Positions 1 to 64,000 of a stretch of DNA of 64,000 nt are shown here, one piece after another. A program made the translations under genes and the position numbers. Under the pieces are notes generated by a model. That model had not been told where the DNA came from and did no database searches. It was given only the letters and a program-made list of their open reading frames with translations. This stretch comes from Acidimicrobiaceae bacterium (lineage in GTDB: Bacteria; Actinomycetota; Acidimicrobiia; Acidimicrobiales; Ilumatobacteraceae): NCBI GenBank assembly GCA_947446815.1, contig CANFGT010000005.1, forward strand, positions 1 to 64,000, read 5' to 3'. The stretch's first letter is position 1. Every line of letters begins with the position of its first letter.

Positions 1-318
1 GCTGTGAAGTTTTACTTGTGGCGCCTTGCCAGCTTCATAGGCTTCTTGCCACCGCGGTGCACACAAGCACCACTGATCACCAGCCTTGAGCCCCGCAAAT
101 CCGTACTGTGGCATCGGGGTCGACAGGTCATTTCCTGCGTTCTTTGAGAACTCAAGGAATTCTGCGGTCATGATTGCGCACACAGCGTGTACCCCAGTGT
201 CGTCGCCACCAACTTCACAGCAACCTGTGCGGTAGTAGCCCGTCATTGGTGAGGTGCAACACGTTTGCAATGGTTCACCCAATACGTTGACTTGGTCTGT
301 TTGCGTGAATCCGTCCAT
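1..318 (-). CDS. DUF2237 family protein, 3' end cut by the window
   Basis: Reading the minus strand from the ATG at 318 gives an open frame of 106 codons that runs off the left edge without a stop. The protein begins MDGFTQTDQVNVLGEPLQ, followed by a cysteine-rich stretch (CCTSPMTGYYRTGCCE) and later motifs GNDLSTP and LKAGDQWCLCAPRW. These are the hallmarks of the DUF2237 family of small proteins of about 120 residues, so perhaps 15-20 residues are missing. The many cysteines suggest metal binding or redox chemistry, but no function is established. It is divergent from gltX, with 57 nt between the two starts. The family call rests on recalled consensus; the gene itself is clear. Confidence 0.85.
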   Translation of the reverse strand, partial: MDGFTQTDQVNVLGEPLQTCCTSPMTGYYRTGCCEVGGDDTGVHAVCAIMTAEFLEFSKNAGNDLSTPMPQYGFAGLKAGDQWCLCAPRWQEAYEAGKAPQVKLHS

Positions 319-375
319 GACAGTCACGCTATCCGTCGCGCTTGACCAGCGAGGGCACAAGTAGCCTGAGGGGGC

Positions 376-1779
376 ATGTCTGACGCCCCTCGCTACCGTT
401 TCGCACCATCACCTACGGGTTTCTTCCATGTGGGTGGTGCGCGTACCGCTCTCTACAACTGGGCACTTGCACTGCGAACGGGCGGCACATTTGTTCTGCG
501 CATCGAAGACACCGACGAATCACGCAATAGTCCTGAATGGACACAAGGAATCATCGACGCATTGTCATGGTTGGGCATCGATTCCACGCATCCACAGTTT
601 GAAGGGCCGTACTTTCAGAGCCAGAACGCAGCGCTTCATGTTGCAGCCGCCCACAAGTTGTTTGAACAGGGAAATGCCTATTGGTGCGATTTGACCGCCG
701 AACAGATCCAAGCTCGTTCAAAAGAAACCGGCAAGCAGGGCTACGACGGCTATTCACGCGATCGTGGTCTCGCTGGTGGACCAGGGCAAGTGCTGCGCTT
801 CCGTGTTCCTGAAGGTCACACTGTGGTGCAGGACCTTGTGCGTGGTGCAGTGGATTTCGCGAACGAAACGATCGAAGATTTTGTTTTGTTGCGTAGCAAT
901 GGAAGCCCTATGTTCTTGCTCGCGAATGTTGTTGACGACATAGAGATGAAGGTCTCGAATGTTGTTCGCGCAGAGGAGCATTTACCAAATACGCCGAAGC
1001 AACAGATGATTTGGGACGCTCTCGGTCATACGCCTCCTGCATGGGCGCATGTGCCGGTCTTGGTGAATGAACAGCGCAAGAAGTTGTCCAAGCGTCGCGA
1101 CAAAGTGGCACTTGAGCAGTATCGCGAAGAAGGCATCTTGCCTGATGCGATGATCAACTACTTGATGACGCTTGGCTGGGCACCAGCAGGGGACACAGAG
1201 ATTGTTCCGTGGCAGAAAATTGTGGATGAATTCCGTTTGGAAGATGTGAACCATTCGCCCGCATTCTTCGATATCAAAAAGTTAAACAGTTTCAATGGCG
1301 ACTATGTGCGTGCGATGAGCCCTGATGAGTTCATTGCAGGTTGTGCACCGCATTTGGCAGATGCGCCTTGGCCTGCAGAACGATTCAGCGCTGATATTTT
1401 TGCCAAGCTCGCTCCGCTGGTGCAGACGCGAGTTGTCACCCTCTCCGAAGTACCGGCGATGGTTGACTTCATCTTCCTCGAAGACCCTGTCATTGATGAA
1501 GATGCGTGGACAAAGACAATGGGTTCTGAATTCGCGGTCAATGTGTTGCGCGATTACGCAGATGCCATCTCTGCTGGCGAGTGGAATCACGACACGCTGA
1601 AAAATTCATTGGAATCCTGGACCGAAGCCAACGAGCTCAAGCTCGGCAAGACCCAAGCTCCGATTCGTGTAGCGATCACAGGTCGTACCGTGGGGCCACC
1701 ATTGTTTGAAAGCATTGAAGTGCTTGGTCGCGATGAAACCCTTCGTCGTTTGCATGCGGCGATCACACGTATTGGCTGA
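376..1779 (+). CDS. gltX: Glutamyl-tRNA synthetase
   Basis: Class I aminoacyl-tRNA synthetase of 467 residues, normal for bacterial GluRS. It charges tRNA-Glu with glutamate in the cytoplasm. The HIGH-type signature is HVGG at residues 18-21 (after APSPTG) and the KMSKS-type loop is KLSKR at about 236-240. The anticodon-binding helical region makes up the C-terminal third. The ATG at 376 has a G-rich stretch (GAGGGGG) just 1-2 nt upstream, so the ribosome site is crowded. The gene lies close to tRNA-Gln and tRNA-Glu genes. No glutaminyl-tRNA synthetase is in the window, so the enzyme may be non-discriminating and also mischarge tRNA-Gln for the GatCAB route, as is usual in actinobacteria. That last point is inference. 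Confidence 0.95.
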
Positions 1780-1782
1780 TTC

Positions 1783-2400
1783 ATGTCATATGTGAAGTCG
1801 GTATTCCGCGTTACGTGTGCAGTAGCCATTGCGATGGTGCTGTATGTGGGGCTGACGTTCATCACTGTGTTCACGGTGGGCCATACCGATAAGGGACATG
1901 TTGCAGATGCAGTTGTTGTTCTGGGTGCAGCACAGTATGACGGGATACCGTCGCCACTTCTTGAATCACGGTTACAACACGCTCTTGATTTGTTCAATTC
2001 AAAGCGCGTGATGTTTATCGCAGTAACTGGCGGCAAACGTCCAGGCGACAGATTCACCGAGGCAGCAGCATCGCAACGATGGCTCACTGATCGCGGCGTT
2101 CCAGAGTCGTTGATTATTCGGGAAGATACGGGACGTACGACATGGGAATCGTTGTACAACGTGGCGCGCGTTCTGAGTTCACGTGACATCTGGATGGTGT
2201 TGGTGTCGACTGATCGATGGCACATGCAGCGCAGTGTTTTGACACTGCGCGAATTTGGAGTTCATGCAGAACCCTCAGCGACATCCACGAGTCCGCTACA
2301 AGGCTTCAAGCGTGCATGGGTGAAGTATGCGAAGGAAACCTTTGGGGTAGCAGTGGGCCGAATCATTGGTTTCGACCGTCTTCTCTCGATCACTGGCTGA
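1783..2400 (+). CDS. DUF218/YdcF-SanA-like membrane protein
   Basis: 205 residues, starting 3 nt after the gltX stop, so probably co-transcribed with it. One N-terminal membrane segment (about residues 7-31) is followed by a DUF218 domain: VADAVVVLGAAQYDGIPSP, then VTGGKRPGDRFTEA and the later STDRWHMQRS. This order (GAA/Q motif, TGG with acidic residues, and a basic motif near the end) is that of the YdcF/SanA/ElyC group, which is linked to envelope integrity and lipid-carrier metabolism in other bacteria. The soluble domain should face the outside. The exact substrate is unknown. The gene is clear; the functional assignment stops at family level. Confidence 0.85.
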   Translation: MSYVKSVFRVTCAVAIAMVLYVGLTFITVFTVGHTDKGHVADAVVVLGAAQYDGIPSPLLESRLQHALDLFNSKRVMFIAVTGGKRPGDRFTEAAASQRWLTDRGVPESLIIREDTGRTTWESLYNVARVLSSRDIWMVLVSTDRWHMQRSVLTLREFGVHAEPSATSTSPLQGFKRAWVKYAKETFGVAVGRIIGFDRLLSITG

Positions 2401-2412
2401 GCAATTCACCGG

Positions 2413-2441
2413 TGGTGACCTCTAAGTCGGCTCGCTATCAT
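2413..2441 (+). promoter_or_regulatory. Possible promoter of tRNA-Gln
   Basis: A TATCAT hexamer at 2436-2441 ends 11 nt before the tRNA-Gln 5' end, a sensible distance for a -10 box. The matching -35 is poor: TGGTGA at 2413-2418 with a 17-nt spacer, or GTGACC at 2415-2420 with 15. This is placement-based and weak. Confidence 0.3.
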
Positions 2442-2452
2442 GGGGGTCGCAC

Positions 2453-2524
2453 TGGGGAATGGTGTAATTGGCAACACAGCAGTTTCTGGTACTGTTATTC
2501 AGGGTTCGAGTCCTTGTTCCCCAA
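2453..2524 (+). tRNA. tRNA-Gln (anticodon CUG)
   Basis: A full cloverleaf can be drawn. The acceptor stem is TGGGGAA/TTCCCCA with discriminator A2524. The D stem is GTGT/ACAC, the anticodon stem GCAGT/ACTGT with loop TTCTGGT (anticodon CTG), and the T stem CAGGG/CCTTG with loop TTCGAGT. The U1-A72 pair is typical of bacterial tRNA-Gln. CCA is not encoded. A terminator follows at 2551. Confidence 0.95.
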
Positions 2525-2550
2525 CAAAATCAAGCGTTTTAGCATTGAAA

Positions 2551-2580
2551 GGCCTCCGCAATGCGGGGGTCTTTTTCTTT
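2551..2580 (+). terminator. Rho-independent terminator after tRNA-Gln
   Basis: A 9-bp stem (GGCCTCCGC with GCGGGGGTC, including two G-T pairs) closes a 3-nt loop at 2551-2571. It is followed directly by TTTTTCTTT. It sits 26 nt after the tRNA-Gln end and separates that gene from tRNA-Glu. Confidence 0.85.
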
Positions 2581-2628
2581 CCCCGAGTGACTCTGCACAG
2601 ACCGCAGGTAGATTTGATTTCGCTACAG

Positions 2629-2704
2629 GCTCCCATCGTCTAGTGGCCTAGGACACCACCCTCTCAAGGTGGCGGCACGGGTTCGAATCCCGTTGGGAGT
2701 GCCA
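2629..2704 (+). tRNA. tRNA-Glu (anticodon CUC)
   Basis: Acceptor stem GCTCCCA/TGGGAGT (first pair G-U), discriminator G2701 and an encoded CCA at 2702-2704. The D stem is GTCT/GGAC, the anticodon stem CCACC/GGTGG with loop CTCTCAA (anticodon CTC), and the T stem ACGGG/CCCGT with loop TTCGAAT. The sequence resembles actinobacterial tRNA-Glu closely. Unlike tRNA-Gln next door, it encodes its CCA end. Confidence 0.96.
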
Positions 2705-2710
2705 ATCGCC

Positions 2711-2728
2711 ATCACGCCTATGCGTGAT
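2711..2728. terminator. Small perfect hairpin between tRNA-Glu and the convergent hydroxylase gene
   Basis: ATCACGC, a 4-nt loop CTAT, then GCGTGAT make a perfect 7-bp stem. It lies 6 nt past the tRNA-Glu CCA and contains the stop codon of the minus-strand gene. The position suggests a shared end-of-transcript structure for two convergent units, but there is no T-run on either side. Confidence 0.35.
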
Positions 2729-3536
2729 CGCCTTCTCCGATGCGTACCATCTTCGCCCGTTTTAATGAGCCGTGGGTGCGCACTTCTTCGTCTGTGAGAT
2801 GGAGCCGCAATGTTCCAAACAGAAGATCAGCCATCGGCAAGAGGAAGTTCAAGTTGCTGCCCAATGCCACATGGTGGATGTAGTGGTGTTGGTCAATAAA
2901 GCCAAACCAAGGTTGCACCTCAACTCCTCGATGACTTCCTGGTCGATGGATCGTGTCGTGTACCACAATGAATAAGTTCGACAAGATAACCGAGCCAGTG
3001 ATGATTCCGGCAAGAAAAACGCCATCACGTGTGATGAACCAACCTGGCATCATGATGAAGACAACCCCGAATAACATGTACCACGCAAAGTGCGCGAGAC
3101 GGATAGAAGCATTCGTTGCGAAGTTATCGGCAGTGCCGCGAGTATCTGAGCTAATTACAAGCCGACGTGCTGAACCTCCGGTGATGTAACGCCAAGTGGG
3201 GAAGTACGCATAGTGATGCGCCGTATGAACGGAATAAATCCGAGCAAGCGGGTCAATAACTGGCTGGTGATACACAAAGCGATGAACGAACCACTCAATG
3301 GGGGAAGCGACGAAAGGAACAATGGTCACACCAACGGCGAAGACCATTAATCCTTTTGGGAGGGAATCTCGATTCACATGTGAAACCCATAAGGTCACCG
3401 CAAAAGAGATCAATGCGATTGCGAAGGTCCACAGAATGATTCGTGATGCATTCACCTTTGTTACAGGTGATGACGAAGGCCTCCCATTGTGATGGTGTGG
3501 CTCGTGAAGGAATTCTTGGATATGTGCATCGCTCAT
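2718..3536 (-). CDS. Sterol desaturase / fatty acid hydroxylase family membrane protein
   Basis: 272 residues from the ATG at 3536. A TTG 21 nt further upstream is possible but less likely. Several hydrophobic segments surround histidine clusters that would bind a di-iron centre: WFVHRFVYH, HTAHHYAYFP, VVHDTIHRPG and DQHHYIHH near the C-terminus. This pattern matches the fatty acid hydroxylase superfamily, membrane oxygenases acting on lipids, sterols or carotenoids. The substrate cannot be read from sequence. The N-terminal 25 residues are rich in His and Pro and probably cytoplasmic. It is convergent with the tRNA genes and divergent from uppP, with 80 nt between the two starts. Confidence 0.85.
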   Translation of the reverse strand: MSDAHIQEFLHEPHHHNGRPSSSPVTKVNASRIILWTFAIALISFAVTLWVSHVNRDSLPKGLMVFAVGVTIVPFVASPIEWFVHRFVYHQPVIDPLARIYSVHTAHHYAYFPTWRYITGGSARRLVISSDTRGTADNFATNASIRLAHFAWYMLFGVVFIMMPGWFITRDGVFLAGIITGSVILSNLFIVVHDTIHRPGSHRGVEVQPWFGFIDQHHYIHHVALGSNLNFLLPMADLLFGTLRLHLTDEEVRTHGSLKRAKMVRIGEGDHA

Positions 3537-3616
3537 GCAGGCACGGTAAACAGCCAACTATTAACTGTCAGTGCATGAACATACTTTCCCATCTAATTGT
3601 GAAAGGCTGAGGACTT

Positions 3617-4441
3617 ATGTTCGCAGGATTGCTCTCTATTCCCCATGCGATTCTTCTCGGCATCGTTGAGGGAATTACAGAATTTCTTCCCATCTCTTCA
3701 ACTGGACATCTGCTCGTTGTTGGTGATCTCATCAATTTTGGAACTGGGTCATCCCAAACAGCAGCTGACACATATTCTGTCGCCATTCAATTCGGTGCAA
3801 TTCTTGCCGTCCTCGTCTTGTATCGCAATCGAATCTTTTCAATGTTGCGGGGCATAACGGGCGCTGACCTCGAGGGTAGGTCCACACTTCTCGCATTGAT
3901 TACTGCATTCCTTCCTGCCGCAATTCTTGGGGTCGTTGCTGGTGACGCAATGAAGAGCGCACTTTTTGGCCCTGTTCCCGTCACGATTGCGTGGGCCGTC
4001 GGAGGGGTTCTCTTGCTTCGTTGGGTGCCAAAGAGTGGCTCGCTAAAAATGCATCAGCTCACAACGAAGTCTGCGTTTCTCATTGGTCTCGCGCAAGGTG
4101 TTGCTTTGTGGCCAGGCGTGAGTCGCAGTTTGGCAACACTCGTTGCAGGTCTAGCGGTGGGGCTCAGCTTGTCGGCAGCAATTGAGTTCAGCTTTTTGCT
4201 TGGTCTGGTCACTCTTAGCGCTGCAACGGCGTTGGACTTGCTCAAACATGGCGGCGAACTTGTCGACAAATTTGGAATCGCTACACCGTTGATTGGCCTC
4301 GTTGTTGCCTTCGCAACGGCGATTATTGCTGTTCGTTGGATGGTGAGCTATCTCAACACCAAGTCACTAGCCATCTTCGGTTGGTATCGCATTGTCATTG
4401 CCGCAATTTGCGGTGTGCTGCTTCTCACCAACGTTTTGTAA
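3617..4441 (+). CDS. uppP: Undecaprenyl-diphosphatase
   Basis: 274 residues, the usual length for BacA/UppP. It recycles undecaprenyl diphosphate to the monophosphate, the lipid carrier for peptidoglycan and surface glycans. The first signature, EGITEFLPISSTGH (residues 18-31), holds the conserved glutamates, serine and histidine. The second, WPGVSRSLAT, is near 165-174. About eight hydrophobic helices are visible. The start is supported by GAGGA at 3609-3613, 3 nt before the ATG. The stop codon abuts the stop of the next, minus-strand gene with no spacer. Carrier recycling fits the galactan and LCP genes further along. Confidence 0.95.
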   Translation: MFAGLLSIPHAILLGIVEGITEFLPISSTGHLLVVGDLINFGTGSSQTAADTYSVAIQFGAILAVLVLYRNRIFSMLRGITGADLEGRSTLLALITAFLPAAILGVVAGDAMKSALFGPVPVTIAWAVGGVLLLRWVPKSGSLKMHQLTTKSAFLIGLAQGVALWPGVSRSLATLVAGLAVGLSLSAAIEFSFLLGLVTLSAATALDLLKHGGELVDKFGIATPLIGLVVAFATAIIAVRWMVSYLNTKSLAIFGWYRIVIAAICGVLLLTNVL

Positions 4442-5377
4442 TCAAAGGTGCGGAATAACTTCTGCACCCACTAACTCAAGATGATCAAGATCAGTTAGAT
4501 CCAAGAACTGTAGATACAAACGACTGACGCCAGTCGAGCCCCAGTCGGCAATCTTCTGCAACACCTCGTCCGGTGTTCCGCATAAACCGTTTTGTTTTAG
4601 CTCATCAACATCGCGTCCAATCGCTGCGGCACGTTGGGCCACTTCAGCATCGTTGCGTCCGATAGCAACAACTTGCGCTGTGGAGTACACGAGGCTTTCA
4701 GGGTCGCGTCCGATGGTTGTGCATGCTGCACGGACCCGATCGCGTTGCTCGGTGAATCGTTCCTGGCTTTGGAATGGCATGTTGAACTCTGCTGCGAAAC
4801 GCGCTGCCAGCATCGGGGTGCGCTTGGGGCCACCACCACCCACGATGATCGGTGGAGGCGATTGAATGGGCTTTGGAAGTGCGGGCGAGTCGGTGATGGA
4901 GTAGTGCTTGCCGGCAAATGAGTAGGAATCTCCAAGTGGGGTGTTCCACAAACCAGTAATGACTTCAAGTTGCTCGCTCAGGATGTCGAAACGCTCACCG
5001 AGTGCAGGAAATGGAATGCCGTATGAGGTGTGCTCAACGCCGTACCATCCGGCTCCGAGACCAAGTTCAACGCGGCCGTTTGACATGTCATCAACGTTGG
5101 CAACACTGATTGCGAGTACTCCGGGGTTTCGGAAGGTCGCCGAGTTGACCAAGGTGCCAAGGCGAATGGTGCTGGTCTCGCGTGCGATGCCGGCCAGAGT
5201 TATCCAGGCATCGCTGGGGCCGGGCAGACCATTGAAGTGGGTGCCCATGACTTGGTAATGGTCGCTTCGAAAGTAGGCATTGAATCCGGCACGTTCTGCA
5301 CATTGCGCTGCGGCAAGAAGTTGGCCATAGCTGGCGCCTTGTTGGGGTTCTGTAAATACGCGTAGTTCCACGCGCAC
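4442..5377 (-). CDS. LLM class F420-dependent oxidoreductase
   Basis: 311 residues of the bacterial luciferase-like TIM-barrel family. The protein opens with MRVELRVFTEPQQGASYGQL, followed by AERAGFNAYFRSDHYQ, then STIRLGTLVNSATFRNP and NGRVELGLGAGWYGVEH, the normal order of strands and loops in F420-dependent members. The middle has PKPIQSPPPIIVGGGGPKRT, a phosphate/cofactor-binding loop seen in this clade. Such enzymes use F420H2 or F420 to reduce or oxidise diverse substrates; the substrate here is unknown. The gene is tail-to-tail with uppP without a gap and sits just downstream of the secreted SGNH gene on the same strand. It is the first of three LLM genes in the window. Confidence 0.88.
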   Translation of the reverse strand: MRVELRVFTEPQQGASYGQLLAAAQCAERAGFNAYFRSDHYQVMGTHFNGLPGPSDAWITLAGIARETSTIRLGTLVNSATFRNPGVLAISVANVDDMSNGRVELGLGAGWYGVEHTSYGIPFPALGERFDILSEQLEVITGLWNTPLGDSYSFAGKHYSITDSPALPKPIQSPPPIIVGGGGPKRTPMLAARFAAEFNMPFQSQERFTEQRDRVRAACTTIGRDPESLVYSTAQVVAIGRNDAEVAQRAAAIGRDVDELKQNGLCGTPDEVLQKIADWGSTGVSRLYLQFLDLTDLDHLELVGAEVIPHL

Positions 5378-5380
5378 AAC

Positions 5381-6061
5381 CTAACTCGGAATGGTGGTGG
5401 CGATAACAGTCGTGGTCGTGGTTGTTGACGCCTGGATGAAGCCCATTTTGAGGTCGAGGGCCGTCTTGATGTTGCGTGCTAATTGCAGGCCACCGAACTT
5501 ATTCATATGCACACGATCGCCAGTGAACCAGTGCTTGTTCTTGCGAGCAATGAATTCCCAATCAAGAAGGGTGATATGCAGTTTCTTTGATTCGGTTTTC
5601 ACCACATCGTTGAATGCACGGTTCTTGAAGCGAACATTTCCATTTTCACGGTACGTGAGCCAGATGAGTGACGCGCCTTGTGATTTGACCTCAGCATTAA
5701 TTTTGTGCATTGCATTGCGAACAAATTCTGCGCCTGTGTCGTTGTAGCCAGTGGCGACGATGACGATGTCGATGCCATCGTCGCGGTGCTTCACAATTTG
5801 GTCGTATGCGCTGAGTTTTGCCGATTCAATACAGCCCGGTCCAAGAAGTTTTTGACAACCCCATGTCTCCAGCGTGACGTTGTACGTGCCCGCCCACAGG
5901 GGCTTCATACTTGCTGGAGCCCACCGAAGTACTGAAGCAACGGAGTCGCCAACGATTAACACATTGATTCGTGTGGCATGGGCTGGCTGTGCCACAAAAG
6001 ACGCAGTAGCGATACACAGCGAAACTATCGCTAAAGAGATTCGGCGGGCGTAAGAACGCAT
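5381..6061 (-). CDS. Secreted SGNH-hydrolase-like protein with a Thr-rich tail
   Basis: 226 residues. A signal peptide (RRISLAIVSLCIATASFVAQPAHA, processed near residue 29) leads into an SGNH-type fold. The block I serine is in VLIVGDSVASVLRW, the oxyanion region in IVIVATGYNDTG, and the block V Asp/His in FTGDRVHMNKFGG. This form resembles the SGNH domains attached to acyltransferase-3 proteins, which transfer or remove O-acyl groups on glycans. The last 15 residues are Thr-rich (STTTTTTVIATTIPS), as in other exported proteins here. A related SGNH domain lies inside the large gene at 11489-13882. The substrate is unknown. Confidence 0.8.
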   Translation of the reverse strand: MRSYARRISLAIVSLCIATASFVAQPAHATRINVLIVGDSVASVLRWAPASMKPLWAGTYNVTLETWGCQKLLGPGCIESAKLSAYDQIVKHRDDGIDIVIVATGYNDTGAEFVRNAMHKINAEVKSQGASLIWLTYRENGNVRFKNRAFNDVVKTESKKLHITLLDWEFIARKNKHWFTGDRVHMNKFGGLQLARNIKTALDLKMGFIQASTTTTTTVIATTIPS

Positions 6062-6070
6062 GCCCTGAGA

Positions 6071-6535
6071 CTATGCGTTGGAGAGCTCACTTGTTTCGCT
6101 CGATGGTTCCATGTGTACCCAGTCATGGTGTGCGATTCGTAGGGGGTGGGGCAAACGGGCGATGTGGCGCAGAGGTAATTGCGGGAGAACCGTGCGAACC
6201 GCCAGGGTTCTGTGTGGCTGGATAGCAATCTGTTGAGCGGCCCCGAACATGGTGCAACGGCTAAGGGCGCGAGCAAATGGATTGTGTCGACCTGGTGTGT
6301 AGTTCACCCCAATGCCGCGGGCAAGATCCACCATGTCGACGGCGTAGCCCTCAGGCTCCCGCTGTAACCCGCCGGCCAATCGGCGAACAAGCCACGTTGC
6401 CGTTGGCCCAAGTACTGGGAGCCAGAACATTTCGATGTAGGGGTCATCGATGGAGTATCCGTTGTGTTCGATGAGTGGGTCTTTCCATGGAACGATGTGA
6501 ATAATCGCATCTTCGGGTGTGTGACTGGGGTGCAT
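6071..6535 (-). CDS. Conserved protein of unknown function (154 residues)
   Basis: The start is set by a textbook ribosome site: AGGAGGA on the minus strand, 5 nt before the ATG at 6535. A longer reading to 6658 would run over the start of the divergent sirtuin gene. The protein begins MHPSHTPEDAIIHIVPWKDP and continues with IEMFWLPVLGPTATWLVRRL, a stretch that resembles a recognition-helix region, then GRHNPFARALSRCTMFG and RLPHPLRIAHHDW near the end. I recall similar proteins in other actinobacteria, annotated hypothetical. The compact, basic, helical make-up could suit a DNA-binding protein, but this is a guess. No catalytic motif is seen. Confidence 0.75.
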   Translation of the reverse strand: MHPSHTPEDAIIHIVPWKDPLIEHNGYSIDDPYIEMFWLPVLGPTATWLVRRLAGGLQREPEGYAVDMVDLARGIGVNYTPGRHNPFARALSRCTMFGAAQQIAIQPHRTLAVRTVLPQLPLRHIARLPHPLRIAHHDWVHMEPSSETSELSNA

Positions 6536-6583
6536 GAAGTCCTCCTGTTGTGGTGTGCCGGAGATGTGTACTGCTGCGCAAGA

Positions 6584-7378
6584 ATGGTGGCGATGTATAA
6601 CGAAGAAGTTCCACAGGAATTGGTGTCTGAGATAGGCGAGTGGTTGCGTGCTGCTCAACGTGTCGTTGTGTTCACAGGTGCAGGTATTTCTACCGACTCG
6701 GGCATCCCTGACTTTCGGGGTCCGAACGGACTGTGGACTGTCAATCCGTTGGCAGAAAAGACATCAACTTTGAGTTACTACTTGAACGAACCAGAAGTGC
6801 GAAAAGTTGCATGGGAGGGTCGTGCGAAAAACTTCAATGGAACCGCACAACCGAATGATGGCCATCGCGCGATTGTTGCTATTCAAAATGCAGGAAAGCT
6901 TTCTGCTGTCATCACGCAGAATGTTGACGGCCTACATCAGCTCTCTGGTGTGGTGGAAGAAAACGTTGTTGAAGTGCATGGCACTATTCGGTTTGGACGT
7001 TGTTGGGACTGCAAGGACCGACGACCGATGGGCGAGTTCATCGAACGAGTCAATGCCGGTGATCCAGACCCACATTGTGAACTATGTGGGGGCATCGTGA
7101 AAAGCGATGCGATCTTGTTCGAGCAACCACTAGTTCCTGAGGTGATTGACCGCGCATTTTCAGAAGCTGAAAAATGTGATGTCCTAATTGCAGTCGGCAG
7201 CTCTCTTTCTGTGTCGCCCGCCAACGGTGTTGTGCCGCGCGCCCGTAACGGTGGAGCCAAGGTTGTCATCATCAATGGGGAGCCCACCCAAATGAATCAC
7301 TACGCAGATCGTGTTCTGATGGGTTCCATAACCCCAATTCTTCAGGCGATTATCGCCAGCGCTGAATTCCCGACTTAG
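6584..7378 (+). CDS. NAD-dependent protein deacylase (sirtuin, SIR2 family)
   Basis: 264 residues from the ATG at 6584; a second ATG at 6593 is equally possible. A frame reaching back to a GTG at 6464 overlaps the divergent gene and is unlikely. Motifs appear in family order: TGAGISTDSGIPDFRG (about 31-46, NAD binding), TQNVDGLH, the catalytic histidine in VEVHG (about 130), and two zinc-binding Cys pairs, CWDC and CELCGG (about 140-168). Late in the protein, VGSSLSVSPANG and IINGEPTQMNHYAD complete the Rossmann part. The enzyme removes acyl groups from lysine using NAD. In bacteria, acyl-CoA synthetases are common targets, which would suit the CoA-rich context. Confidence 0.93.
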   Translation: MVAMYNEEVPQELVSEIGEWLRAAQRVVVFTGAGISTDSGIPDFRGPNGLWTVNPLAEKTSTLSYYLNEPEVRKVAWEGRAKNFNGTAQPNDGHRAIVAIQNAGKLSAVITQNVDGLHQLSGVVEENVVEVHGTIRFGRCWDCKDRRPMGEFIERVNAGDPDPHCELCGGIVKSDAILFEQPLVPEVIDRAFSEAEKCDVLIAVGSSLSVSPANGVVPRARNGGAKVVIINGEPTQMNHYADRVLMGSITPILQAIIASAEFPT

Positions 7379-7394
7379 TCGGTAGGGTTTTGTC

Positions 7395-8561
7395 ATGGCA
7401 TCGTTCCGTGACCTCCTTTCCCAGGCAAAGTCCGAAATCATCGAGATTGATACGGCAGAAGCACAACAGCGCATTCAATCTGGTGGCGTTCTTGTCCTCG
7501 ACGTTCGTGAACCAGATGAATTCGAACAGGGCGCACTGCCCAATGTGTTGCACATCCCTCGTGGACATCTTGAAGCACAGATTGAAGGGCGCGCAACAGA
7601 TCGCGGCCAAGAGATTGTCGTGTATTGCGCTGGTGGTGTTCGAAGTGCATTCGCCGCCAAGACTCTGAAGGAACTCGGCTACACAAACGTGTTGTCGATG
7701 GCCGGCGGTTTTGGCAAGTGGAAAGACGAAGGACGTGAATGGCGTCAGCCCGTCACTTTGACCCCTGATCAGCGCAATCGTTATCAGCGTCACTTGCTTC
7801 TTCCTGAAGTGGGTGTTGAAGGTCAGGCCAAGTTGTTGGGCGCAAAGGTGCTCATGCTTGGTGCAGGCGGCCTTGGTTCACCTGCTGCGCTGTACTTAGC
7901 TGCTGCAGGCGTTGGCACCATTGGCATCGTGGACATGGACGATGTTGATGCTTCGAACTTGCAGCGCCAAATTCTGCACAACATGGATCGCATTGGCGAA
8001 CGCAAAGTTGAATCTGCGCGTATGACCATCGAGAAGTTGAACCCTGATGTCAAGGTGAAGATGTACGACACTCGCCTTGATGCAAGCAACATCATGGAAA
8101 TCATGGAGGGCTACGACGTTGTTGTTGACGGAGCAGACAACTTCCCTAGTCGTTACTTGTTAAACGATGCCAGCGTGAAATTGGGCATCCCTGTTGTTCA
8201 TGGCAGCATCTTCCGTTTCGAAGGAATGGTGTCGGTGTTTCATCCGAAGCAAGGTCCGACATATCGCGACATGGTGCCTGAGCCACCTCCTGCAGAGCTT
8301 GCACCGTCATGTGCAGAAGCTGGTGTTCTCGGTGTCTTGCCCGGAATCATCGGTTCGATTCAGGCATTGGAAACAATCAAGGTCATTCTTGACCTTGGTG
8401 AACCACTCATCGGACGCATCCTCAGCGTGGATACCACCGAGATGTCCTTCCGTGTGTTCAAGCTTCGTGCCGACCCCAACAATGTGGTCACCTATGAAAA
8501 TCGCGATCGCATTGAAGTACGTGACCTCGATGGTCTCTGCGCCCCCTGGCTCAGCCACTAG
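7395..8561 (+). CDS. Rhodanese / ThiF-MoeB-type adenylyltransferase-sulfurtransferase
   Basis: 388 residues with two domains. Residues about 20-118 form a rhodanese domain with LDVREPDEF and active cysteine C78 in VYCAGGVRS. Residues about 125-375 form an E1-like ThiF/MoeB domain: NRYQRHLLLPEVG, nucleotide loop LGAGGLGSP (about 155), DNFPSRYLLN and the conserved cysteine in PSCAEAGVLG (about 306). Such proteins adenylate the C-terminus of a ThiS/MoaD-like carrier and supply sulfur for molybdopterin, thiamine or cysteine synthesis. In mycobacterial MoeZ the rhodanese is at the C-terminus; here it is first. The gene begins 16 nt after the sirtuin stop. The carrier partner is not in the window. 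Confidence 0.9.
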   Translation: MASFRDLLSQAKSEIIEIDTAEAQQRIQSGGVLVLDVREPDEFEQGALPNVLHIPRGHLEAQIEGRATDRGQEIVVYCAGGVRSAFAAKTLKELGYTNVLSMAGGFGKWKDEGREWRQPVTLTPDQRNRYQRHLLLPEVGVEGQAKLLGAKVLMLGAGGLGSPAALYLAAAGVGTIGIVDMDDVDASNLQRQILHNMDRIGERKVESARMTIEKLNPDVKVKMYDTRLDASNIMEIMEGYDVVVDGADNFPSRYLLNDASVKLGIPVVHGSIFRFEGMVSVFHPKQGPTYRDMVPEPPPAELAPSCAEAGVLGVLPGIIGSIQALETIKVILDLGEPLIGRILSVDTTEMSFRVFKLRADPNNVVTYENRDRIEVRDLDGLCAPWLSH

Positions 8562-8571
8562 CGTTTCCTAG

Positions 8572-9720
8572 GTGCCAGCACCAATCATCATTGTCGGAGC
8601 CGGGTTTTCGGGCGCAGTAGTTGCGCGCGAACTCGCTGAAGCCGGAATCGCTTCATGGGTAGTCGACGGTCGTTCACACGTTGCTGGAAATGCCCATACC
8701 GAACGTCGTGAGAATGGCGTCATGGTGCACGTTTATGGCCCGCATATCTTCCACACGGCATTTGAAAATGTCTGGAACTACATCAACAAGTTTGGCGACA
8801 TGGTTCCCTACAACCATCGCGTTAAGGCAACATCGCAAGGTGCCGTGTACTCGTTGCCGGTCAATCTGCACACCATCAACCAGTTCTTCGGAAAGACAAT
8901 GTCGCCGGCTGAAGCTCAAGAGTTCATTGCAGCCCACGCTGACAGCAGCATTGAAACTCCTGTGAGTTTCGAAGATCAGGCGCTCAAGTTTGTTGGTCGC
9001 GAACTCTATGAAGCATTCTTCAAGGGCTACACGCAAAAGCAGTGGGGAGTTTCGCCTACTGAGTTGCCTGCGTCAATCCTTGCACGATTGCCAGTGCGTT
9101 TCTCATACGAAGACAGTTACTTCAACCATCCCTATCAAGCGATTCCGCGAGATGGTTATACGCCCATTGTTGAAGCGATGCTTGATCATCCACTGATTGA
9201 AGTGACGCTGAACAAGACTGTGACACCTGAAGAGCTTTCAGATGCAGAGCATGTGTTTTGGTCTGGGCCGATTGATGAGTATTTCAAAGGAAAGTTTGGC
9301 AATCTCGGATACCGAACACTTGACTTTGTTGAGAGCGAAGACTCCGGCGACTTCCAAGGTTGCCCCGTGATGAACTATTGCGATGTTGAAGTGCCCTACA
9401 CGCGCATTACCGAGCACAAGCATTTTGCGCCGTGGGAATCCCATGAAGGCACAACGATTTACACCGAATACAGCCGCTTGGCAGAGCCTGGGGACATCGC
9501 GTATTACCCCATCCGTCAGGTGAAGGAAAAAGAGCAATTGCTGCAATATGTGGAGGCTGCAAAAGCTGCACGTGGAGTGACTTTTATGGGCCGTCTCGGG
9601 ACGTATCGCTACCTCGATATGGATGTCACCATCAATGAAGCGCTTGAAGTGGCAGAAATGTTCCTGAATTGCCGCCGTGACAATCGTCCAATGCCACCGT
9701 TGGTGGTCGACGCCCTGTGA
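8572..9720 (+). CDS. glf: UDP-galactopyranose mutase
   Basis: 382 residues, the family's usual size, starting from a GTG at 8572. This FAD enzyme interconverts UDP-galactopyranose and UDP-galactofuranose in the cytoplasm. The FAD-binding loop IIIVGAGFSGAV is at residues 5-16. It is followed by GNAHTERRENGVMVHVYGPH, the signature stretch that positions the flavin, then YTQKQWG and, near the end, the arginine-rich GRLGTYRYLDMD. The next gene is a galactofuranosyltransferase, so the pair makes and uses the sugar donor for a galactan. It starts 11 nt after the MoeZ-like gene and may share its transcript. Confidence 0.96.
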   Translation: MPAPIIIVGAGFSGAVVARELAEAGIASWVVDGRSHVAGNAHTERRENGVMVHVYGPHIFHTAFENVWNYINKFGDMVPYNHRVKATSQGAVYSLPVNLHTINQFFGKTMSPAEAQEFIAAHADSSIETPVSFEDQALKFVGRELYEAFFKGYTQKQWGVSPTELPASILARLPVRFSYEDSYFNHPYQAIPRDGYTPIVEAMLDHPLIEVTLNKTVTPEELSDAEHVFWSGPIDEYFKGKFGNLGYRTLDFVESEDSGDFQGCPVMNYCDVEVPYTRITEHKHFAPWESHEGTTIYTEYSRLAEPGDIAYYPIRQVKEKEQLLQYVEAAKAARGVTFMGRLGTYRYLDMDVTINEALEVAEMFLNCRRDNRPMPPLVVDAL

Positions 9721-9736
9721 AACTAGGGGGGTGAGC

Positions 9737-11485
9737 GTGTACCCCCTTGCCCGAATTCAAATTCCGGCACCCGAGTTCTCTGAACCCACGCTCTACGTCC
9801 GTTCTCACGCGGGCACGATTGATGCCTCTGGCCTGCATCTTCCGAAGGACGATCGTGCCACTTTTGATACTGCTTTCGGGGTGTTTGCCGCGGGTCGTTG
9901 GAGTCGCTTGACGTCAATTGCGGACCTTGTCGTGACAATGAATGTGACGGGCCGTGCTCTTGTGGAACTCATTGCATATGCAAGTGGAGTTGACACGGTC
10001 ATCGCATCAAGCGAGGACGCATTGGTTCTGTCGTGTGATGATATTCGTCTTGTCGGAGCTGAATCGTTCTACGTTGCGGTCACTGCGATGGAAGACAATG
10101 TTGTCATTCAAGGTGGTGAGTGGGGAACAACGACCACACCCAAACGCAATGTGCATCTTGGAGTGGCAATCACCACCTTCAATCGTCAGGAATACGTTCT
10201 TTCCACGATCGATAAGTTGGTGGCACTTGAGGCCAATGTTCCTTCAGTTCATAATCATTTGAAAGTTGTTGTTGTCGATAACGCGCGCAACTTGCAACCT
10301 GATATCCCGACGACTGCACCCATACGCGTCTTGCCAAACCCCAACCTTGGTGGTGCTGGTGGATTCGCCCGCGGGCTCATTGAGTTTCGTGAAGAGGGTT
10401 GGAGTACTCACGTTGTCTTCATGGATGACGACATCTCGCTTGAGCCAGAGTCGATTGTGCGCACGATCTCGTTGTTGTCCTATTCGAATTCTGAAGACTT
10501 GTGCATCCATGGTGCAATGATCAGCGAAGAACAGCCGTGGATGCAGTTTGAAGCCGGTTCGGCGTATGAATTCCGTTCGGTGTACCCATTGAGAGCTCAC
10601 GGCCGCGATATCGACCTTCGTCATCGTTCCGAAGTGGTGCACGATCATTTGGAAGTCGATCTTGATTATTCCGCATGGTGGTTCACCGTGTTCCCCATGC
10701 ATATTGGCGTGGATAACCCATTGCCTGTTTTCGTTCGAGGCGATGACGTTGCATTTGGTCTGATGCACACGGGTCGTCACACCGTGACGCTCAATGGAAT
10801 TGCTGTATGGCATGCCGACTTCGCACTGAAGAACAACCCGTCATCTTTGTATTACGAGGTGCGCAACTTTGCTTTGATTGACACCTTGGTGTTTGATGAT
10901 CACACGCGTTGGCATCTGGCTTGGCGCTATTTAGGTTTTGGATTCCGCAATGCGTATTCGCATCGTTACGCCAGTGCTGAATACATGATTTGGGGAATGA
11001 AAGATTTCCTTGCTGGCCCCGAAGAGTGGATGAAGATCGACCATTCGGCCAAACATGATGAAATTCGTCAAGTCAATGAAGAAAAAGCTGGGCCACTCTC
11101 GGAAGAAATGAAGAGCCTTGGTTTTACTCCGCCAAAGTCAAAGATTGTCCGATTAGGCGGATTCTTATTGTCTCCGCTTCTTGGCGGTGGACGTTGGATT
11201 CCAAAACCATTGCGTGCTAACCGTCCAGGTATTGCACAGATTGATGTGCGAGCAGTGGGTCTAGCGATTCGCCACGACAAGATTTTGTATCGTCATCCTC
11301 GTTTTGAAGAGGGGTATCTCTGCGAACGAGACACCAAGCGATTCCGCACGGTGCAACATGAAGTGTTCATCACGACATGGCAGTTGTTGCGCAACTACAA
11401 GAAGCTGAAGAAGGCATATCGCGCGAAGTACCCAGAGATGGTGAGTACTGAAGCGTGGAAGGCCCGTTGCGGTATCGACGCGTAA
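9737..11485 (+). CDS. GlfT2-like galactofuranosyltransferase
   Basis: About 582 residues. The GTG at 9737 is preferred because AGGGGG (9725-9730) lies 6 nt upstream; GTG at 9731 and an ATG at 9677 inside glf are alternatives. An N-terminal beta-rich region (roughly 1-130) precedes a GT2 glycosyltransferase domain: GVAITTFNRQEYV, KVVVVDNARN, PNPNLGGAGGFARG and the metal-binding triad in FMDDDISLE (about 230). Later motifs RGDDVAFG and AVWHADF (about 334-360) are those of GlfT2, which polymerises galactofuranose onto a lipid-linked acceptor. The C-terminal helical part completes the GlfT2 layout. It is convergent with the SpoIID-type gene, 3 nt apart. Confidence 0.9.
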   Translation: MYPLARIQIPAPEFSEPTLYVRSHAGTIDASGLHLPKDDRATFDTAFGVFAAGRWSRLTSIADLVVTMNVTGRALVELIAYASGVDTVIASSEDALVLSCDDIRLVGAESFYVAVTAMEDNVVIQGGEWGTTTTPKRNVHLGVAITTFNRQEYVLSTIDKLVALEANVPSVHNHLKVVVVDNARNLQPDIPTTAPIRVLPNPNLGGAGGFARGLIEFREEGWSTHVVFMDDDISLEPESIVRTISLLSYSNSEDLCIHGAMISEEQPWMQFEAGSAYEFRSVYPLRAHGRDIDLRHRSEVVHDHLEVDLDYSAWWFTVFPMHIGVDNPLPVFVRGDDVAFGLMHTGRHTVTLNGIAVWHADFALKNNPSSLYYEVRNFALIDTLVFDDHTRWHLAWRYLGFGFRNAYSHRYASAEYMIWGMKDFLAGPEEWMKIDHSAKHDEIRQVNEEKAGPLSEEMKSLGFTPPKSKIVRLGGFLLSPLLGGGRWIPKPLRANRPGIAQIDVRAVGLAIRHDKILYRHPRFEEGYLCERDTKRFRTVQHEVFITTWQLLRNYKKLKKAYRAKYPEMVSTEAWKARCGIDA

Positions 11486-11488
11486 GCG

Positions 11489-13882
11489 TTACTTCATAGA
11501 TGCTGCTGCCAGCATTAATGAGGCCCAGGTACTTGGGCCAACGCGCCCGCTCTGTTTGAAGCCAGCACGCTTCTGGTACAACTTCACGTCGTTTGCGAGC
11601 GACGAGGAGAAATCTCCTGTTGCAGAGATTTTCTTTCGTAACACCTTTGCGAGTGCACGTTGAATCGAGCTCACTGCTGGATGTCGTGTGCCCACCTTGA
11701 GAATTGCAAGATCAGAACGAGTGCCAAGACCCAGCGCATCCCATGTGGGGCGATCAACGGTGCCGGTTTGCGGGAGGCTCACGCTGGCTTGGAAAGTCTT
11801 CACTGCTTTCGCAGTTCCGGGACCGAAGTCCCCATCTGTAGCTAATCGTTTAACACCTTTGAGTTTCATGACTGCGTTCAGTTTCTTCTGTACGGCGACG
11901 ACCATTGCACCGCGATTTTTCTTGGCAAGGGGTAATCCAGGAATCAATGTTGCATTGGGAGCGGTAGTGGGGAGAAGCCCCTGCGAGCGAAGTAGGTCAA
12001 GTTGTGTGCGAAGAAAGAGTGTGAATTCTGCTTGACCGCTCGTGGAAAGATGCACCCAGCAGCACAACGATGTGTTGTCAAACCATCGCCACTGTGGTTG
12101 TGCAGAACTTGCAGTGTTCCAGTCAAAAATAGAAACACTGGGGTTAGCGGCTGCAACCGATGCCAAAACTTGGTTAGCACGCGCATAGTTACGTGATGTT
12201 GCGCGGGTTGACATGTTGACAAAGATGATGCGCTGCACTGCTTTAGATGACAATGCCGACAACATCTGTTGCACTTCTGTGTCAAACGTGGCCGGGTCAT
12301 CGTTATAACCCAATTGCACAATTGCAATTGCGGGCGCGGGGAGAGAATTTGCGATCCCAACTCCATCAAGGTCTATTTGCGGTGCGGCAACTGTGAAGAG
12401 GCAATCTGCGCCAGCCATTCCGCGCCCAGCACAGGCTTGGAAGGTCATTGCTGGATAGGCGGGAGTCACCATGTCGTTGAATTCAGGGGCGATACTCTCG
12501 CCGACGGAGTCTCCGATGTAGAGGATGGAACCCACTGGTCCTGCCGCGGGGTCTGCTGGTGCAACGGGGAATGCTTCGTACCATGGCGCGTATAAGTCAA
12601 AGTCGCCACGGAAGTTCCACCCCGTGCGAGTCACTGAACCTGCGGTTCCGGAAATGGTCACTGAAGTTGTGTACCCATTCCAGTCGCCACCGAGCCCGTC
12701 ATGTGCAGTGCTGATGCTCAGGAAGACGCCGATAGTCGGATACATCTTTTGCAATTGAGCAGCGGTGATGTAGCGCGACCAATTATTCAGGGCTGCATCA
12801 GAGGTGATGTCTCCGTTATCGATTTGTGCGCGGAAAGTGCCGCTCGCTGTGCGCCCACCATTTGAAGATGTGAACTCTGTACGAGAGATGGTGTTGTTGG
12901 AATCTTTGACGACATATCCTGCGGTTTCTGCGATGGCACGGTCAGTGCGAGCATCTTCGAGAACTGTTGCAGATGTGGCTCCAACGGAGCGAAGAGCTGC
13001 GCCGCCGTAGACCTGGCAGTTTTGACTATCGCATGTTTTTGCGTATGAGTAACGCGATTCAGAGAGTGAATAGCTTCGTGCAGCGACTGCTTGTGCGCGT
13101 AGAGCGTGCATGCCGAGCCCGCCTGCGCTGTCTCCCCATCCGGCGGGGGATTCACGTGGGACGACGCCTCGTAGGTACGACTCCAACGTCACGAGATTGA
13201 CGACTCGATGGTTGCTGCCATCTATGGTTGCGCGAATGCCTCCGCGGTAATAGCGAATACGAGCCTTGTACGCACTTGTTGCAGGTTCGCAGACGCCAAC
13301 TAGATCTGTTGGGGCGACCGCTGCAGGGTTGGATCCGTTTGTTGTGACGAAGTCAATGGGGCCGCGGATGTTGTCACCAATGAGAGCGAAACCGCTGGGA
13401 GTGCCAGTCGTTGCTCCACATGCAATGTTCGAAGACGCATAAACGTCGTAGGTGTTGGTTGCCACTGGTCGTGCGACTAATGATCCGTACGTTCCGGCAT
13501 GTCCGGCCCACGAGAGAGTTTTGTTCTCGGAAACAACAGCGGCCTGTTTGCCATCTTGTGCTTCGAGCCGCACGCTCATGACTCCGCCAGGTGTTGCACC
13601 TGCATCTGCGGCAGTCAGAGTGGTGAGTGTGCGACCGCCGCCGCCGTAATAGAAATCAATAATGCCCTGCCATGTTGCACCAAGCCGAGTGGCCCATGCG
13701 TAGGCGCCGTATTGGCTGAGACCGCGGCCATGACCATTGCCGTGTCCGCGAATGATGATTCCGAGAGGTGGAAGATTGTCGGCCGAAGCTTTGTGAACAG
13801 CTGCTTGAGTCATAGGCGCAAGAGCGCCAACAGTGGCGAGTATCGCAAAGGCAATACGGTGGCGATGACGATGAGCTCCCAT
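11489..13882 (-). CDS. Secreted SpoIID/LytB - SGNH - peptidoglycan-binding fusion protein
   Basis: 797 residues from the ATG at 13882, which begins a clean signal peptide (MGAHRHRHRIAFAILATVGA, cut after about residue 34). Three parts follow. First is a SpoIID/LytB domain (about 40-400): RGHGNGHGRGLSQYGAYAW, YLRGVVPRESPAGW, LRAQAVAARSY and FTSSNGGRTASG. Second is an SGNH-hydrolase-like domain (about 450-640) with YIGDSVGES, VQLGYNDDP and a late VHLSTSGQ. Third are two peptidoglycan-binding repeats (about 650-797), marked by TDGDFGPGTAKAVKTFQ and TGDFSSSLANDVKLYQ. It should act at the wall: SpoIID domains cleave or activate cleavage of glycan strands, and an SGNH domain could remove acyl groups. 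The SpoIID and PG-binding calls are firm; the SGNH activity is inferred. Confidence 0.9.
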   Translation of the reverse strand: MGAHRHRHRIAFAILATVGALAPMTQAAVHKASADNLPPLGIIIRGHGNGHGRGLSQYGAYAWATRLGATWQGIIDFYYGGGGRTLTTLTAADAGATPGGVMSVRLEAQDGKQAAVVSENKTLSWAGHAGTYGSLVARPVATNTYDVYASSNIACGATTGTPSGFALIGDNIRGPIDFVTTNGSNPAAVAPTDLVGVCEPATSAYKARIRYYRGGIRATIDGSNHRVVNLVTLESYLRGVVPRESPAGWGDSAGGLGMHALRAQAVAARSYSLSESRYSYAKTCDSQNCQVYGGAALRSVGATSATVLEDARTDRAIAETAGYVVKDSNNTISRTEFTSSNGGRTASGTFRAQIDNGDITSDAALNNWSRYITAAQLQKMYPTIGVFLSISTAHDGLGGDWNGYTTSVTISGTAGSVTRTGWNFRGDFDLYAPWYEAFPVAPADPAAGPVGSILYIGDSVGESIAPEFNDMVTPAYPAMTFQACAGRGMAGADCLFTVAAPQIDLDGVGIANSLPAPAIAIVQLGYNDDPATFDTEVQQMLSALSSKAVQRIIFVNMSTRATSRNYARANQVLASVAAANPSVSIFDWNTASSAQPQWRWFDNTSLCCWVHLSTSGQAEFTLFLRTQLDLLRSQGLLPTTAPNATLIPGLPLAKKNRGAMVVAVQKKLNAVMKLKGVKRLATDGDFGPGTAKAVKTFQASVSLPQTGTVDRPTWDALGLGTRSDLAILKVGTRHPAVSSIQRALAKVLRKKISATGDFSSSLANDVKLYQKRAGFKQSGRVGPSTWASLMLAAASMK

Positions 13883-13901
13883 TAGGAACACGCTAGGTGG
13901 T

Positions 13902-14789
13902 TTACACGTCCTGATGGTGGCGTTCGATGCGTTCGCGCTCTTGTGACGCAACTCCAATGAGCACAAGGGTCATCCCCAAAAGATCAATTGTGGTGGGGGT
14001 TTGGTTCAGGAAGATAAACCCCACAATTCCTGCAACAACGGGAAGCAATGCCGCCATAACAGAGAATCGACGAATAGGAATTTTGCGCATCGTGGTCTGA
14101 TCAATGCCATATCCAATTGCATTGGCGAGGAGACCGACGAGTGCACATGCCAAGAGAATGTGTGGCGTACTGAAAGCAGTTGCTGCATCCTTCGCTGCGT
14201 AAGGCGTGATTGCGAGCCCGCCGATGAGTAATCCGATGCCAAGACCGGCAATGCCACGGTTTGCAAGTGCGACACGAGATCCAATCACGATGTAGCCAGC
14301 CCAAAACAGTGATGCAAGAAGAATGAATACGAGCCCCAATGGCTCACTTCCTATTTCAACACCACCAAGAACAATGACGCCGGTAGCGGCAAGGAGCAGT
14401 GCGATGGTGTTACGTAGTGATCGTGTGCGTAAGGCTGCGACAGTAATGGGGCCGATGAATTCAATCGTCACCCCTTTGCCAAGCGGCAGTCGGTCAATGG
14501 CCATATAGAAGAACATGTTCATTAATGCGGTGATCACGCCAAAGATGGCGGCCACTTGAATTTCGCGACGCGTCCATCGCGGCTTGAGGTGGTGCCACTG
14601 GAACGCCATGATGATGATGCCGGCGAAGAGAACGCGCAACCATGCGACGGTTGCAGGGTCGACGTCATCAAAGAGACGCACTGCAATGGCGGCGCCTAGA
14701 TATTGCGCGACAGCAGAGAAGACAAAGAAAAGTTCAGGCGGCGCGTGATCAACAAGTTGTTCTGTGCGCGACCCCTGCGGGGAGGTCAC
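13902..14789 (-). CDS. EamA/DMT-family transporter (RhtA-like)
   Basis: 295 residues with about ten hydrophobic helices in two EamA repeats (about 20-145 and 155-285). Features include VAWLRVLFAGIIIMAF in repeat one, MYFMAIDRLPLGKGVTIEF-like wording at the start of the second helix group (PLGKGVTIEFIGPI), and PVVAGIVGFIFLNQTPTTID in repeat two. The PLGKGV...FIGPI arrangement is typical of RhtA/YddG-type exporters of amino acids or other small metabolites. It lies 19 nt upstream of the SpoIID-type gene and 15 nt downstream of the aldolase gene, all on the minus strand. The substrate is not predictable. Confidence 0.85.
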   Translation of the reverse strand: MTSPQGSRTEQLVDHAPPELFFVFSAVAQYLGAAIAVRLFDDVDPATVAWLRVLFAGIIIMAFQWHHLKPRWTRREIQVAAIFGVITALMNMFFYMAIDRLPLGKGVTIEFIGPITVAALRTRSLRNTIALLLAATGVIVLGGVEIGSEPLGLVFILLASLFWAGYIVIGSRVALANRGIAGLGIGLLIGGLAITPYAAKDAATAFSTPHILLACALVGLLANAIGYGIDQTTMRKIPIRRFSVMAALLPVVAGIVGFIFLNQTPTTIDLLGMTLVLIGVASQERERIERHHQDV

Positions 14790-14804
14790 TGGAAGTGCCG
14801 AGGA

Positions 14805-15641
14805 CTAGTCGAACAAGTCGGGATCGGTGCGGCAAATCTCTTGCCAGAGAGGCTGGAAGTGCATCCAACCAGTGATTGCATTGCCTGCGTTCTCGCGTGT
14901 GTAAACAGCGGACTCATGCGGAATGTGCTTTGGTGTTCCTGCAGCCATGGCCGCAAGTTGCGCCTGTGCGCAACGCTCGAAACACACATACCAGAACACT
15001 GCTTCATCGACTGATGCGCCAACAGTGAAGTGACCGTGGTTCTGGTGGATAGCAGCGCGGTAGTTTCCGAATGCTTCAGCGAAATCACGACCAGCGGACT
15101 CTTCGAACACAACGGCGCCACCGTGATCTGCAATCACAACATTGTTCTCGTAGAACGCACATGAGTCTTGTGTCAGTGGATCAAGCTGAATGCCCAGAGA
15201 GCTAAATGCTTTGCCGTAGACGGAGTGTGCATGTGCTGCTGCGATGACATCAGGACGGGCATGGTGCACTGCTGCATGCAAAACGTATGCGGCGCGATTC
15301 ACGCTGTGCTTGCCAATGACGACTTCACCATGGTGGTTGACCAAGATGAGATCGCTGACGCTCACGTGACGGAAAGAAAGCCCAAGTGGGTTCACCCAGA
15401 AGTGGTCAGGAAATTCAGGGTCGCGCACGGTGATGTGTCCGGCAACGCCTTCGCCGAAACCAAAGCGTCCGAAGATACGAAGTGCGCCAGCAAGGCGCTG
15501 CTTGCGATGAAGACGCTCTTCTTCGACCGTCGCCTTAGGCGCTAAGTCTTCGAAGCCGATGGTGGTGACTTCTTTTGGTGTCAACGGAATGCCGTCGATC
15601 ATGCGAGTTTCTACTTTTGGTGCATCTGGCGTGATGGTCAT
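14805..15641 (-). CDS. Class II aldolase/adducin family protein
   Basis: 278 residues. The core aldolase_II fold is clear: GEGVAGHITVRDPEFPDHFW, LILVNHHGEVVIG, the zinc-site histidines in AAHAHSVYGKAF, and GHFTVGASVDEAVFWYVCFE towards the end. It belongs to the adducin-like branch with N- and C-terminal extensions (about 40 residues each), which often lacks a proven aldolase activity. Members act on phosphorylated or hydroxy-aldehyde sugars with a divalent metal. It is divergent from ridA by 19 nt and is followed on its own strand by the EamA transporter. Confidence 0.87.
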   Translation of the reverse strand: MTITPDAPKVETRMIDGIPLTPKEVTTIGFEDLAPKATVEEERLHRKQRLAGALRIFGRFGFGEGVAGHITVRDPEFPDHFWVNPLGLSFRHVSVSDLILVNHHGEVVIGKHSVNRAAYVLHAAVHHARPDVIAAAHAHSVYGKAFSSLGIQLDPLTQDSCAFYENNVVIADHGGAVVFEESAGRDFAEAFGNYRAAIHQNHGHFTVGASVDEAVFWYVCFERCAQAQLAAMAAGTPKHIPHESAVYTRENAGNAITGWMHFQPLWQEICRTDPDLFD

Positions 15642-15660
15642 GGACTCACCTTAGGACAGA

Positions 15661-16068
15661 ATGGGTTGCATGGGAATCAGCGAGATCCAACCAGAACATA
15701 TGGCTCCACCAGCGGCAAAATACGCTCACGCCGTCAAGGTGGACAATGCCGATTCATTCCTCTTTACCTCCGGTGTCGTTCCGATGATGTCTGATGGCAC
15801 GGTTCCTCCATCCATTGAGGGGCAGGCCCGTGTTGTGTGGGCGAATCTGCTGGAAATTCTGAAGTCATCTCAGATGGGCGTGGCGAACATCGCCAGTATC
15901 ACTACATATGTGGTGGCAGGGGAGCAATTGAGCGATCGCTTGTCTGCAGTGATGGGCGTCAGAGATGAGGTCCTAGGCGACCACCGCGCCGCGAGCACCC
16001 TTGTGACGGTTCCCGCTCTGGCCCGACCCGAATGGTTGATGGAAATCAGCCTTGTCGCCGCCAAATAG
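15661..16068 (+). CDS. RidA family protein
   Basis: 135 residues, the size of a RidA/YjgF subunit. RidA trimers hydrolyse reactive enamine/imine intermediates made by PLP enzymes. Seen here are KYAHAVKVDNADSFLFTSGV, then QARVVWANLLEIL and LARPEWLMEISLVA at the C-terminus, where the family's invariant Arg and Glu lie. The ATG at 15661 has AGGA about 5 nt upstream; a second ATG is at 15670. Variation in the middle (VAGEQLSDRLSAVMGVRDEV) suggests a subgroup other than the canonical deaminase, so the substrate may differ. Seventy nt of G-rich spacer separate it from the mutase gene. Confidence 0.87.
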   Translation: MGCMGISEIQPEHMAPPAAKYAHAVKVDNADSFLFTSGVVPMMSDGTVPPSIEGQARVVWANLLEILKSSQMGVANIASITTYVVAGEQLSDRLSAVMGVRDEVLGDHRAASTLVTVPALARPEWLMEISLVAAK

Positions 16069-16101
16069 GGGACGAATCGAGTTTCTCACCGTGTCCCATT
16101 A

Positions 16102-16135
16102 GGGGGCACTGGGGGCACCCCCGTACCATTGGTAC
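16102..16135 (+). promoter_or_regulatory. Repeat-rich leader just before the mutase gene
   Basis: Two copies of GGGGGCAC stand at 16102-16109 and 16111-16118. They are followed at 16123-16135 by a near-perfect palindrome, GTACCA-T-TGGTAC, ending 2 nt before the mutase ATG. No Shine-Dalgarno is visible in its place, so the mRNA may be leaderless or the palindrome may be an operator. This is observed structure with only a suggested role. Confidence 0.3.
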
Positions 16136-16137
16136 CT

Positions 16138-17721
16138 ATGGCTGAAGATGTGAAGCGCACCGACTCGGGGATTGAAATTGCCCCCCTCTATTCAGAGGCA
16201 GACCTTGCTGGCTGGAGTGCAGAGGAGAAGTTGGGCGTCCCAGGTGGCGCCCCGTACACCCGGGGTGTGTACCCCACGATGTATCGCGGCAAGTTATGGA
16301 CGATGCGTCAATACGCAGGCTTTGGTTCTGCTGAGACTACGAATCAGCGTTTCAAGTTCCTTCTCGAAGCTGGCCAGACAGGTCTCTCCTGCGCATTCGA
16401 CCTTCCCACTCAGATGGGATACGACTCTGACCATGCGCGCAGTGAAGGCGAGATTGGCAAGGTGGGTGTTGCCATCGACACGCTGGAAGATATGCGTTTG
16501 TTGTTGAAGGACTTGCCGCTCGACAAAGTGTCGACGTCGATGACAATCAACTCCACCGGAGCCATCTTGCTTTTGATGTATGAATTGGTTGCAGAAGAGC
16601 AGGGCGTTCCTGCAAGTGCAATTAGCGGCACGATTCAGAACGACTTGTTGAAGGAATACATCGCACGCGGTACGTACATTTACCCGCCGCGCCCTTCGAT
16701 GCGTCTCATCACCGACATCTTTGCGTACTGCTCACAGAATGTTCCGAAGTGGAACACCATCTCGATCTCGGGCTATCACATTCGTGAAGCTGGCAGTACT
16801 GCAGTCCAAGAAATCGCATTTACATTGGCGAACGCCATCGCGTACGTGCAAGCTGCCGTCGATGCGGGTCTTGACGTTGACGACTTCGCACCACGACTGT
16901 CGTTCTTCTGGAATGGACACAACAACTTCTTCGAAGAGGTGGCAAAGTTCCGCGCAAGCCGCCGTATGTGGCACAAGATCATGACCGAACGTTTTGGAGC
17001 AAAGAAGGAGAGCAGCAAGTTGTTGCGCTTCCACACGCAGACGGGCGGAAGCACGCTCACGGCTCAGCAGCCGCTGAACAACGTTGTCCGCGTTGCAGTG
17101 CAGTCTCTTGCTGCAGTGATGGGTGGCACACAAAGTTTGCACACCAATGGTTTCGACGAAGCACTTGGTTTGCCGACTGAGGAAGCTGCACGTATCGCAT
17201 TGCGCACGCAGCAAATCATTGGTTACGAAAGCGGTGTCGTTGATACGCCAGACCCACTTGCTGGTTCGTACTTCGTGGAGTCACTCACTGATGAAGTTGA
17301 GCGTCTTGCATGGGAATACATCGAACGCATTGACGAAATGGGTGGCGCAGTGGATGCTATTGAAGCCGGATTCCAGATGGATGAAATCGAACAGAGCGCC
17401 TACGAATACACAAAGTCCATCGACGATGATGAGCGAGTCATTGTCGGAGTCAACAAATTTGTTGTGGACGCAGAAGCGGAACCAAATGTGTTCCCGATTG
17501 ACCCAAGTCTTGCTGTCGGTCAGTTGGCCCGATTGAAGGCCTTCAAAGAAAACCGAGATCAGGCAAAGGTGACCGAGCTTCTTGAAGCCATTCGTCTTGC
17601 TGCACGTGGCACAGACAACTTGCTTCTCCCGATGAAGGAAGCACTTCGTGCACACGCCACATTGGGCGAAGTCAGTGACGCATTGCGCGACGTATTCGGC
17701 ATCTATCAACCTGGGCGATAA
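16138..17721 (+). CDS. Methylmalonyl-CoA mutase large subunit (catalytic domain only)
   Basis: 527 residues from the ATG at 16138. It isomerises (R)-methylmalonyl-CoA to succinyl-CoA with adenosylcobalamin, closing the propionyl-CoA route. Family motifs run in order: [20 protein letters not shown] (conserved Tyr near 60), [48 protein letters not shown] (active-site His near 213), FRASRRMWH and [15 protein letters not shown]. The C-terminus stops where the cobalamin-binding domain would begin, so a separate small B12-binding subunit is needed; none is in this window. The acyl-CoA carboxylase at 24822-26585 would supply its substrate. Confidence 0.95.
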
Positions 17722-17809
17722 TTCCTTTTAGCAATAAGGGCTCTCTGTCATTGATTCAATTCGTGGCAGATATGTGATTGAATGCGGTGGTCTCTCAGGG
17801 GGTCACCAC

Positions 17810-19090
17810 ATGAAATCATTTTCTAAGACAACTATGTTCCGCGCATTTGTGGTTTTTGCGCTCGCCGGCGGTGTGATGTCTATGTCGTCCGTTGCGCAGG
17901 CAACATCGTGTGATGCGGTTTCTGCAGTGATTGACTCATCTGCTCTCACACCAACATCGCTCACCATTACTGGTCTGCAAGTAAGTCGCGCTGCGATGCG
18001 CACACTGTGGAATCTGACCACGAGCGATCAGGCGGAAAAGTTTGAAACACTTGGTCACGCAATTGGTGCTGCACACAACTGGATGGGGAACTGCACGTAT
18101 CCCGGTTTGGGTATCGGCAATGGATCCGGTTACGACGAGGACACAAAGAATGTGACTCTGTGGATCTGGCAGGACGGCATTGATTTAGATACGGCTCGTC
18201 AGGCCGTGTATGAACTCATCGGCGAAGTAGAAGGCGACGCAATTCTGCACGTTCAACCGCGAGCATTGACGGGTGAGAGCGTTGTACTGGATGCATCAGG
18301 ATCAATGACTTCTTTCCATTCGCTCTCGTTCTCATGGGACTTAGACGGTGACGGGACTTATGAATTGTCAACGGGGAATACGTCATCCGTCTCTACTTCT
18401 TGGTCAACCGCTGGATCACATGCCGTCGGGGTCAAAGTATCGCGCCCATCAGGCGTGTCGCTGACTGCAATTGCATCGGTGGAAGTGATGCTTGCGCCAA
18501 ATGGGAACACGCCGGGAATTTCTATTTTGAATGGGCAATCGCGCACAACCTCTCGCGATGTCACGGTCTCGATGGTCTGGCCAGCGTATGCAACAGAGGC
18601 CTTGGTGTCGAACGATGGTGCATTCTCACCAGGTCTGACGACGAGGGTTCCCCTGTCGCCTTCTTTTGCCTGGTCGCTAGAAGATGCGGGAGTTGGTACT
18701 TATTCAAGTTTCGTGTTTATCCGATTTGTCGGACCTGGCATTGATGCAACGCGCACCTATTTCGACAGCATCGTGCTGGTTCGTGTGCCAGATGAAACGA
18801 CGACAACAACAACGACAACAACAACGACTGTTCCCGCTGATGAGGGTGCATCATTAGTGGCGGCCTCGCGGGGAGTGTCATCGATGAGCGTGCGGTCGCT
18901 GTCGGCGAAAGTTGCTCGGTCTAGCCAGCGGGTCACCACATCTGTTCTTGCATCATCAGCGGGAATCTGCCGTTTGTCAGGAACCCGTGTAGTGGCACTG
19001 CGCAGCGGTCCGTGCAAAGTACGTGTCACGGTGCAAACGGTGAGTGGGCGAAAAGTGTCCCGCGTAATTACTTTTACTGCAAGTAGGTAA
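17810..19090 (+). CDS. Secreted PKD-domain protein with Thr-rich linker and two-Cys C-terminal module
   Basis: 426 residues from the ATG at 17810, which begins a signal peptide (TTMFRAFVVFALAGGVMSM, cut near residue 35). The N-terminal 150 residues have no family I recognise. A PKD-like Ig fold follows at about 157-225: VVLDASGSM, FSWDLDGDGTYEL and GSHAVGVKVSRPSG. After another beta-rich stretch comes a run of about 11 threonines (18797-18829). The last 70 residues form a small domain with cysteines in AGICRLSGTRV and SGPCKVRVTV, which reappears at the end of the ELWxSDGT protein. The protein is probably displayed outside the cell. Its last 17 bp overlap the end of the convergent nitroreductase gene. 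Confidence 0.85.
   Translation: MKSFSKTTMFRAFVVFALAGGVMSMSSVAQATSCDAVSAVIDSSALTPTSLTITGLQVSRAAMRTLWNLTTSDQAEKFETLGHAIGAAHNWMGNCTYPGLGIGNGSGYDEDTKNVTLWIWQDGIDLDTARQAVYELIGEVEGDAILHVQPRALTGESVVLDASGSMTSFHSLSFSWDLDGDGTYELSTGNTSSVSTSWSTAGSHAVGVKVSRPSGVSLTAIASVEVMLAPNGNTPGISILNGQSRTTSRDVTVSMVWPAYATEALVSNDGAFSPGLTTRVPLSPSFAWSLEDAGVGTYSSFVFIRFVGPGIDATRTYFDSIVLVRVPDETTTTTTTTTTTVPADEGASLVAASRGVSSMSVRSLSAKVARSSQRVTTSVLASSAGICRLSGTRVVALRSGPCKVRVTVQTVSGRKVSRVITFTASR
18797..18829 (+). repeat. ACN triplet run encoding polythreonine
   Basis: Eleven consecutive threonine codons (ACG, ACA and ACT mixed) form the linker between the beta-rich body and the two-cysteine end of the PKD protein. Codons are mixed, so selection appears to act on the protein rather than on a DNA repeat. 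Similar runs occur in the exported proteins ending at 23457 and 30513. Confidence 0.85.
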
Positions 19091-19628
19091 CGCGAACGGC
19101 GGGACGTTCGACGTCGGGCGCTGGTTTCATTGGCGCTCCGATGTAGATGATTCCCATCACATGGTCTGTTGGCTCGAATCCGCATACCGTCGTAATCGCA
19201 TCATTGGCGCCTTTTGCCGGAGTGCTCCATAGAGCTGCGTAACTCATGGATTCAGCCGTTAGTAGCAAGTTCTGAATTCCCGCAGCGACGGCGTATTTGT
19301 TTTCTTCAGTTTCGCTGTCACTATCACCGAGGGCAGAGGCGACCACAACAATGAGGGGAGAGCGCATGTACTTCGTACGCGTCTTCTCAACTTTCGCATC
19401 ATCGTCTCCGCGCGCGGCCATGGAATCAGCGATGACTTCACCAAGTGCTCGGCGAGATTCGCCGCGAACGACGGCAGCGCGCAGAGGCCATGTGCGTTTA
19501 TGGTTCGGTGCCGATTGCGCTGCGGTGAGCATTTGCGCAATGTGTTCAGATTTCACTTCTGAAGCAGGATCAATGAGAATATTGCTGCGACGAGTCGCAA
19601 TGAGCGCTGCAAGTTCGTCGGGATTCAT
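19074..19628 (-). CDS. Nitroreductase family protein
   Basis: 184 residues, normal for a single-domain FMN nitroreductase. Visible are the N-terminal ELAALIATRRSNILID (the family's RRS flavin-phosphate motif), AAQSAPNHKRTWPLR, and later AAGIQNLLLTAESMSYAALW with MGIIYIGAPM near the end. These enzymes use NAD(P)H to reduce nitro, quinone or ene substrates, and some relatives dismantle flavins or heterocycles. The start lies 3 nt from the dapD stop, so it appears to be the last gene of a lysS-dapD-nitroreductase unit. Its 3' end overlaps the PKD-protein gene by 17 bp. Confidence 0.87.
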   Translation of the reverse strand: MNPDELAALIATRRSNILIDPASEVKSEHIAQMLTAAQSAPNHKRTWPLRAAVVRGESRRALGEVIADSMAARGDDDAKVEKTRTKYMRSPLIVVVASALGDSDSETEENKYAVAAGIQNLLLTAESMSYAALWSTPAKGANDAITTVCGFEPTDHVMGIIYIGAPMKPAPDVERPAVRVTYLQ

Positions 19629-19631
19629 CGT

Positions 19632-20549
19632 TTAGTTCTTGTGAAGGTCGGCGTTGAGGCCGCCCCATGAACCAGAGCGAGCGAGAACTTCCACTGCGCC
19701 ACTGAGAGAGTTACGACGGTAGAGAAGTCCAGATTGGCCCGAGAGCAAGCGAGCCTTCACTGGAGCACCCGATGGATCGATAACAATCGTTCCGCCCGTG
19801 ACATAGAGACCAGCTTCCACGATGCAGTCGTCACCAAGACTGATGCCGATTCCTGCATTGGCCCCTAAGAGGCAACGCTCACCCATGGTGACCATTTCCT
19901 TGCCGCCACCAGAGAGTGTTCCCATGATGGATGCGCCACCACCAATGTCGGAGCCATCGCCCACAATGACACCCTGCGAGATACGACCTTCGACCATGGA
20001 TGCACCGAGGGTGCCGGCATTGAAGTTGCAGAAACCTTCATGCATCACGGTGGTGCCAGATGAGAGATATGCACCGAGGCGAACGCGACTTGCGTCGGCG
20101 ATACGCACACCAGAAGGAACGACGTAATCGGTCATACGTGGAAACTTGTCAACACCATGCACGGTGAGATGTTCGCCTTTACGTGCGAAGTTCCACATCA
20201 CGGATTCAATCGCATCGGCTGCAACGGGGCCGCGTGATGTCCATGCAACGTTCTGTAAATGCCCAAAGATGCCATCAAGGTTCAGGGTGCGTGGCAAAGC
20301 AAGGCGGTGCGACAACAAGTTGAGGCGCAGATATGCATCAGCAGAGTCTGCAGGACCGGCAGTTGTATCGATGGCAACAGTGACAGGGCGAAGGGCCACG
20401 CCACGATCGCGGTCGGTATCGACAGATGTGTCGACACTTGGTGTGTCGGATGGAAGTTCACCTAAGCCGACTGCGCGAAAACGCACATCGAGTGTTGCTC
20501 CGTTTGCGTCAAGCGTTGCGATACCAACGCCCCATGCTTTTGTGCTCAT
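19632..20549 (-). CDS. dapD: Tetrahydrodipicolinate N-succinyltransferase
   Basis: 305 residues, matching the long actinobacterial DapD type. It succinylates tetrahydrodipicolinate in the diaminopimelate/lysine pathway. The N-terminal half opens with [16 protein letters not shown] and includes [12 protein letters not shown]. The left-handed beta-helix begins near residue 150, with [57 protein letters not shown] and [20 protein letters not shown]. The start codon overlaps the lysS stop by one base (TAATG), indicating translational coupling. The pathway provides both lysine and the peptidoglycan cross-linker, while its upstream partner charges lysine onto tRNA. Confidence 0.95.
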
Positions 20550-22099
20550 TAGAAGACCTCCGGTCGAAGTGTTGGGAAGAGAATGACGTCGCGAATGGAG
20601 GCAGCGCCACCAATCAACATGACAAGGCGATCCATGCCGATACCGAGGCCGCCAGTTGGTGGCATTCCGAATTCAAGTGCACGAAGGAAGTCTTCATCAA
20701 CAGTGCCAGCTTCGGCATTGCCTGCTTCCTTCTGCTTTTGCTCGTCTTCAAAACGTGCGCGTTGTACGACTGGGTCGTTCAACTCGGAATATGCGTTCGC
20801 AAGTTCGCGGCCACCTACAAACAACTCAAATCGTTCGGTGAGGTGTGGGTCGTTGCGATCCTCGCGGGCCAACGGGCTGATCTCTACTGGGTGACCCGTC
20901 ACGAATGTTGGTTCACGCAGCGAAGATTCGCAGAGGTGTTCAAAGAGCTCTTCAATGATCTTGCCAGGGCCATGATGCTTCTCGACCTTGACGCCATGCT
21001 TTTCGGCGAGTGCTACGAGGTCTTCGCGGGGTTGTGATGGATGGACCGTGACTCCAGTTGCCTCAGTCACAAGGTCGACCATGCGTACACGGCGCCATGG
21101 CTTGGAGAGATCAACGGGGAGATCGTCAATGGTGACAACGGAGGATCCTGTGGCGTCAACTGCAGCGTTGACGAATAGCAACTCAGTGAGATCCATGATG
21201 TCGGTGTAGTCGGCGAATGCTTGGTAGAGCTCCATCATTGTGAACTCAGGGTTGTGGCGTGTGGAGATTCCTTCGTTGCGAAAGACGCGACCAATTTCGA
21301 AGACGCGCTCCATACCGCCGACGATGAGTCGCTTGAGATGCAGCTCAAGTGCAATGCGGAGATACAACTGCATGTCGAGTGCGTTGTGATGCGTGAGGAA
21401 CGGTCGCGCATGCGCACCGCCAGCTTCCATGTGCAGAACAGGCGTCTCAACCTCAATGAATCCACGGTCATGCAAAGTGCGACGGAAACTGGCGATCACT
21501 GCATGACGAACAGCAAACATGCGGCGTGACTCTTCGTTGCCGATGAGATCTGCGTACCGCTGGCGATAACGAGTATCCGTGTCGGTGAGTCCGTGCCACT
21601 TGTCGGGCAATGGACGAACAGCCTTAGAGAGCAACTGCAGCGACGACACCTTGATGGAGAGCTCACCCTTGCGAGTGGTCATGACGGTGCCGGAAACTCC
21701 AACCCAGTCACCAAGGTCAAGAGCATTGATTGCATCAAACGCATCATCTCCGACGACAGCTTTCGAAACAAAGAGTTGAATGTTGTCGGAGCGATCTTGC
21801 AATGTTGCAAAAATGAGCTTGCCTTGGTCGCGCTTCAACATGATTCGACCCGCAACATCGACGTTGACCTCGGTCTCAGTGCCTGGCTCAATATCTCCAT
21901 GTGCAGTACGAATGTCGCCCAGCGTGTGGCTGCGATCGAAGCGATAGGGGTACGGGTTTGTGCCTGATTCACGAAGGGCTTCAACCGCGCTCAGCCGACG
22001 AGCCTTCTCTTGCTCTAATCCACCAGCGTTTTGGTCCACATTTTCGTCACTCACAGGAGTACCACGGTAGTTCCTACGCCCGCCCGCTGGGGAAGCCAT
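20549..22099 (-). CDS. lysS: Lysyl-tRNA synthetase, class II
   Basis: 516 residues. An N-terminal anticodon-binding OB fold (about 60-160, with [19 protein letters not shown]) precedes the class II catalytic core: motif 1 near [20 protein letters not shown], motif 2 with [20 protein letters not shown], and motif 3 with [15 protein letters not shown] at the end. It attaches lysine to tRNA-Lys. The first 40 residues (a Gly/Asn-rich tail starting [13 protein letters not shown]) are extra to the usual start, and a GTG start at VSDENVDQN, about 15 residues in, is an alternative. It is divergent from the M15 peptidase gene by 20 nt and leads the lysS-dapD-nitroreductase unit. Confidence 0.96.
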
Positions 22100-22119
22100 T
22101 CTTCAACTACGGTCGATAA

Positions 22120-23457
22120 GTGCGTTGGAACAAACTCCTTGTAGTGATTGCGATGCTTTCGTGCTGGCTAATCATGGTGCCTTCGGGGGCTGATGCCACC
22201 TCAGATGCTCCTGCCACTTATTTGCAGCCGGTGATGTCCATCTCGCGAGCGCGGTCATTAAAGCTGGCTGAGGCAAATCGCATGATTGCTGCAATCGCCA
22301 CGACTGGTGCGGTTGGTCATCTCGTGAAGTTCCCGACCGTCGGGCTGACTGCTCAGGTGCGCGATGGGGTTGATGTCTTGCGACTAGGCAGCGGGTGGCG
22401 CATTCCGATGGCAACGATGGTCGCTCCGATGGAGTACCTCAGGGCAGTGGGGGGAGAAACACTCGCGGAAGCAGCAGGCCCTGGCAAAGTTCTGATGGGG
22501 GAACGTTCTGCTGAAGTACGCGGAGCACGGGTCGGTGATGTCTTGACTCTGCGTGATGTGAAGTTCCGTAAGCGCACCTTTGTTATCGGTGCGATTGTTC
22601 CGAATGATTTTGTTGATTGGGGCGATTTATTTATCACGAGTGAATCAGCAGTTGTCCTTGGCGCTATCAACATCTCGCGTGTCTCTATCACCAACATTCC
22701 ATCTGAAAGAAGTGTGCTAAAGGCGCTGGCATCTCACGGCTTCACAATCAATAACTCACTGCGGTTGCGTACGACGTGGGATAGAGAGAGCCCCGACGGA
22801 ACATTGGGAACTTCAACCGTAAAGAAACTCCTTGGTGAATTTGCTTTTCGTCCCACTGGTGGGCAAGGAATTCAGATAGAGACCTCGTGGCTGTCAGAGA
22901 ATATTTTGTTTGCTCACCAATTCACGTCGATCGGCCTTCACAACAACTGCCACAAAATTGTCGTGGCCGCGATTCAAAACGCTTTAAATGATGTCAAGGT
23001 GTTGGGTCTTTCTTCAAAAATTAACTTGCGCAACAGCAATCGTTATGGGGGATGTTATGTTGCCCGATTCAATCGACAAGCTGGAACCTTTGGTGCACCA
23101 TCTCGTCACGCATATGGCATGGCGCTTGATCTCAATACAACGACAAATGTGCAAGGTGGAATACCGCACATGGACTGTCGTATCGTGCACATCTTCCGTA
23201 AGTGGGGATTCGCATGGGGCGGTAATTTCTGGCCCTCGGATGGCATGCACTTTGAATATGTTGGAGAGCCCCGCGACAAAATTGGTTTTCACTCGGAATA
23301 TTGCCCCAATGCGGCCAGCGTGCCCACCACCACGCTCCCCAGATTTGGCACAACGACCACGACCACAACCACGACGAGCACGACCACCACTACTGCGCCT
23401 TCGTCTACAACGACCTCTAGCACCACAACGACAGTGCCAGTAACCTCGTCGACGTGA
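22120..23457 (+). CDS. Secreted M15-type peptidase (D-Ala-D-Ala carboxypeptidase-like) with Thr-rich tail
   Basis: 445 residues from a GTG start. A signal peptide (LLVVIAMLSCWLIMVPSGAD, cut near 27) is followed by about 270 residues without a family I can name. The M15/VanY-like domain then shows zinc-ligand spacing: SRHAYGMALDLN (His and Asp, about 326-337) and WPSDGMHFEYVG (His near 378). Such enzymes trim peptidoglycan stem peptides. The last 40 residues are a Thr/Ser-rich tail ending TTTTVPVTSST, probably a wall-spanning stalk. The final 4 bases overlap the start of the next gene (GTGA). The first two thirds may bind substrate or be a separate domain. Confidence 0.82.
   Translation: MRWNKLLVVIAMLSCWLIMVPSGADATSDAPATYLQPVMSISRARSLKLAEANRMIAAIATTGAVGHLVKFPTVGLTAQVRDGVDVLRLGSGWRIPMATMVAPMEYLRAVGGETLAEAAGPGKVLMGERSAEVRGARVGDVLTLRDVKFRKRTFVIGAIVPNDFVDWGDLFITSESAVVLGAINISRVSITNIPSERSVLKALASHGFTINNSLRLRTTWDRESPDGTLGTSTVKKLLGEFAFRPTGGQGIQIETSWLSENILFAHQFTSIGLHNNCHKIVVAAIQNALNDVKVLGLSSKINLRNSNRYGGCYVARFNRQAGTFGAPSRHAYGMALDLNTTTNVQGGIPHMDCRIVHIFRKWGFAWGGNFWPSDGMHFEYVGEPRDKIGFHSEYCPNAASVPTTTLPRFGTTTTTTTTTSTTTTTAPSSTTTSSTTTTVPVTSST
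23350..23454 (+). repeat. Low-complexity Thr/Ser codon tract
   Basis: About 35 codons of mostly ACN and TCN/AGC encode the tail of the M15-type protein. As with the other Thr runs, codon choice is mixed. It is a coding low-complexity tract, not a CRISPR or intergenic repeat. Confidence 0.8.
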
Positions 23458-24821
23458 ACTCAAAGAAGAAACTGGTCATCATCGGCGGTGGGCCTGCCGG
23501 ACATGCTGCGGCGAGTTCTGCGGCTCGCAAAGGTGTCGATGTTGTGTTGATTGAACGCGAAGTCATTGGCGGTGCGGCCCATCTTTTGGACTGCGTCCCT
23601 TCCAAGACAATGATCGCAACCGGCGGTGCGATGAGTTTCACCGAAAGCCTGAGTGGCATGGGTCTTGAAAACCGATCCGCAGAGATCGATGTTGCGGCGC
23701 TCACTCTTCGTATTGAAGACATTAAGAACCAGCTCTCCAGCGATGTGAGTCGTTTGCTGAACAGCCAAGGCGTGACGCTTGTGAATGGCACTGCGCGTTT
23801 GGTGGATAAGAACACAGTTCATGTTGATGCAGCTGATGGAACAACTCATACCTTCGAAGCCGATGACGTTCTGATTTCCACGGGCACTCGGCCTCGTGTT
23901 CCAAATTTTGTAACGCCCGATGGTGATCGCGTCTTAACAACACGTGATTGCTATCCACCACGCACTTTCCCGGAGAGCATTACCGTCATCGGCTCTGGTG
24001 TTACCGGTGTGGAATTTGCTCACATGTTTGCTTCCTTTGGCGCAAAGGTCACGCTTGTTGTCAGTCGCCAACAGGTACTTCCCGGCAAAGACCCCGAAGT
24101 TGCAGCTGTTCTCGAAGATACGTTCCTCGCGCGTGGCGTGCGTCTATTTAAAGGTGCTCGCGCAGTGGGTCTTGAGCGCACAGAAACTGGTGTCCGAGTT
24201 ATTTGTGATGATGGCCGTATCTCTGAAACCACGCACGCAGTATTTGCGATTGGGTCCATCCCTAATACCGAAGGTCTTGGCTTAGAAGAAATTGGCGTGG
24301 AGATGGATGGTGGCTACATCAACATCAACCGTCATTGCCAGAGCAACATCGAAAATATTTATGCTGCCGGCGACGTGAGCGGCAAGCTGCCGCTGTCATC
24401 GGTTGCGTCAATGCAAGGTCGCAAAGTTGCTGAACAAATTGTTGGTGGGCCTCGTGGACCACATCGTCATCTTGACTACGACAAGGCAGCGTCCGCCATC
24501 TTCACTGAGCCAGAAATTGCAGATGTTGGTCTTGCAGAAGCAGAGGCATTCGCATCTGGTCGCAAAATTCGCGTCACAAAGGTGCCGTTCTCGTCAACGG
24601 CAAAGGCGCTGATCAATAACGACTCGCGCGGATTCGTCAAGATCATCAGCGACCCTGCGACAGGTGAAGTTCTTGGTGGTTCCATCGTTGGACGCCATGC
24701 AGCAGAGCTCATCAGCGTGATCGCGCTTGCGGTGACGGCCAACCTCAAGGTGACTGATATTGAAGAGAGCCTGATGGTGCATCCAGCTCTCGCTGAAGCA
24801 CTCGCCGAAGCCGCCGAATAG
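23454..24821 (+). CDS. LpdA-like NAD(P)H quinone reductase / dihydrolipoyl dehydrogenase-family flavoprotein
   Basis: 455 residues, pyridine-nucleotide disulfide oxidoreductase class I fold. The FAD loop is VIIGGGPAGHAAA (8-20), the NAD(P) loop VIGSGVTGVEFAHMFASFG (about 180) and the second FAD motif NIYAAGDVSG (about 303). The redox-active CxxxxC motif is broken: the region reads GGAAHLLDCVPSK, with only one cysteine. That resembles mycobacterial LpdA (Rv3303c), an NAD(P)H quinone reductase, rather than lipoamide dehydrogenase. The C-terminal His-Glu (VHPALAEAL) is kept. The start is GTG, overlapping the preceding stop by 4 nt. Its stop abuts the carboxylase stop on the other strand. Confidence 0.88.
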   Translation: MNSKKKLVIIGGGPAGHAAASSAARKGVDVVLIEREVIGGAAHLLDCVPSKTMIATGGAMSFTESLSGMGLENRSAEIDVAALTLRIEDIKNQLSSDVSRLLNSQGVTLVNGTARLVDKNTVHVDAADGTTHTFEADDVLISTGTRPRVPNFVTPDGDRVLTTRDCYPPRTFPESITVIGSGVTGVEFAHMFASFGAKVTLVVSRQQVLPGKDPEVAAVLEDTFLARGVRLFKGARAVGLERTETGVRVICDDGRISETTHAVFAIGSIPNTEGLGLEEIGVEMDGGYININRHCQSNIENIYAAGDVSGKLPLSSVASMQGRKVAEQIVGGPRGPHRHLDYDKAASAIFTEPEIADVGLAEAEAFASGRKIRVTKVPFSSTAKALINNDSRGFVKIISDPATGEVLGGSIVGRHAAELISVIALAVTANLKVTDIEESLMVHPALAEALAEAAE

Positions 24822-26585
24822 TTATTCGATTACGACAACAACGTCGCCAGCACCAACGGTGTCGCCTGGCTTGACGTTGACAGCCTTCACTGTGCCGCTC
24901 TTGTCGGCTTCGATCTGGTTTTCCATCTTCATGGCTTCAAGAACAACAACGCTCTGTCCGGCTTCAACGGTCTGACCCACTTCAACGAGAACCTTGACGA
25001 TTGTTCCTTGCATCGGAACAGCAATCTTGCCGCTACCGCCACCAGCTGCGCCACCGGCCGCAGATGCTGAACGTGCAGCCTTCTTCTTTGCAGGGCCAGC
25101 TGCAGCAACGCCAGCAGACTCTGGAACCCAGAGCTTCACATCGAAGCGACGTCCGTTGACTTCCACTGTTGTTTGACGCTGTACAAGAGGTGCATCGTCA
25201 TCGTTGGCGGGCATGACTGGTGCTGCATCAACGTTCGAGAGATCCAGAACTTCTTCCACCCACTTTGTGGAGTGCGTGACCGCAGCAAAGTCGGGGTGTT
25301 CAAGAATTGCAATGTCGGCAGGAATTGTTGTGGCGATGCCTTCAACAACCATTTCTTTCAATGCACGAATGGTGCGAGCAATCGCTGTGGGGCGATCTTT
25401 GCCCCACACGATGACCTTGCCGACCAAGTTGTCGTAGTACTGGCTGATTTCGTCACCTGTTTCGTAGCCAGCATCGAAGCGAACACCGAATCCGTCCGGA
25501 GCAACAAGCTTTGTGATGGGACCAGGGGAGGGAAGGAACTTTCCACCTGCTGGGTTTTCTGCGTTGATGCGAATTTCAATTGCCGCTCCGCGTTGTGCTG
25601 CACGAACCTCTTCTTGGGTCATTGGCAAGGATTCGCCTGATGCAACACGAATCTGCCATTCAACAAGATCAATGCCGGTGATGACTTCAGAGACGGGGTG
25701 TTCTACCTGAAGGCGAGTGTTCATCTCAAGGAAGAAGAAGTCGCCATCTTGATAGATGAATTCAACAGTGCCGGCGTTGTAGTAACCAACGGCCTTTGCA
25801 GCCTTGACTGCTGCGGCGCCCATTGCCTCTTCGACACCGTCGGGCAAGCCTGGTGCTGGTGCTTCTTCAACCAACTTTTGGTGACGACGTTGAGCAGAGC
25901 AGTCGCGTGTAGAGATCCAGACCACATTGCCTTGCTTGTCTCCAACCAACTGCACTTCGATATGGCGTGGCCACGTGAGGTAGCGCTCGACATAGATCTC
26001 ATCGCGACCGAAGAAGTTCTTCGCTTCGCGTTGTGCTGACTCCATTGCCTCTTGCACTTCTGCCTCAGATTGCACAACCTTCATGCCACGTCCGCCGCCA
26101 CCGAAGGCAGCCTTAATGGCAATCGGCCATCCGAAATCTCTACCGAAGTCTTTGATCTCTTGTGCAGAGGTACAGAACTCTGTGGTGCCAGGAACGATGG
26201 GTGCTCCACCGCGCAACGCTGCCTTACGGCTCGAGACCTTGTCGCCCATCTCGTCGATTGCTTCTGGTGGAGGTCCGATGAATGCAACACCCATTGCAGT
26301 GATGGCGCGGGCAAAGTCGGGGTTCTCACTGAAGAAGCCATATCCGGGGTGTACGCCATCGGCGCCACTGTCCTTGATGGCCTTCAGGATGGCCTCGGTA
26401 TTGAGGTAGCTGTCGGCCGCTGTTTGACCGCCGAGGGCATAGGCCTCATCGGCAAGACGCACGTGGAGGGCGTTTCGATCGAGCTCGGAATACACCGCCA
26501 CAGTGGCGATGCCCATCTCTCGAGCGGCACGGATAACTCGGACGGCAATTTCGCCGCGGTTGGCAATCAGGATTTTCTTCAACAC
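24822..26585 (-). CDS. Acetyl-/propionyl-CoA carboxylase alpha chain (biotin carboxylase + BCCP)
   Basis: 587 residues. Residues 1-450 form a biotin carboxylase: ILIANRGEIAVRVIRAA, GYGFFSENPDFA, ATP-grasp loop KAAFGGGGRGMKVV, CSAQRRHQKLVEEAPAP and FLEMNTRLQVEHPVSE. A linker rich in Ala/Lys/Gly (about 495-525) leads to a biotinyl carrier domain with target lysine in LEAMKMENQIEADKSG (near 552). It carboxylates biotin for transfer to acetyl- or propionyl-CoA by a beta chain, which is not present in the window. Together with the mutase at 16138 it could feed propionyl-CoA into succinyl-CoA. birA, the enzyme that attaches the biotin, is divergent 19 nt away. Confidence 0.95.
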   Translation of the reverse strand: MLKKILIANRGEIAVRVIRAAREMGIATVAVYSELDRNALHVRLADEAYALGGQTAADSYLNTEAILKAIKDSGADGVHPGYGFFSENPDFARAITAMGVAFIGPPPEAIDEMGDKVSSRKAALRGGAPIVPGTTEFCTSAQEIKDFGRDFGWPIAIKAAFGGGGRGMKVVQSEAEVQEAMESAQREAKNFFGRDEIYVERYLTWPRHIEVQLVGDKQGNVVWISTRDCSAQRRHQKLVEEAPAPGLPDGVEEAMGAAAVKAAKAVGYYNAGTVEFIYQDGDFFFLEMNTRLQVEHPVSEVITGIDLVEWQIRVASGESLPMTQEEVRAAQRGAAIEIRINAENPAGGKFLPSPGPITKLVAPDGFGVRFDAGYETGDEISQYYDNLVGKVIVWGKDRPTAIARTIRALKEMVVEGIATTIPADIAILEHPDFAAVTHSTKWVEEVLDLSNVDAAPVMPANDDDAPLVQRQTTVEVNGRRFDVKLWVPESAGVAAAGPAKKKAARSASAAGGAAGGGSGKIAVPMQGTIVKVLVEVGQTVEAGQSVVVLEAMKMENQIEADKSGTVKAVNVKPGDTVGAGDVVVVIE

Positions 26586-26604
26586 AGGGCACTAGTTTGC
26601 CTTG

Positions 26605-27351
26605 ATGGACCACCTCATGGCGAACCAATCCGGACATTGGCATGTCACAGCAGTTGAAGAGACCGGAAGCACCAATGCCGACCTCATGGCTCAGGGGGCT
26701 GCGGGAGCCCCTGATAGGTCTGTTTTGCGGGCAGAATACCAATCAGCGGGTCGCGGACGCTTAGATCGGACCTGGGAGGCCCCTCGCGGGGCCAACCTCC
26801 TTGTTTCCCTGCTATTTCGTGAAGTTCCTGCCCGTTTGCACGTCCTAACCCAGGTGGTGGCACTGGCAGCCACATCGGTGGCGCGCGACTGTGGGGTAGC
26901 GGCTGTTCTGAAGTGGCCGAATGACATTTTGGTGGGCACACAAAAATTGGCGGGCATCTTGGCCCAGGCAGCCCCCATTGGCGCCGATGGGAAGATTCCA
27001 TTTGTTGTGGTCGGGATTGGCTGCAATCTGGGTTGGGCGCCACCCGAAGCAGTTTCATTGGAGTCAAGTGGGTGGACGCGTGTAGTGACGCCCGATGAGT
27101 TCTTACAGGCGATGTTGCCTGAGATTGATCGACTCTTGTCGCTGAGCGACGAGGCAATGAATGCGGAATACGTTGCGAACCTCTCGACAGTTGGTTCACG
27201 AGTGCGTGTGGAGATGCCAACTGGTAACGACATTATTGGTCGTGCAATGAGTGTGGAACTTGATGGTCGACTTGTTGTATTGGATGATTGCGCAGTGACT
27301 CATCGCATTGACACTGCCGATGTGGTGCATCTTCGTCCTGCATCGGACTGA
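26605..27351 (+). CDS. birA: Biotin-[acetyl-CoA-carboxylase] ligase
   Basis: About 248 residues from ATG 26605 (a later ATG at 26617 is possible). It activates biotin with ATP and links it to the carrier-domain lysine of biotin carboxylases. Motifs: ETGSTNADLMAQGAAGA, the biotinyl-AMP loop SAGRGRLDRTWEAPRGANLL, LKWPNDILVGTQKLAGIL and VVGIGCNLGW. There is no N-terminal helix-turn-helix, so this is a class I ligase without repressor function. The small C-terminal SH3-like domain is present (GSRVRVEMPTGNDIIG). Its position head-to-head with the biotinylated carboxylase makes the enzyme-substrate link convincing. Confidence 0.95.
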   Translation: MDHLMANQSGHWHVTAVEETGSTNADLMAQGAAGAPDRSVLRAEYQSAGRGRLDRTWEAPRGANLLVSLLFREVPARLHVLTQVVALAATSVARDCGVAAVLKWPNDILVGTQKLAGILAQAAPIGADGKIPFVVVGIGCNLGWAPPEAVSLESSGWTRVVTPDEFLQAMLPEIDRLLSLSDEAMNAEYVANLSTVGSRVRVEMPTGNDIIGRAMSVELDGRLVVLDDCAVTHRIDTADVVHLRPASD

Positions 27352-27364
27352 GTACCGTAGGAAC

Positions 27365-28381
27365 GTGCCAACTGACCATGGAATTTCACGAGTCACGGGT
27401 GCGCCTCGATGGATGCTCGTTGTCTCCATCGCATTGGTGACAAGCCTTGCTGGTGCGCTGGGCATTGTTCGTGCCACTAATGCACAGATGGGCAAAGTGG
27501 GTCGCGTACCGGAAGTGACTCCTGTTTTGTCTCCTGCATCAGACGGTTTTGAAAATTATCTGTTGGTTGGTTCTGATTCACGCGCTTCGGCTCAGCCAGG
27601 CGATGCGGATTATGCGGTTGTCGGTAATGAAGCGGCAAATCCTGGTCAGCGTTCTGACACGATGATCGTTGTTCACGTGAATACCAAAGACGGCAGTGTT
27701 GCAACGATGTCAATTCCGCGTGACTTGTGGGCGCGTATGGGTGATGCCGGTCGATACAACAAGATCAATTCTGCATATCAAAAGGGACCTGACGTTTTGG
27801 TGCGCACGGTGCAGCGCGCTCTGAACATTCCGATTCACCACTATGTCGAAGTGAACTTCGCTGGATTCAAAGAGATCATTGATGCAGTGGGCGGAGTCCA
27901 CATCTGTGTCGCACATGCTTCTCGTGACAAAGCGACTGGTTTCTTGATTGATAGGAAATCTTGCAAGCTGCAATCCGGTGCTGATGCATTGCGGTATGTG
28001 CGCTCACGCCACTTCGAACAACGGATTGATGGTGAATGGCAACTGGAAGGAACCGGTGACGTTGGCAGAGGAAACCGTCAACGTGCATTTATGTCGATGC
28101 TCGCCAAAGATGTTGCGAAGTATCTGGCAGGCCACCCACTGAATACCAACAAGGTGCTGGTGTCATTTGCACATGCAGTCACGGTGGATGATGGACTTGA
28201 CTTGATTGATCTTGGACGCAAGCTACGTCCATTGGGTACGGGCGGGTCAAAGTCTTATGCGCTCCCCGTGAATAGTGATATGTCGCACGGAACTTTCACG
28301 TTCAGTCTCGACATCAATAAAGCGCAACCAGTGCTTGCGTACTTCGCCGGCCTATCTGGGGTGCCCCAAGAACAGCGTTAA
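27365..28381 (+). CDS. LytR-CpsA-Psr (LCP) family glycopolymer ligase
   Basis: About 338 residues from the GTG at 27365, with an AGGA just upstream. One membrane helix near the N-terminus (about 17-37, MLVVSIALVTSLAGALGIVR) anchors an extracellular LCP domain: NYLLVGSDSRA, RSDTMIVVHVN, SIPRDLWARM with the family's conserved Arg-Asp, RYNKINSAY, and later DALRYVRSRHF and GDVGRGNRQRAFM. LCP enzymes attach lipid-linked glycopolymers (teichoic acid, arabinogalactan, capsule) to peptidoglycan. With glf and glfT2 about 17 kb away, a galactan is a plausible cargo, but that is inference. Confidence 0.93.
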   Translation: MPTDHGISRVTGAPRWMLVVSIALVTSLAGALGIVRATNAQMGKVGRVPEVTPVLSPASDGFENYLLVGSDSRASAQPGDADYAVVGNEAANPGQRSDTMIVVHVNTKDGSVATMSIPRDLWARMGDAGRYNKINSAYQKGPDVLVRTVQRALNIPIHHYVEVNFAGFKEIIDAVGGVHICVAHASRDKATGFLIDRKSCKLQSGADALRYVRSRHFEQRIDGEWQLEGTGDVGRGNRQRAFMSMLAKDVAKYLAGHPLNTNKVLVSFAHAVTVDDGLDLIDLGRKLRPLGTGGSKSYALPVNSDMSHGTFTFSLDINKAQPVLAYFAGLSGVPQEQR

Positions 28382-28479
28382 TCGACGTATGACCCATGTT
28401 GCAGTGATTCACTACTTGATGTAGTACTTTTCTACCTGTGGCCCATCTGTGGGGGTCTAATAGGAAAGCGAGTCTGTTC

Positions 28480-30513
28480 ATGTCGAAGAGAATGAAGTCG
28501 ATCGTTATTGCTCTGTCGGTCTGCGCGACTGCCTTTCTGGCAAGTAGCCCAGCGTTAGGAGTTGGATCTGAACTCCACCTGGTGAAGGACATCAACGCCG
28601 GGGCGAGTTGCACCGTCATGATGGTCACCGGTCCGTGCGGTGGTGTCGCTGATCAATTCAGGGCGACTGCAGTTGGGAGCACTTTGTTCTTTACTGCCAA
28701 TGACGGATTAAGCGGTCTTGAATTGTGGAAGACAGATGGTTCTCAGTCCGGCACTGTTCTGGTGAAGGACATCAACCCTGGAACTAACTGCGACAACTTT
28801 GGAGTCAATGGCCCCTGTGGTTCAGGCATTACGAATCTGACCGCTGTTGGTAGCGTTTTGTACTTCGCTGCAGACAACGGTACAAACGGCTCTGAATTGT
28901 GGAAGTCCGACGGAACCACCTCAGGCACAGTGATGGTGGCAGATGTTTACCCAGGCTCATGCACCATAAATGGGGCTTCAGGACCATGTAGCAGTCGTCC
29001 GTCCAAGTTGACCGCTGTTGGCAGTAATTTATTTTTCGGAGCAGTTGATGCAACCCATGGCAATGAGTTGTGGAAGTCGGATGGAACAAATTCAGGCACT
29101 GTGTTAGTCAAAGAGATCAACACTGCTACTGGGTGTACCGACTCAGGGTCGGTTGGACCGTGTTATGGCCTTGATAGCACGACTTTTCCGTTTAAAGCTG
29201 TGGGGAACACGATGTACTTCCCGGCAAATAACGGAACCGATGGCTTTGAGTTGTGGAAGTCGGATGGGACAACTTCGGGCACTGTGATGGTGAAAGACAT
29301 CAACACTTCAACTTCATGTAACAACAGTGGCTGTTCTGGTTTTACCGGGGAATTAGAAGCCGTAGGGAACACGTTGTACTTCAGCGCGGACGACGGAGTG
29401 AATGGTTCTGAGTTGTGGAAGTCCGATGGAACAAACTCAGGCACTGTGATGATCAAAGATGTTGATCCAAGTCAGGCGTGTGATTTCGGTGGTCGACCTG
29501 GACCATGTGGAGGCGTAAGCGGAAACGTATTCATCTTGGGAACCACGGTGCTCTTTAAGGGGAGCGACGGCGTGAACGGATATGAGTTGTGGAAGTCCGA
29601 TGGAACGAGTTCTGGCACTGTGATGGTCAAAAACATCAACACGGGCGCTTCGTGTACCAGCTTCGGGAGAACAAGCCCATGTGGAGGTTTTTCAATGATG
29701 AATGCTGGCAATGCAATAGTCGCAGGAAGCTATTTCTTTTTCCTGGGCGACGATGGCGCGAACGGTACTGAGTTGTGGAAGTCCGATGGGACAACTGCGG
29801 GCACTGTGATGGTCAAAGACATCAACACGGGCGCTTCGTGTACCAGTTTCGGGGTAACAGGTCCATGCGGCGGAGTGACCGCAGGTCCAGGATCTGCCGT
29901 TGTCGCTGGAAACACCTACTACTTCACAGCAAATGATGGAACGTACGGAAACGAGTTATGGATGTCCGATGGAACATCTGCGGGCACTGTGATGATCAAA
30001 GACATCAATACTGGGCTTGCGTGCACCAGTTTTGGGACAACAGGACCATGTGGTGGTATCACTACGATAAGAGACGCAAAGTTTGCAGTTGGTAATTCTG
30101 TGTACTTCCAAGCTGATGACGGCACCACTGGTACCGAATTGTGGGCTTTTAACGGCAACGGAAATGGTTCATCGCCATCGTCATCGTCATCTTCGACTTC
30201 GCCGACAACAACAACGATTGCCTCGAACTCTTCAAGCGCAACGACAGTTCCGGCGGTCACCACAACGACGACAACTATCCCATCGATTACGAAGAGTTCA
30301 ATCACCTCTTCGTCCATCGCAAAGATTGCAAATATTGCAGTTCCGGCAGGAGCAAAAGTTGCATTGAAGGTGTCGTCGAGTTCTTCAAAGATTTGCAAGG
30401 TTTCCGGTGGAACGGTGAAGAAATTGAAGCCAGGCAATTGCGTAGTGACTGTGACAGTCACGCCCAAGAAGGGCAAGTCGAAGTCTGCTACCGCAAAAAT
30501 GGCATTTAAATAA
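28480..30513 (+). CDS. Secreted ELWxSDGT-repeat protein with two-Cys C-terminal module
   Basis: 677 residues from the ATG at 28480 (a GTG at 28438 would add 14). The signal peptide is KSIVIALSVCATAFLASSPA. Most of the protein is a tandem array of about 58-residue units, each with ELWKSDGTxSGTVMVKDIN, a Cys, GPCGG and YFxAxDG. Eight good copies and one degenerate copy are present. The ELWxxDGT family is thought to form beta-propeller-like surface structures. Two cysteines recur in most units (for example INTGASC and GPCGG), which could form a disulfide per blade. A Ser/Thr linker and a C-terminal module (KICKVSGGTV, PGNCVVTVTV) follow. Probably a cell-surface or released structural/adhesive protein; no enzyme motif is seen. 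Confidence 0.9.
   Translation: MSKRMKSIVIALSVCATAFLASSPALGVGSELHLVKDINAGASCTVMMVTGPCGGVADQFRATAVGSTLFFTANDGLSGLELWKTDGSQSGTVLVKDINPGTNCDNFGVNGPCGSGITNLTAVGSVLYFAADNGTNGSELWKSDGTTSGTVMVADVYPGSCTINGASGPCSSRPSKLTAVGSNLFFGAVDATHGNELWKSDGTNSGTVLVKEINTATGCTDSGSVGPCYGLDSTTFPFKAVGNTMYFPANNGTDGFELWKSDGTTSGTVMVKDINTSTSCNNSGCSGFTGELEAVGNTLYFSADDGVNGSELWKSDGTNSGTVMIKDVDPSQACDFGGRPGPCGGVSGNVFILGTTVLFKGSDGVNGYELWKSDGTSSGTVMVKNINTGASCTSFGRTSPCGGFSMMNAGNAIVAGSYFFFLGDDGANGTELWKSDGTTAGTVMVKDINTGASCTSFGVTGPCGGVTAGPGSAVVAGNTYYFTANDGTYGNELWMSDGTSAGTVMIKDINTGLACTSFGTTGPCGGITTIRDAKFAVGNSVYFQADDGTTGTELWAFNGNGNGSSPSSSSSSTSPTTTTIASNSSSATTVPAVTTTTTTIPSITKSSITSSSIAKIANIAVPAGAKVALKVSSSSSKICKVSGGTVKKLKPGNCVVTVTVTPKKGKSKSATAKMAFK
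28720..30150 (+). repeat. Tandem coding repeats, unit 162-186 bp
   Basis: The motif GA(A/G)TTGTGGAAGTC(C/G)GA starts units at 28720, 28894, 29065, 29248, 29410, 29584, 29770, 29953 and, degenerate, 30136. Unit length varies because loops between blades differ. Units 6 and 7 (29584-29860) are the most alike, suggesting recent duplication. All lie within the ELWxSDGT gene. Confidence 0.9.
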
Positions 30514-30525
30514 CTCAGTGATCAG

Positions 30526-30559
30526 GGAAGTAGTTGGAGTCGAGTCTCCAACTACTTCC
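30526..30559. terminator. Perfect 14-bp hairpin between convergent genes
   Basis: GGAAGTAGTTGGAG at 30526-30539 and its exact complement at 30546-30559 enclose a 6-nt loop. It fills the gap between the stops of the ELWxSDGT gene (+) and the GGDEF-EAL gene (-), 13 nt and 5 nt away. No T-run follows on either side, so it may work bidirectionally with help, or block RNA decay. Confidence 0.6.
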
Positions 30560-30563
30560 GGTT

Positions 30564-32498
30564 CTAACTATTGGAATTGTTCGCTGCAGCCTTGCGGCGA
30601 AGTTTTTCAGCGAATTCATCGGCACTAATTGGTTGACCGATTCGGTTTCCCTGCAAAAAGTCGCATCCAAGAACCTTGAGGCGCTGAACATGATCTTCAG
30701 TGGTGACCCATTCTGCACAGACCAGCAAGTTGAGTGAGTGCGCCAACTGAATGAGTGATCGCACCATTGGGTCGTCTCCGCCGTCTGTGCGACCAACATC
30801 GCGTACGAGCGTGCCATCCAGTTTGAGTAGGTCCGCAGGAAAGGTGCGAAGTGATGCAAGCGATGAGTAGCCAGAGCCGAAATCATCCACTGCAATTCGT
30901 ACGCCCTGACGCTTCAGCGCAGTCACGGTACGAAGAACCGATGGATTGTTTTCAACAAGGTTTGACTCGGAAGTTTCAAATACCAGTTGTGGGCCTTCGA
31001 GTCCGTTGTTGCGCAAAATAGTCAGTGCGCGATCCACAAACGTGATGTCAGAAAGTTGACGACGCGAAGCGTTCACATGGATGGATGTAGAGCGATCAAC
31101 GATCCCATCGTTGATCCACTGCGCCATCGTGCGTGCGCCTTGTTCCAATACCCAGTCGCCAATGGGTGCAATGAGGCCAGATTCATCAGCAAGATCAAGG
31201 AAAGCACCAGGGGCAAGAAGTCCGCGCGTCGGATGATTCCAGCGCAACAAGGCTTCTGCAGCAACAACCCGTCCTGTATGTGCCGACTCAATGGGCTGAT
31301 ACAGAACAGTGAACTGTTCGGACGCCAGCGCCTGTTCGAGCTCTGACGCAAGTTGCAAACGCTCACGCGCCGCCGAACGCATTTCTTCGCTATAAAGCTC
31401 GGAGCGACCGCGTCCACGTTGTTTTGCGCGGTACATCGCAGTGTCAGCGGATCGCAGAAGAGTCACTGCTGCATCGGCCGCAGATTCTGTTGCAAGCAAA
31501 TCAGGAGTTGACATTGCTACGCCAACGCTTGCGCCTGCTTCAATCTCCACTCCTTGCAAAACTAAGGGTCCGGTGATGGATGTGCGAATGCGTTCGGCAA
31601 CATCAAGCGCAACTTGCTCGTCCAGTAATCCTTCGCACAAAACAACGAATTCGTCACCGCTAATGCGCGCCACAAGATCACTCGGGCGAGTGGCAGCTGC
31701 AAGACGGCGCGACACGGTCACAATGAGTTGGTCGCCGACAGCGTGTCCGATGGTGTCGTTGACGTGCTTCAACTTGTCGAGGTCGATGAATAACACTGCA
31801 ACTGTTGCATGTGTGGTGCGACTGCGTTCAAGCGCTTCGGTGGTCTTACGAATAAACAACACCCGATTAGGAAGACCGGTGAGAGCATCGTGTGTTGCTT
31901 GACGTGCAAGTTCTGCCTGCGTCTGACGTTCTTCAGTGATGTCGCGAGTGATGGTTGCCCAGTGGTGCACACTGCCGTCTGCATCGCGTACAACTTGCAC
32001 TACGACTTCGAGAATGCGCGCCATGCCATCGGGTGATCGGAAACCAATCTCACCTTCCCAGCGATTGGGTGAACCAGATGGAGGAGCGGCATCAAGGAGA
32101 ACCCGTGGTAATTGATCCCGAACCGCTTGCATAAATGCGCGTGCTGCAACATCACCATGTCCTGCGCCGGGGTCGGTCACGCCGATAAGAGTGCGCGCAG
32201 TGTCGTTAGCAAATGCAAGATCACCCACGCGGTCAAACACAATGACCGCATCGCCCGAAACATCGAGAAGGCCGACGAGTTGATCGGAGAGCTGACGTTG
32301 CGTGACGAGCGAGGTGCAGTCGATTGCGGTGCCGACGTATCCGGTCACAACATTGTCGATGATGACTGGTTGCGTAGCAATTTGAATCCACACGGCTTCA
32401 CCTGTTGCGCGACCAACGCGAAACTCAACTGCAAAACTTGCACCGCTGTTACGCGATTCCACCCAACGCCGTTCACACTCTGTGCGCTCATGCGGCAA
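30564..32498 (-). CDS. PAS-GGDEF-EAL cyclic-di-GMP regulator
   Basis: 644 residues from a TTG at 32498. Two PAS-like regions come first (the second with VSGDAVIVFDRVGDLAFAND and HWATITRDITEER). A GGDEF domain follows (DALTGLPNRVLF, DLDKLKHVNDTIGH, active loop RISGDEFVV), then an EAL domain (AAEALLRWNHP, IHVNASRRQLSD, VDDFGSGYSSL, LLKLDGTLV, QGNRIGQP). The GGDEF loop is SGDEF and the EAL signature AEGVET reads AEWVTT, so either activity may be altered. Such proteins make or break cyclic-di-GMP. In-frame coding clearly continues upstream to about 32640 (a PAS start, LPIGVFETDVNCRL) without an ATG, GTG or TTG, so the true N-terminus is longer than this entry. No membrane helix is seen. Confidence 0.88.
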   Translation of the reverse strand: MPHERTECERRWVESRNSGASFAVEFRVGRATGEAVWIQIATQPVIIDNVVTGYVGTAIDCTSLVTQRQLSDQLVGLLDVSGDAVIVFDRVGDLAFANDTARTLIGVTDPGAGHGDVAARAFMQAVRDQLPRVLLDAAPPSGSPNRWEGEIGFRSPDGMARILEVVVQVVRDADGSVHHWATITRDITEERQTQAELARQATHDALTGLPNRVLFIRKTTEALERSRTTHATVAVLFIDLDKLKHVNDTIGHAVGDQLIVTVSRRLAAATRPSDLVARISGDEFVVLCEGLLDEQVALDVAERIRTSITGPLVLQGVEIEAGASVGVAMSTPDLLATESAADAAVTLLRSADTAMYRAKQRGRGRSELYSEEMRSAARERLQLASELEQALASEQFTVLYQPIESAHTGRVVAAEALLRWNHPTRGLLAPGAFLDLADESGLIAPIGDWVLEQGARTMAQWINDGIVDRSTSIHVNASRRQLSDITFVDRALTILRNNGLEGPQLVFETSESNLVENNPSVLRTVTALKRQGVRIAVDDFGSGYSSLASLRTFPADLLKLDGTLVRDVGRTDGGDDPMVRSLIQLAHSLNLLVCAEWVTTEDHVQRLKVLGCDFLQGNRIGQPISADEFAEKLRRKAAANNSNS

Positions 32499-32720
32499 TG
32501 CATTGGTCCATGGTGCAGTGCCAACGACAAGTGGTGCACCATCAAGGACGAGCGAGCGGAATGCATCGTTGCCCGCGACGAGACGACAATTGACGTCAGT
32601 CTCGAAAACGCCGATTGGCAGGGCAGCAGTGGTGGGGTCGATAGTCCTATTCTCACAGACTGAACGCCCTCTGCGGTGGACTGACCCCTCAGTGTGGTGG
32701 CCGACTACCGAGAGTAACGG

Positions 32721-33326
32721 CTACCTCGAGTAGACGAAATCGGTGGTCGCTACTTCGAGGACAGATGCTTCCATGTCGGCGATGACATGTTCAGCCGATG
32801 ACGTCGGCGTGACGGCAATAGCGGAGCGAAGTGCGTAGACCATCAATGTGTACGAGTGGGTGGAGCCCTTCGGAGGGCACGGAGGTGCGTATAACGGCTT
32901 GCCGGAACCGTTGATAGCAAGAAATGTGCCGTTCGGAAGTGAGCCTTCGCCAATAGAAGTAGTGCTGGGGTTGATGTTGGTTGCCACCCAATGAACGAAG
33001 TTCGGTGCATCGTTATCGCGCAGCACGATTCCGTAGGCCTTGGTTTTGTCTGATCCGCTCGTCCACGCCAAAGGCGGTGCAACGCCCGTTCCATCGCAGG
33101 TGTAACGAGCATCGATTGCTGTTCCGTTCACCCACGGGCCAGTGACCAACATCGCCGTGCCTTCATCGCCACCTTCGCCTATTGCGGGGGGAAGGGTTGT
33201 GACCGTGACGAAAGCAGATTCCTGTTCAGGGGTTGGTGGCTTCATTGTCTGCCCATCGGAGAGGCAGGACGTGAGGAGAAGTGTGGCGCCGACGGCTGAG
33301 AAGGCGAGGGTGCGAAGAGAGGTCAT
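32721..33326 (-). CDS. PEBP-family (YbhB/YbcL-like) lipoprotein
   Basis: 201 residues. The N-terminus is a lipoprotein signal (LRTLAFSAVGATLLLTSCLS, lipobox LLTSC with Cys near 21). After a short flexible segment comes a phosphatidylethanolamine-binding-protein fold: DARYTCDGTGVAPPLAW, VLRDNDAPNFVHWVATN and APPCPPKGSTHSYTLMVYAL, which contain the conserved ligand-pocket residues of the bacterial Raf-kinase-inhibitor-like group. Bacterial members have no settled function; ligand binding at the outer face of the membrane is a reasonable guess. It is divergent from the Mca-like gene by 59 nt. Confidence 0.88.
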   Translation of the reverse strand: MTSLRTLAFSAVGATLLLTSCLSDGQTMKPPTPEQESAFVTVTTLPPAIGEGGDEGTAMLVTGPWVNGTAIDARYTCDGTGVAPPLAWTSGSDKTKAYGIVLRDNDAPNFVHWVATNINPSTTSIGEGSLPNGTFLAINGSGKPLYAPPCPPKGSTHSYTLMVYALRSAIAVTPTSSAEHVIADMEASVLEVATTDFVYSR

Positions 33327-33385
33327 CGATGTGACTCTATTCGTGCATCAGGTGTCAATGCGTTGGTTTCACTATCCTGAAACAG

Positions 33386-34324
33386 ATGTCGACACAGCCG
33401 CTTTCGTCTACTGGGCAACCGTTGTGTTTGATGACGATTCACGCACACCCAGACGATGAAGCGTCAAAGGGTGCTCCTACGGTCGCGCGGTATTACGAAG
33501 AAGGTGTGCGCACCGTTCTTGTCTGCTGTACGGGTGGGGAAGAAGGCGATCTGCAGAATCCTGCACTGCGTGAACCAGGGCAGCCATTCCATGGTGCGAC
33601 TCCAGAAGAAGAGCGCGAGATTATTGCCCGCTTACGACCTGATGAGTTAAAGAAGTCAATTGAGGCAATCGGATTCTCTGCTCTACATATGTTGGGTTAT
33701 CGCGACTCGGGCATGGCAGGGTCTGAACCCAATAATCATCCTGAGTGTTTTCACATGGCAGACATTGATGAGGCAACGGGGCGACTTGTTGCATTGATTC
33801 GGGCAGAGAAGCCTCAAGTCATTCTCACCTATAACGATGATCAAGCCGGATATCCGCATCCCGATCACTTGCGCGTACACGACATCAGCCTCCTTGCTTT
33901 TGACCGTGCTGGAGACCCCGCGTGGTACCCCGAACTTGGTGCTCCATGGCAAGTATCGAAGATGTATTACACGTTGTGGGCAAAAGAACGTGTTCTGGCT
34001 GTGCATGAGGCACTGTTGCTGAAGTTTGGTGAGTCGCCATTTGATGAGAAGTGGTTGGCTCGTCCTTCGCAAGACCACCGCATCACAACGCGACTTGATA
34101 TTGGCCGTTACCTACGTGCACGCACGGAATCGTTGTTGGCCCATGCGACACAAATTGATCCGTCATCAAAGTGGTGGTTCGGTCTTGATGATGACGAACT
34201 TGCAAAGGTGTATCCGTGGGAGGACTGGATTCTTGCGGCGAGTGTCTTTGGTGAAATTCCTGAAGGAATGCAAGAGACAGATTTATTCTTTGGCGTACGA
34301 GAGCACGTCTCCGTTACGTCCTAA
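33386..34324 (+). CDS. mca: Mycothiol S-conjugate amidase-like PIG-L deacetylase
   Basis: 312 residues of the LmbE/PIG-L zinc deacetylase family. The zinc motif is IHAHPDDEASKG (about 18-29), with the third ligand in GYPHPDHLRVHD (about 155). The length, the EASKGAPTVARY wording, VLVCCTGGEEGDLQNPA and ML-GYRDSGMAG agree best with Mca, which cleaves mycothiol S-conjugates during detoxification, rather than MshB, which deacetylates the mycothiol precursor. Mycothiol is restricted to actinobacteria, so this supports the organism call. A second mycothiol-linked type of protein lies at 38657. Confidence 0.85.
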   Translation: MSTQPLSSTGQPLCLMTIHAHPDDEASKGAPTVARYYEEGVRTVLVCCTGGEEGDLQNPALREPGQPFHGATPEEEREIIARLRPDELKKSIEAIGFSALHMLGYRDSGMAGSEPNNHPECFHMADIDEATGRLVALIRAEKPQVILTYNDDQAGYPHPDHLRVHDISLLAFDRAGDPAWYPELGAPWQVSKMYYTLWAKERVLAVHEALLLKFGESPFDEKWLARPSQDHRITTRLDIGRYLRARTESLLAHATQIDPSSKWWFGLDDDELAKVYPWEDWILAASVFGEIPEGMQETDLFFGVREHVSVTS

Positions 34325-34337
34325 TGGGCTTTGGTAA

Positions 34338-35180
34338 TTAGCCAGCGCGCATGGCATCACGAAGTTCGCGATAGCCAATAAGAACTGCGCCGCTGTTGGT
34401 AATCGCCTGACGAAGTTCTTGATTTGTTGTAACGAGTTCGAGATCATCAATCCAGCCCTCAGTGATGCCACCAAGCGCTCGCACTTCGGGGGTATCGATG
34501 GCAGGTTGCACATGAATTTCTGTGACGCCCGGCTGCAAGTTGGCGATTGCAGCGAACACACGCTCACGGCTGCCTGTGCGCCAGTCATGATCGAAATGGT
34601 CGGGGAAGACGACGCCCTCTTCGCTTGCTAATTGGCGAAAGGGGAAACCGGCTGCTTCTGCAGAGATGGTCGACGGCAAGCGAATTGGCAACTTGAATTC
34701 AAAAGCGAGCTCTAAGTAGACATCAAAAAATTCAGGGCGCAACGTAATCGATGTGAGATGCGGTGCCAAGTGAGTGACATCGATGCCCCATGCGATGGCT
34801 CGTTCAATTTGGGCACGACATTCGCGCAATACCTCGGTGGAGTCTGCGTGTTCCCACAAGTCATCAACCGAACGTGGAAAGCCACCTTCGCCAGAGAGAA
34901 GCGTGGGTGCGTGCGTGAGTGGACCCCAGCGATACAGCGGATGTTCTGCATTGAGGGTGAGGTGCACTCCGATGTCTTCATTGCGATATTCATCAGCGGC
35001 GTAGCGAGCCCACGGTGCGGGCATCATGATGGACGCACAAGTTGCGATGCCTTCACGAATGGCTTGATACACGCCAACGGTTGCACCGTGGCAAGAGCCC
35101 AAATCATCACAAGAGATAATGACTAACCGCGCATCATCTGAGTGTCCTAAGCGCGAAGCAAGCGAGCGGGTATCGGCCAT
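34338..35180 (-). CDS. YdjC/ChbG-family carbohydrate deacetylase
   Basis: 280 residues. The YdjC signature is visible: RLVIISCDDLGSCHGATVGV near the N-terminus (metal-binding Asp), IGVHLTLNAEHP (His), and VTHLAPHLTSIT further on (His pair). Members deacetylate N-acetylated sugars such as chitooligosaccharides, or hopanoid precursors (HpnK). The active-site C-terminal half includes GVTEIHVQPAIDTPE, with a final histidine. The start lies 9 nt downstream of the nuclease stop on the same strand, so thiolase, nuclease and deacetylase may share one transcript. The natural substrate is unknown. Confidence 0.87.
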   Translation of the reverse strand: MADTRSLASRLGHSDDARLVIISCDDLGSCHGATVGVYQAIREGIATCASIMMPAPWARYAADEYRNEDIGVHLTLNAEHPLYRWGPLTHAPTLLSGEGGFPRSVDDLWEHADSTEVLRECRAQIERAIAWGIDVTHLAPHLTSITLRPEFFDVYLELAFEFKLPIRLPSTISAEAAGFPFRQLASEEGVVFPDHFDHDWRTGSRERVFAAIANLQPGVTEIHVQPAIDTPEVRALGGITEGWIDDLELVTTNQELRQAITNSGAVLIGYRELRDAMRAG

Positions 35181-35189
35181 AAAAGAACC

Positions 35190-35693
35190 CTACCCCTGAC
35201 AATGTGCCCAGAGCCCGAGTTGTTCTTGTTGAGCCATGTTTGCAGCCTGAGCAAAATCTGTCGCCAACGATGTATTGGGCTCAAAGGGGTATGGCCGTGC
35301 CCAGCCATCGGCAACGAGTTCTAAATTGAGAAACAGGTTGTCGGTTGCGCGATAGACGTATCCCAAGAAGCGACCGTATTTGTCTCTTGCTTCGACGTCG
35401 CGCGCAACAAATACTTTTGTTCCTGGCGGGAAAGTGCTTTTTGTATGTGCTGATGCTTCAGGCCCCCAACATTGCACGGGCTTACGCGGATGGACGGTTT
35501 CAGGAGTGTCGACCCCAATAAGGCGAATCGTCTCTGTGCGACCAGAGAAGGAAACAGACAATGTGTCACCGTCGGACACGTGCGTCACGGTGGCAAGAAT
35601 GCGACCACCCGCATCCGATTGGATGCGGGTGGCTGAGCACGATACGAGAGTGAGACACAAGCTCACGATGATCGGAATAGTTCTGCGCGACGT
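35190..35693 (-). CDS. Secreted thermonuclease-like (SNase) lipoprotein, probable ACG start
   Basis: An ordinary start is a GTG at 35666, giving 158 residues with a truncated leader. Nine codons further upstream an ACG (35691-35693) lies 6 nt behind AAAGGAG (35700-35706) and gives a complete lipoprotein signal: MSRRTIPIIVSLCLTLVSC, with Cys 19 in the lipobox. I therefore prefer the ACG (167 residues). The mature part is a staphylococcal-nuclease fold: ATVTHVSDGDTLSVSF, IRLIGVDTPETVHP, DVEARDKYGRFLGYVYR and LNLELVADGWARPYPF. It contains the usual Asp, Arg and Glu of the active site. It should degrade extracellular nucleic acid. The gene follows the thiolase stop by 15 nt. Confidence 0.82.
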   Translation of the reverse strand, partial: TSRRTIPIIVSLCLTLVSCSATRIQSDAGGRILATVTHVSDGDTLSVSFSGRTETIRLIGVDTPETVHPRKPVQCWGPEASAHTKSTFPPGTKVFVARDVEARDKYGRFLGYVYRATDNLFLNLELVADGWARPYPFEPNTSLATDFAQAANMAQQEQLGLWAHCQG

Positions 35694-35708
35694 AGCGCGC
35701 TCCTTTGC

Positions 35709-36896
35709 TTAGATGCGCTCGATGAGAGTGCCGGTACCGAGACCACCGCCACAGCACATGGAGATGATGCCGTAGCGACCGCCGGTGCGCTCCAACTCAT
35801 TCAGTGCCTTGGTGATGAGGAAGGCGCCTGTTGCGCCGAGTGGGTGACCGAGTGCAATTGCACCACCGTTCGGGTTGGTGCGCTCGAGATCGGCGCCCAC
35901 TTCCTTGGCCCATGCAAGAACCACTGATGCGAATGCCTCGTTGATCTCGAAGACATCGATGTCATCAATCTTGAGGTTGTTGCGCTCGAGCAAACGCTGT
36001 GTCGCGTCGATCGGGCCCGTGAGCATGAGTACGGGATCAACGCCAACAAGGCAGGAATCCACGATGCGAGCACGAGCCTTGAGACCGAGAGACTTTGCCT
36101 TCTCCTCAGTCATCATGAGAACTGCAGCCGCACCATCAGAAATCTGTGATGAGTTACCAGCGGTGTGAACACCTTCTGGGCGAGCCACTGGCTTCAAGGT
36201 AGAGAGCTTCTCGAGTGTGGTCTCGCGAAGGCCTTCGTCCTTGGTGATGCGACGTGTGCCGACGACTTCGCCTGCCTCGTTGACTTCTGGCGCATCCACT
36301 TCGATGTACTGGCCGGAGAAACGATCTTCGTTCCATGCACGTGCAGCACGAGCCTGTGATTCAGCACCCCAGTTGTCGGTGTCTGCGCGTGTGACGCCCC
36401 ACTTGTCTGCGATGCGCTCTGCACCTTCGAACTGCGAGGTCATTTCATATTCTTCAAAGTAGGTCTTTGGAATGGGGACGCCCAGGCCAATTTCCTTTTT
36501 GCTGTTGCTGCCGATGGGGACGCGACTCATGACTTCAACGCCACATGCGATTGCAACATCAACGACACCAGAACCGATGAGTGACGCAGCAAGGCTGGTT
36601 GCCTGCTGTGAGGAACCGCACTGTGTGTCGACAGTTGTTGCAGCGGTGGTTAGTGGAAGTCCTGCTGCCAACCATGCAGTACGAGTCACGTTGAATGACT
36701 GTTCACCGATTTGGCTGACGCAACCGCCAACAACTTGCTCCACGACGGAGGGGTCGATGCCGGAGCGCTCGATGATTGCCTTCTGAGCAAGACCGAGAAG
36801 TTCTGCGGGGTGAAGGGTGGATAAACCGCCGTTACGACGCCCGATAGGGGTGCGTACTGCATCGACGATTACGACTGGATTTTGATTACGTGCCAT
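35709..36896 (-). CDS. Acetyl-CoA C-acyltransferase (thiolase)
   Basis: 395 residues. The nucleophile Cys93 lies in VDTQCGSSQQA, with the distal motifs EINEAFASVVLAWAK, GGAIALGHPLGATGAF and CCGGGLGTGTLIE. Together they supply the His and second Cys of the thiolase active site. The TQCGSSQQA wording is common in actinobacterial degradative thiolases such as the FadA5/FadA6 types that finish sterol side-chain or ring breakdown. The enzyme would release acetyl-CoA or propionyl-CoA from 3-ketoacyl-CoA. It is divergent from nudC by 37 nt and appears to lead a thiolase-nuclease-deacetylase unit. The precise substrate is open. Confidence 0.93.
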   Translation of the reverse strand: MARNQNPVVIVDAVRTPIGRRNGGLSTLHPAELLGLAQKAIIERSGIDPSVVEQVVGGCVSQIGEQSFNVTRTAWLAAGLPLTTAATTVDTQCGSSQQATSLAASLIGSGVVDVAIACGVEVMSRVPIGSNSKKEIGLGVPIPKTYFEEYEMTSQFEGAERIADKWGVTRADTDNWGAESQARAARAWNEDRFSGQYIEVDAPEVNEAGEVVGTRRITKDEGLRETTLEKLSTLKPVARPEGVHTAGNSSQISDGAAAVLMMTEEKAKSLGLKARARIVDSCLVGVDPVLMLTGPIDATQRLLERNNLKIDDIDVFEINEAFASVVLAWAKEVGADLERTNPNGGAIALGHPLGATGAFLITKALNELERTGGRYGIISMCCGGGLGTGTLIERI

Positions 36897-36933
36897 TGGC
36901 TCATCCTAGGCAAGCCCCTGCCAACTACCGTCA

Positions 36934-37731
36934 ATGGAGATGAACCCGCATGAGTCCTCCTTTCGCCCATCTCTGACCCCCGCTGAGCATGCTCTCGAAC
37001 ACCGCTTCATTCATGTGGTGGGAAGCAAAGTCTTTATTGACAACCAGCCGGCAGAAGAAGAATGGGATCAGCACTTCCTCGGCATGCATGGAGATGTTGC
37101 CTGTTGGGGAATTGATGTTCCGCATGGACAAGATCCTGGCTATGGCGCCGAGATGGATTTGCGAGCTTTATTTGGACGGGTAAGCGAAACTGAATGGGCC
37201 GTCGCCGGTCGTGCTGTGCAATTGGTGGAGTGGGGTCGCACTCATCGATTCTGTGGTCGATGTGGAGAGCCGACGCAGATGGCGCCAAACGAGCGTGCCT
37301 ATGTGTGTCCTGCTTGTTCATTGATGGCATTCCCACGGCTCGCTCCCGCGATCATCACGTTGGTCACTCGTGGTGAAGGAGATCACCAAGAGGCTCTGCT
37401 CGCACGAGGCGCAAACTTCCCCGTTCCGATGTATTCCACACTTGCTGGGTTTGTGGAAGCGGGGGAGAACCTCGAACAAGCTGTTGCGCGCGAAGTGGAA
37501 GAAGAAGTGGGTGTGAAGGTCGGCAATGTTCGATACGTCGCTAGTCAGCCATGGCCTTTCCCACATTCATTGATGCTGGGCTTCACTGCGATTTGGGAGT
37601 CGGGAGACATTGTGTGTGACCCAGTCGAAATTCATGATGCGAATTGGTACAAGCGTGATGAATTGCCAATGATTCCGCCAGCAATGTCCATTGCTCGTCG
37701 ACTGATTGATGACTGGGTATATCAGCGCTAG
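36934..37731 (+). CDS. nudC: NAD(+) diphosphatase (NudC, NADH pyrophosphatase)
   Basis: 265 residues. An N-terminal regulatory region is followed by a four-cysteine zinc ribbon (FCGRCGEP and YVCPACSLM, about 100-125) and the Nudix domain with its box at about 165-190 (GFVEAGENLEQAVAREVEEE). The NudC-specific SQPWPFPHS follows directly. It hydrolyses NAD(H) to NMN(H) and AMP and can remove NAD caps from RNA in other bacteria. The start ATG at 36934 is taken as given; a second ATG two codons later is possible. It is divergent from the thiolase gene. Confidence 0.94.
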   Translation: MEMNPHESSFRPSLTPAEHALEHRFIHVVGSKVFIDNQPAEEEWDQHFLGMHGDVACWGIDVPHGQDPGYGAEMDLRALFGRVSETEWAVAGRAVQLVEWGRTHRFCGRCGEPTQMAPNERAYVCPACSLMAFPRLAPAIITLVTRGEGDHQEALLARGANFPVPMYSTLAGFVEAGENLEQAVAREVEEEVGVKVGNVRYVASQPWPFPHSLMLGFTAIWESGDIVCDPVEIHDANWYKRDELPMIPPAMSIARRLIDDWVYQR

Positions 37732-37766
37732 TGATTTCACGTCGCTGAACGCCTAGCGTCTCAGGG

Positions 37767-38657
37767 ATGAGCAACATGAATCTCGGACGTATCGGTTTGT
37801 GGGCTGCGGACTTTGATCTGCAACCAATGACGAAGGCACAAGAAGCCATCGCCCAGGTCGAAGAGATGGGCTACGGAGCTGTATGGGTTCCCGAAGCTGT
37901 CATCCGCGAACCTTTCGCATCGACTGCGTTGTTACTTTCTGCAACAAAGAAGATGGTGCTCGCAACTGGCATTGCAAGTTTGCATGCACGTACTGCACAA
38001 ACAATGCAGGCGGGGTGGAAGACGTTGACCGAGGCATTTCCTGATCGATTCTTGTTGGGTATCGGCGTGAGTCATGCTCCGATGGTGCAGGGAGTACACA
38101 AGGGCACCTACGACAAGCCATACACCACGATGGTGGAATATCTCGATGCAATGGACAATGGAATCTTCTTTGGCGCCGCACCAACCACAGCACCACAGCG
38201 CGTATTGGCCGCTCTGGGACCAAAGATGTTGAAGTTGTCGGCAGAACGTGGTGCAGGTGCTCATCCGTATTTCACACCAGTGGAACACACGGCCTTTGCG
38301 CGAGAGACCATGGGTGCTGATGCATTGCTGGCTCCCGAGCTTGCAGTGGTGTTGGAGACTGACTCATCAAAAGCGCGCGAGATTGCTCGTAAGTACATGA
38401 CGACGTACACACGCTTGCCGAACTACACAAACAACTTGAAGCGTTTTGGTTTTACTGAAGAAGAAATCGTGCATCAAGAAGACCGACTTGTGGACGCGAT
38501 TGTGGCGTGGGGTTCCATTGATTCGGTAGTCGCCGCAGTAAAGGGTCATCTGGATGCAGGTGCAGACCACGTGTGTATTCAGGTACTCACGGACAAGCCT
38601 GGTTCCTTGCCAATGCGTGAATGGCAAGAACTAGCTGACGCCACGCGCAGTCTCTAA
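37767..38657 (+). CDS. LLM class F420-dependent oxidoreductase (TIGR03620-like)
   Basis: 296 residues of the luciferase-like family: GRIGLWAADFDLQPMTKAQE, EEMGYGAVWVPEAVIREPF, LATGIASLHARTAQTMQAGW, FLLGIGVSHAPMVQG and AALGPKMLKLSAERGAGAHP. The opening IGLWA and the ASLHARTA segment are typical of the TIGR03620 branch found in F420-producing actinobacteria. It differs clearly from the copies at 4442 and 57618. Its stop overlaps the next start by one base (TAATG), so the two genes are probably translated together. Substrate unknown. Confidence 0.88.
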   Translation: MSNMNLGRIGLWAADFDLQPMTKAQEAIAQVEEMGYGAVWVPEAVIREPFASTALLLSATKKMVLATGIASLHARTAQTMQAGWKTLTEAFPDRFLLGIGVSHAPMVQGVHKGTYDKPYTTMVEYLDAMDNGIFFGAAPTTAPQRVLAALGPKMLKLSAERGAGAHPYFTPVEHTAFARETMGADALLAPELAVVLETDSSKAREIARKYMTTYTRLPNYTNNLKRFGFTEEEIVHQEDRLVDAIVAWGSIDSVVAAVKGHLDAGADHVCIQVLTDKPGSLPMREWQELADATRSL

Positions 38658-39382
38658 TGAACAACGAAAAGTATCTGGAGCACATCGCTGCTTCTGGTCA
38701 TGCAATCGCTATTGCCGCACGTACCTCGCTTGATGCCCCAGTCTTGGCGTGTGCGCCGTGGCGCGTTGCGGACTTGTTGTGGCACGTCGGTGAAGTGCAT
38801 TTGTTTTGGGAGAGCATGGCGGCAAGTGGCGCACTGGACCCTTCGCAGGTCATCCGAGCTAGTCGTCCAGCAAACGCAGACATGATTCGCTGGTATGACA
38901 ATGGCGTTGATGCACTGGTAGAAACTCTGACGCGATTGGACCCTGATCAGCCAGTGTGGACATGGACGGGCCCTCAAACGGTGTCATGGATCATCCGCCG
39001 CATGGCGCATGAAACGGCGATTCATGCATGGGATGCCCAATGGGCTGCAGGAATGCGTCCGGTCATTGATGCAGAGCTGGCCAGCGATGGCATCGATGAG
39101 TTTGTCTATGTGATGACACCGCACATGCGTGAGGGACAACCCATAGTGGGCGGCTCAGTGCATATCCATTGCACAGACGTTGAAGGTGAGTGGTTGCTCA
39201 CCCCGGGCGATGGGCTTGAGATGATTGCAACGCGGGAGCATGCCAAAGGATCTGTTGCTCTGCGTGGTTCTGCAGAGGACCTTCTACTTGTGCTCTGGCG
39301 ACGTTCGCCATTGGAAGTAGTGGAAGTCATCGGCAATGAAGGTGTCGCTGAGCGATTCCTCTTGCGCAGCGACCTCGACTAG
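38657..39382 (+). CDS. Maleylpyruvate isomerase/MDMPI-type (DinB-like) protein
   Basis: 241 residues. The N-terminal helical bundle has CAPWRVADLLWHVGEVHLFW (first metal-site His), and later RRMAHETAIHAWDAQ provides the HxxxHxWD pair, giving the three-histidine metal site of DinB/MDMPI proteins. The second half is a smaller alpha/beta domain (VHIHCTDVEGEWLL and after). Relatives use mycothiol as cofactor, such as maleylpyruvate isomerase, but most remain uncharacterised. Coupled by a one-base overlap to the LLM oxidoreductase upstream, it may process the same substrate. With the Mca-like gene at 33386 it points to a mycothiol-using cell. Confidence 0.83.
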   Translation: MNNEKYLEHIAASGHAIAIAARTSLDAPVLACAPWRVADLLWHVGEVHLFWESMAASGALDPSQVIRASRPANADMIRWYDNGVDALVETLTRLDPDQPVWTWTGPQTVSWIIRRMAHETAIHAWDAQWAAGMRPVIDAELASDGIDEFVYVMTPHMREGQPIVGGSVHIHCTDVEGEWLLTPGDGLEMIATREHAKGSVALRGSAEDLLLVLWRRSPLEVVEVIGNEGVAERFLLRSDLD

Positions 39383-39388
39383 TGAGAA

Positions 39389-42343
39389 CTACTTCTTTGC
39401 CTTGACGGTGATCCACTTGGATTTATTGCCCGCTTTGTCGATAACTCGTATTTGCATCGTGCGCTGACCCTTTGGAAACGCAACGACGTAGGTACCACGT
39501 CGCGCGGCAGAGACGCGAAGAGAAGAAGTGCGATTTTGTGCTTTGATCTCAATTCGCACGACTCCTGACATCTTGTCGCGTGCCGAAATTGTCACGGTAG
39601 GTGTTGATGTTTTCTTCACCGTGCCCACCGATGAAACAAGTGTCTTTGCCGCGCTCATCGCTCTAACGACAGGTGCTTCATCATCTGGCGAGACAATGTC
39701 AGTTACGAGAGTGATGTCATCTTCATAAGTGGCAGATGTTCCATTGCGGAAATAGAACTGTACATAGACAGTGCGATCAGCGAATTCCTCATCCGAAGCT
39801 ATAAGTTCCCATGACATAGTCGAAGTGATTGGTAAGACTGTTGCTCCCTTGAATGTCTTGAGATTCGATATACGCATTGCGACAGCGCCACTCGGAGGAG
39901 TGATGGTGAGGTCGACCGTTGCTGACTCAGTTGAGTAGTCATCATTATTGATCATGACTCCGAGTGGCGCAGTAGTTGTGAAGCTAACTGTTGCCGATGT
40001 TGATTTGCCGGCTTCATTGCGAGCAATTAACGCGACCTCATATGTCATTCCTGGGCGAAGTTCTTCGAGGGTGTAATAAACATCTTGTAGGCCAAATGTG
40101 TCGGACTGTCGAATAAACAGTTCATATGGATCGTCGGTTCCGTTGCGGGTCGTGAAGAGAAGTGTGACTTCCGTATCAAGCCCATTGGCATCAAACTGCA
40201 ATTGAAATGAAGCACCATGTGAAGATGGTTGAACAGTCGGGGTGGACACCGATGGTGCGCCTCCCATCGTGCGAACAGTTTCTGCAGCAGACGTATGTGT
40301 CCCGACTTGGTTTGTTGCGATAACACGTACGAAATAATCCGTCCGGGCTTGCATTCCAGTAATGGTGAGTTGGTGATTGGTGGGCTCAGTGCTGGTGAAC
40401 GTAGATGTATTGGATGTGAGAACTGTTGCAAAGTTTGAAGTTGTGGAAGCTTCCGCACGCACTGAGCCAGAACTGGCACCTGTTGCAACTGTGACGTCTA
40501 GAGAGATCGAACGGACCGATGCCGAGGTGGTAAAAGACACAACTGATGGCGAAGAGCCGATGGTGAGGAAGGAACTGACATTGCCCACGGTGGTGCCGAG
40601 CCGATTGGTTGCTATTGCGCGTGAGTAATAGCGGGTGCGCGGCTGCAATCCAGTGAGATTGATTGAACGTGTGACATCCAATGTGCCTGATGCGCCCGTC
40701 AGCGGATACGACTGCAGATCGCTCTGGAAATTCAGGTCAGAAGAAAATTCGGCACTAATAGTGGTGCGAAGTCGGCTTGGGTTCACTCTGAATGTGGCAG
40801 TTGCCTCATTTCCAGTGATGTTGGAAGCGGTGACGTCCGAAACGACAGGCTCTGTTCCCAATGTGGTGAACATTGAAACTGAACTGGTCATCGAACCGAA
40901 AGTATTGGTGGCGATGACACGTGCATAGTGCAATGTGCGAGGAGCAAGGTTGGCAAGGTCAACGGATTCACTGATGGATGTGTATGAGCCGTCATATTCG
41001 GAGACAGTGATCGAGCGACGAATGGAATTAGAGAAGTCTGTATTTGTCGAAACCTCCAGAACGGCAGATGTTGCGTACCCATTGGAATTCACATTTAGTG
41101 ACACGGTGGCGGTCTCGGCATCGACGGAAGATGCAGTGGGATCGCTGACATCTGGTGTGCCAATCAAGGGAATTTGACGTGGGTACAAGTTCGTTGTATC
41201 GGTCTGACTGTAAACAGCGCCACCAGAGATCATTCCCCAACACCACACACGACTGACATCATCAAGAACACATGTGCCAGATCCGGAGAGCGACAATTGG
41301 TTGACAACAACTTGAGAATCGAGGAGAGGAACTCGATATGTCTTTCCGTCAAGAGTGGTGCCCGTTCCGAGTTGTCCTGTTGAACCATCGCCGAAGCAGT
41401 ACAGCTTGCTGGTAACAGTGATGGCACATGAGTTGTATGGCGCCATCAAAATCTTTGATAGTCCTTCGCCGCCAGGAACAGTCATCTGGACAAATTGCAT
41501 GCTCTTGTCGTATGTGTTATTTCCTGAAGAGCCCCGATAGTTATCACCAGCGCAATATCCGGTTCTGTCATCGGCAATTGCACAAACTCGACCACCAGAT
41601 GACATAACTGAAGTCCAGTATTTCCCGGTGGGTGTGGGAAGTAGCCGTGGAACCCAAGAGTATGTGTAGGAGAAGGACTCGCTAAATCCTGACCCCAGTT
41701 GGCCTTCACGATTGTCGCCCCAGCAATATGCCTTAAGTGAGTCGGTTGTGACACATGTGTTCCCGCGCATGTCGAGCGACGTCACCTTGCTTCCATCGGG
41801 CATCGGTACACGAACCGGAATACGCATCGATTCAAAATCCCCATTTCCGATGAAGGCGGCGTCACCCCAGCACCACAAGTCGTTGTTGAGGTCAATTGCA
41901 CATGCGGTGGCATATCCAGTCCGCACCAGTTTCACTCTGAAGTCATTGGGAAATTCAACACGAACCGGTGTGCGTGATGAAGTTGTGAAATAACTTCCGA
42001 TGTGATGTTCGCCCCAACAATAGGCACGCCCTGAAACGGCAAGCCCACAGCGAGTGTTCGAGCCACCTGCATCGATCGTTGCCCACTGCTCACCATTCGG
42101 AAGCAGAACAGGCATGAACTGCGTGACGTTACGGTTATTTGAGTTGGGTACGAGAAACCCGTTGTAGTTGTCGCCTCGGCACAACACCAAATGGTCTGTC
42201 GTAAGAACACAGAGCGCGCCCTCTCCGAGCGACACTTGCGTATAGGTAAATGGATTTGCTGAAGCAACTGTTGCAGTGACCGCCACTGTGGCAACAGGAG
42301 TGCCAACGAGAAGAAGTGCAAGGACGAAACGTGGGATGCGCAT
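39389..42343 (-). CDS. Large secreted RCC1-repeat / fibronectin-like protein
   Basis: 984 residues with a signal peptide (FVLALLLVGTPVATVAVTAT, cut near 29). Residues about 30-400 carry RCC1-type propeller repeats, recognisable by WCWGDAAFIGNGD, AYCWGDNREGQLGSG and LYCFGDGSTGQLGTG. Each repeat has a Cys-x-Gly/Trp centre. Residues about 400-830 contain four fibronectin-III-like units, each with a LxPRTxYYxRxIATN sentence (LAPRTLHYARVIATN, LQPRTRYYSRAIATN, MQARTDYFVRVIATN, LRPGMTYEVALIARN). The last 90 residues form a further Ig-like unit ending DKAGNKSKWITVKAKK. There is no visible sortase motif or membrane anchor. The RCC1 part may bind ligands or partners; an adhesive or sensing surface role is inferred. 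Confidence 0.88.
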   Translation of the reverse strand: MRIPRFVLALLLVGTPVATVAVTATVASANPFTYTQVSLGEGALCVLTTDHLVLCRGDNYNGFLVPNSNNRNVTQFMPVLLPNGEQWATIDAGGSNTRCGLAVSGRAYCWGEHHIGSYFTTSSRTPVRVEFPNDFRVKLVRTGYATACAIDLNNDLWCWGDAAFIGNGDFESMRIPVRVPMPDGSKVTSLDMRGNTCVTTDSLKAYCWGDNREGQLGSGFSESFSYTYSWVPRLLPTPTGKYWTSVMSSGGRVCAIADDRTGYCAGDNYRGSSGNNTYDKSMQFVQMTVPGGEGLSKILMAPYNSCAITVTSKLYCFGDGSTGQLGTGTTLDGKTYRVPLLDSQVVVNQLSLSGSGTCVLDDVSRVWCWGMISGGAVYSQTDTTNLYPRQIPLIGTPDVSDPTASSVDAETATVSLNVNSNGYATSAVLEVSTNTDFSNSIRRSITVSEYDGSYTSISESVDLANLAPRTLHYARVIATNTFGSMTSSVSMFTTLGTEPVVSDVTASNITGNEATATFRVNPSRLRTTISAEFSSDLNFQSDLQSYPLTGASGTLDVTRSINLTGLQPRTRYYSRAIATNRLGTTVGNVSSFLTIGSSPSVVSFTTSASVRSISLDVTVATGASSGSVRAEASTTSNFATVLTSNTSTFTSTEPTNHQLTITGMQARTDYFVRVIATNQVGTHTSAAETVRTMGGAPSVSTPTVQPSSHGASFQLQFDANGLDTEVTLLFTTRNGTDDPYELFIRQSDTFGLQDVYYTLEELRPGMTYEVALIARNEAGKSTSATVSFTTTAPLGVMINNDDYSTESATVDLTITPPSGAVAMRISNLKTFKGATVLPITSTMSWELIASDEEFADRTVYVQFYFRNGTSATYEDDITLVTDIVSPDDEAPVVRAMSAAKTLVSSVGTVKKTSTPTVTISARDKMSGVVRIEIKAQNRTSSLRVSAARRGTYVVAFPKGQRTMQIRVIDKAGNKSKWITVKAKK

Positions 42344-42387
42344 AGGCGCACAGTAGGCGTCTTCTGTGTCGCGGTTTCGTTGTGAAA

Positions 42388-42405
42388 TGCCACTCGTATG
42401 TGGCA
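42388..42405 (-). terminator. Possible weak terminator/attenuator hairpin
   Basis: TGCCAC, a 6-nt loop and GTGGCA form a perfect 6-bp stem between the DUF7064-like stop (42412) and the RCC1 gene start (42343). On the minus strand it is followed by TTTC. It is short and could be chance, but the position suits the end of the upstream minus-strand unit. Confidence 0.3.
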
Positions 42406-42411
42406 GAACGC

Positions 42412-43437
42412 TTATTCGGCGATGCCGACAGGCGACTCGTCAATGATCTGATCAAGATATTCCGACATGCCAAAACCAGTGGCACCTTCATGTTCGCCCG
42501 ATGTGATGCGCCACTTTGTCATGCCCTCGCTAATGCGAGTCATTAGCCAATTGCCGTCGGGATCTTGGCGACGATTCCGCAACGGAATAAGACTTTCGAC
42601 TTCACCTTCAAAGTTCCACTCTTTACCTGACTTGGTGGAACGGATGACGCCAGTGACTTTGTCGTGGTAATTCTCTTCGCCGGTGGTCACCGTTGAAATC
42701 TGCACGTCATCGCAAAGATGAATCTGTCCGTTGTCCCATACAAAACCACCACGAGAACCAGGGCCATCTTTCTTTGCAACACGGCTGGCCATAAAGCCAA
42801 GATTCTCGCCAAAGTTTGCAGTGAGCCATCGGTAGTACCACGGTGCTTGCCAATATCGCGGACCCCACGAGTGATCGCGTAAACCAAAACCGTCAATGGC
42901 CCACTCTTCTTCGCCCACGCGAAGAGAGCCTGTGGCACTCACTAGTTGTTCATAGTGGCCCTTTGCGAATTCTTCTCCGGGAGTTTCGTGCGGCGTATCG
43001 GGCTCGCCGCCAAACATGCTGTTGCGGCCCTGGCCGGTAAACGTGATGTGTGCTTCGCACTCGCTAAATGGATTATTCGCAAATGCAGTTTTTGGGTCTG
43101 CCATTTCATGTGGGTTGTCAAGCACGACAACTTTGCCGACAAAGTCAATGCGCAGTTCTTCAAATGGCTTCACCATGGTCCACGTGAGTCCGCCCGCATC
43201 AAGAGCATCGTTGTTCTCGATATTGGGGCGTTTGAACATGAAGCCCACGCGACCATTCGGCAAGTACAGACACACGGTCATTTCTGCATAGCCTTCGTTC
43301 GCACGATTACCCATGCGGAACCATCCACCCACTTGTGATGTTGGATCAAAGCAGTTGATGTACATGCTCTCGTTGAAATTGGTCTCTGGACCAAGTTCGT
43401 GCATGTACTCGTCTGATGGTTCGAGTCTGACGCCCAT
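42412..43437 (-). CDS. DUF7064/DUF7065-like lipocalin-fold protein, unknown function
   Basis: 341 residues, no signal peptide. The key block is GFGLRDHSWGPRYWQAPW near the middle. Earlier beta-rich stretches (GYAEMTVCLYLPNGRVGFMF, LRIDFVGKVVVLDNP, CEAHITFTGQG) and a C-terminal half (FNFEGEVESLIPL-like EWNFEGEVESLIPLRNR) suggest a double lipocalin or AttH-like barrel. I recall the RDHSWGPR signature from actinobacterial and proteobacterial proteins encoded among lipid or steroid degradation genes, annotated DUF7064/7065. No catalytic role is known; a hydratase or ligand-binding role is possible. It lies 39 nt downstream of an SDR gene on the same strand. Confidence 0.8.
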   Translation of the reverse strand: MGVRLEPSDEYMHELGPETNFNESMYINCFDPTSQVGGWFRMGNRANEGYAEMTVCLYLPNGRVGFMFKRPNIENNDALDAGGLTWTMVKPFEELRIDFVGKVVVLDNPHEMADPKTAFANNPFSECEAHITFTGQGRNSMFGGEPDTPHETPGEEFAKGHYEQLVSATGSLRVGEEEWAIDGFGLRDHSWGPRYWQAPWYYRWLTANFGENLGFMASRVAKKDGPGSRGGFVWDNGQIHLCDDVQISTVTTGEENYHDKVTGVIRSTKSGKEWNFEGEVESLIPLRNRRQDPDGNWLMTRISEGMTKWRITSGEHEGATGFGMSEYLDQIIDESPVGIAE

Positions 43438-43476
43438 GATGTTCCCCCCGGAAAAGTGATTGGTGTGCGGCTGTGG

Positions 43477-44292
43477 TCAGCCGTTAAAGATGCGGTTCTG
43501 CAACTTGCGCATACCTGCGAGCCAACGATCGCGGTCGGCAACTTTGCGTTGTTCGTACGTGTGTACTTCTGTGTGCGGCATCACGAGAAACTTCTCTTCA
43601 ACAATCGTGTTGTACACAATGTCGGCTACTTCGCTTGGCTCAAGGACTGCACCCGAGGCCTTCACAACATCGCCTCCACGCTTATCGATGCCATCATCTG
43701 CGCCTGGAGGGTTCAACATATTGGTGTTGACACCTTGTGGGCATAGGCATGTCACGCGTACACCGCGATCGCCATACGTAATGGACATCCACTCGGCGAA
43801 TGCAACTGCCGCATGCTTGCTCACGCTGTACGTAGCGCTACCAATTTGCGACAAAAGACCAGCAGCTGATGCGGTGCTACAGAAATAGCCTTCGCCGGCA
43901 GCGAGCCAATCACCAATGAGGTGCTTTGCTGCCCAACGGTGCGCGTGGGTGTTGATGTTCATCACCATGTTCCACGTGTCTTCATCCGTGTTCTCAAGAA
44001 ATTGTCCTTGTGCGACACCAGCATTGGCGAAGAAAAGGTGGATAAAACCAAACTTGTTTCGCGCAGCATCGATGAGAGCGATGTTGCCCGCTTCGGTTCC
44101 AATGTCTGCTACGACTGCAAATGCGGAGTCAGGACGAATCGCATTCAACGATGCAGCAACTGCTTCAAGACGACGTGCATCTCTATCGGCGACAACGACT
44201 TGTGCTCCGGCCTTATGGAAGCGGCGAGCTAATGCTTCTCCGATTCCTCCTGCGGCACCTGTGACGACTGTGGTTTTGCCCTCAAAATTCAT
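43477..44292 (-). CDS. Short-chain dehydrogenase/reductase
   Basis: About 271 residues from the ATG at 44292, which has AAGG upstream; a longer reading to 44352 is less likely. This is a classical SDR: cofactor loop VVTGAAGGIGEALARRF (about 8-24), Asp of VADRDARR that favours NAD, LFFANAGVAQG, and the catalytic Ser plus YSVSKHAAVAFAEW (Tyr-x-x-x-Lys). It oxidises or reduces an alcohol/ketone, probably of a lipid or steroid given the neighbouring DUF7064-like gene. Its start faces the 54-residue gene at 44441, with about 150 nt of spacer between them. Confidence 0.9.
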   Translation of the reverse strand: MNFEGKTTVVTGAAGGIGEALARRFHKAGAQVVVADRDARRLEAVAASLNAIRPDSAFAVVADIGTEAGNIALIDAARNKFGFIHLFFANAGVAQGQFLENTDEDTWNMVMNINTHAHRWAAKHLIGDWLAAGEGYFCSTASAAGLLSQIGSATYSVSKHAAVAFAEWMSITYGDRGVRVTCLCPQGVNTNMLNPPGADDGIDKRGGDVVKASGAVLEPSEVADIVYNTIVEEKFLVMPHTEVHTYEQRKVADRDRWLAGMRKLQNRIFNG

Positions 44293-44440
44293 ATTTGGAA
44301 CCTTATGGCACCCGTCACGGGCGTCTTTCATCCAAGGTTTGGAAGTATCCACCTATCGGCACGCCCCATCTGTACGATGTGCTCAGCGGGCGGAACCGGT
44401 ACCTCTGGTCTTCCGTACCCGTACCCGAGAGGAGCTCACC
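44293..44440. promoter_or_regulatory. Divergent intergenic region (SDR / small gene)
   Basis: This 148-nt spacer between the SDR start (44292, -) and the small gene start (44441, +) should hold both promoters. I see no convincing -10/-35 pair. The only clear signal is the ribosome site GAGAGGAG at 44427-44434 for the small gene, and a short direct repeat GTACCCGTACCC just before it. Confidence 0.35.
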
Positions 44441-44605
44441 ATGATGGATACACGCGAACCGGTCATTACCGAAGCGCTCGCCGTCATTGACAAGGCGTTG
44501 GCAGAAATGCTGCGTCGCGAACTTGTCTCTGCAGTCGAAGTAGGAGACCTTCTCCTCGACCTTCGCACTTTGCTCAGCGCAAGCGCTGCCACCACCGACG
44601 CCTGA
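44441..44605 (+). CDS. Small conserved-looking protein (54 residues)
   Basis: The ATG at 44441 is preceded by GAGAGGAG with a 6-nt spacer, one of the strongest ribosome sites in the window. The protein starts MMDTREPVITEALAVIDKAL and continues with RRELVSAVEVGDLLLDLRTL, then a short Ser/Ala/Thr tail. It is almost all helix, amphipathic, with a charge pattern like that of a short two-helix hairpin, and has no cysteine or membrane segment. I recall similar short actinobacterial proteins, but no function. Its last 32 bp overlap the end of the convergent WS/DGAT gene. Confidence 0.72.
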   Translation: MMDTREPVITEALAVIDKALAEMLRRELVSAVEVGDLLLDLRTLLSASAATTDA

Positions 44606-46043
44606 TCGGTGTGGCACTTGCATCGCCTGTAGTAGGCGATGCGTCAAAGGTTTCCGTGCGCGTCGGCGCATATGTTGCCAACTCTTGAAATGACTCCACG
44701 AGAGAGTCGCGCAGGAGCGCTGGGCTCTCAACGGCTGCTTCGTCAATGTTGATGCCAACGTCCAAGCTGCCCATGTACGACATGAGCGTGAGATTAAATG
44801 CCACGCCGCCCAATGGTCCGACGGGGTAATTCTCCAGCATTTTGGCACCTGCAACGTAGAGCGGGATTCCCGCCCCGCGAACATTGGAGGTGGCAAAGTC
44901 AACGGTTTCGGCTTGGCCACGAGCCAGACGCGTCACCACAGACGTAGGGATCATGGTGGACACTGTGGCGATTGCTTCCAACGACCCCGACGCAGACCCT
45001 GCACGTGCTGCCGCAAGAATTTCATTCACTGCTGAAAAACGTTCAGGCAGAGACATCTCTGCGGTGGGCACCAACATGCGTGCAAGTGTGAATGCGTTAC
45101 TTCCACTTTCTTCGGTACGGGTGCTGATTGCCATAGATGCCCGAAGTGATTCCACTGGTGCACCGAGCCGCTCATGATATTTGCTTGCTGCATGAGCTGC
45201 CGCAGTGACGAAGGCAGTATTCAAAGTGCCATTCATCGCTTTTGCTGCACCACGCATGTCGTGATAACTCACACGAGTAGTTTCCAGTCGACGACGCAAT
45301 GAACGAGATGTCCATAATGGAGATCGTGCAGCATCGGCTTCATTGAGTTGTGCCAACAGTCCTTTTATGGTTGCCGATGTTGATGAAGTAATTGTTCCGA
45401 TGAGAGATGGGTCGGCAAGAACATCGCGCACTTGACGTAAAAGTGACAGCGGAAGACGAAGGCTGTCACTCATTGCGCCACGTAATGCTTCCGTGGCATC
45501 TGGTGAGGAAATTTCCGTTGCTGCATTGGCGATCGCAGGGTCAAGAGCAGGAAGCGGACCGGGTTCACGCTGCAAGTCCAAGTAGTGCATGGAAAGTTCG
45601 ACGCCACCTTGACCATCGGTCACTGTGTGATGAAGCTTTTGAATCAACGCACTGCGACCACCGACGAGTCCATCGACGATGACGAAGTGCCACAGCGGGC
45701 GTGATCGATCAAAGGGGTCCGCAACAAGAAGTGTTGCGAGGTCAAGAAGTTGGCGCATATCGCCAGGCTCGGCAAGAGAAATTTTGCGAACGTGATATCG
45801 AATATCAAACGTTGGATCATCGACCCACGTGGGGTTACCAAGGTTGCCTGGTGCAGGAAGTACACGTCGACGTAAGCGAGGAAAGAGCAACGATGTCCGC
45901 TCCATGCGGGCATAGAGCAAATCCATATTGGGTGAGCGATCAAGAATGGTGATGTTGGCAAACGTTGATGCCAAATGAGGGTCTTTTTCTAAACGCCACA
46001 TCAGCGATTCAGTGTCGCTCATTCTTTTTTCGTGGTCGGACAT
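44574..46043 (-). CDS. Wax ester synthase / diacylglycerol acyltransferase (WS/DGAT)
   Basis: 489 residues. The catalytic motif HHTVTDGQGG lies near residue 140, inside LIQKLHHTVTDGQ, as expected for WS/DGAT (HHxxxDG). Other family signs are the opening MSDTESLMWRLEKDP, PLWHFVIVDGL, and the C-terminal SNVRGAGIPLYVAGAKML and GPLGGVAFNLTLMSYMG. It joins acyl-CoA to a long alcohol or diacylglycerol to make storage lipid. An internal ATG at 46022 (MSDTESL) is an equally good start. It is last in a tight minus-strand run with a DsbA-like, a PAP2 and lipid-catabolism genes. Confidence 0.94.
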   Translation of the reverse strand: MSDHEKRMSDTESLMWRLEKDPHLASTFANITILDRSPNMDLLYARMERTSLLFPRLRRRVLPAPGNLGNPTWVDDPTFDIRYHVRKISLAEPGDMRQLLDLATLLVADPFDRSRPLWHFVIVDGLVGGRSALIQKLHHTVTDGQGGVELSMHYLDLQREPGPLPALDPAIANAATEISSPDATEALRGAMSDSLRLPLSLLRQVRDVLADPSLIGTITSSTSATIKGLLAQLNEADAARSPLWTSRSLRRRLETTRVSYHDMRGAAKAMNGTLNTAFVTAAAHAASKYHERLGAPVESLRASMAISTRTEESGSNAFTLARMLVPTAEMSLPERFSAVNEILAAARAGSASGSLEAIATVSTMIPTSVVTRLARGQAETVDFATSNVRGAGIPLYVAGAKMLENYPVGPLGGVAFNLTLMSYMGSLDVGINIDEAAVESPALLRDSLVESFQELATYAPTRTETFDASPTTGDASATPIRRRWWQRLR

Positions 46044-46062
46044 GCGCCCTAACCTACAGCCA

Positions 46063-46662
46063 CTACATGGGGACGCTGGTGTGCTTGAACTCGTTCAAAA
46101 TTGGCCAGTCGATGTCATCAAGAATGCGGTCAATTGTTCGCGTTGCCGCTGCGGTGTCGCCATGAGCGTGGTCAAGGAGACGGACAAAGACGGCCTTGTC
46201 ATTGATGATGAAAGTAGGGGTGCCCCACACTTGATGAGACTTCACGTACTTCGTGTGCTCTTCACGAACTACTGCCAGGGTGCGCCCAGACTCAACATCG
46301 GCAAAGGCCTGTTCGGCGTTGCCACCAGCGGCTTCAATGATTGCAGTGATTTTTGCGCGGTCGTTTAAGTTGCCGCCGTTGACATGGCGATAGTTGAACA
46401 TTGCCTGGTGATAATCGAGAAGTGCATCGGGTTGCTGATCGCGCAAGGAAATGGCTAATTGCAATGTCAGAAGTCCACTGTCGCGTTCGGGTGAATCCCA
46501 GATGTCTTGTTGACCTTCTTCAACATGTGCTTGTCCGAGGCAGAAAGGGAGAAAAGTGACATCCCAGTCGGCGCCGGCACGAAGACCTTCAACAACATGG
46601 TCGTGTACAAGGCGAGCGAAGGGGCAGCGGTAATCAAAAGTCAGTCCGAAGGAACGAGTCAT
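46063..46662 (-). CDS. DsbA-family thioredoxin-like protein
   Basis: 199 residues. The N-terminal FGLTFDYRCPFARLVHDHVV places a CxxA motif (CPFA) where DsbA enzymes have CxxC, so a disulfide exchange is not possible in the usual way. A helical insert (about 60-130) and the cis-proline region VKSHQVWGTPTFIINDK follow, as in the DsbA/HCCA-isomerase/mycothiol nitroreductase groups. One active cysteine suggests thiol-dependent reduction or isomerisation with mycothiol. Gene order places it between PAP2 and WS/DGAT on the same strand (gaps 47 and 19 nt). Confidence 0.83.
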   Translation of the reverse strand: MTRSFGLTFDYRCPFARLVHDHVVEGLRAGADWDVTFLPFCLGQAHVEEGQQDIWDSPERDSGLLTLQLAISLRDQQPDALLDYHQAMFNYRHVNGGNLNDRAKITAIIEAAGGNAEQAFADVESGRTLAVVREEHTKYVKSHQVWGTPTFIINDKAVFVRLLDHAHGDTAAATRTIDRILDDIDWPILNEFKHTSVPM

Positions 46663-46709
46663 AGAAAATTCAACCTACGGAGCGCTAGGGGTATTCCCTT
46701 ACAACGAGA

Positions 46710-47231
46710 TCAACTCAGAATGCTGTTGATGATGGGGACGGCAATACTGCCGAGGAATGCACCCGTCACAATGCCACCGACGATGTCGGAGAGGTGATGG
46801 ATACGCACAACAACACGACTGAGTGCAACGACAAGAGCAATACCGCACCAGAGAAGCGCCATTGGCCATCCGGTGAATGACGTGAGAATAATTGCGGCAA
46901 ATGTTGCAGACGATGCATGGCCACTTGGAAAACTAGAGGTGCTGGGTGTGCGCACGTCAAATCGTTCGTCACCAGATGTTGTTGGACGCTGGCGGCGGAA
47001 GAGTCGCTTGATGCCTTGATTGACAATGATGCTTTCCACGCCGAGTGCGAAAGAGAGCGCGAACGCTTGGTGAAGTCGTTGTGCTGAGCCGATGGCGCGT
47101 ATGAAACCAACGATGTGCCACACCACACTGAAGTCGCCGACCGTACTGGCGAATCCGAAGAGCGCGATAAGAGCATTGTGATTACGCAATGGTTCGAGAA
47201 TGCGGTCGCCCGCGCGGTCAAAAGCAGTCAT
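46710..47231 (-). CDS. PAP2-family membrane phosphatase
   Basis: 173 residues with about five hydrophobic segments. The three phosphatase motifs are all present: KRLFRRQRP, PSGHASSATFAA and RVVVRIHHLSDIVGG. Such enzymes dephosphorylate lipid phosphates (phosphatidate, prenyl diphosphates) at the outer face of the membrane. Its ATG overlaps the stop of the upstream hydrolase by one base (TGATG). With WS/DGAT two genes downstream, dephosphorylating phosphatidate to feed diacylglycerol acylation is an attractive role, not proven. Confidence 0.9.
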   Translation of the reverse strand: MTAFDRAGDRILEPLRNHNALIALFGFASTVGDFSVVWHIVGFIRAIGSAQRLHQAFALSFALGVESIIVNQGIKRLFRRQRPTTSGDERFDVRTPSTSSFPSGHASSATFAAIILTSFTGWPMALLWCGIALVVALSRVVVRIHHLSDIVGGIVTGAFLGSIAVPIINSILS

Positions 47232-48106
47232 CAGAATGTTGCGATGGTGTTCTCAATGAGAGATGCAATTTGGGCAGGGTGTTCCAATGGCCCAAAGTGG
47301 CCCATCTCGTCATATTGCACGTAAGTGGAATTCTGAATGTTCTCTGCGACTTTGATTGCGAATGAAGAAGGTTGATAAGGCGCAGGTGCGCCTGAGATGA
47401 CCCAGACACGATTTGTAATTTTTGCTAGATCGCTCCACGTGCCGTGGGTGCCGCCTGTTTCGTATGTGCGTGCTTCGTGTTCGGGCAAACATTTGAGTTC
47501 CACTTCGCCATGTTCGTTTGGCTTGAATCCGTGACGAACGTATGCCTCGCGTGCAACAGGATGGAATGAAGCCATCGGTGGCTTGGCAGTGAAATTTTCG
47601 AGTGCAGCCTCGAAACTTGTAAACGTTGAACGACGCTTGCGAGCTCCGCCAGCAAGGGGATTAGCGGGACGCTCCTCGTTCTCTGGCGTCGGTGGGAACA
47701 CAATTGGCTCGAAGACAAAGAGTGCGGAGAACAGTTCTGGCTCGATGAGTGATGCCATGAGCAGCGATGCGCCTCCCATGGAATGACCAACACCAACAAT
47801 TGGCTTACCACCGTGTTGTGCTGAGAGGTACCGAGCAGCAGCTAGGGCGTCATGTCCGTATTGCAGCCACTCAATATTTGTGGGGTCCACAGTTTCTGCG
47901 TCGCCATAACCGCGGTGATCGAAACCCATCACGTGGTGATGATTGGAGAGAATTTCAGCCATCGGCTCCCAGCAATGCGCATGGAAGCCCGTGGCATGCG
48001 ACAGGAGAATTGGAGAGCCGGTTCCTCTGAAGTCATGCATTGCGACGATGACCCCATCAAGTGATGGAATCAAGGTTGCGTCGGTACATGCAATGTTTTG
48101 CGTCAT
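47231..48106 (-). CDS. Alpha/beta hydrolase
   Basis: 291 residues from the ATG at 48106, chosen because GAGGA stands 7 nt upstream; the frame is open further back but runs into the previous gene. The fold is seen from ILLSHATGFHAHCWEPMA (oxyanion region) through MGFDHRGYGDAE, the nucleophile elbow GVGHSMGGASLLMA (Ser near 105), and the catalytic His in YDEMGHFGPLEHP. Substrate unknown; esters or thioesters are likely given the acyl-CoA dehydrogenase gene just upstream (10-nt gap). It is translationally linked to PAP2 downstream. Confidence 0.9.
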   Translation of the reverse strand: MTQNIACTDATLIPSLDGVIVAMHDFRGTGSPILLSHATGFHAHCWEPMAEILSNHHHVMGFDHRGYGDAETVDPTNIEWLQYGHDALAAARYLSAQHGGKPIVGVGHSMGGASLLMASLIEPELFSALFVFEPIVFPPTPENEERPANPLAGGARKRRSTFTSFEAALENFTAKPPMASFHPVAREAYVRHGFKPNEHGEVELKCLPEHEARTYETGGTHGTWSDLAKITNRVWVISGAPAPYQPSSFAIKVAENIQNSTYVQYDEMGHFGPLEHPAQIASLIENTIATF

Positions 48107-48116
48107 CTGATGGTCC

Positions 48117-49229
48117 TCACTTGGGTTCTCTCGGAAGGCCGAGAAGTCGTTCACCAATGATGTTGCGTTGCACTTGGCTGCTGCCACCTGCAATACGTCC
48201 ACCGGGAGCACTTTCCATTCCCATTGCATCTGCGCCTTCCAGCATTGCATCTGCGCCAGAAATGTTTCCTCGCAACATTGCGACACCAAACATCATTTCA
48301 GTAATGCCCAGTTTCATCAGTGACGAAGCGGTGGATGCAACAGGGCCTTGTGTTTGAGCCATTGCTTTGTAGGCAGTGCCCTTGGACAGCAATGTCAGCA
48401 ATTCGTCGCGTTGCGATGAATTGAGTCCGTTTCCACGCCCCAGAGCAGACATTGATTCCAGTCGACGTTCTAACGAAATAACGCTTGCACCAATATGGCC
48501 GCGTTCATTGGTGAGCACAGCCATGCCTACACCCCAACCGCCGTGCAAAGGTCCAATGAGGTACTCAGCTGGCAACTCAACGTCAGTGAAGAACACTTCA
48601 TCAAATTCGGATTCACCGGTCATCTGGCGAAGTGGACGCACCTCGACACCTGAGAGGTTCATCGGAATTAAAAAGAAAGAAATTCCCTCGTGCTTTGGTG
48701 CATCGGGGTTGGTCCGCGCCATGAGGATGCCCCAGTTACTGCATCGACCTCCGCTGCACCACACTTTTTGACCGTTGATGATGAACCGGTCGCCATCTCG
48801 CTCGGCTTTGGTGCTCAGTGATCCAAGATCACTTCCTGCTCCCGGTTCAGAGAACAACTGACACCACACGTGGTCTGCGCTGAGAGTTGTCAGGAGGTGC
48901 TGGGCTTTTTGTTCTTCGGTACCGAATGCCATAACGGCGCCACCAGCAAGAACGAGTCCCACCATGTTGAGCAGCGGTGGAACCCCAGCTCTGGCGCATT
49001 CCTCGACCCATGCTCCATGATGTGCGGGGGAGAGTCCTTGGCCGCCGTACTCAGTGGGCCAATGAATGCCAGCAAAACCGGCATCAAAAATGTGGCGTTG
49101 CCATGCAGCGCCTTCTTCAATCAAGTCGGGGGGACAAATTGCTCCGTAGTCGCGAGGGGCATGTTGACGATTGCTCGCCAACCATGCCGCCGCGCGCACT
49201 CGGAAAGAGTCAACCGACTCGATACTCAC
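48117..49229 (-). CDS. Acyl-CoA dehydrogenase family protein
   Basis: 370 residues from a GTG at 49229, 2 nt after the SDR stop. Family blocks: HWPTEYGGQGLSPAHHGAWV, WCQLFSEPGAGSDLGSLSTK, FIINGQKVWCSGGRCSNWG, VFFTDVELPAEYLIG and the C-terminal GGSSQVQRNIIGERLLGLPR. It oxidises an acyl-CoA to the enoyl-CoA with FAD. A segment that reads PGPEAS in the second dehydrogenase (50163-51332) reads QGPVAS here, and this copy is about 20 residues shorter. The pair, separated by an SDR, may form a mixed complex as in some sterol-degrading FadE pairs. That complex is inference. Confidence 0.92.
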   Translation of the reverse strand: MSIESVDSFRVRAAAWLASNRQHAPRDYGAICPPDLIEEGAAWQRHIFDAGFAGIHWPTEYGGQGLSPAHHGAWVEECARAGVPPLLNMVGLVLAGGAVMAFGTEEQKAQHLLTTLSADHVWCQLFSEPGAGSDLGSLSTKAERDGDRFIINGQKVWCSGGRCSNWGILMARTNPDAPKHEGISFFLIPMNLSGVEVRPLRQMTGESEFDEVFFTDVELPAEYLIGPLHGGWGVGMAVLTNERGHIGASVISLERRLESMSALGRGNGLNSSQRDELLTLLSKGTAYKAMAQTQGPVASTASSLMKLGITEMMFGVAMLRGNISGADAMLEGADAMGMESAPGGRIAGGSSQVQRNIIGERLLGLPREPK

Positions 49230-49231
49230 GA

Positions 49232-50125
49232 CTACTTGAGTGCGTTGAAGAACATGGCCGTTTCCTCTGGGAGATTGGCCGGAATGACGTAACCGTCGGT
49301 GTTGCGAATCTGCGTCCAGTTGTCACGGATGTCTTCAAGGCTGAGGTCTGGCTTGTAGAAGCCTTGTGTCTCTCCGATGAAAACGCGCGCTACACGACCG
49401 CCACCAACTGAGTAGATCTCGCCGCTGACGTCACAGTCTTCGTGAGAAAGCCACGCAACAATCGGCGTCACAAGTGAAGGGTCAAGCTTGTCGCCAATCG
49501 CCCCCATGAGGTTCTCTGTCATACGTGTGAGAGCCAAAGGAGCAATGGTGTTTGCCTTGATGTTGTACTTTGCGCCTTCTGCTGCGAGAACGCGAGAGAA
49601 ACCAACGAGGCCCATCTTTGCTGCGCCGTAGTTAGCTTGGCCGAAGTTGCCAAAAATGCCAGCTGCAGATGATGTGGAAACAATGCGACCGTAACCCTGC
49701 TCACGCATGCGGATCCATGCGGGGCGAGTGACATTGAATGCGCCCTTGAGGTGAACGTCGATGACGGGATCAACCAGTTCTGGGGTCATGTTGTGGAATG
49801 TTTTGTCGCGAAGGATGCCTGCATTGTTGATGACGATGTCAACACGGCCGTATGCGTCGATGGCTGTCTGGATGATTCCTTCGCCACCTTCTGGTGTGGA
49901 AACGCTGTCGTGGTTAGCAACTGCTTCGCCCCCTGCGGCACGAATTTCATCAACAACCTTCTGGGCAGCACTTGCGTCTGCTCCGGCACCGTCAATGGAG
50001 CCACCGAGGTCGTTCACGACCACGAGTGCGCCACGTGAGGCGAGAAGGAGTGCATGCTGTCGGCCAAGACCGCCACCTGCACCCGTGATTACTGCAACTT
50101 TTCCGTCGTATGTCAACTTAGTCAT
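49232..50125 (-). CDS. SDR family, HSD17B4-like (3-hydroxyacyl-CoA dehydrogenase type)
   Basis: 297 residues. The SDR core is clear: VITGAGGGLGRQHALLLASRG, VVVNDLGGSIDG (the Asp and the glycine-rich loop of the peroxisomal multifunctional-enzyme branch), VINNAGILRD and YGAAKMGLVGFS (Tyr-x-x-x-Lys). The C-terminal 90 residues (IYSVGGGRVARVFIGETQGF and after) are the extension seen in HSD17B4-type enzymes without hydratase and sterol-carrier domains. It would oxidise 3-hydroxyacyl-CoA. It leads the minus-strand run to WS/DGAT and is divergent from a second acyl-CoA dehydrogenase by 37 nt. A paralogue lies at 63391. Confidence 0.93.
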   Translation of the reverse strand: MTKLTYDGKVAVITGAGGGLGRQHALLLASRGALVVVNDLGGSIDGAGADASAAQKVVDEIRAAGGEAVANHDSVSTPEGGEGIIQTAIDAYGRVDIVINNAGILRDKTFHNMTPELVDPVIDVHLKGAFNVTRPAWIRMREQGYGRIVSTSSAAGIFGNFGQANYGAAKMGLVGFSRVLAAEGAKYNIKANTIAPLALTRMTENLMGAIGDKLDPSLVTPIVAWLSHEDCDVSGEIYSVGGGRVARVFIGETQGFYKPDLSLEDIRDNWTQIRNTDGYVIPANLPEETAMFFNALK

Positions 50126-50162
50126 GGCTTTTACCGTAGCCCCGAGCGCCTACTCTGACCAC

Positions 50163-51332
50163 ATGGACGAACTTCTCCCTCCCGATGATGACCCGCGTCG
50201 TCAACCAGTGAGGGAGTGGATTGCGAATCATTCGAATCCCACGCCACGGGAATTTGCAGAATCAGGGTATGTCGCCCCTCACTGGCCAGCGCCATACGGC
50301 CTAGGTGCTGACCCCGTGCAACAGATCATCATTGATGATGAATTCAGTCGTGCCGGGATGAAGCGTCCATCAAATCAAATCGGAATTGGGTGGGCTGCAC
50401 CCACCATCATTTTTGCTGGGACACAAGAGCAAAAAGATCGTTACGTTCTGCCGGCTTTGGCAGCGGAAGAAATTTGGTGCCAATTGTTCTCGGAACCTGG
50501 TGCAGGTAGCGATTTGGCGGGCCTCTCAACACGAGCTGTGCGTGATGGCGATGAATGGGTAGTGAATGGGCAAAAGGTTTGGACGACCGGTGCGCATTAT
50601 TCGAAGTTCGGCATTCTGATTGCTCGTACAGACCCCGATGCACCGAAGCACAAGGGCATTACGTATTTCATTTGTCCAATGGATTCACCAGGCATTGAGA
50701 TTCGAACTATCAAGAACATTGCAGGTGCTGAGAGTTTCAATGAAGTGTTCTTCACAGATGTTCGAATTCCAGATGCGAATGTCGTCGGAGATGTGAATGA
50801 GGGTTGGCGGCTCGCCAAAGTGACGTTGGGTAATGAACGCGTGTCACTGTCCACCGGAGGGGTGTTATGGGGCGCAGGTTCAACAGCGTTGGACATCATT
50901 GAAGAAGCAAAGAAACTGGGCCCCCATAGTGCAGCCATGCGACAACGCCTCGCACACCTCTATATAGAGCACACCGTCATCGAAATTATTCGTATGCGAA
51001 CACTGACAGCGCGCCTTCGTGGCGAGCAACCTGGACCAGAGGCCAGCATTCGCAAAATCATGGCGGACGAGCATGGTCAGCGTGCGATGGAAGTGGCGCG
51101 AGACATTACTGGTGCCGACGCAATGATTATCGGTGAGCCTGATGCAAAGACGGGGAAAACGATTCGTTCCAAGAGTTGGTACAGCGGGTACATGTTTTCA
51201 AAGGCACTCACCATTGGTGGCGGCACGGGCGAAGTGCAGCGCAACATACTTGGTGAACGTGTTTTGGGTTTACCGCCAGAGCCCGACCCTGAAAAGGGTT
51301 TATCGTGGGCTGACACTCGAAGGGGAGGGTGA
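50163..51332 (+). CDS. Acyl-CoA dehydrogenase family protein
   Basis: 389 residues from the ATG at 50163, 37 nt from the divergent SDR start; a longer frame reaching into the SDR is not used. The protein shows VREWIANHSNPTPREFAES, WCQLFSEPGAGSDLAGLSTR, WVVNGQKVWTTGAHYSKFG, VFFTDVRIPDANVVG, TARLRGEQPGPEASIRKI and the C-terminal GGGTGEVQRNILGERVLG. It takes acyl-CoA to the trans-2-enoyl-CoA with FAD. It starts a plus-strand unit with the P450 gene, which begins 3 nt after its stop. Confidence 0.94.
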   Translation: MDELLPPDDDPRRQPVREWIANHSNPTPREFAESGYVAPHWPAPYGLGADPVQQIIIDDEFSRAGMKRPSNQIGIGWAAPTIIFAGTQEQKDRYVLPALAAEEIWCQLFSEPGAGSDLAGLSTRAVRDGDEWVVNGQKVWTTGAHYSKFGILIARTDPDAPKHKGITYFICPMDSPGIEIRTIKNIAGAESFNEVFFTDVRIPDANVVGDVNEGWRLAKVTLGNERVSLSTGGVLWGAGSTALDIIEEAKKLGPHSAAMRQRLAHLYIEHTVIEIIRMRTLTARLRGEQPGPEASIRKIMADEHGQRAMEVARDITGADAMIIGEPDAKTGKTIRSKSWYSGYMFSKALTIGGGTGEVQRNILGERVLGLPPEPDPEKGLSWADTRRGG

Positions 51333-51335
51333 ATC

Positions 51336-52523
51336 ATGAGCATTGCTTCAGAGCGTCTTGTCGTTGATCTATTGGATCCAACGCTGTATCAATCAAACCC
51401 GCATGATGTGTGGACGTGGATGCGCGCGAACGAACCGTTGTATCGCGACGAGAAGAACGGTTTATGGGGAGTCACTCGCCATGCCGATGTGATGGACGTC
51501 GAACGACGCTCTTCTGTGTTCTCTTCGAAAGGTGTCTATCGCGCCAATATCTCGACTGATGAGAAGAACATGATCGCGCAAGACGATCCGCGCCATCGCC
51601 AACAACGGATGTTGGTGCAGCCGCAACTCACGCGTTCTGCAGTCGCTGAGCGAACACAAGAGATTGAAACACTTGTTGCTGAACTTGTATTCGAAGCTAT
51701 TGAGAAGGGTGAGTTTGAAGTCATCGACATGCTCGCTGGACAATTGCCAGCGCGTTTGACCTCGCGACTTCTTGGATTCCCCGAAGAGATGTGGCCACAG
51801 ATTAAGTCGTGGAGCGAACGCCTCATGCGTACTGACATGCGCGAACGTGATGAGACCACTTTGTTGGAGCTCATTCAGGCGAATCAAGAATTCGTTGGCG
51901 CCATGATTCCAATCATGGGCGAAGTGAAAGGTTGCCCGCGAGACGATTTCATGTCCATTTGGGTGAATAGCGAGATCGATGGCGAGCATTTGCCGCCAGA
52001 GGCCATCGTTCATGAGGTTGGTCTCTTTATTGCGGGTGGCGCAGAGACAACACGCACTGCAATTTCACATGGCCTTCGAGAGTTCTGTCGTCATCCAGAA
52101 CAATGGGAACTTCTCGCATCCGATCCGACATTGTTGGAGAGTGCCGTGGAAGAAGTGTTGCGGTGGGTCACGCCATTGAACAACATGTTCCGGATGGCAC
52201 TGACGGATGATGTGGTGGGCGGCCAGCCAATCAAAGCGGGTGATCGCTTCATGCTGTTGTATCCATCCGCCAACAGAGACGAATCTGTATTTACAGATCC
52301 TTTCACTTTCGATATTCGCCGCAGTCCGAACCCGCATCTCTCGTTTGGATTTGGCACACATTTGTGCATCGGTGCAAACCTTGCGCGTCTTGTGTTGACC
52401 ACTGTGTTCCGAGAGTTTTCTCAGAAAGCAACCCACCTTGAGGTCGTGTCAGAGCCAGATGTCGAAGCCAATATCTTTGCGCGTGCCGTGAAGTCCTTCA
52501 CCCTGAGGGTGACTGCGCGTTAG
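51336..52523 (+). CDS. Cytochrome P450
   Basis: 395 residues, soluble bacterial type. The oxygen-binding helix reads FIAGGAETTRTAISHGL, the ExxR motif is VEEVLRW, and the haem loop is FGFGTHLCIGANLARL (Cys near 342). The ribosome site GGGAGGG precedes the ATG at 51336. It hydroxylates a hydrophobic substrate with redox partners that are not in the window. Placement after an acyl-CoA dehydrogenase, and similarity of the B-helix and haem region to the steroid- and fatty-acid-hydroxylating CYP124/125/142-like group, suggest lipid or sterol side-chain hydroxylation. The subfamily call is a recollection, not a search result. Confidence 0.94.
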   Translation: MSIASERLVVDLLDPTLYQSNPHDVWTWMRANEPLYRDEKNGLWGVTRHADVMDVERRSSVFSSKGVYRANISTDEKNMIAQDDPRHRQQRMLVQPQLTRSAVAERTQEIETLVAELVFEAIEKGEFEVIDMLAGQLPARLTSRLLGFPEEMWPQIKSWSERLMRTDMRERDETTLLELIQANQEFVGAMIPIMGEVKGCPRDDFMSIWVNSEIDGEHLPPEAIVHEVGLFIAGGAETTRTAISHGLREFCRHPEQWELLASDPTLLESAVEEVLRWVTPLNNMFRMALTDDVVGGQPIKAGDRFMLLYPSANRDESVFTDPFTFDIRRSPNPHLSFGFGTHLCIGANLARLVLTTVFREFSQKATHLEVVSEPDVEANIFARAVKSFTLRVTAR

Positions 52524-52565
52524 CCCTGACCGAGGGACATCTGTTTGCCCCACTAGCCTGATGGA

Positions 52566-53675
52566 ATGCGTCGTCGTCTGATTGCCCCCGCCATCGTCCT
52601 TCTTACCGTTTCACTTGTGGGCTGCGGTAAAGCTCAACAAGCGTCCGACAAAGTCACTCAGCCAAAAGATGACCTGAGTTCTGACAATTTGAATAACCCG
52701 TCAGACTCGGATGCTGGTCAACTGAAAGCTGCTGATGCGTGCAAGTCAGGCAAGAAAATTTCTGGCCATCCTGTTCAAATCGTGACCACAGTGGCACCGC
52801 TCACAAACCTCATCGGCCTGATGGTGGCTGGCACCAATATCCAAGTCAGTGGCATCGTTCCCGAAGGAACAAATTCGCACACCTTTGAACCTCCGCCCAG
52901 TGCAGCTTCAGTGGTGGAGAAAGCAGACATCGTTTTTGTCAATGGTCTTGGTCTTGAGGACCCGACGCTTGATCTTGCAAAAGCCAACGCCAAGAGTGCA
53001 GTGATCTGTGAAATCGGAACCGCTGTGTTGCCGAAGGGTGGCTGGTTATTTGATGATTCATTCCCGATTGCGGCAGGTAAGCCCAACCCTCATCTGTGGA
53101 CAAGCCCGTTTCAGGTTTTGAACTATCTCAATGTGATTCGCGATGCGCTCGTGGTTGCAGATCCAGCAGATATGTCCAAGTTCGACGACAATTACGTCAA
53201 GATCTCTGGCGTTGCAATGCAACTTGACCAAGCAATCAAGACTGATACAGACACCGTGCCAAAGTCGAACCGCAAGTTGCTGACCTACCACGATGCCTAT
53301 GCCTACTTCGCAGAGCGATATGGCTACACAATCGTTGGCGCCATTCAGCCACAGTCTTTCGAAGAGCCATCTCCCAAAGACATTGCCAAGATTATTGATC
53401 AGGTCAAGAAGGAACATGTCGTCGCCATCTTTGGTAGCGAAGTATTTCCTTCTCCGGTACTTGAGCAAATCGGCAAAGATACCGGGGCCCGTTATGTCGA
53501 CACGCTTCGAGATGATGACCTGTTAGGTAAGCCAGGAGATGCCGACCATTCTTGGGCAGCTCTTATGCGTTCGAATTACATCACGCTGGTGAAAGCACTT
53601 GGTGGCGATGCGACCGCATTGACGGCTGTCAAGACAAACATTGGGATCACTGATAAGGCGTACTACCCACAGTGA
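52566..53675 (+). CDS. Zinc/manganese ABC transporter substrate-binding lipoprotein
   Basis: 369 residues. A lipoprotein signal (LLTVSLVGCGKA, Cys20) is followed by an acidic, Asn/Ser-rich stretch (25-70) and a cluster A-I binding protein: QIVTTVAPLTNLIGLM, IVPEGTNSHTFEPPPS (first metal His), GKPNPHLWTSPFQVL (second His), LLTYHDAYAYFAERYG (third His) and AIFGSEVFPSPV (acidic ligand). It captures Zn, Mn or a similar metal at the cell surface for the transporter encoded by the next two genes. It lacks the His-rich loop of ZnuA proteins. Confidence 0.92.
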   Translation: MRRRLIAPAIVLLTVSLVGCGKAQQASDKVTQPKDDLSSDNLNNPSDSDAGQLKAADACKSGKKISGHPVQIVTTVAPLTNLIGLMVAGTNIQVSGIVPEGTNSHTFEPPPSAASVVEKADIVFVNGLGLEDPTLDLAKANAKSAVICEIGTAVLPKGGWLFDDSFPIAAGKPNPHLWTSPFQVLNYLNVIRDALVVADPADMSKFDDNYVKISGVAMQLDQAIKTDTDTVPKSNRKLLTYHDAYAYFAERYGYTIVGAIQPQSFEEPSPKDIAKIIDQVKKEHVVAIFGSEVFPSPVLEQIGKDTGARYVDTLRDDDLLGKPGDADHSWAALMRSNYITLVKALGGDATALTAVKTNIGITDKAYYPQ

Positions 53676-54463
53676 CAGCTGACATTCTGGTGGAATGCGC
53701 ACACATCACTTGTGCGTATGACTCCACCGTGGCAGTGCATGATGCGCATGTCACGATTCATCGCGGTGATTTTGTAGGCATTGTCGGGCCATCGGGCTCT
53801 GGGAAAACGACTCTTCTCAAGGCGATTCTTGGCGCAGTGAAGCCAGTTGAGGGACATGTCACGAAGAAGCCTGGACTTCGCATGGGGTATGTGCCTCAAG
53901 TGGAATCCGTCGACTGGAATTTTCCGGTGACAGTGCTGGAAGTGATGGCAATGACTCGAACCACCGGCCGTTTCTTTCCACGCGTCAGCGTTGGGGAAAG
54001 AACAGAGGCTTTGGAAGTTCTGGAACGTTTAGGTCTTGGTGGACTAGAGAATCGTCACATTCGTGAACTCTCGGGCGGCCAACAGCAGCGCGTATTCGTT
54101 GCACGTGCGCTTTTTCATAAGCCTGAACTTCTTGTCTTGGATGAGCCGACCTCTGGAGTCGACGTGCGGACACGCCATGAGGTGTTGCACCTACTTGCAG
54201 ACCTGCACGATGACGGCGTATCGATAGTTCTAACTACGCACGATCTCAATGGTCTCGCTGCTCACTTGCCGCGACTTGTCTGTATGAATACATCTGTAGT
54301 GGCCGATGGTGCACCTATTGACATCTTGAACTCTGATGTTCTTGAAAAAACATATGGCGCGCCGATGGAAGTTTTAATTCATGGCGGAATGCCGATTGTG
54401 GTGGACAACGGTGGCGACACAATCGCTCGTCGCCTCGGTGAACTCGGGGAAGTAGACCAATGA
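53672..54463 (+). CDS. Metal ABC transporter ATP-binding protein
   Basis: 263 residues, from a GTG whose GTGA overlaps the previous stop by 4 nt. Walker A is GIVGPSGSGKTTLLKAI (about 33-48), the Q-loop VGYVPQVE lies near 77, the signature LSGGQQQRVFVARAL near 132, Walker B LLVLDEPTSGVD and the switch His in VLTTHDLNG. The metal-type ATPase subfamily (ZnuC/MntB/SitB) is supported by EVMAMTRTTGRFF and the order with a binding protein and a permease. It powers import of the metal bound by the lipoprotein. Confidence 0.95.
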   Translation: MTADILVECAHITCAYDSTVAVHDAHVTIHRGDFVGIVGPSGSGKTTLLKAILGAVKPVEGHVTKKPGLRMGYVPQVESVDWNFPVTVLEVMAMTRTTGRFFPRVSVGERTEALEVLERLGLGGLENRHIRELSGGQQQRVFVARALFHKPELLVLDEPTSGVDVRTRHEVLHLLADLHDDGVSIVLTTHDLNGLAAHLPRLVCMNTSVVADGAPIDILNSDVLEKTYGAPMEVLIHGGMPIVVDNGGDTIARRLGELGEVDQ

Positions 54464-55308
54464 TGATTTCCGGAATTCTTGATCCGTATCACTATCAATT
54501 TTTTACCAACGGAATTTTTGTTGCAACGATTGCCGGAGCCCTCTGTGGACTTCTTGGAGTTTTTGTCGTGCTCCGTGGAATGAGCTACATCGGTCACGGT
54601 TTGTCTCACGCCGTCTTTGGTGGTGCAGCAGCATCTGCAGTGATGGGTCTCAACTACTTTGTCGGTGCCGGAATCTGGGGAGTGTCATCTGGTGTCATCA
54701 TCGGGCGAATTGCTCGGAGACGGTTAATCGGAGCTGATGCCGCAATCGGTGTTGTCACAACTGCGTCATTCGCAATGGGCTTGGCATTGTTGAATCGTTA
54801 TGGGCAAGCAAAGAAGAGTATCGAAGCAGTCCTGTTCGGCAGTGTGCTTGGCGTGCAGACGGCAGACATCGTCGCAGTGCTTTTGGTGGCAATTGTTACT
54901 GCGCTCATTGTGTTTGGTTTGTACCGGCACCTGTTGTTTGCAACCTTTGATCCTGAAGTTGCACAGGTCTCAGGCGTGCGAGTCGCATGGATGGAAGCAC
55001 TCCTGATGGGAATGTTGTCTCTCACCATTTTGGTGACAATGCGCGTGATCGGAACCCTCTTGATTTCAGCGCTGTTGGTGATTCCGGCTTCTGTTGCACG
55101 TATGTTGACCAACTCGTTCTCGAGAATGCTCTGGATCTCTCCATTGATCGGTGCTGTATCGGCCTTTGTGGGTATGAACCTTTCGTATCACCTGGATACA
55201 TCTGCAAGCGCCACCATCATTCTGGTAGGAACACTGCAATTCATCGTGGTGTATGCAGTCTCGGGCTTACGCGGACGCTCACGCATCGCTCATCTTCACC
55301 ACGTGTAA
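54460..55308 (+). CDS. Metal ABC transporter permease
   Basis: 282 residues, ATGA overlap with the ATPase stop. About eight membrane helices; the N-terminal ATIAGALCGLLGVFVVLRGM and YIGHGLSHAVFGGAAASAVM are the ABC-3 permease signature, with GRLIGADAAIGVV-type loop (RLIGADAAIGVVTTASF) and RVIGTLLISALLVIPASVAR further on. It forms the membrane channel of the zinc/manganese-type importer. It ends 6 nt from the stop of the convergent fusion gene. No Zur or MntR box could be recognised upstream of the operon. Confidence 0.94.
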   Translation: MMISGILDPYHYQFFTNGIFVATIAGALCGLLGVFVVLRGMSYIGHGLSHAVFGGAAASAVMGLNYFVGAGIWGVSSGVIIGRIARRRLIGADAAIGVVTTASFAMGLALLNRYGQAKKSIEAVLFGSVLGVQTADIVAVLLVAIVTALIVFGLYRHLLFATFDPEVAQVSGVRVAWMEALLMGMLSLTILVTMRVIGTLLISALLVIPASVARMLTNSFSRMLWISPLIGAVSAFVGMNLSYHLDTSASATIILVGTLQFIVVYAVSGLRGRSRIAHLHHV

Positions 55309-55314
55309 GAATTT

Positions 55315-56637
55315 TTAGAGGTTCCACTCCACGCCATCGGCGGTGTCGCGAACTTCAATTCCGATGTTCACAAATGCATCACGAATGACATCAGAGAGGT
55401 CGTAGCGCTTCTCCGCACGAACTGTGGCGCGAATCGCGAGCATGGCTTCGACATATGGCGAGACAACATCGCGAGGATTGCGGACACCGCTGACAGCAGC
55501 ATCGCCCAATCGACTAATCATTGAACGAATGGCAGCACGAGCACGGTCGGCAACGTCGCTTGTGAGTGTGTCGGTGGACCAATCTTGAACGGCTTGTTCT
55601 AATGCCAAACATGCACGCACGGCGGAGTCCGCATCGCGATTCGCAATCGCGTCATCGAATTCCTGTTGATGAATTTCTAGGGCATCTCCAAGGCTTCCAG
55701 GATGCTCACCACTTCGCGATGCGCTCTGCGAGCGAACATCGCTCGTGGCGACATCCTGCGCCTTTGACATTCCCGCAAGATTCGTCGAGGCATTGCCGAG
55801 CGAATCCGATTGCGATGCGGAATTCAATAACTGCCAGGGATTCTGGAGAGTCGCCAAGGGGATGGTCGTGCCAGATTCGAAGTTGAAAGAGGTGCCGCGC
55901 AGGCGAAGCGTGACTGTGCCATTGCCCACCACGGCAGCTGACTCGGCATCAATGTCAATGACAAGTCCTGTGTGCTCGTCCACTCCGAGGACATAGGTCT
56001 CGTCGTCGAGCAACTTCTCGAACATGAGAAGTCGCGCTTCGCCGAGGTAGCAATAGCGCGTGTCGTGATTGGCGCCTTCTGCATTGTCATAGTGGGGGAT
56101 CACAGCAGCGTTAATGCCGATAGCGGACAAGATGTCAAGTCCATCGAGAAGTTGCACGTCCTGTCCAACTTTGTAGACCTCGTATACCGGGACTGTCGCT
56201 TTGCCTAATGTGAGCGCAGCTGCAGAGGCGAAGGTGACGATTCCGCCATTCAGCAATTTGTCGGTGATGTTGTGCGCAACAGTGGAACCACTCCATTGGC
56301 GTAATGCATATGTGGGTGAGCCTGGACCTGCAAAGACATAATCAGCGTCGATGATTGAACGAAGGCCTCGTTCGACTTGAACAGGGTCTGCTGCGATGTG
56401 AGTGTCATGGAGACGGACGAGCCCTGCAACGTTGATGTCGACATTGACTGAATTTCGGAAGTATTCGACGGCTCGTGATGCGAGCTCTGGCGCGTTCTCC
56501 TGAAATCCGTAGGGCGTATCCAGTAGCACTGCATTGACAGGCTTTGGCAGCAAGGCTGTCAACTTGCGATGTGTTGAAACCATTGTGGGGGCTGTTTCGC
56601 CCGAGCCCATGATGGTGAGAATGCGAGGAAGGCTCAT
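55315..56637 (-). CDS. S51-like amidotransferase-fold protein fused to a CysRS-type C-terminal tail
   Basis: 440 residues. Residues 1-240 look like a class-I glutamine-amidotransferase/peptidase E (S51, cyanophycinase-like) domain: ILTIMGSGETAPTM, DADYVFAGPGSPTYALRQW, and a candidate nucleophile Ser in IVTFASAAALTLGK where family members have a GxSAGA elbow. A Ser/Gln/Asn linker (about 265-315) follows. The last 120 residues are helical and end RYDLSDVIRDAFVNIGIEVR plus DTADGVEWNL, which closely follows the end of cysteinyl-tRNA synthetase. There is no HIGH or KMSKS part. The role is unknown; binding of tRNA or a Cys-like ligand by the tail is conceivable. It overlaps the upstream hydrolase by 4 nt. 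Confidence 0.8.
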   Translation of the reverse strand: MSLPRILTIMGSGETAPTMVSTHRKLTALLPKPVNAVLLDTPYGFQENAPELASRAVEYFRNSVNVDINVAGLVRLHDTHIAADPVQVERGLRSIIDADYVFAGPGSPTYALRQWSGSTVAHNITDKLLNGGIVTFASAAALTLGKATVPVYEVYKVGQDVQLLDGLDILSAIGINAAVIPHYDNAEGANHDTRYCYLGEARLLMFEKLLDDETYVLGVDEHTGLVIDIDAESAAVVGNGTVTLRLRGTSFNFESGTTIPLATLQNPWQLLNSASQSDSLGNASTNLAGMSKAQDVATSDVRSQSASRSGEHPGSLGDALEIHQQEFDDAIANRDADSAVRACLALEQAVQDWSTDTLTSDVADRARAAIRSMISRLGDAAVSGVRNPRDVVSPYVEAMLAIRATVRAEKRYDLSDVIRDAFVNIGIEVRDTADGVEWNL

Positions 56638-57521
56638 GAGAAGAATCCTGTTGTGATTGCATCGTCAACGACGGCAGCAAAGCGTTCGGGGAATTGCGCG
56701 TGTAAATCGTGGTCGGCGGGCTCAAACCATTCGACTCGCGCGCGTGGCAGTACCCGCAGAGCAAATGATATTTGTTCACGCTTGGAGCGAGTGAAGTCGT
56801 CTTCTTGCTTTGCGGCAGGGGTGAAAAGAACGGGAACATTTATGTTCTCCCACAGAGTGGAAGGGATGTGTTGCCATAATCCGTGGAGCACTTTGAGATG
56901 GCGTTCCATTGTGAGGTGAGGGCGAATGGTGCCATCGGCAAGAAGTTCCATGTTGTGCATCTGGCCATCGATTGCTTCTTCTGACCAATCGGTATGGGCA
57001 CCGCGAATGTATGAACGCAAACGCTCATATTGCATGCCGGCGAGGGCGGGTGGTCGAAGTGTGCGTTCACACTCATCCCAGTTAGGAAATGATTTGGACA
57101 ATTCGATGGTGCCACCATCAACTGCAACGATTCCGCGAATGAGGTCGCCGTGGCGATGAGCAAGTTCAACGACGAGGTTTCCGCCCCATGATTGACCAAT
57201 CACAAGGGGCTTTTGAGAAGCAGATTGGTGTGGCTGCAACAAGGTGATGACTTCAGCAATGTCGTCAGCAACGGCGGTCAATTCGTATCCAGTGTCAGGC
57301 TTGTCACTTAACCCGTGACCGCGTAAATCAATTGCGATGACTGCGTGACCGAGCGTTGCAAGATGGCGAGCAGGCCCATCCCACAGGCGGGCATTGGAGG
57401 CAAGGCCATGAACGAGAAGGATGGGAATGCCAGGGGAGTCCTCTGGCCGAGACCATTCCAAGATACGTAGTTGGGTGCCATCGCTCAGGCCGATGAAGCT
57501 CGAGGTGGGAGTCAATTCCAT
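56634..57521 (-). CDS. Alpha/beta hydrolase
   Basis: 295 residues. The canonical fold is visible: PILLVHGLASNARLWDGPA, VIAIDLRGHGLSDKPD, nucleophile elbow VIGQSWGGNLVVELAHR (Ser near 113), an internal cap region and the catalytic His in WFEPADHDLHAQFPE. The QSWGG elbow is common in esterases and in proline-iminopeptidase-like hydrolases. The substrate is unknown. It overlaps the start of the fusion gene downstream by 4 nt (ATGA), so the two are probably translated together. It is divergent from the LLM gene at 57618, with 96 nt between starts. Confidence 0.91.
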   Translation of the reverse strand: MELTPTSSFIGLSDGTQLRILEWSRPEDSPGIPILLVHGLASNARLWDGPARHLATLGHAVIAIDLRGHGLSDKPDTGYELTAVADDIAEVITLLQPHQSASQKPLVIGQSWGGNLVVELAHRHGDLIRGIVAVDGGTIELSKSFPNWDECERTLRPPALAGMQYERLRSYIRGAHTDWSEEAIDGQMHNMELLADGTIRPHLTMERHLKVLHGLWQHIPSTLWENINVPVLFTPAAKQEDDFTRSKREQISFALRVLPRARVEWFEPADHDLHAQFPERFAAVVDDAITTGFFS

Positions 57522-57617
57522 GGAGTCAGTGTCGCACCTGAAAGCGACTTTGGCACTCGAATCGCACGGCTCGCCCTGGGAGTCGTAGGGTTGGCGAAAC
57601 GATTCAAGGGGGAATCC

Positions 57618-58670
57618 ATGAAGCTGTCAATGGGAATTAACTACTCCGGTGGTTTTAAAGAAGCAGTCGACCGTGTTGTTGAACTGGAAAAGGCTGGTCT
57701 CGACCAGGTGTGGATTGCAGAGGCATACAGCTTCGATGCGATCTCGCAGGTTGGTTACCTTGCTGCAAAGACCAGTCGGGTTGAAATCGGAACTGGCATT
57801 GTCAATGTGTACTCGCGTACTGCTGCTCTGATGGCAATGACCGCTGCCGGTTGTGACTATGTCAGCGATGGTCGTTTCATTCTCGGACTTGGCGCATCTG
57901 GTGCACAGGTCATTGAAGGTTTCCATGGCGTTCCCTATGACAAGCCAATGCAGCGCATCAAGGAATACATCGAAGTGTGTCGCAAAGTGTGGGCGCGCGA
58001 AGAGCCACTTCGTTATGACGGCAAGACTGTGCAGATTCCATTGCCAGAGGGTCAGGGAACTGGTCTCGGTAAAGCGTTGAAGCTCATTAATCATCCCGTG
58101 CGTAAGGACATCCCTATCTGGTGGGCATCCTTGAAGGACAAGAGCGTTGAAGCTACTGCTGAAATGGCTGATGGTTGGTTGCCCATCATGTTCTACCCAG
58201 AGCGTTATCACAATGTGTGGGGCGATCAGTTGAAGGCAGGTCTTGCAAAGCGCGATCCAAGTCGTCCACGTCTCGATATCTCTGCTGGCGGCATGTTGGC
58301 GATTGATGAGTCACTGACGGGTGAAGCACAGGCAAAGGTTCTTGATTCAGCTCGTCCACACATGGCCTTGTACGTCGGTGGCATGGGTGCACGTGGCAAG
58401 AACTTCTACAACGATGTTTGCCGCGACTATGGCTTTGAAAAAGAAGCTGTAGAGATTCAGGATCTCTATCTTGATGGCAAGAAGGACGAAGCAGCTTCGA
58501 AAATTCCTGCTGAGTGGATCATGAACGCGAACCTCGTGGGAAGCGCAGGATTCATTAAGGAGCGTGTCGCTGCCTATAAGGAAGCCGGAGTCACCGTGTT
58601 GTCGGTGAACCCAGTCGGACCAGACCCTGTTGGTCAGATTGAAAAGCTCCGCTCCATCATTGACGGCTGA
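57618..58670 (+). CDS. LLM class F420-dependent oxidoreductase (TIGR03559-like)
   Basis: 350 residues from the ATG at 57618, which has AAGGGGGA 4-5 nt upstream; longer frames starting at 57471 run over the divergent hydrolase start. Blocks: MKLSMGINYSGGFKEAVDRV, LDQVWIAEAYSFDAISQVGY, VEIGTGIVNVYSRTAALMAM, FILGLGASGAQVIEGFHGVP and IPIWWASLKDKSVEATAEMA. The opening and the VIEGFHG and YDKPMQR wording match the TIGR03559 branch of F420-dependent enzymes. The substrate is unknown. It is followed 2 nt later by an esterase-like gene, so the two probably form an operon. Confidence 0.93.
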   Translation: MKLSMGINYSGGFKEAVDRVVELEKAGLDQVWIAEAYSFDAISQVGYLAAKTSRVEIGTGIVNVYSRTAALMAMTAAGCDYVSDGRFILGLGASGAQVIEGFHGVPYDKPMQRIKEYIEVCRKVWAREEPLRYDGKTVQIPLPEGQGTGLGKALKLINHPVRKDIPIWWASLKDKSVEATAEMADGWLPIMFYPERYHNVWGDQLKAGLAKRDPSRPRLDISAGGMLAIDESLTGEAQAKVLDSARPHMALYVGGMGARGKNFYNDVCRDYGFEKEAVEIQDLYLDGKKDEAASKIPAEWIMNANLVGSAGFIKERVAAYKEAGVTVLSVNPVGPDPVGQIEKLRSIIDG

Positions 58671-58672
58671 TC

Positions 58673-59839
58673 ATGTCGTTGCTCACCGTTGACAATGTCG
58701 CGTCAGGGTGGGAACCCGTACGCGCGGCCTTCCTTGAAGGTTTTGAAAAAGGCGAAGAACATGGCGCAGGAGTTTCGGTGTATCACCGTGGCGAATGTGT
58801 TGTTGACGTCATGGGCGGATGGCGCGATAAGGACCACTCGGTTCCTTATGACGCTGATGCGCTTCAGGTTGTCTTCTCCACCACAAAGGGCATTACTTCT
58901 ATTGCAGTAGCAATGTGCGTAGAACGTGGTCTTATCGATTACAGCGAAACGGTTTCGACTTATTGGCCTGAATTCGCTGCACAGGGGAAGGGCGACGTCA
59001 CCGTTGCGCAACTTCTCTCGCACCGTGCCGGCTTGTACACCGTTGATGGCGACATCACGTTGGAAGAAGCTCTCGATTGGAACACCGTTACCTCGCGTCT
59101 CGCTGCGACAGCTCCGCGTTTTCCAGTGGGCTCAACACACGGCTACCACGCCATCACTTTCGGATGGTTGGCAGGAGAACTTGTTCGTCGTGTAACGGGT
59201 AAGAGCATCGGTGATTTCGTACGCGAAGAAATTGTGTCGCCCTTGGGTGCTGAATTCCACATTGGCTTGCCTGAGGAATTAGAGCCACGTGTTGCTCGCC
59301 TCATGGCGCATCCGATTCCAAAGTTCACTCCTGAAGTGGCAAAGTTGATGATGGAACGCAGTGCACCGGGAACAAAGGGTGCAGAAGCTCTTGGACTTAA
59401 TGGCGCATTTGGAAATGGCGTCTTCAACAAGCCTGAAGTTCATCGCGCGATGATTCCGGGAGCGAATGGCATTGGGAACGCTCGGTCCCTTGCGCGAATT
59501 TATGCCGCAACCGTGGGCACCGTTGAAGGTGTGAGGCTTCTTGGCGATGAAACTCGGGCTCGCGCGACGACAAGTAATACGCCAAAGGGCGAGATGGATG
59601 AGGTGCTGCTCTCGGAAACAGATTTCGCCATGGGATTCATGGTGCATTCACCTCGTACACCGTTCGCTGGCCCCACAAGTTTTGGTCACGATGGTGCGGG
59701 CGGTTCGTGCGCATTTGCATCACCGGCACGAGAGATGGGTTTCTCTTACGTGATGAACACCATGATGACAGTGGCCGATGGCGACCCCCGTCGTGAGCGT
59801 CTTATCGCTGCTGCTGTGCAGTGTGCAGACGCTTCCTGA
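58673..59839 (+). CDS. Serine hydrolase, class C beta-lactamase/esterase family
   Basis: 388 residues, no signal peptide. The nucleophile is in VFSTTKGITSIAVAM (SxxK, Ser near 72), the second motif YHAITFGWLAGEL (Tyr-x-Ala in place of Tyr-x-Asn), and the late HDGAGGSCAFASP supplies the HxG element. An intracellular member with this pattern is more likely an EstB-type esterase or amidase than a beta-lactamase. It starts 2 nt after the LLM gene stop. Its final 38 bp overlap the end of the convergent MFS gene. Substrate unknown. Confidence 0.92.
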   Translation: MSLLTVDNVASGWEPVRAAFLEGFEKGEEHGAGVSVYHRGECVVDVMGGWRDKDHSVPYDADALQVVFSTTKGITSIAVAMCVERGLIDYSETVSTYWPEFAAQGKGDVTVAQLLSHRAGLYTVDGDITLEEALDWNTVTSRLAATAPRFPVGSTHGYHAITFGWLAGELVRRVTGKSIGDFVREEIVSPLGAEFHIGLPEELEPRVARLMAHPIPKFTPEVAKLMMERSAPGTKGAEALGLNGAFGNGVFNKPEVHRAMIPGANGIGNARSLARIYAATVGTVEGVRLLGDETRARATTSNTPKGEMDEVLLSETDFAMGFMVHSPRTPFAGPTSFGHDGAGGSCAFASPAREMGFSYVMNTMMTVADGDPRRERLIAAAVQCADAS

Positions 59840-61037
59840 CTCCTGCTGTGGCAAAGATATAAACGACTGACGCACACGCTGCAGCCGTTGCGAATACCAA
59901 GATTGCTGGTCGTACGCCGATGAACTGCGAGGTGAGACCAGCAAGGATGCTGGTTAAGCCAATCATTGTGTTCACTAATGCCATGTCGCCTGCCATGACG
60001 CGTCCGCGTACATGATCAGGTGCTTGGATTTGTAGACCCAAGGTGGAAAGTGTCCACTGCGCGCCACCGCTGAGGTGTGCGAGTGCAATGAAGACCGCTG
60101 CCATTCCAATGAAGGGGCTGAGCGCTGCACCGAAATAACAGACGGCGAAAATCAGACCTGCGTAACCACAGACTTTGAGAAGTTTTGCCATGTCACGACC
60201 GGCGATTCGAGCACCGATGATGGGGCCAAGCCCTGAACCGATTCCACGGACACCGATGAGTAGTCCACGTCCTGAGTCACCAACGTGGAAAACATTGGAG
60301 GCGAGAACAGCAAGTTGGCTCACGATGCCAGCGCCCACAGCAAACGTCATCTTGGAACACAACAGCGCAAGGATGACTGGGTCTTTCTTGGCAACTTGAA
60401 TTGCTTCCTTCATATCTTCAAGTGGTCGAACGCGACGTGAATTGCTGTGTTGCGTGCGTTCGCTCTGCATTGGGCGTCGCACGCTTGCGAACAACAGGCC
60501 CGCAATCACAAAAGAAATGGCGTCAGCAATAAATGCCGCATTACGACCAAAAGCTCCAGCAAAGATTCCACCAAGTGCAGCGCCAACGGCGAGCATGATG
60601 CCCCAAGTGCTTCCAAAAAGTGCGTTGGTTTTACGCAGGTCGTCTTCGTTGTCCGTCAAGTTAGGAACTGCCGCACTGGTTGATGGCCCAACAAATGCGG
60701 CAAGTGCCGCAATGATGCATTGTGCGACAAAAGTGATCCAGATACCCGCTGCGGAATGGAGCAACAGCAAGAGGGCTGCGACTGCTTGGAAGGCAGAAAC
60801 TGTGACGAGAATCTTGCGGCGATCAAAACGATCAGCGAATGAGCCAGCAACAGGAGACATGAAGAGTCCAGGAATCGTCATGGAGACAAGCACAAGTGAA
60901 ACAAGGAAGCGCGAATGCGTGATGTCTTCGACGAGGCCAGCTAACGCAACAAAGCAGAACCAGTCACCAAGGTAGGAGACGACTTGTGCGCCGAAAACAA
61001 ATCGGACATCACGATTACGGCGAAGGAGAGAAAACAT
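59802..61037 (-). CDS. MFS transporter
   Basis: 411 residues with 12 hydrophobic helices in two six-helix halves. The loop between helices 2 and 3 reads GSFADRFDRRKILVTVS, the classic MFS signature, and a repeat of it appears at SPFIGMAAVFIALAHLSGG in the second half. The sequence belongs to the enterobactin-exporter/MFS_3-like group with a VVSYLGDWFCFVAL start. It probably exports a small hydrophobic compound. Genes on either side do not reveal the substrate. It is convergent and overlapping with the serine hydrolase gene. Confidence 0.92.
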   Translation of the reverse strand: MFSLLRRNRDVRFVFGAQVVSYLGDWFCFVALAGLVEDITHSRFLVSLVLVSMTIPGLFMSPVAGSFADRFDRRKILVTVSAFQAVAALLLLLHSAAGIWITFVAQCIIAALAAFVGPSTSAAVPNLTDNEDDLRKTNALFGSTWGIMLAVGAALGGIFAGAFGRNAAFIADAISFVIAGLLFASVRRPMQSERTQHSNSRRVRPLEDMKEAIQVAKKDPVILALLCSKMTFAVGAGIVSQLAVLASNVFHVGDSGRGLLIGVRGIGSGLGPIIGARIAGRDMAKLLKVCGYAGLIFAVCYFGAALSPFIGMAAVFIALAHLSGGAQWTLSTLGLQIQAPDHVRGRVMAGDMALVNTMIGLTSILAGLTSQFIGVRPAILVFATAAACASVVYIFATAGVRKRLHTAQQQR

Positions 61038-61087
61038 GAGACTCTGACCTTATGCCGTGTTCACGCCGATGAACGGCGTTGGGTGAA

Positions 61088-62050
61088 TTAGCGAAACGCA
61101 GCGAGGCGTTCGAGTGTCTCGCGAGCCTGCGACATGATTTCGTCGACCACTTGCTTGGCGGGAACGATCTCGTCGATAGCCCCCACTGCTTGGCCGATGG
61201 CCATGAAAGCTTTGTTGACGTCGAGATTCGTTTCAGGGCCAACGCCGAGGTGATCGATGCCAGCCTGAATGGTGGCGATTGCCTGGCCAGGGAAGCCCTG
61301 TAGCTCTTCGGGGTGCTCATCGAAATGCTGTGTCCATTCGGTACGGGCAACGCGACATGTTTTGCCGGTGTATGCCTTGCTGATGACAGTGTCATCTTCG
61401 GCCATGGTGAGCATCTTCTCTTTGTAGCCGTTGCCAGTGTGGGCTTCATGAGTGGCGATGAACTTGGTGCCAATCCACACAGCCTCAGCACCGAGCGCGA
61501 GTGATGCAATGAGTCCGCGACCATCAAAGATGCCGCCTGCTGCAACAACAGGAACTTTGCCGTTGACTGCGTCAACTACTTGTGGCACCAATGCCATGGT
61601 CGCAACCGTTCCCGTATGTCCGCCTGCCTCAGTGCCTTGGGCAACAACAAAGTCGCATCCGCTCGCAACGGCAGCAACTGCGTGGCGCACTTTGCCGCAC
61701 ATCGAACCAACAAGGATGTTGTTCTTGTGCAGCTCGTCAATGATCTCGCGAGGAACGCCGAGCCCTGCAACATAAATGCTCGCACCGCCTTCGATGATTG
61801 CTTTCAAGTTGCGTTCAATGGAGTCGGGAGATGCTGTGAGCAAGTCAACACCGAATGGCTTCTTTGTCATCTCGCGCACACGAGCCATCTCAGAAATGAG
61901 AAGTTCGGTGCTCATGGGGGCTGCACCGAAAGTTCCGATTCCGCCAGCTTCGGAGACGGCTGCGACAAGGTCGCTGTATGAAACACCGCCCATGCCCGCA
62001 AGCATGACGGGGAGTTCAATGCCAAACATTTCGGTGATGCGTGTCTTCAT
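61088..62050 (-). CDS. Nitronate monooxygenase (2-nitropropane dioxygenase family)
   Basis: 320 residues, FMN-binding TIM barrel: ITEMFGIELPVMLAGMGGVS, YVAGLGVPREIIDELHKNNI, VAQGTEAGGHTGTVATMALV (conserved His), VPVVAAGGIFDGRGLIASLA and WIGTKFIATHEAHTGNGYKE. Members oxidise alkyl nitronates such as propionate-3-nitronate, or act as enoyl reductases in related branches. The gene lies 21 nt upstream of nothing recognisable as regulatory; the next minus-strand gene is 50 nt away. Linked to CoA metabolism only by context. Confidence 0.93.
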   Translation of the reverse strand: MKTRITEMFGIELPVMLAGMGGVSYSDLVAAVSEAGGIGTFGAAPMSTELLISEMARVREMTKKPFGVDLLTASPDSIERNLKAIIEGGASIYVAGLGVPREIIDELHKNNILVGSMCGKVRHAVAAVASGCDFVVAQGTEAGGHTGTVATMALVPQVVDAVNGKVPVVAAGGIFDGRGLIASLALGAEAVWIGTKFIATHEAHTGNGYKEKMLTMAEDDTVISKAYTGKTCRVARTEWTQHFDEHPEELQGFPGQAIATIQAGIDHLGVGPETNLDVNKAFMAIGQAVGAIDEIVPAKQVVDEIMSQARETLERLAAFR

Positions 62051-62071
62051 GGCTCAACCGTACAACGGGGA

Positions 62072-63289
62072 CTACTGCTGATAGGCACCTGGACGCTTGA
62101 GAAACTTGCGATGCCAGCGTCGCGGTGTGAAAATCACAGCCCGAGGCTCATCTTCGAACATCCAGCGGGCGAAATTTGTACGCGTCCAGTTGTTGGTGTT
62201 GATCAGTGCAAGGACACAACGAGCGACAAGTGTCGAGGACATCATGAATGCGAGTGCGGCGGCCATGCGGTGATCAGCAAGCAAGGTCTTTTCGAGCGAG
62301 TGTGAATACGCAGCGCGAACATCTGCTGGGGTTTCACCTTGATGAATTGCATGAGCAGCCGCGATGCCAGTTTCTAATGCTTGGCCAATTCCTTCGCCCG
62401 TGAGTATGTCGCATGCACCCACTGCATCTCCGATGAACAGCACACGGCCGGATGATCGAACAGCGGAATCAATGCGTGCAGGAATTGGCCAAGCGGTGTG
62501 TCGGCCCTCAGGTGTGAATCCTTCGCCCAGTGCTTCAACGATGTGTGGGCGAGCAAGAAGATCAGACCACGTCTTGTTCATGAACTGAACACTGTGGTCG
62601 TTGCTTCGTTGAATGCAGAATCCAAAATTGGCACGATTGTTGGGTAGCGGGAAACTCCACGCGTACCCGGGAAGCAAGTCTTTGTCGAACCAGATGTGCA
62701 GATTGTTTCTTGCAGATCCTGTGACATCCCCGATGTATTGACGGAACGAATGCAATTCGCCGAGATAACCCGGTGTTGATAGTCCGAGTGCTTTGCGAAC
62801 GGGTGACCACATGCCATCTGCCGCCACGACATAATCAACTTCAAGAAGTCCATGACCTTCAATGGTGATGGAAACTCCAGTGGCGTTGTTTTGTGGCATG
62901 TCGACAAAAGCGGCACCTTCATGAATGGTGATGCCAAGGTCGCGGCAGTGCTGCACGAGTGCGAAATCGAGTTGTGCCCGCGGAGCGATGGCAGCAAAGG
63001 TGCCACCAATATCGGGCAATGTGGTCTCAATGAGAGCGCCCATTGGTGAACGCAACTGAATCGTGTCGCACTCCTGCCAGTCAGCAACTCTGCTTCGGTC
63101 AAATCCGAGATGATCGAGGATGCGAAGGGCATTCGTCGTGAGGCCATCTCCACAGCATTTGTCGCGAGGGAAGGTCGCTTTGTCCACTACGACGACGTCA
63201 TGTCCAAGGGCTTGAAGCGTGGCCGCGCAGGCGGTTCCTGAAGGGCCAGCCCCAATGACGAGAACCCTGTGAGGCGTGGACTTCAGCAC
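62072..63289 (-). CDS. Geranylgeranyl-reductase-family FAD-dependent oxidoreductase
   Basis: 405 residues from a GTG at 63289. The FAD loop VLVIGAGPSGTACAATLQ begins at residue 9, followed by KATFPRDKCCGDGLTTNALR, which is the signature of the geranylgeranyl reductase/halogenase-like group (PRxKxCGxG). The second FAD motif is VLFIGDAVGACDILTGEGIG near 285. Such enzymes saturate isoprenoid chains (menaquinone, lipids, chlorophyll) or hydroxylate aromatics. A role in menaquinone or polyprenol saturation is possible, but nothing nearby confirms it. It is divergent from the SDR at 63391. Confidence 0.92.
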   Translation of the reverse strand: MLKSTPHRVLVIGAGPSGTACAATLQALGHDVVVVDKATFPRDKCCGDGLTTNALRILDHLGFDRSRVADWQECDTIQLRSPMGALIETTLPDIGGTFAAIAPRAQLDFALVQHCRDLGITIHEGAAFVDMPQNNATGVSITIEGHGLLEVDYVVAADGMWSPVRKALGLSTPGYLGELHSFRQYIGDVTGSARNNLHIWFDKDLLPGYAWSFPLPNNRANFGFCIQRSNDHSVQFMNKTWSDLLARPHIVEALGEGFTPEGRHTAWPIPARIDSAVRSSGRVLFIGDAVGACDILTGEGIGQALETGIAAAHAIHQGETPADVRAAYSHSLEKTLLADHRMAAALAFMMSSTLVARCVLALINTNNWTRTNFARWMFEDEPRAVIFTPRRWHRKFLKRPGAYQQ

Positions 63290-63390
63290 AGAACCGAGGC
63301 TAGGGGCGGTCGGGCTATGTCGGCTGTGACACCAGTTCGTAGTATCGGGAGAGGCACCAAGGGGTGTCGTTACCTATTGAAGGAGCCATC

Positions 63391-64000
63391 ATGGCGAAGT
63401 TGTGTGAAGGCCGCGTCGCGGTAGTAACCGGAGCAGGTCGCGGTATTGGTCGCGAGCATGCATTGAGCCTGGCAAGCCAAGGCGCCAAAGTTGTTGTCAA
63501 CGACTTGGGTGCAGGTGTCGATGGAAGTGGTGGCGATGTCAGCCCCGCACAGTCCGTCGTTGATGAAATCAAGGGCATGGGTGGCGAAGCTGTTGCAAAC
63601 GGCGACGACATCTCTTCTTGGGAAGGTGCACAACGCCTCATCAACACCGCAGTCGAAACATTTGGTGACATCAACATCGTGGTGAACAACGCAGGCATCC
63701 TTCGTGACCGCATGCTCACCAACATGACTGAAGAAGAATGGGATGCAGTTATCAAGGTGCACCTCAAGGGCACCTTCGGTCCAGCACGGTGGGCAGCTGC
63801 GTACTGGCGCGAGCAGGCAAAGGCCGGCAAAGAGGTCTACGGCCGCATCATCAACACCACATCGGTGTCAGGTATCTACGGCAACATTGGCCAAACGAAC
63901 TACGGCGCAGCAAAGGCTGGCATCGCATCGTTCACCGTTATCGCCGCACTTGAACTCGCACGTTTCGGCGTCACTGTGAATGCAGTGGCACCAGTTGCTC
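63391..64000 (+). CDS. SDR family, HSD17B4-like, 3' end cut by the window
   Basis: The ATG at 63391 has AAGGAG 5 nt upstream (63380-63385), a strong ribosome site. The frame is open to the window end, giving 203 residues. It shows VVTGAGRGIGREHALSLASQG, VVVNDLGAGVDGSGGD, VVNNAGILRDRMLTNMTEE and YGAAKAGIASFTVIAALELA. These are the same special loop and catalytic Tyr/Lys as the SDR at 49232, to which it is clearly related. The missing end should hold the C-terminal extension. It probably acts on 3-hydroxyacyl-CoA. Confidence 0.93.
   Translation, partial: MAKLCEGRVAVVTGAGRGIGREHALSLASQGAKVVVNDLGAGVDGSGGDVSPAQSVVDEIKGMGGEAVANGDDISSWEGAQRLINTAVETFGDINIVVNNAGILRDRMLTNMTEEEWDAVIKVHLKGTFGPARWAAAYWREQAKAGKEVYGRIINTTSVSGIYGNIGQTNYGAAKAGIASFTVIAALELARFGVTVNAVAPVA

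Follow-up and report, generated by a model that had tools for sequence, protein, structure and literature searches.

Positions 55315–56637 of the window (the whole stretch of 64,000 nucleotides that was analyzed) are occupied by one ATG-to-stop open reading frame of 440 amino acids, which runs on the minus strand from 56637 to 55315, the plus strand being full of stops over the same interval. Profile searches and a structural model identify its product as a fusion of an S51-type serine hydrolase with the C-terminal region of cysteinyl-tRNA synthetase (CysRS), and the gene is single-copy in its own genome. On this strand, the coding sequence is composed of a domain of the S51 peptidase E/cyanophycinase type (residues 1–266; 55840–56637), which includes the putative nucleophile S138 (56224–56226), the putative catalytic histidine H182 of an IPH motif (56092–56094) and the putative third triad residue E221 of a GVDE motif (55975–55977); a variable linker (residues 267–314; 55696–55839), disordered in the model with pLDDT below 50 at 281–310; a helical bundle homologous to the C-terminal bundle of CysRS (residues 315–409; 55411–55695), recognized from a profile of the tail and from four helices in the models; and a CysS_C alpha/beta anticodon-binding domain (Pfam PF23493; residues 393–438; 55324–55461), which was placed by this Pfam family, by residue mapping to Escherichia coli CysRS and by conservation, and contains R403, R407, Y412, D416, R419, D431, and W438.

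Upstream on the minus strand lies a gene encoding an alpha/beta hydrolase of 295 amino acids (56634–57521). Because its TGA stop and the start codon of the fused gene share bases (ATGA at 56634–56637), the two genes are probably translationally coupled, as the first-pass annotation of this DNA had stated, and junction sequences show the same overlap in relatives. A survey of genomes for the fusion and its neighbors returned 132 homologs with the fusion. Of 92 loci with sufficient sequence upstream, 61 have a homolog of the hydrolase, which lies on the same strand and nearly always directly upstream, in other families and classes as well; it is thus the usual operon partner. This hydrolase is a generic member of its kind, whose closest solved relatives are esterases and a haloperoxidase. 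The other neighbors vary among lineages, and beside the fused gene at the relatives' loci no genes for translation, cysteine or mycothiol were found to recur. In the window, a zinc/manganese-type ABC transporter operon (binding protein, ATPase, and ABC-3 permease; 52566–55308, plus strand) is convergent with the fused gene, and gene clusters for transporters of this type recur at more than 50 relatives' loci. On Streptomyces plasmids (L158, 12257–21254; L160, 5042–14626; L161), the surroundings of the homolog differ from those in the other lineages: genes close to it encode DUF4331 proteins, a "nickel transporter," a TPR protein, and a class F sortase. Membership in a defense system was considered and rejected: PADLOC gave only a weak Cas10d match, to the helical part (E 8e-4), which we judged to be due to chance.

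The N-terminal half had been read from the letters of the sequence as following the S51/cyanophycinase plan with a serine elbow (FASAAALTLG, residues 136–145), and structural comparison bears this out. An AlphaFold2 model of the fused protein built from a 29-row alignment has a pLDDT of 82, with most of the S51 part above 90. A Foldseek search with this model gave 20 matches at E ≤ 0.001, the top 20, and all of them are S51 enzymes. In VIA-align comparisons, residues 1–266 matched 6nqc, an acI-B1 cyanophycinase-like exopeptidase, with a Z of 24.3 (230 aligned residues, rmsd 2.8), and the cyanophycinases (CphB) and peptidase E (PepE) with Z of 19–23. The 29-row family profile also matched the sequence of 6nqc (E 1.4e-6). 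Pfam Peptidase_S51 (PF03575) gave 15.4 bits for the window protein alone (E 0.015; gathering cut-off 23.9) and was matched by 20 of the 29 relatives at E ≤ 0.1 (best 3.5e-6), while the cyanophycinase model TIGR02069 of NCBIfam gave 16.6 bits, below its equivalog cut-off of 126.6. In the predicted structure, residues 1–266 have the S51 peptidase E/cyanophycinase fold. The word "amidotransferase," initially attached to this half as well, is apt for the distant fold class only, the putative nucleophile being a serine.

In the profile alignment, S138, H182, and E221 face the serine of GCSAGA, the histidine of VIPH and the glutamate of GIDE in 6nqc, respectively, and each of the three is invariant in the 132 distinct family members (132/132). 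The triad of peptidase E is Ser120/His157/Glu192, and the third residue is Asp in the MccG clade (clade V) of the family (PMC9239234); this Asp was found in none of the 132 members, all of which have Glu at the position of E221. The fused protein thus shares its fold and its putative Ser-His-Glu triad with S51 enzymes such as peptidase E, CphB, 6nqc, and MccG, with about 16–19% identity in structure alignments to S51 structures. It differs from them in its nucleophile motif (FASAAA, vs. CSAGA in 6nqc), in segments that are invariant in its own family (DTPYGFQEN, PGSPTYALRQW, and HDTR.CYLG) and in the added CysRS-derived tail. One genome that carries the fused gene also encodes a separate S51 homolog (L185; G215:C96:38998–39405, in a 272-residue open frame), which matches the N-terminal part of the profile only.

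The relation of the C-terminal half to CysRS was found by several profiles. Pfam CysS_C gave 19.6 bits for the window protein alone (E 0.001), under its cut-off of 23, and was matched by 28 of the 29 relatives. The 29-row family profile matched the solved CysRS 8qhp over about 130 positions (E 8.9e-10), and a profile made from the tail only matched residues 362–486 of the same structure over 120 positions (E 4e-12) and residues 340–459 of E. coli CysRS (E 3.8e-8). Because Pfam matches in relatives combine with these profile E values against CysRS and 6nqc, the affinities of both halves are beyond chance. The first-pass annotation had confined the likeness to CysRS to the last 25 or so residues; the homology stands, and its extent is about 125 residues, of which 411–440 form the CysRS-like end, the "helical region" noted ahead of it being the CysRS helical bundle. 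Judged by these sequence matches, residues ~315–440 are homologous to the whole CysRS C-terminal half, the helical bundle and the alpha/beta anticodon domain together. The fused protein matches only C-terminal positions 318–464 of the NCBIfam CysRS model (TIGR00435), and the class I catalytic core of CysRS is absent from it: relative to CysRS as seen in 1u0b, it has the whole C-terminal half in common, with the G34 contact residues conserved, and bears a serine hydrolase in place of the Rossmann catalytic core.

When modeled alone (pLDDT 89), the tail shows four long helices, one that is shorter, and a beta hairpin. Foldseek places the CysRS–tRNACys complex 1u0b first among its matches (probability 0.99, 127 columns, E = 0.023), followed by a match at 0.69. 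Overall superposition on 1u0b is poor (rmsd 14.9), and VIA-align did not list CysRS among the matches of the tail, which were mainly generic helical bundles over model residues 1–75; the missing CysRS carries no weight against homology because the sequence match, which is the firm evidence for this relation, stands. The profile of the fused family (A1) also matches CysRS genes in many Actinomycetota genomes (E 1e-4 to 1e-15); 13 of these loci and the CysRS of the same genome were checked, and all are full CysRS, 39–45% identical to that of E. coli. In phylogenetic analysis, the tails of the fused proteins group into one clade apart from CysRS (support 97/94; 98% of bootstrap trees), and the fusion therefore probably arose once.

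The 1u0b complex is described as having G34 of tRNA-Cys hydrogen-bonded by Arg427 and Asp436 of E. coli CysRS, stacked on Trp432, and linked via water to Asp436 and Arg423 (PMC12684709, citing Hauenstein et al. 2004). Alignment to the CysRS of the MG1655 genome, with which the tail-profile alignment agrees, maps the contacts so described, Arg427, Asp436, Trp432, and Arg423, to R407, D416, Y412, and R403, respectively, in the fused protein. Among 132 distinct full-length homologs, whose identity to the window protein ranges from 35 to 100%, an aromatic residue at 412 and both R403 and D416 are each present in 132/132 and R407 in 131/132 (one Lys); R419, D431, and W438 are likewise found in 132/132. 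In a 60-row tail alignment, no more than 8 of the 129 residues in the first row are invariant (F327, L377, R403, R407, D416, R419, D431, and W438). This set includes R403, R407, and D416, for which the chance expectation, calculated by hand, is C(8,3)/C(129,3) = 1.6e-4. The helical bundle is shortened or largely lost in many distant members, those of a lineage whose genomes measure about 1 Mb included, and the pocket is kept. Moreover, the CysRS of Ilumatobacteraceae no longer has the residues that correspond to R403, D431, and W438, all three of which the fused protein keeps, so these residues are not strictly needed by the fold; the pocket may still be kept partly for fold stability. This conservation lends support to the tRNA-linked role that had been raised as an idea from the sequence and, with both putative active surfaces conserved, suggests an enzyme acting on tRNA-Cys or its cargo.

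In a comparison of the CysRS genes at G000:C3:85913–87271 (L183/L200) and at loci L201–L226, the CysRS of Ilumatobacteraceae is without equivalents of E. coli R423, D451, and W458 in its C-terminal anticodon domain; in that of other Acidimicrobiales, mostly only W458 is missing. We considered that the fused gene might compensate for a weak CysRS and found no clear link, as the loss in other Acidimicrobiales, mainly of W458, occurs whether or not the fused gene is present.

Every member that reaches the start of the family profile also reaches its end (132/132), which makes the tail an obligatory part, and the fusion, kept by 132 homologs down to 35% identity, is by this comparison conserved and no accident. 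It was found in Acidimicrobiia, in further classes of Actinomycetota and in Streptomyces and Nonomuraea, whose homologs are 38–40% identical to the window protein. A match was present in 43 of 61 near relatives and in 10 of 30 genomes of another order. Counted by a strong N-terminal match (larger raw tallies include CysRS genes), the family occurs in at least 85 of the 247 genomes sampled from the same class and at least 29 of the 396 sampled from the phylum. In the lineage with genomes near 1 Mb, whose size and class would fit Candidatus Actinomarinales, all eight genomes that are at least 90% complete carry the gene. Full-length matches among 72,556 plasmids were in Actinomycetota only, a search of phages gave zero full-length matches, and the scan of genome contigs covered its best 80 loci; the family has so far been seen in Actinomycetota only, and its limit to this phylum is provisional. 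Several metagenome-assembled genome records titled Bifidobacterium breve or Ferrithrix thermotolerans (L040, L056, L065, L066, L073, L083, and L087) carry a gene of the Ilumatobacteraceae type, 54–69% identical to the window protein, and their names are probably wrong. Where a gene is annotated at the matched loci, it is called "hypothetical protein."

The first-pass annotation knew of no described protein with this pairing, and neither do the sources we searched: no Pfam or NCBIfam family scored above cut-off for the fused protein, searches in the full text of open papers yielded no description of an S51–CysRS tail pairing, and those for CysS_C/YqeB nothing relevant. Nor did the papers so searched show a tRNA-Cys-specific proofreading or recycling factor. 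Each half is already known, and the combination is new.

We propose that the fused protein is an S51-fold serine hydrolase aimed at tRNA-Cys and acting on the acyl group of this tRNA, a reading to which, taken as a whole, we give a probability of about 0.4. The CysRS C-terminal half, split from the synthetase core, would bind tRNA-Cys via G34 of the GCA anticodon, and the S51 domain, tethered by the flexible linker, would use Ser138, His182, and Glu221 to hydrolyze the acyl group on it, which may be a short peptidyl group or an aminoacyl group that is wrong or modified. The fused protein would then count as a freestanding deacylase or peptidyl-tRNA hydrolase specific for tRNA-Cys. We consider it fairly probable from the sequence that the tail binds tRNA-Cys, and offer more tentatively, as a guess guided by chemistry and precedent, that the enzyme acts on the group which this tRNA carries. 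The homology of the tail to CysRS, the invariance of pocket and triad, the retention of the gene in genomes of about 1 Mb and the single clade of the tails all speak for a tRNA-Cys hydrolase. On the other hand, the known substrates of S51 enzymes that PMC9239234 names are all amides (Asp-X dipeptides, cyanophycin, and isoaspartyl-nucleotides) and not tRNA esters. The alpha/beta hydrolase and the other neighbors give no pointer to translation, which also counts against this reading. The anticodon domain of CysRS lies far from the CCA end, so that the tethered S51 domain would have to reach the acceptor end. In the general view, CysRS requires no editing, and a natural wrong substrate is for this reason hard to name. 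Freestanding trans-editing factors are standalone hydrolases that clear aminoacyl-tRNA, some of them using features of the tRNA (PMC11415595). YbaK, AlaXp, ProXp, and DTD resemble the fused protein in idea only, their folds being unrelated; unlike them, the fused protein would, in its proposed activity, find its target through the complete module with which a synthetase binds the anticodon.

The main sceptical rival to a tRNA-Cys hydrolase is that the tail no longer binds RNA and has been reused, on an ordinary S51 peptidase, as a module for structure or for docking to proteins. The erosion of the helical bundle in several lineages and the modest E of the tail against CysRS–tRNA in Foldseek (0.023) would fit such a module, but the most conserved positions of the tail are the anticodon contacts and not the bundle, and these are kept even in organisms whose CysRS lacks some of them, so we regard it as unlikely. 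The main functional rival, also rather unlikely in our view, is a sensor of cysteine supply, in which binding of charged or uncharged tRNA-Cys to the tail would act as a switch for an S51 peptidase that cleaves free small peptides or conjugates and releases amino acids when they are needed. The same conserved G34 pocket would serve such a sensor, the S51 fold is a peptidase fold, and the neighbor is a second hydrolase; however, the structure shows no sign of a switch, regulatory or cysteine genes do not recur at the relatives' loci, and the adjacent Zn/Mn-type transporter genes are no more than a gene neighborhood.

A detoxifier resembling MccG appears improbable. It would cleave aminoacyl- or peptidyl-nucleotide antibiotics directed against a tRNA synthetase, and the piece of CysRS would serve it for docking or as a decoy; S51 enzymes of clade V do cleave isoaspartyl-nucleotides, most of them as standalone proteins (PMC9239234). 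However, the third residue of the triad, Asp in clade V, is Glu in the fused family, a small molecule needs no anticodon reader, and presence in all near-complete genomes of the ~1-Mb lineage fits housekeeping better than immunity. An enzyme of mycothiol or Cys-conjugate chemistry, suggested in the first-pass annotation through the mycothiol ligase MshC, a CysRS paralog with a homolog in the same genome (G000:C6:7251–8381), is very improbable, as mycothiol genes were not seen beside the fused gene and MshC, here and in relatives, has a CysRS-like core and ends before the CysS_C domain, the opposite composition to that of the fused protein, which indicates that the tail derives from CysRS and not from MshC.

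The family spans several classes of an important phylum, yet the matched loci with an annotated gene give it as "hypothetical protein." A conserved hydrolase joined to an apparently intact reader of the GCA anticodon, and kept in genomes near 1 Mb, points to a proofreading or recycling factor for tRNA-Cys or to a sensor based on this tRNA. Hydrolysis guided by a tRNA would, if shown, make the family categorically new. We suggest, tentatively, that it could be the first anticodon-guided serine hydrolase of translation, stripping wrong or modified aminoacyl groups or peptidyl groups from tRNA-Cys; if this is true, Actinomycetota would have a step of quality control for cysteine that is new to biology so far as described.
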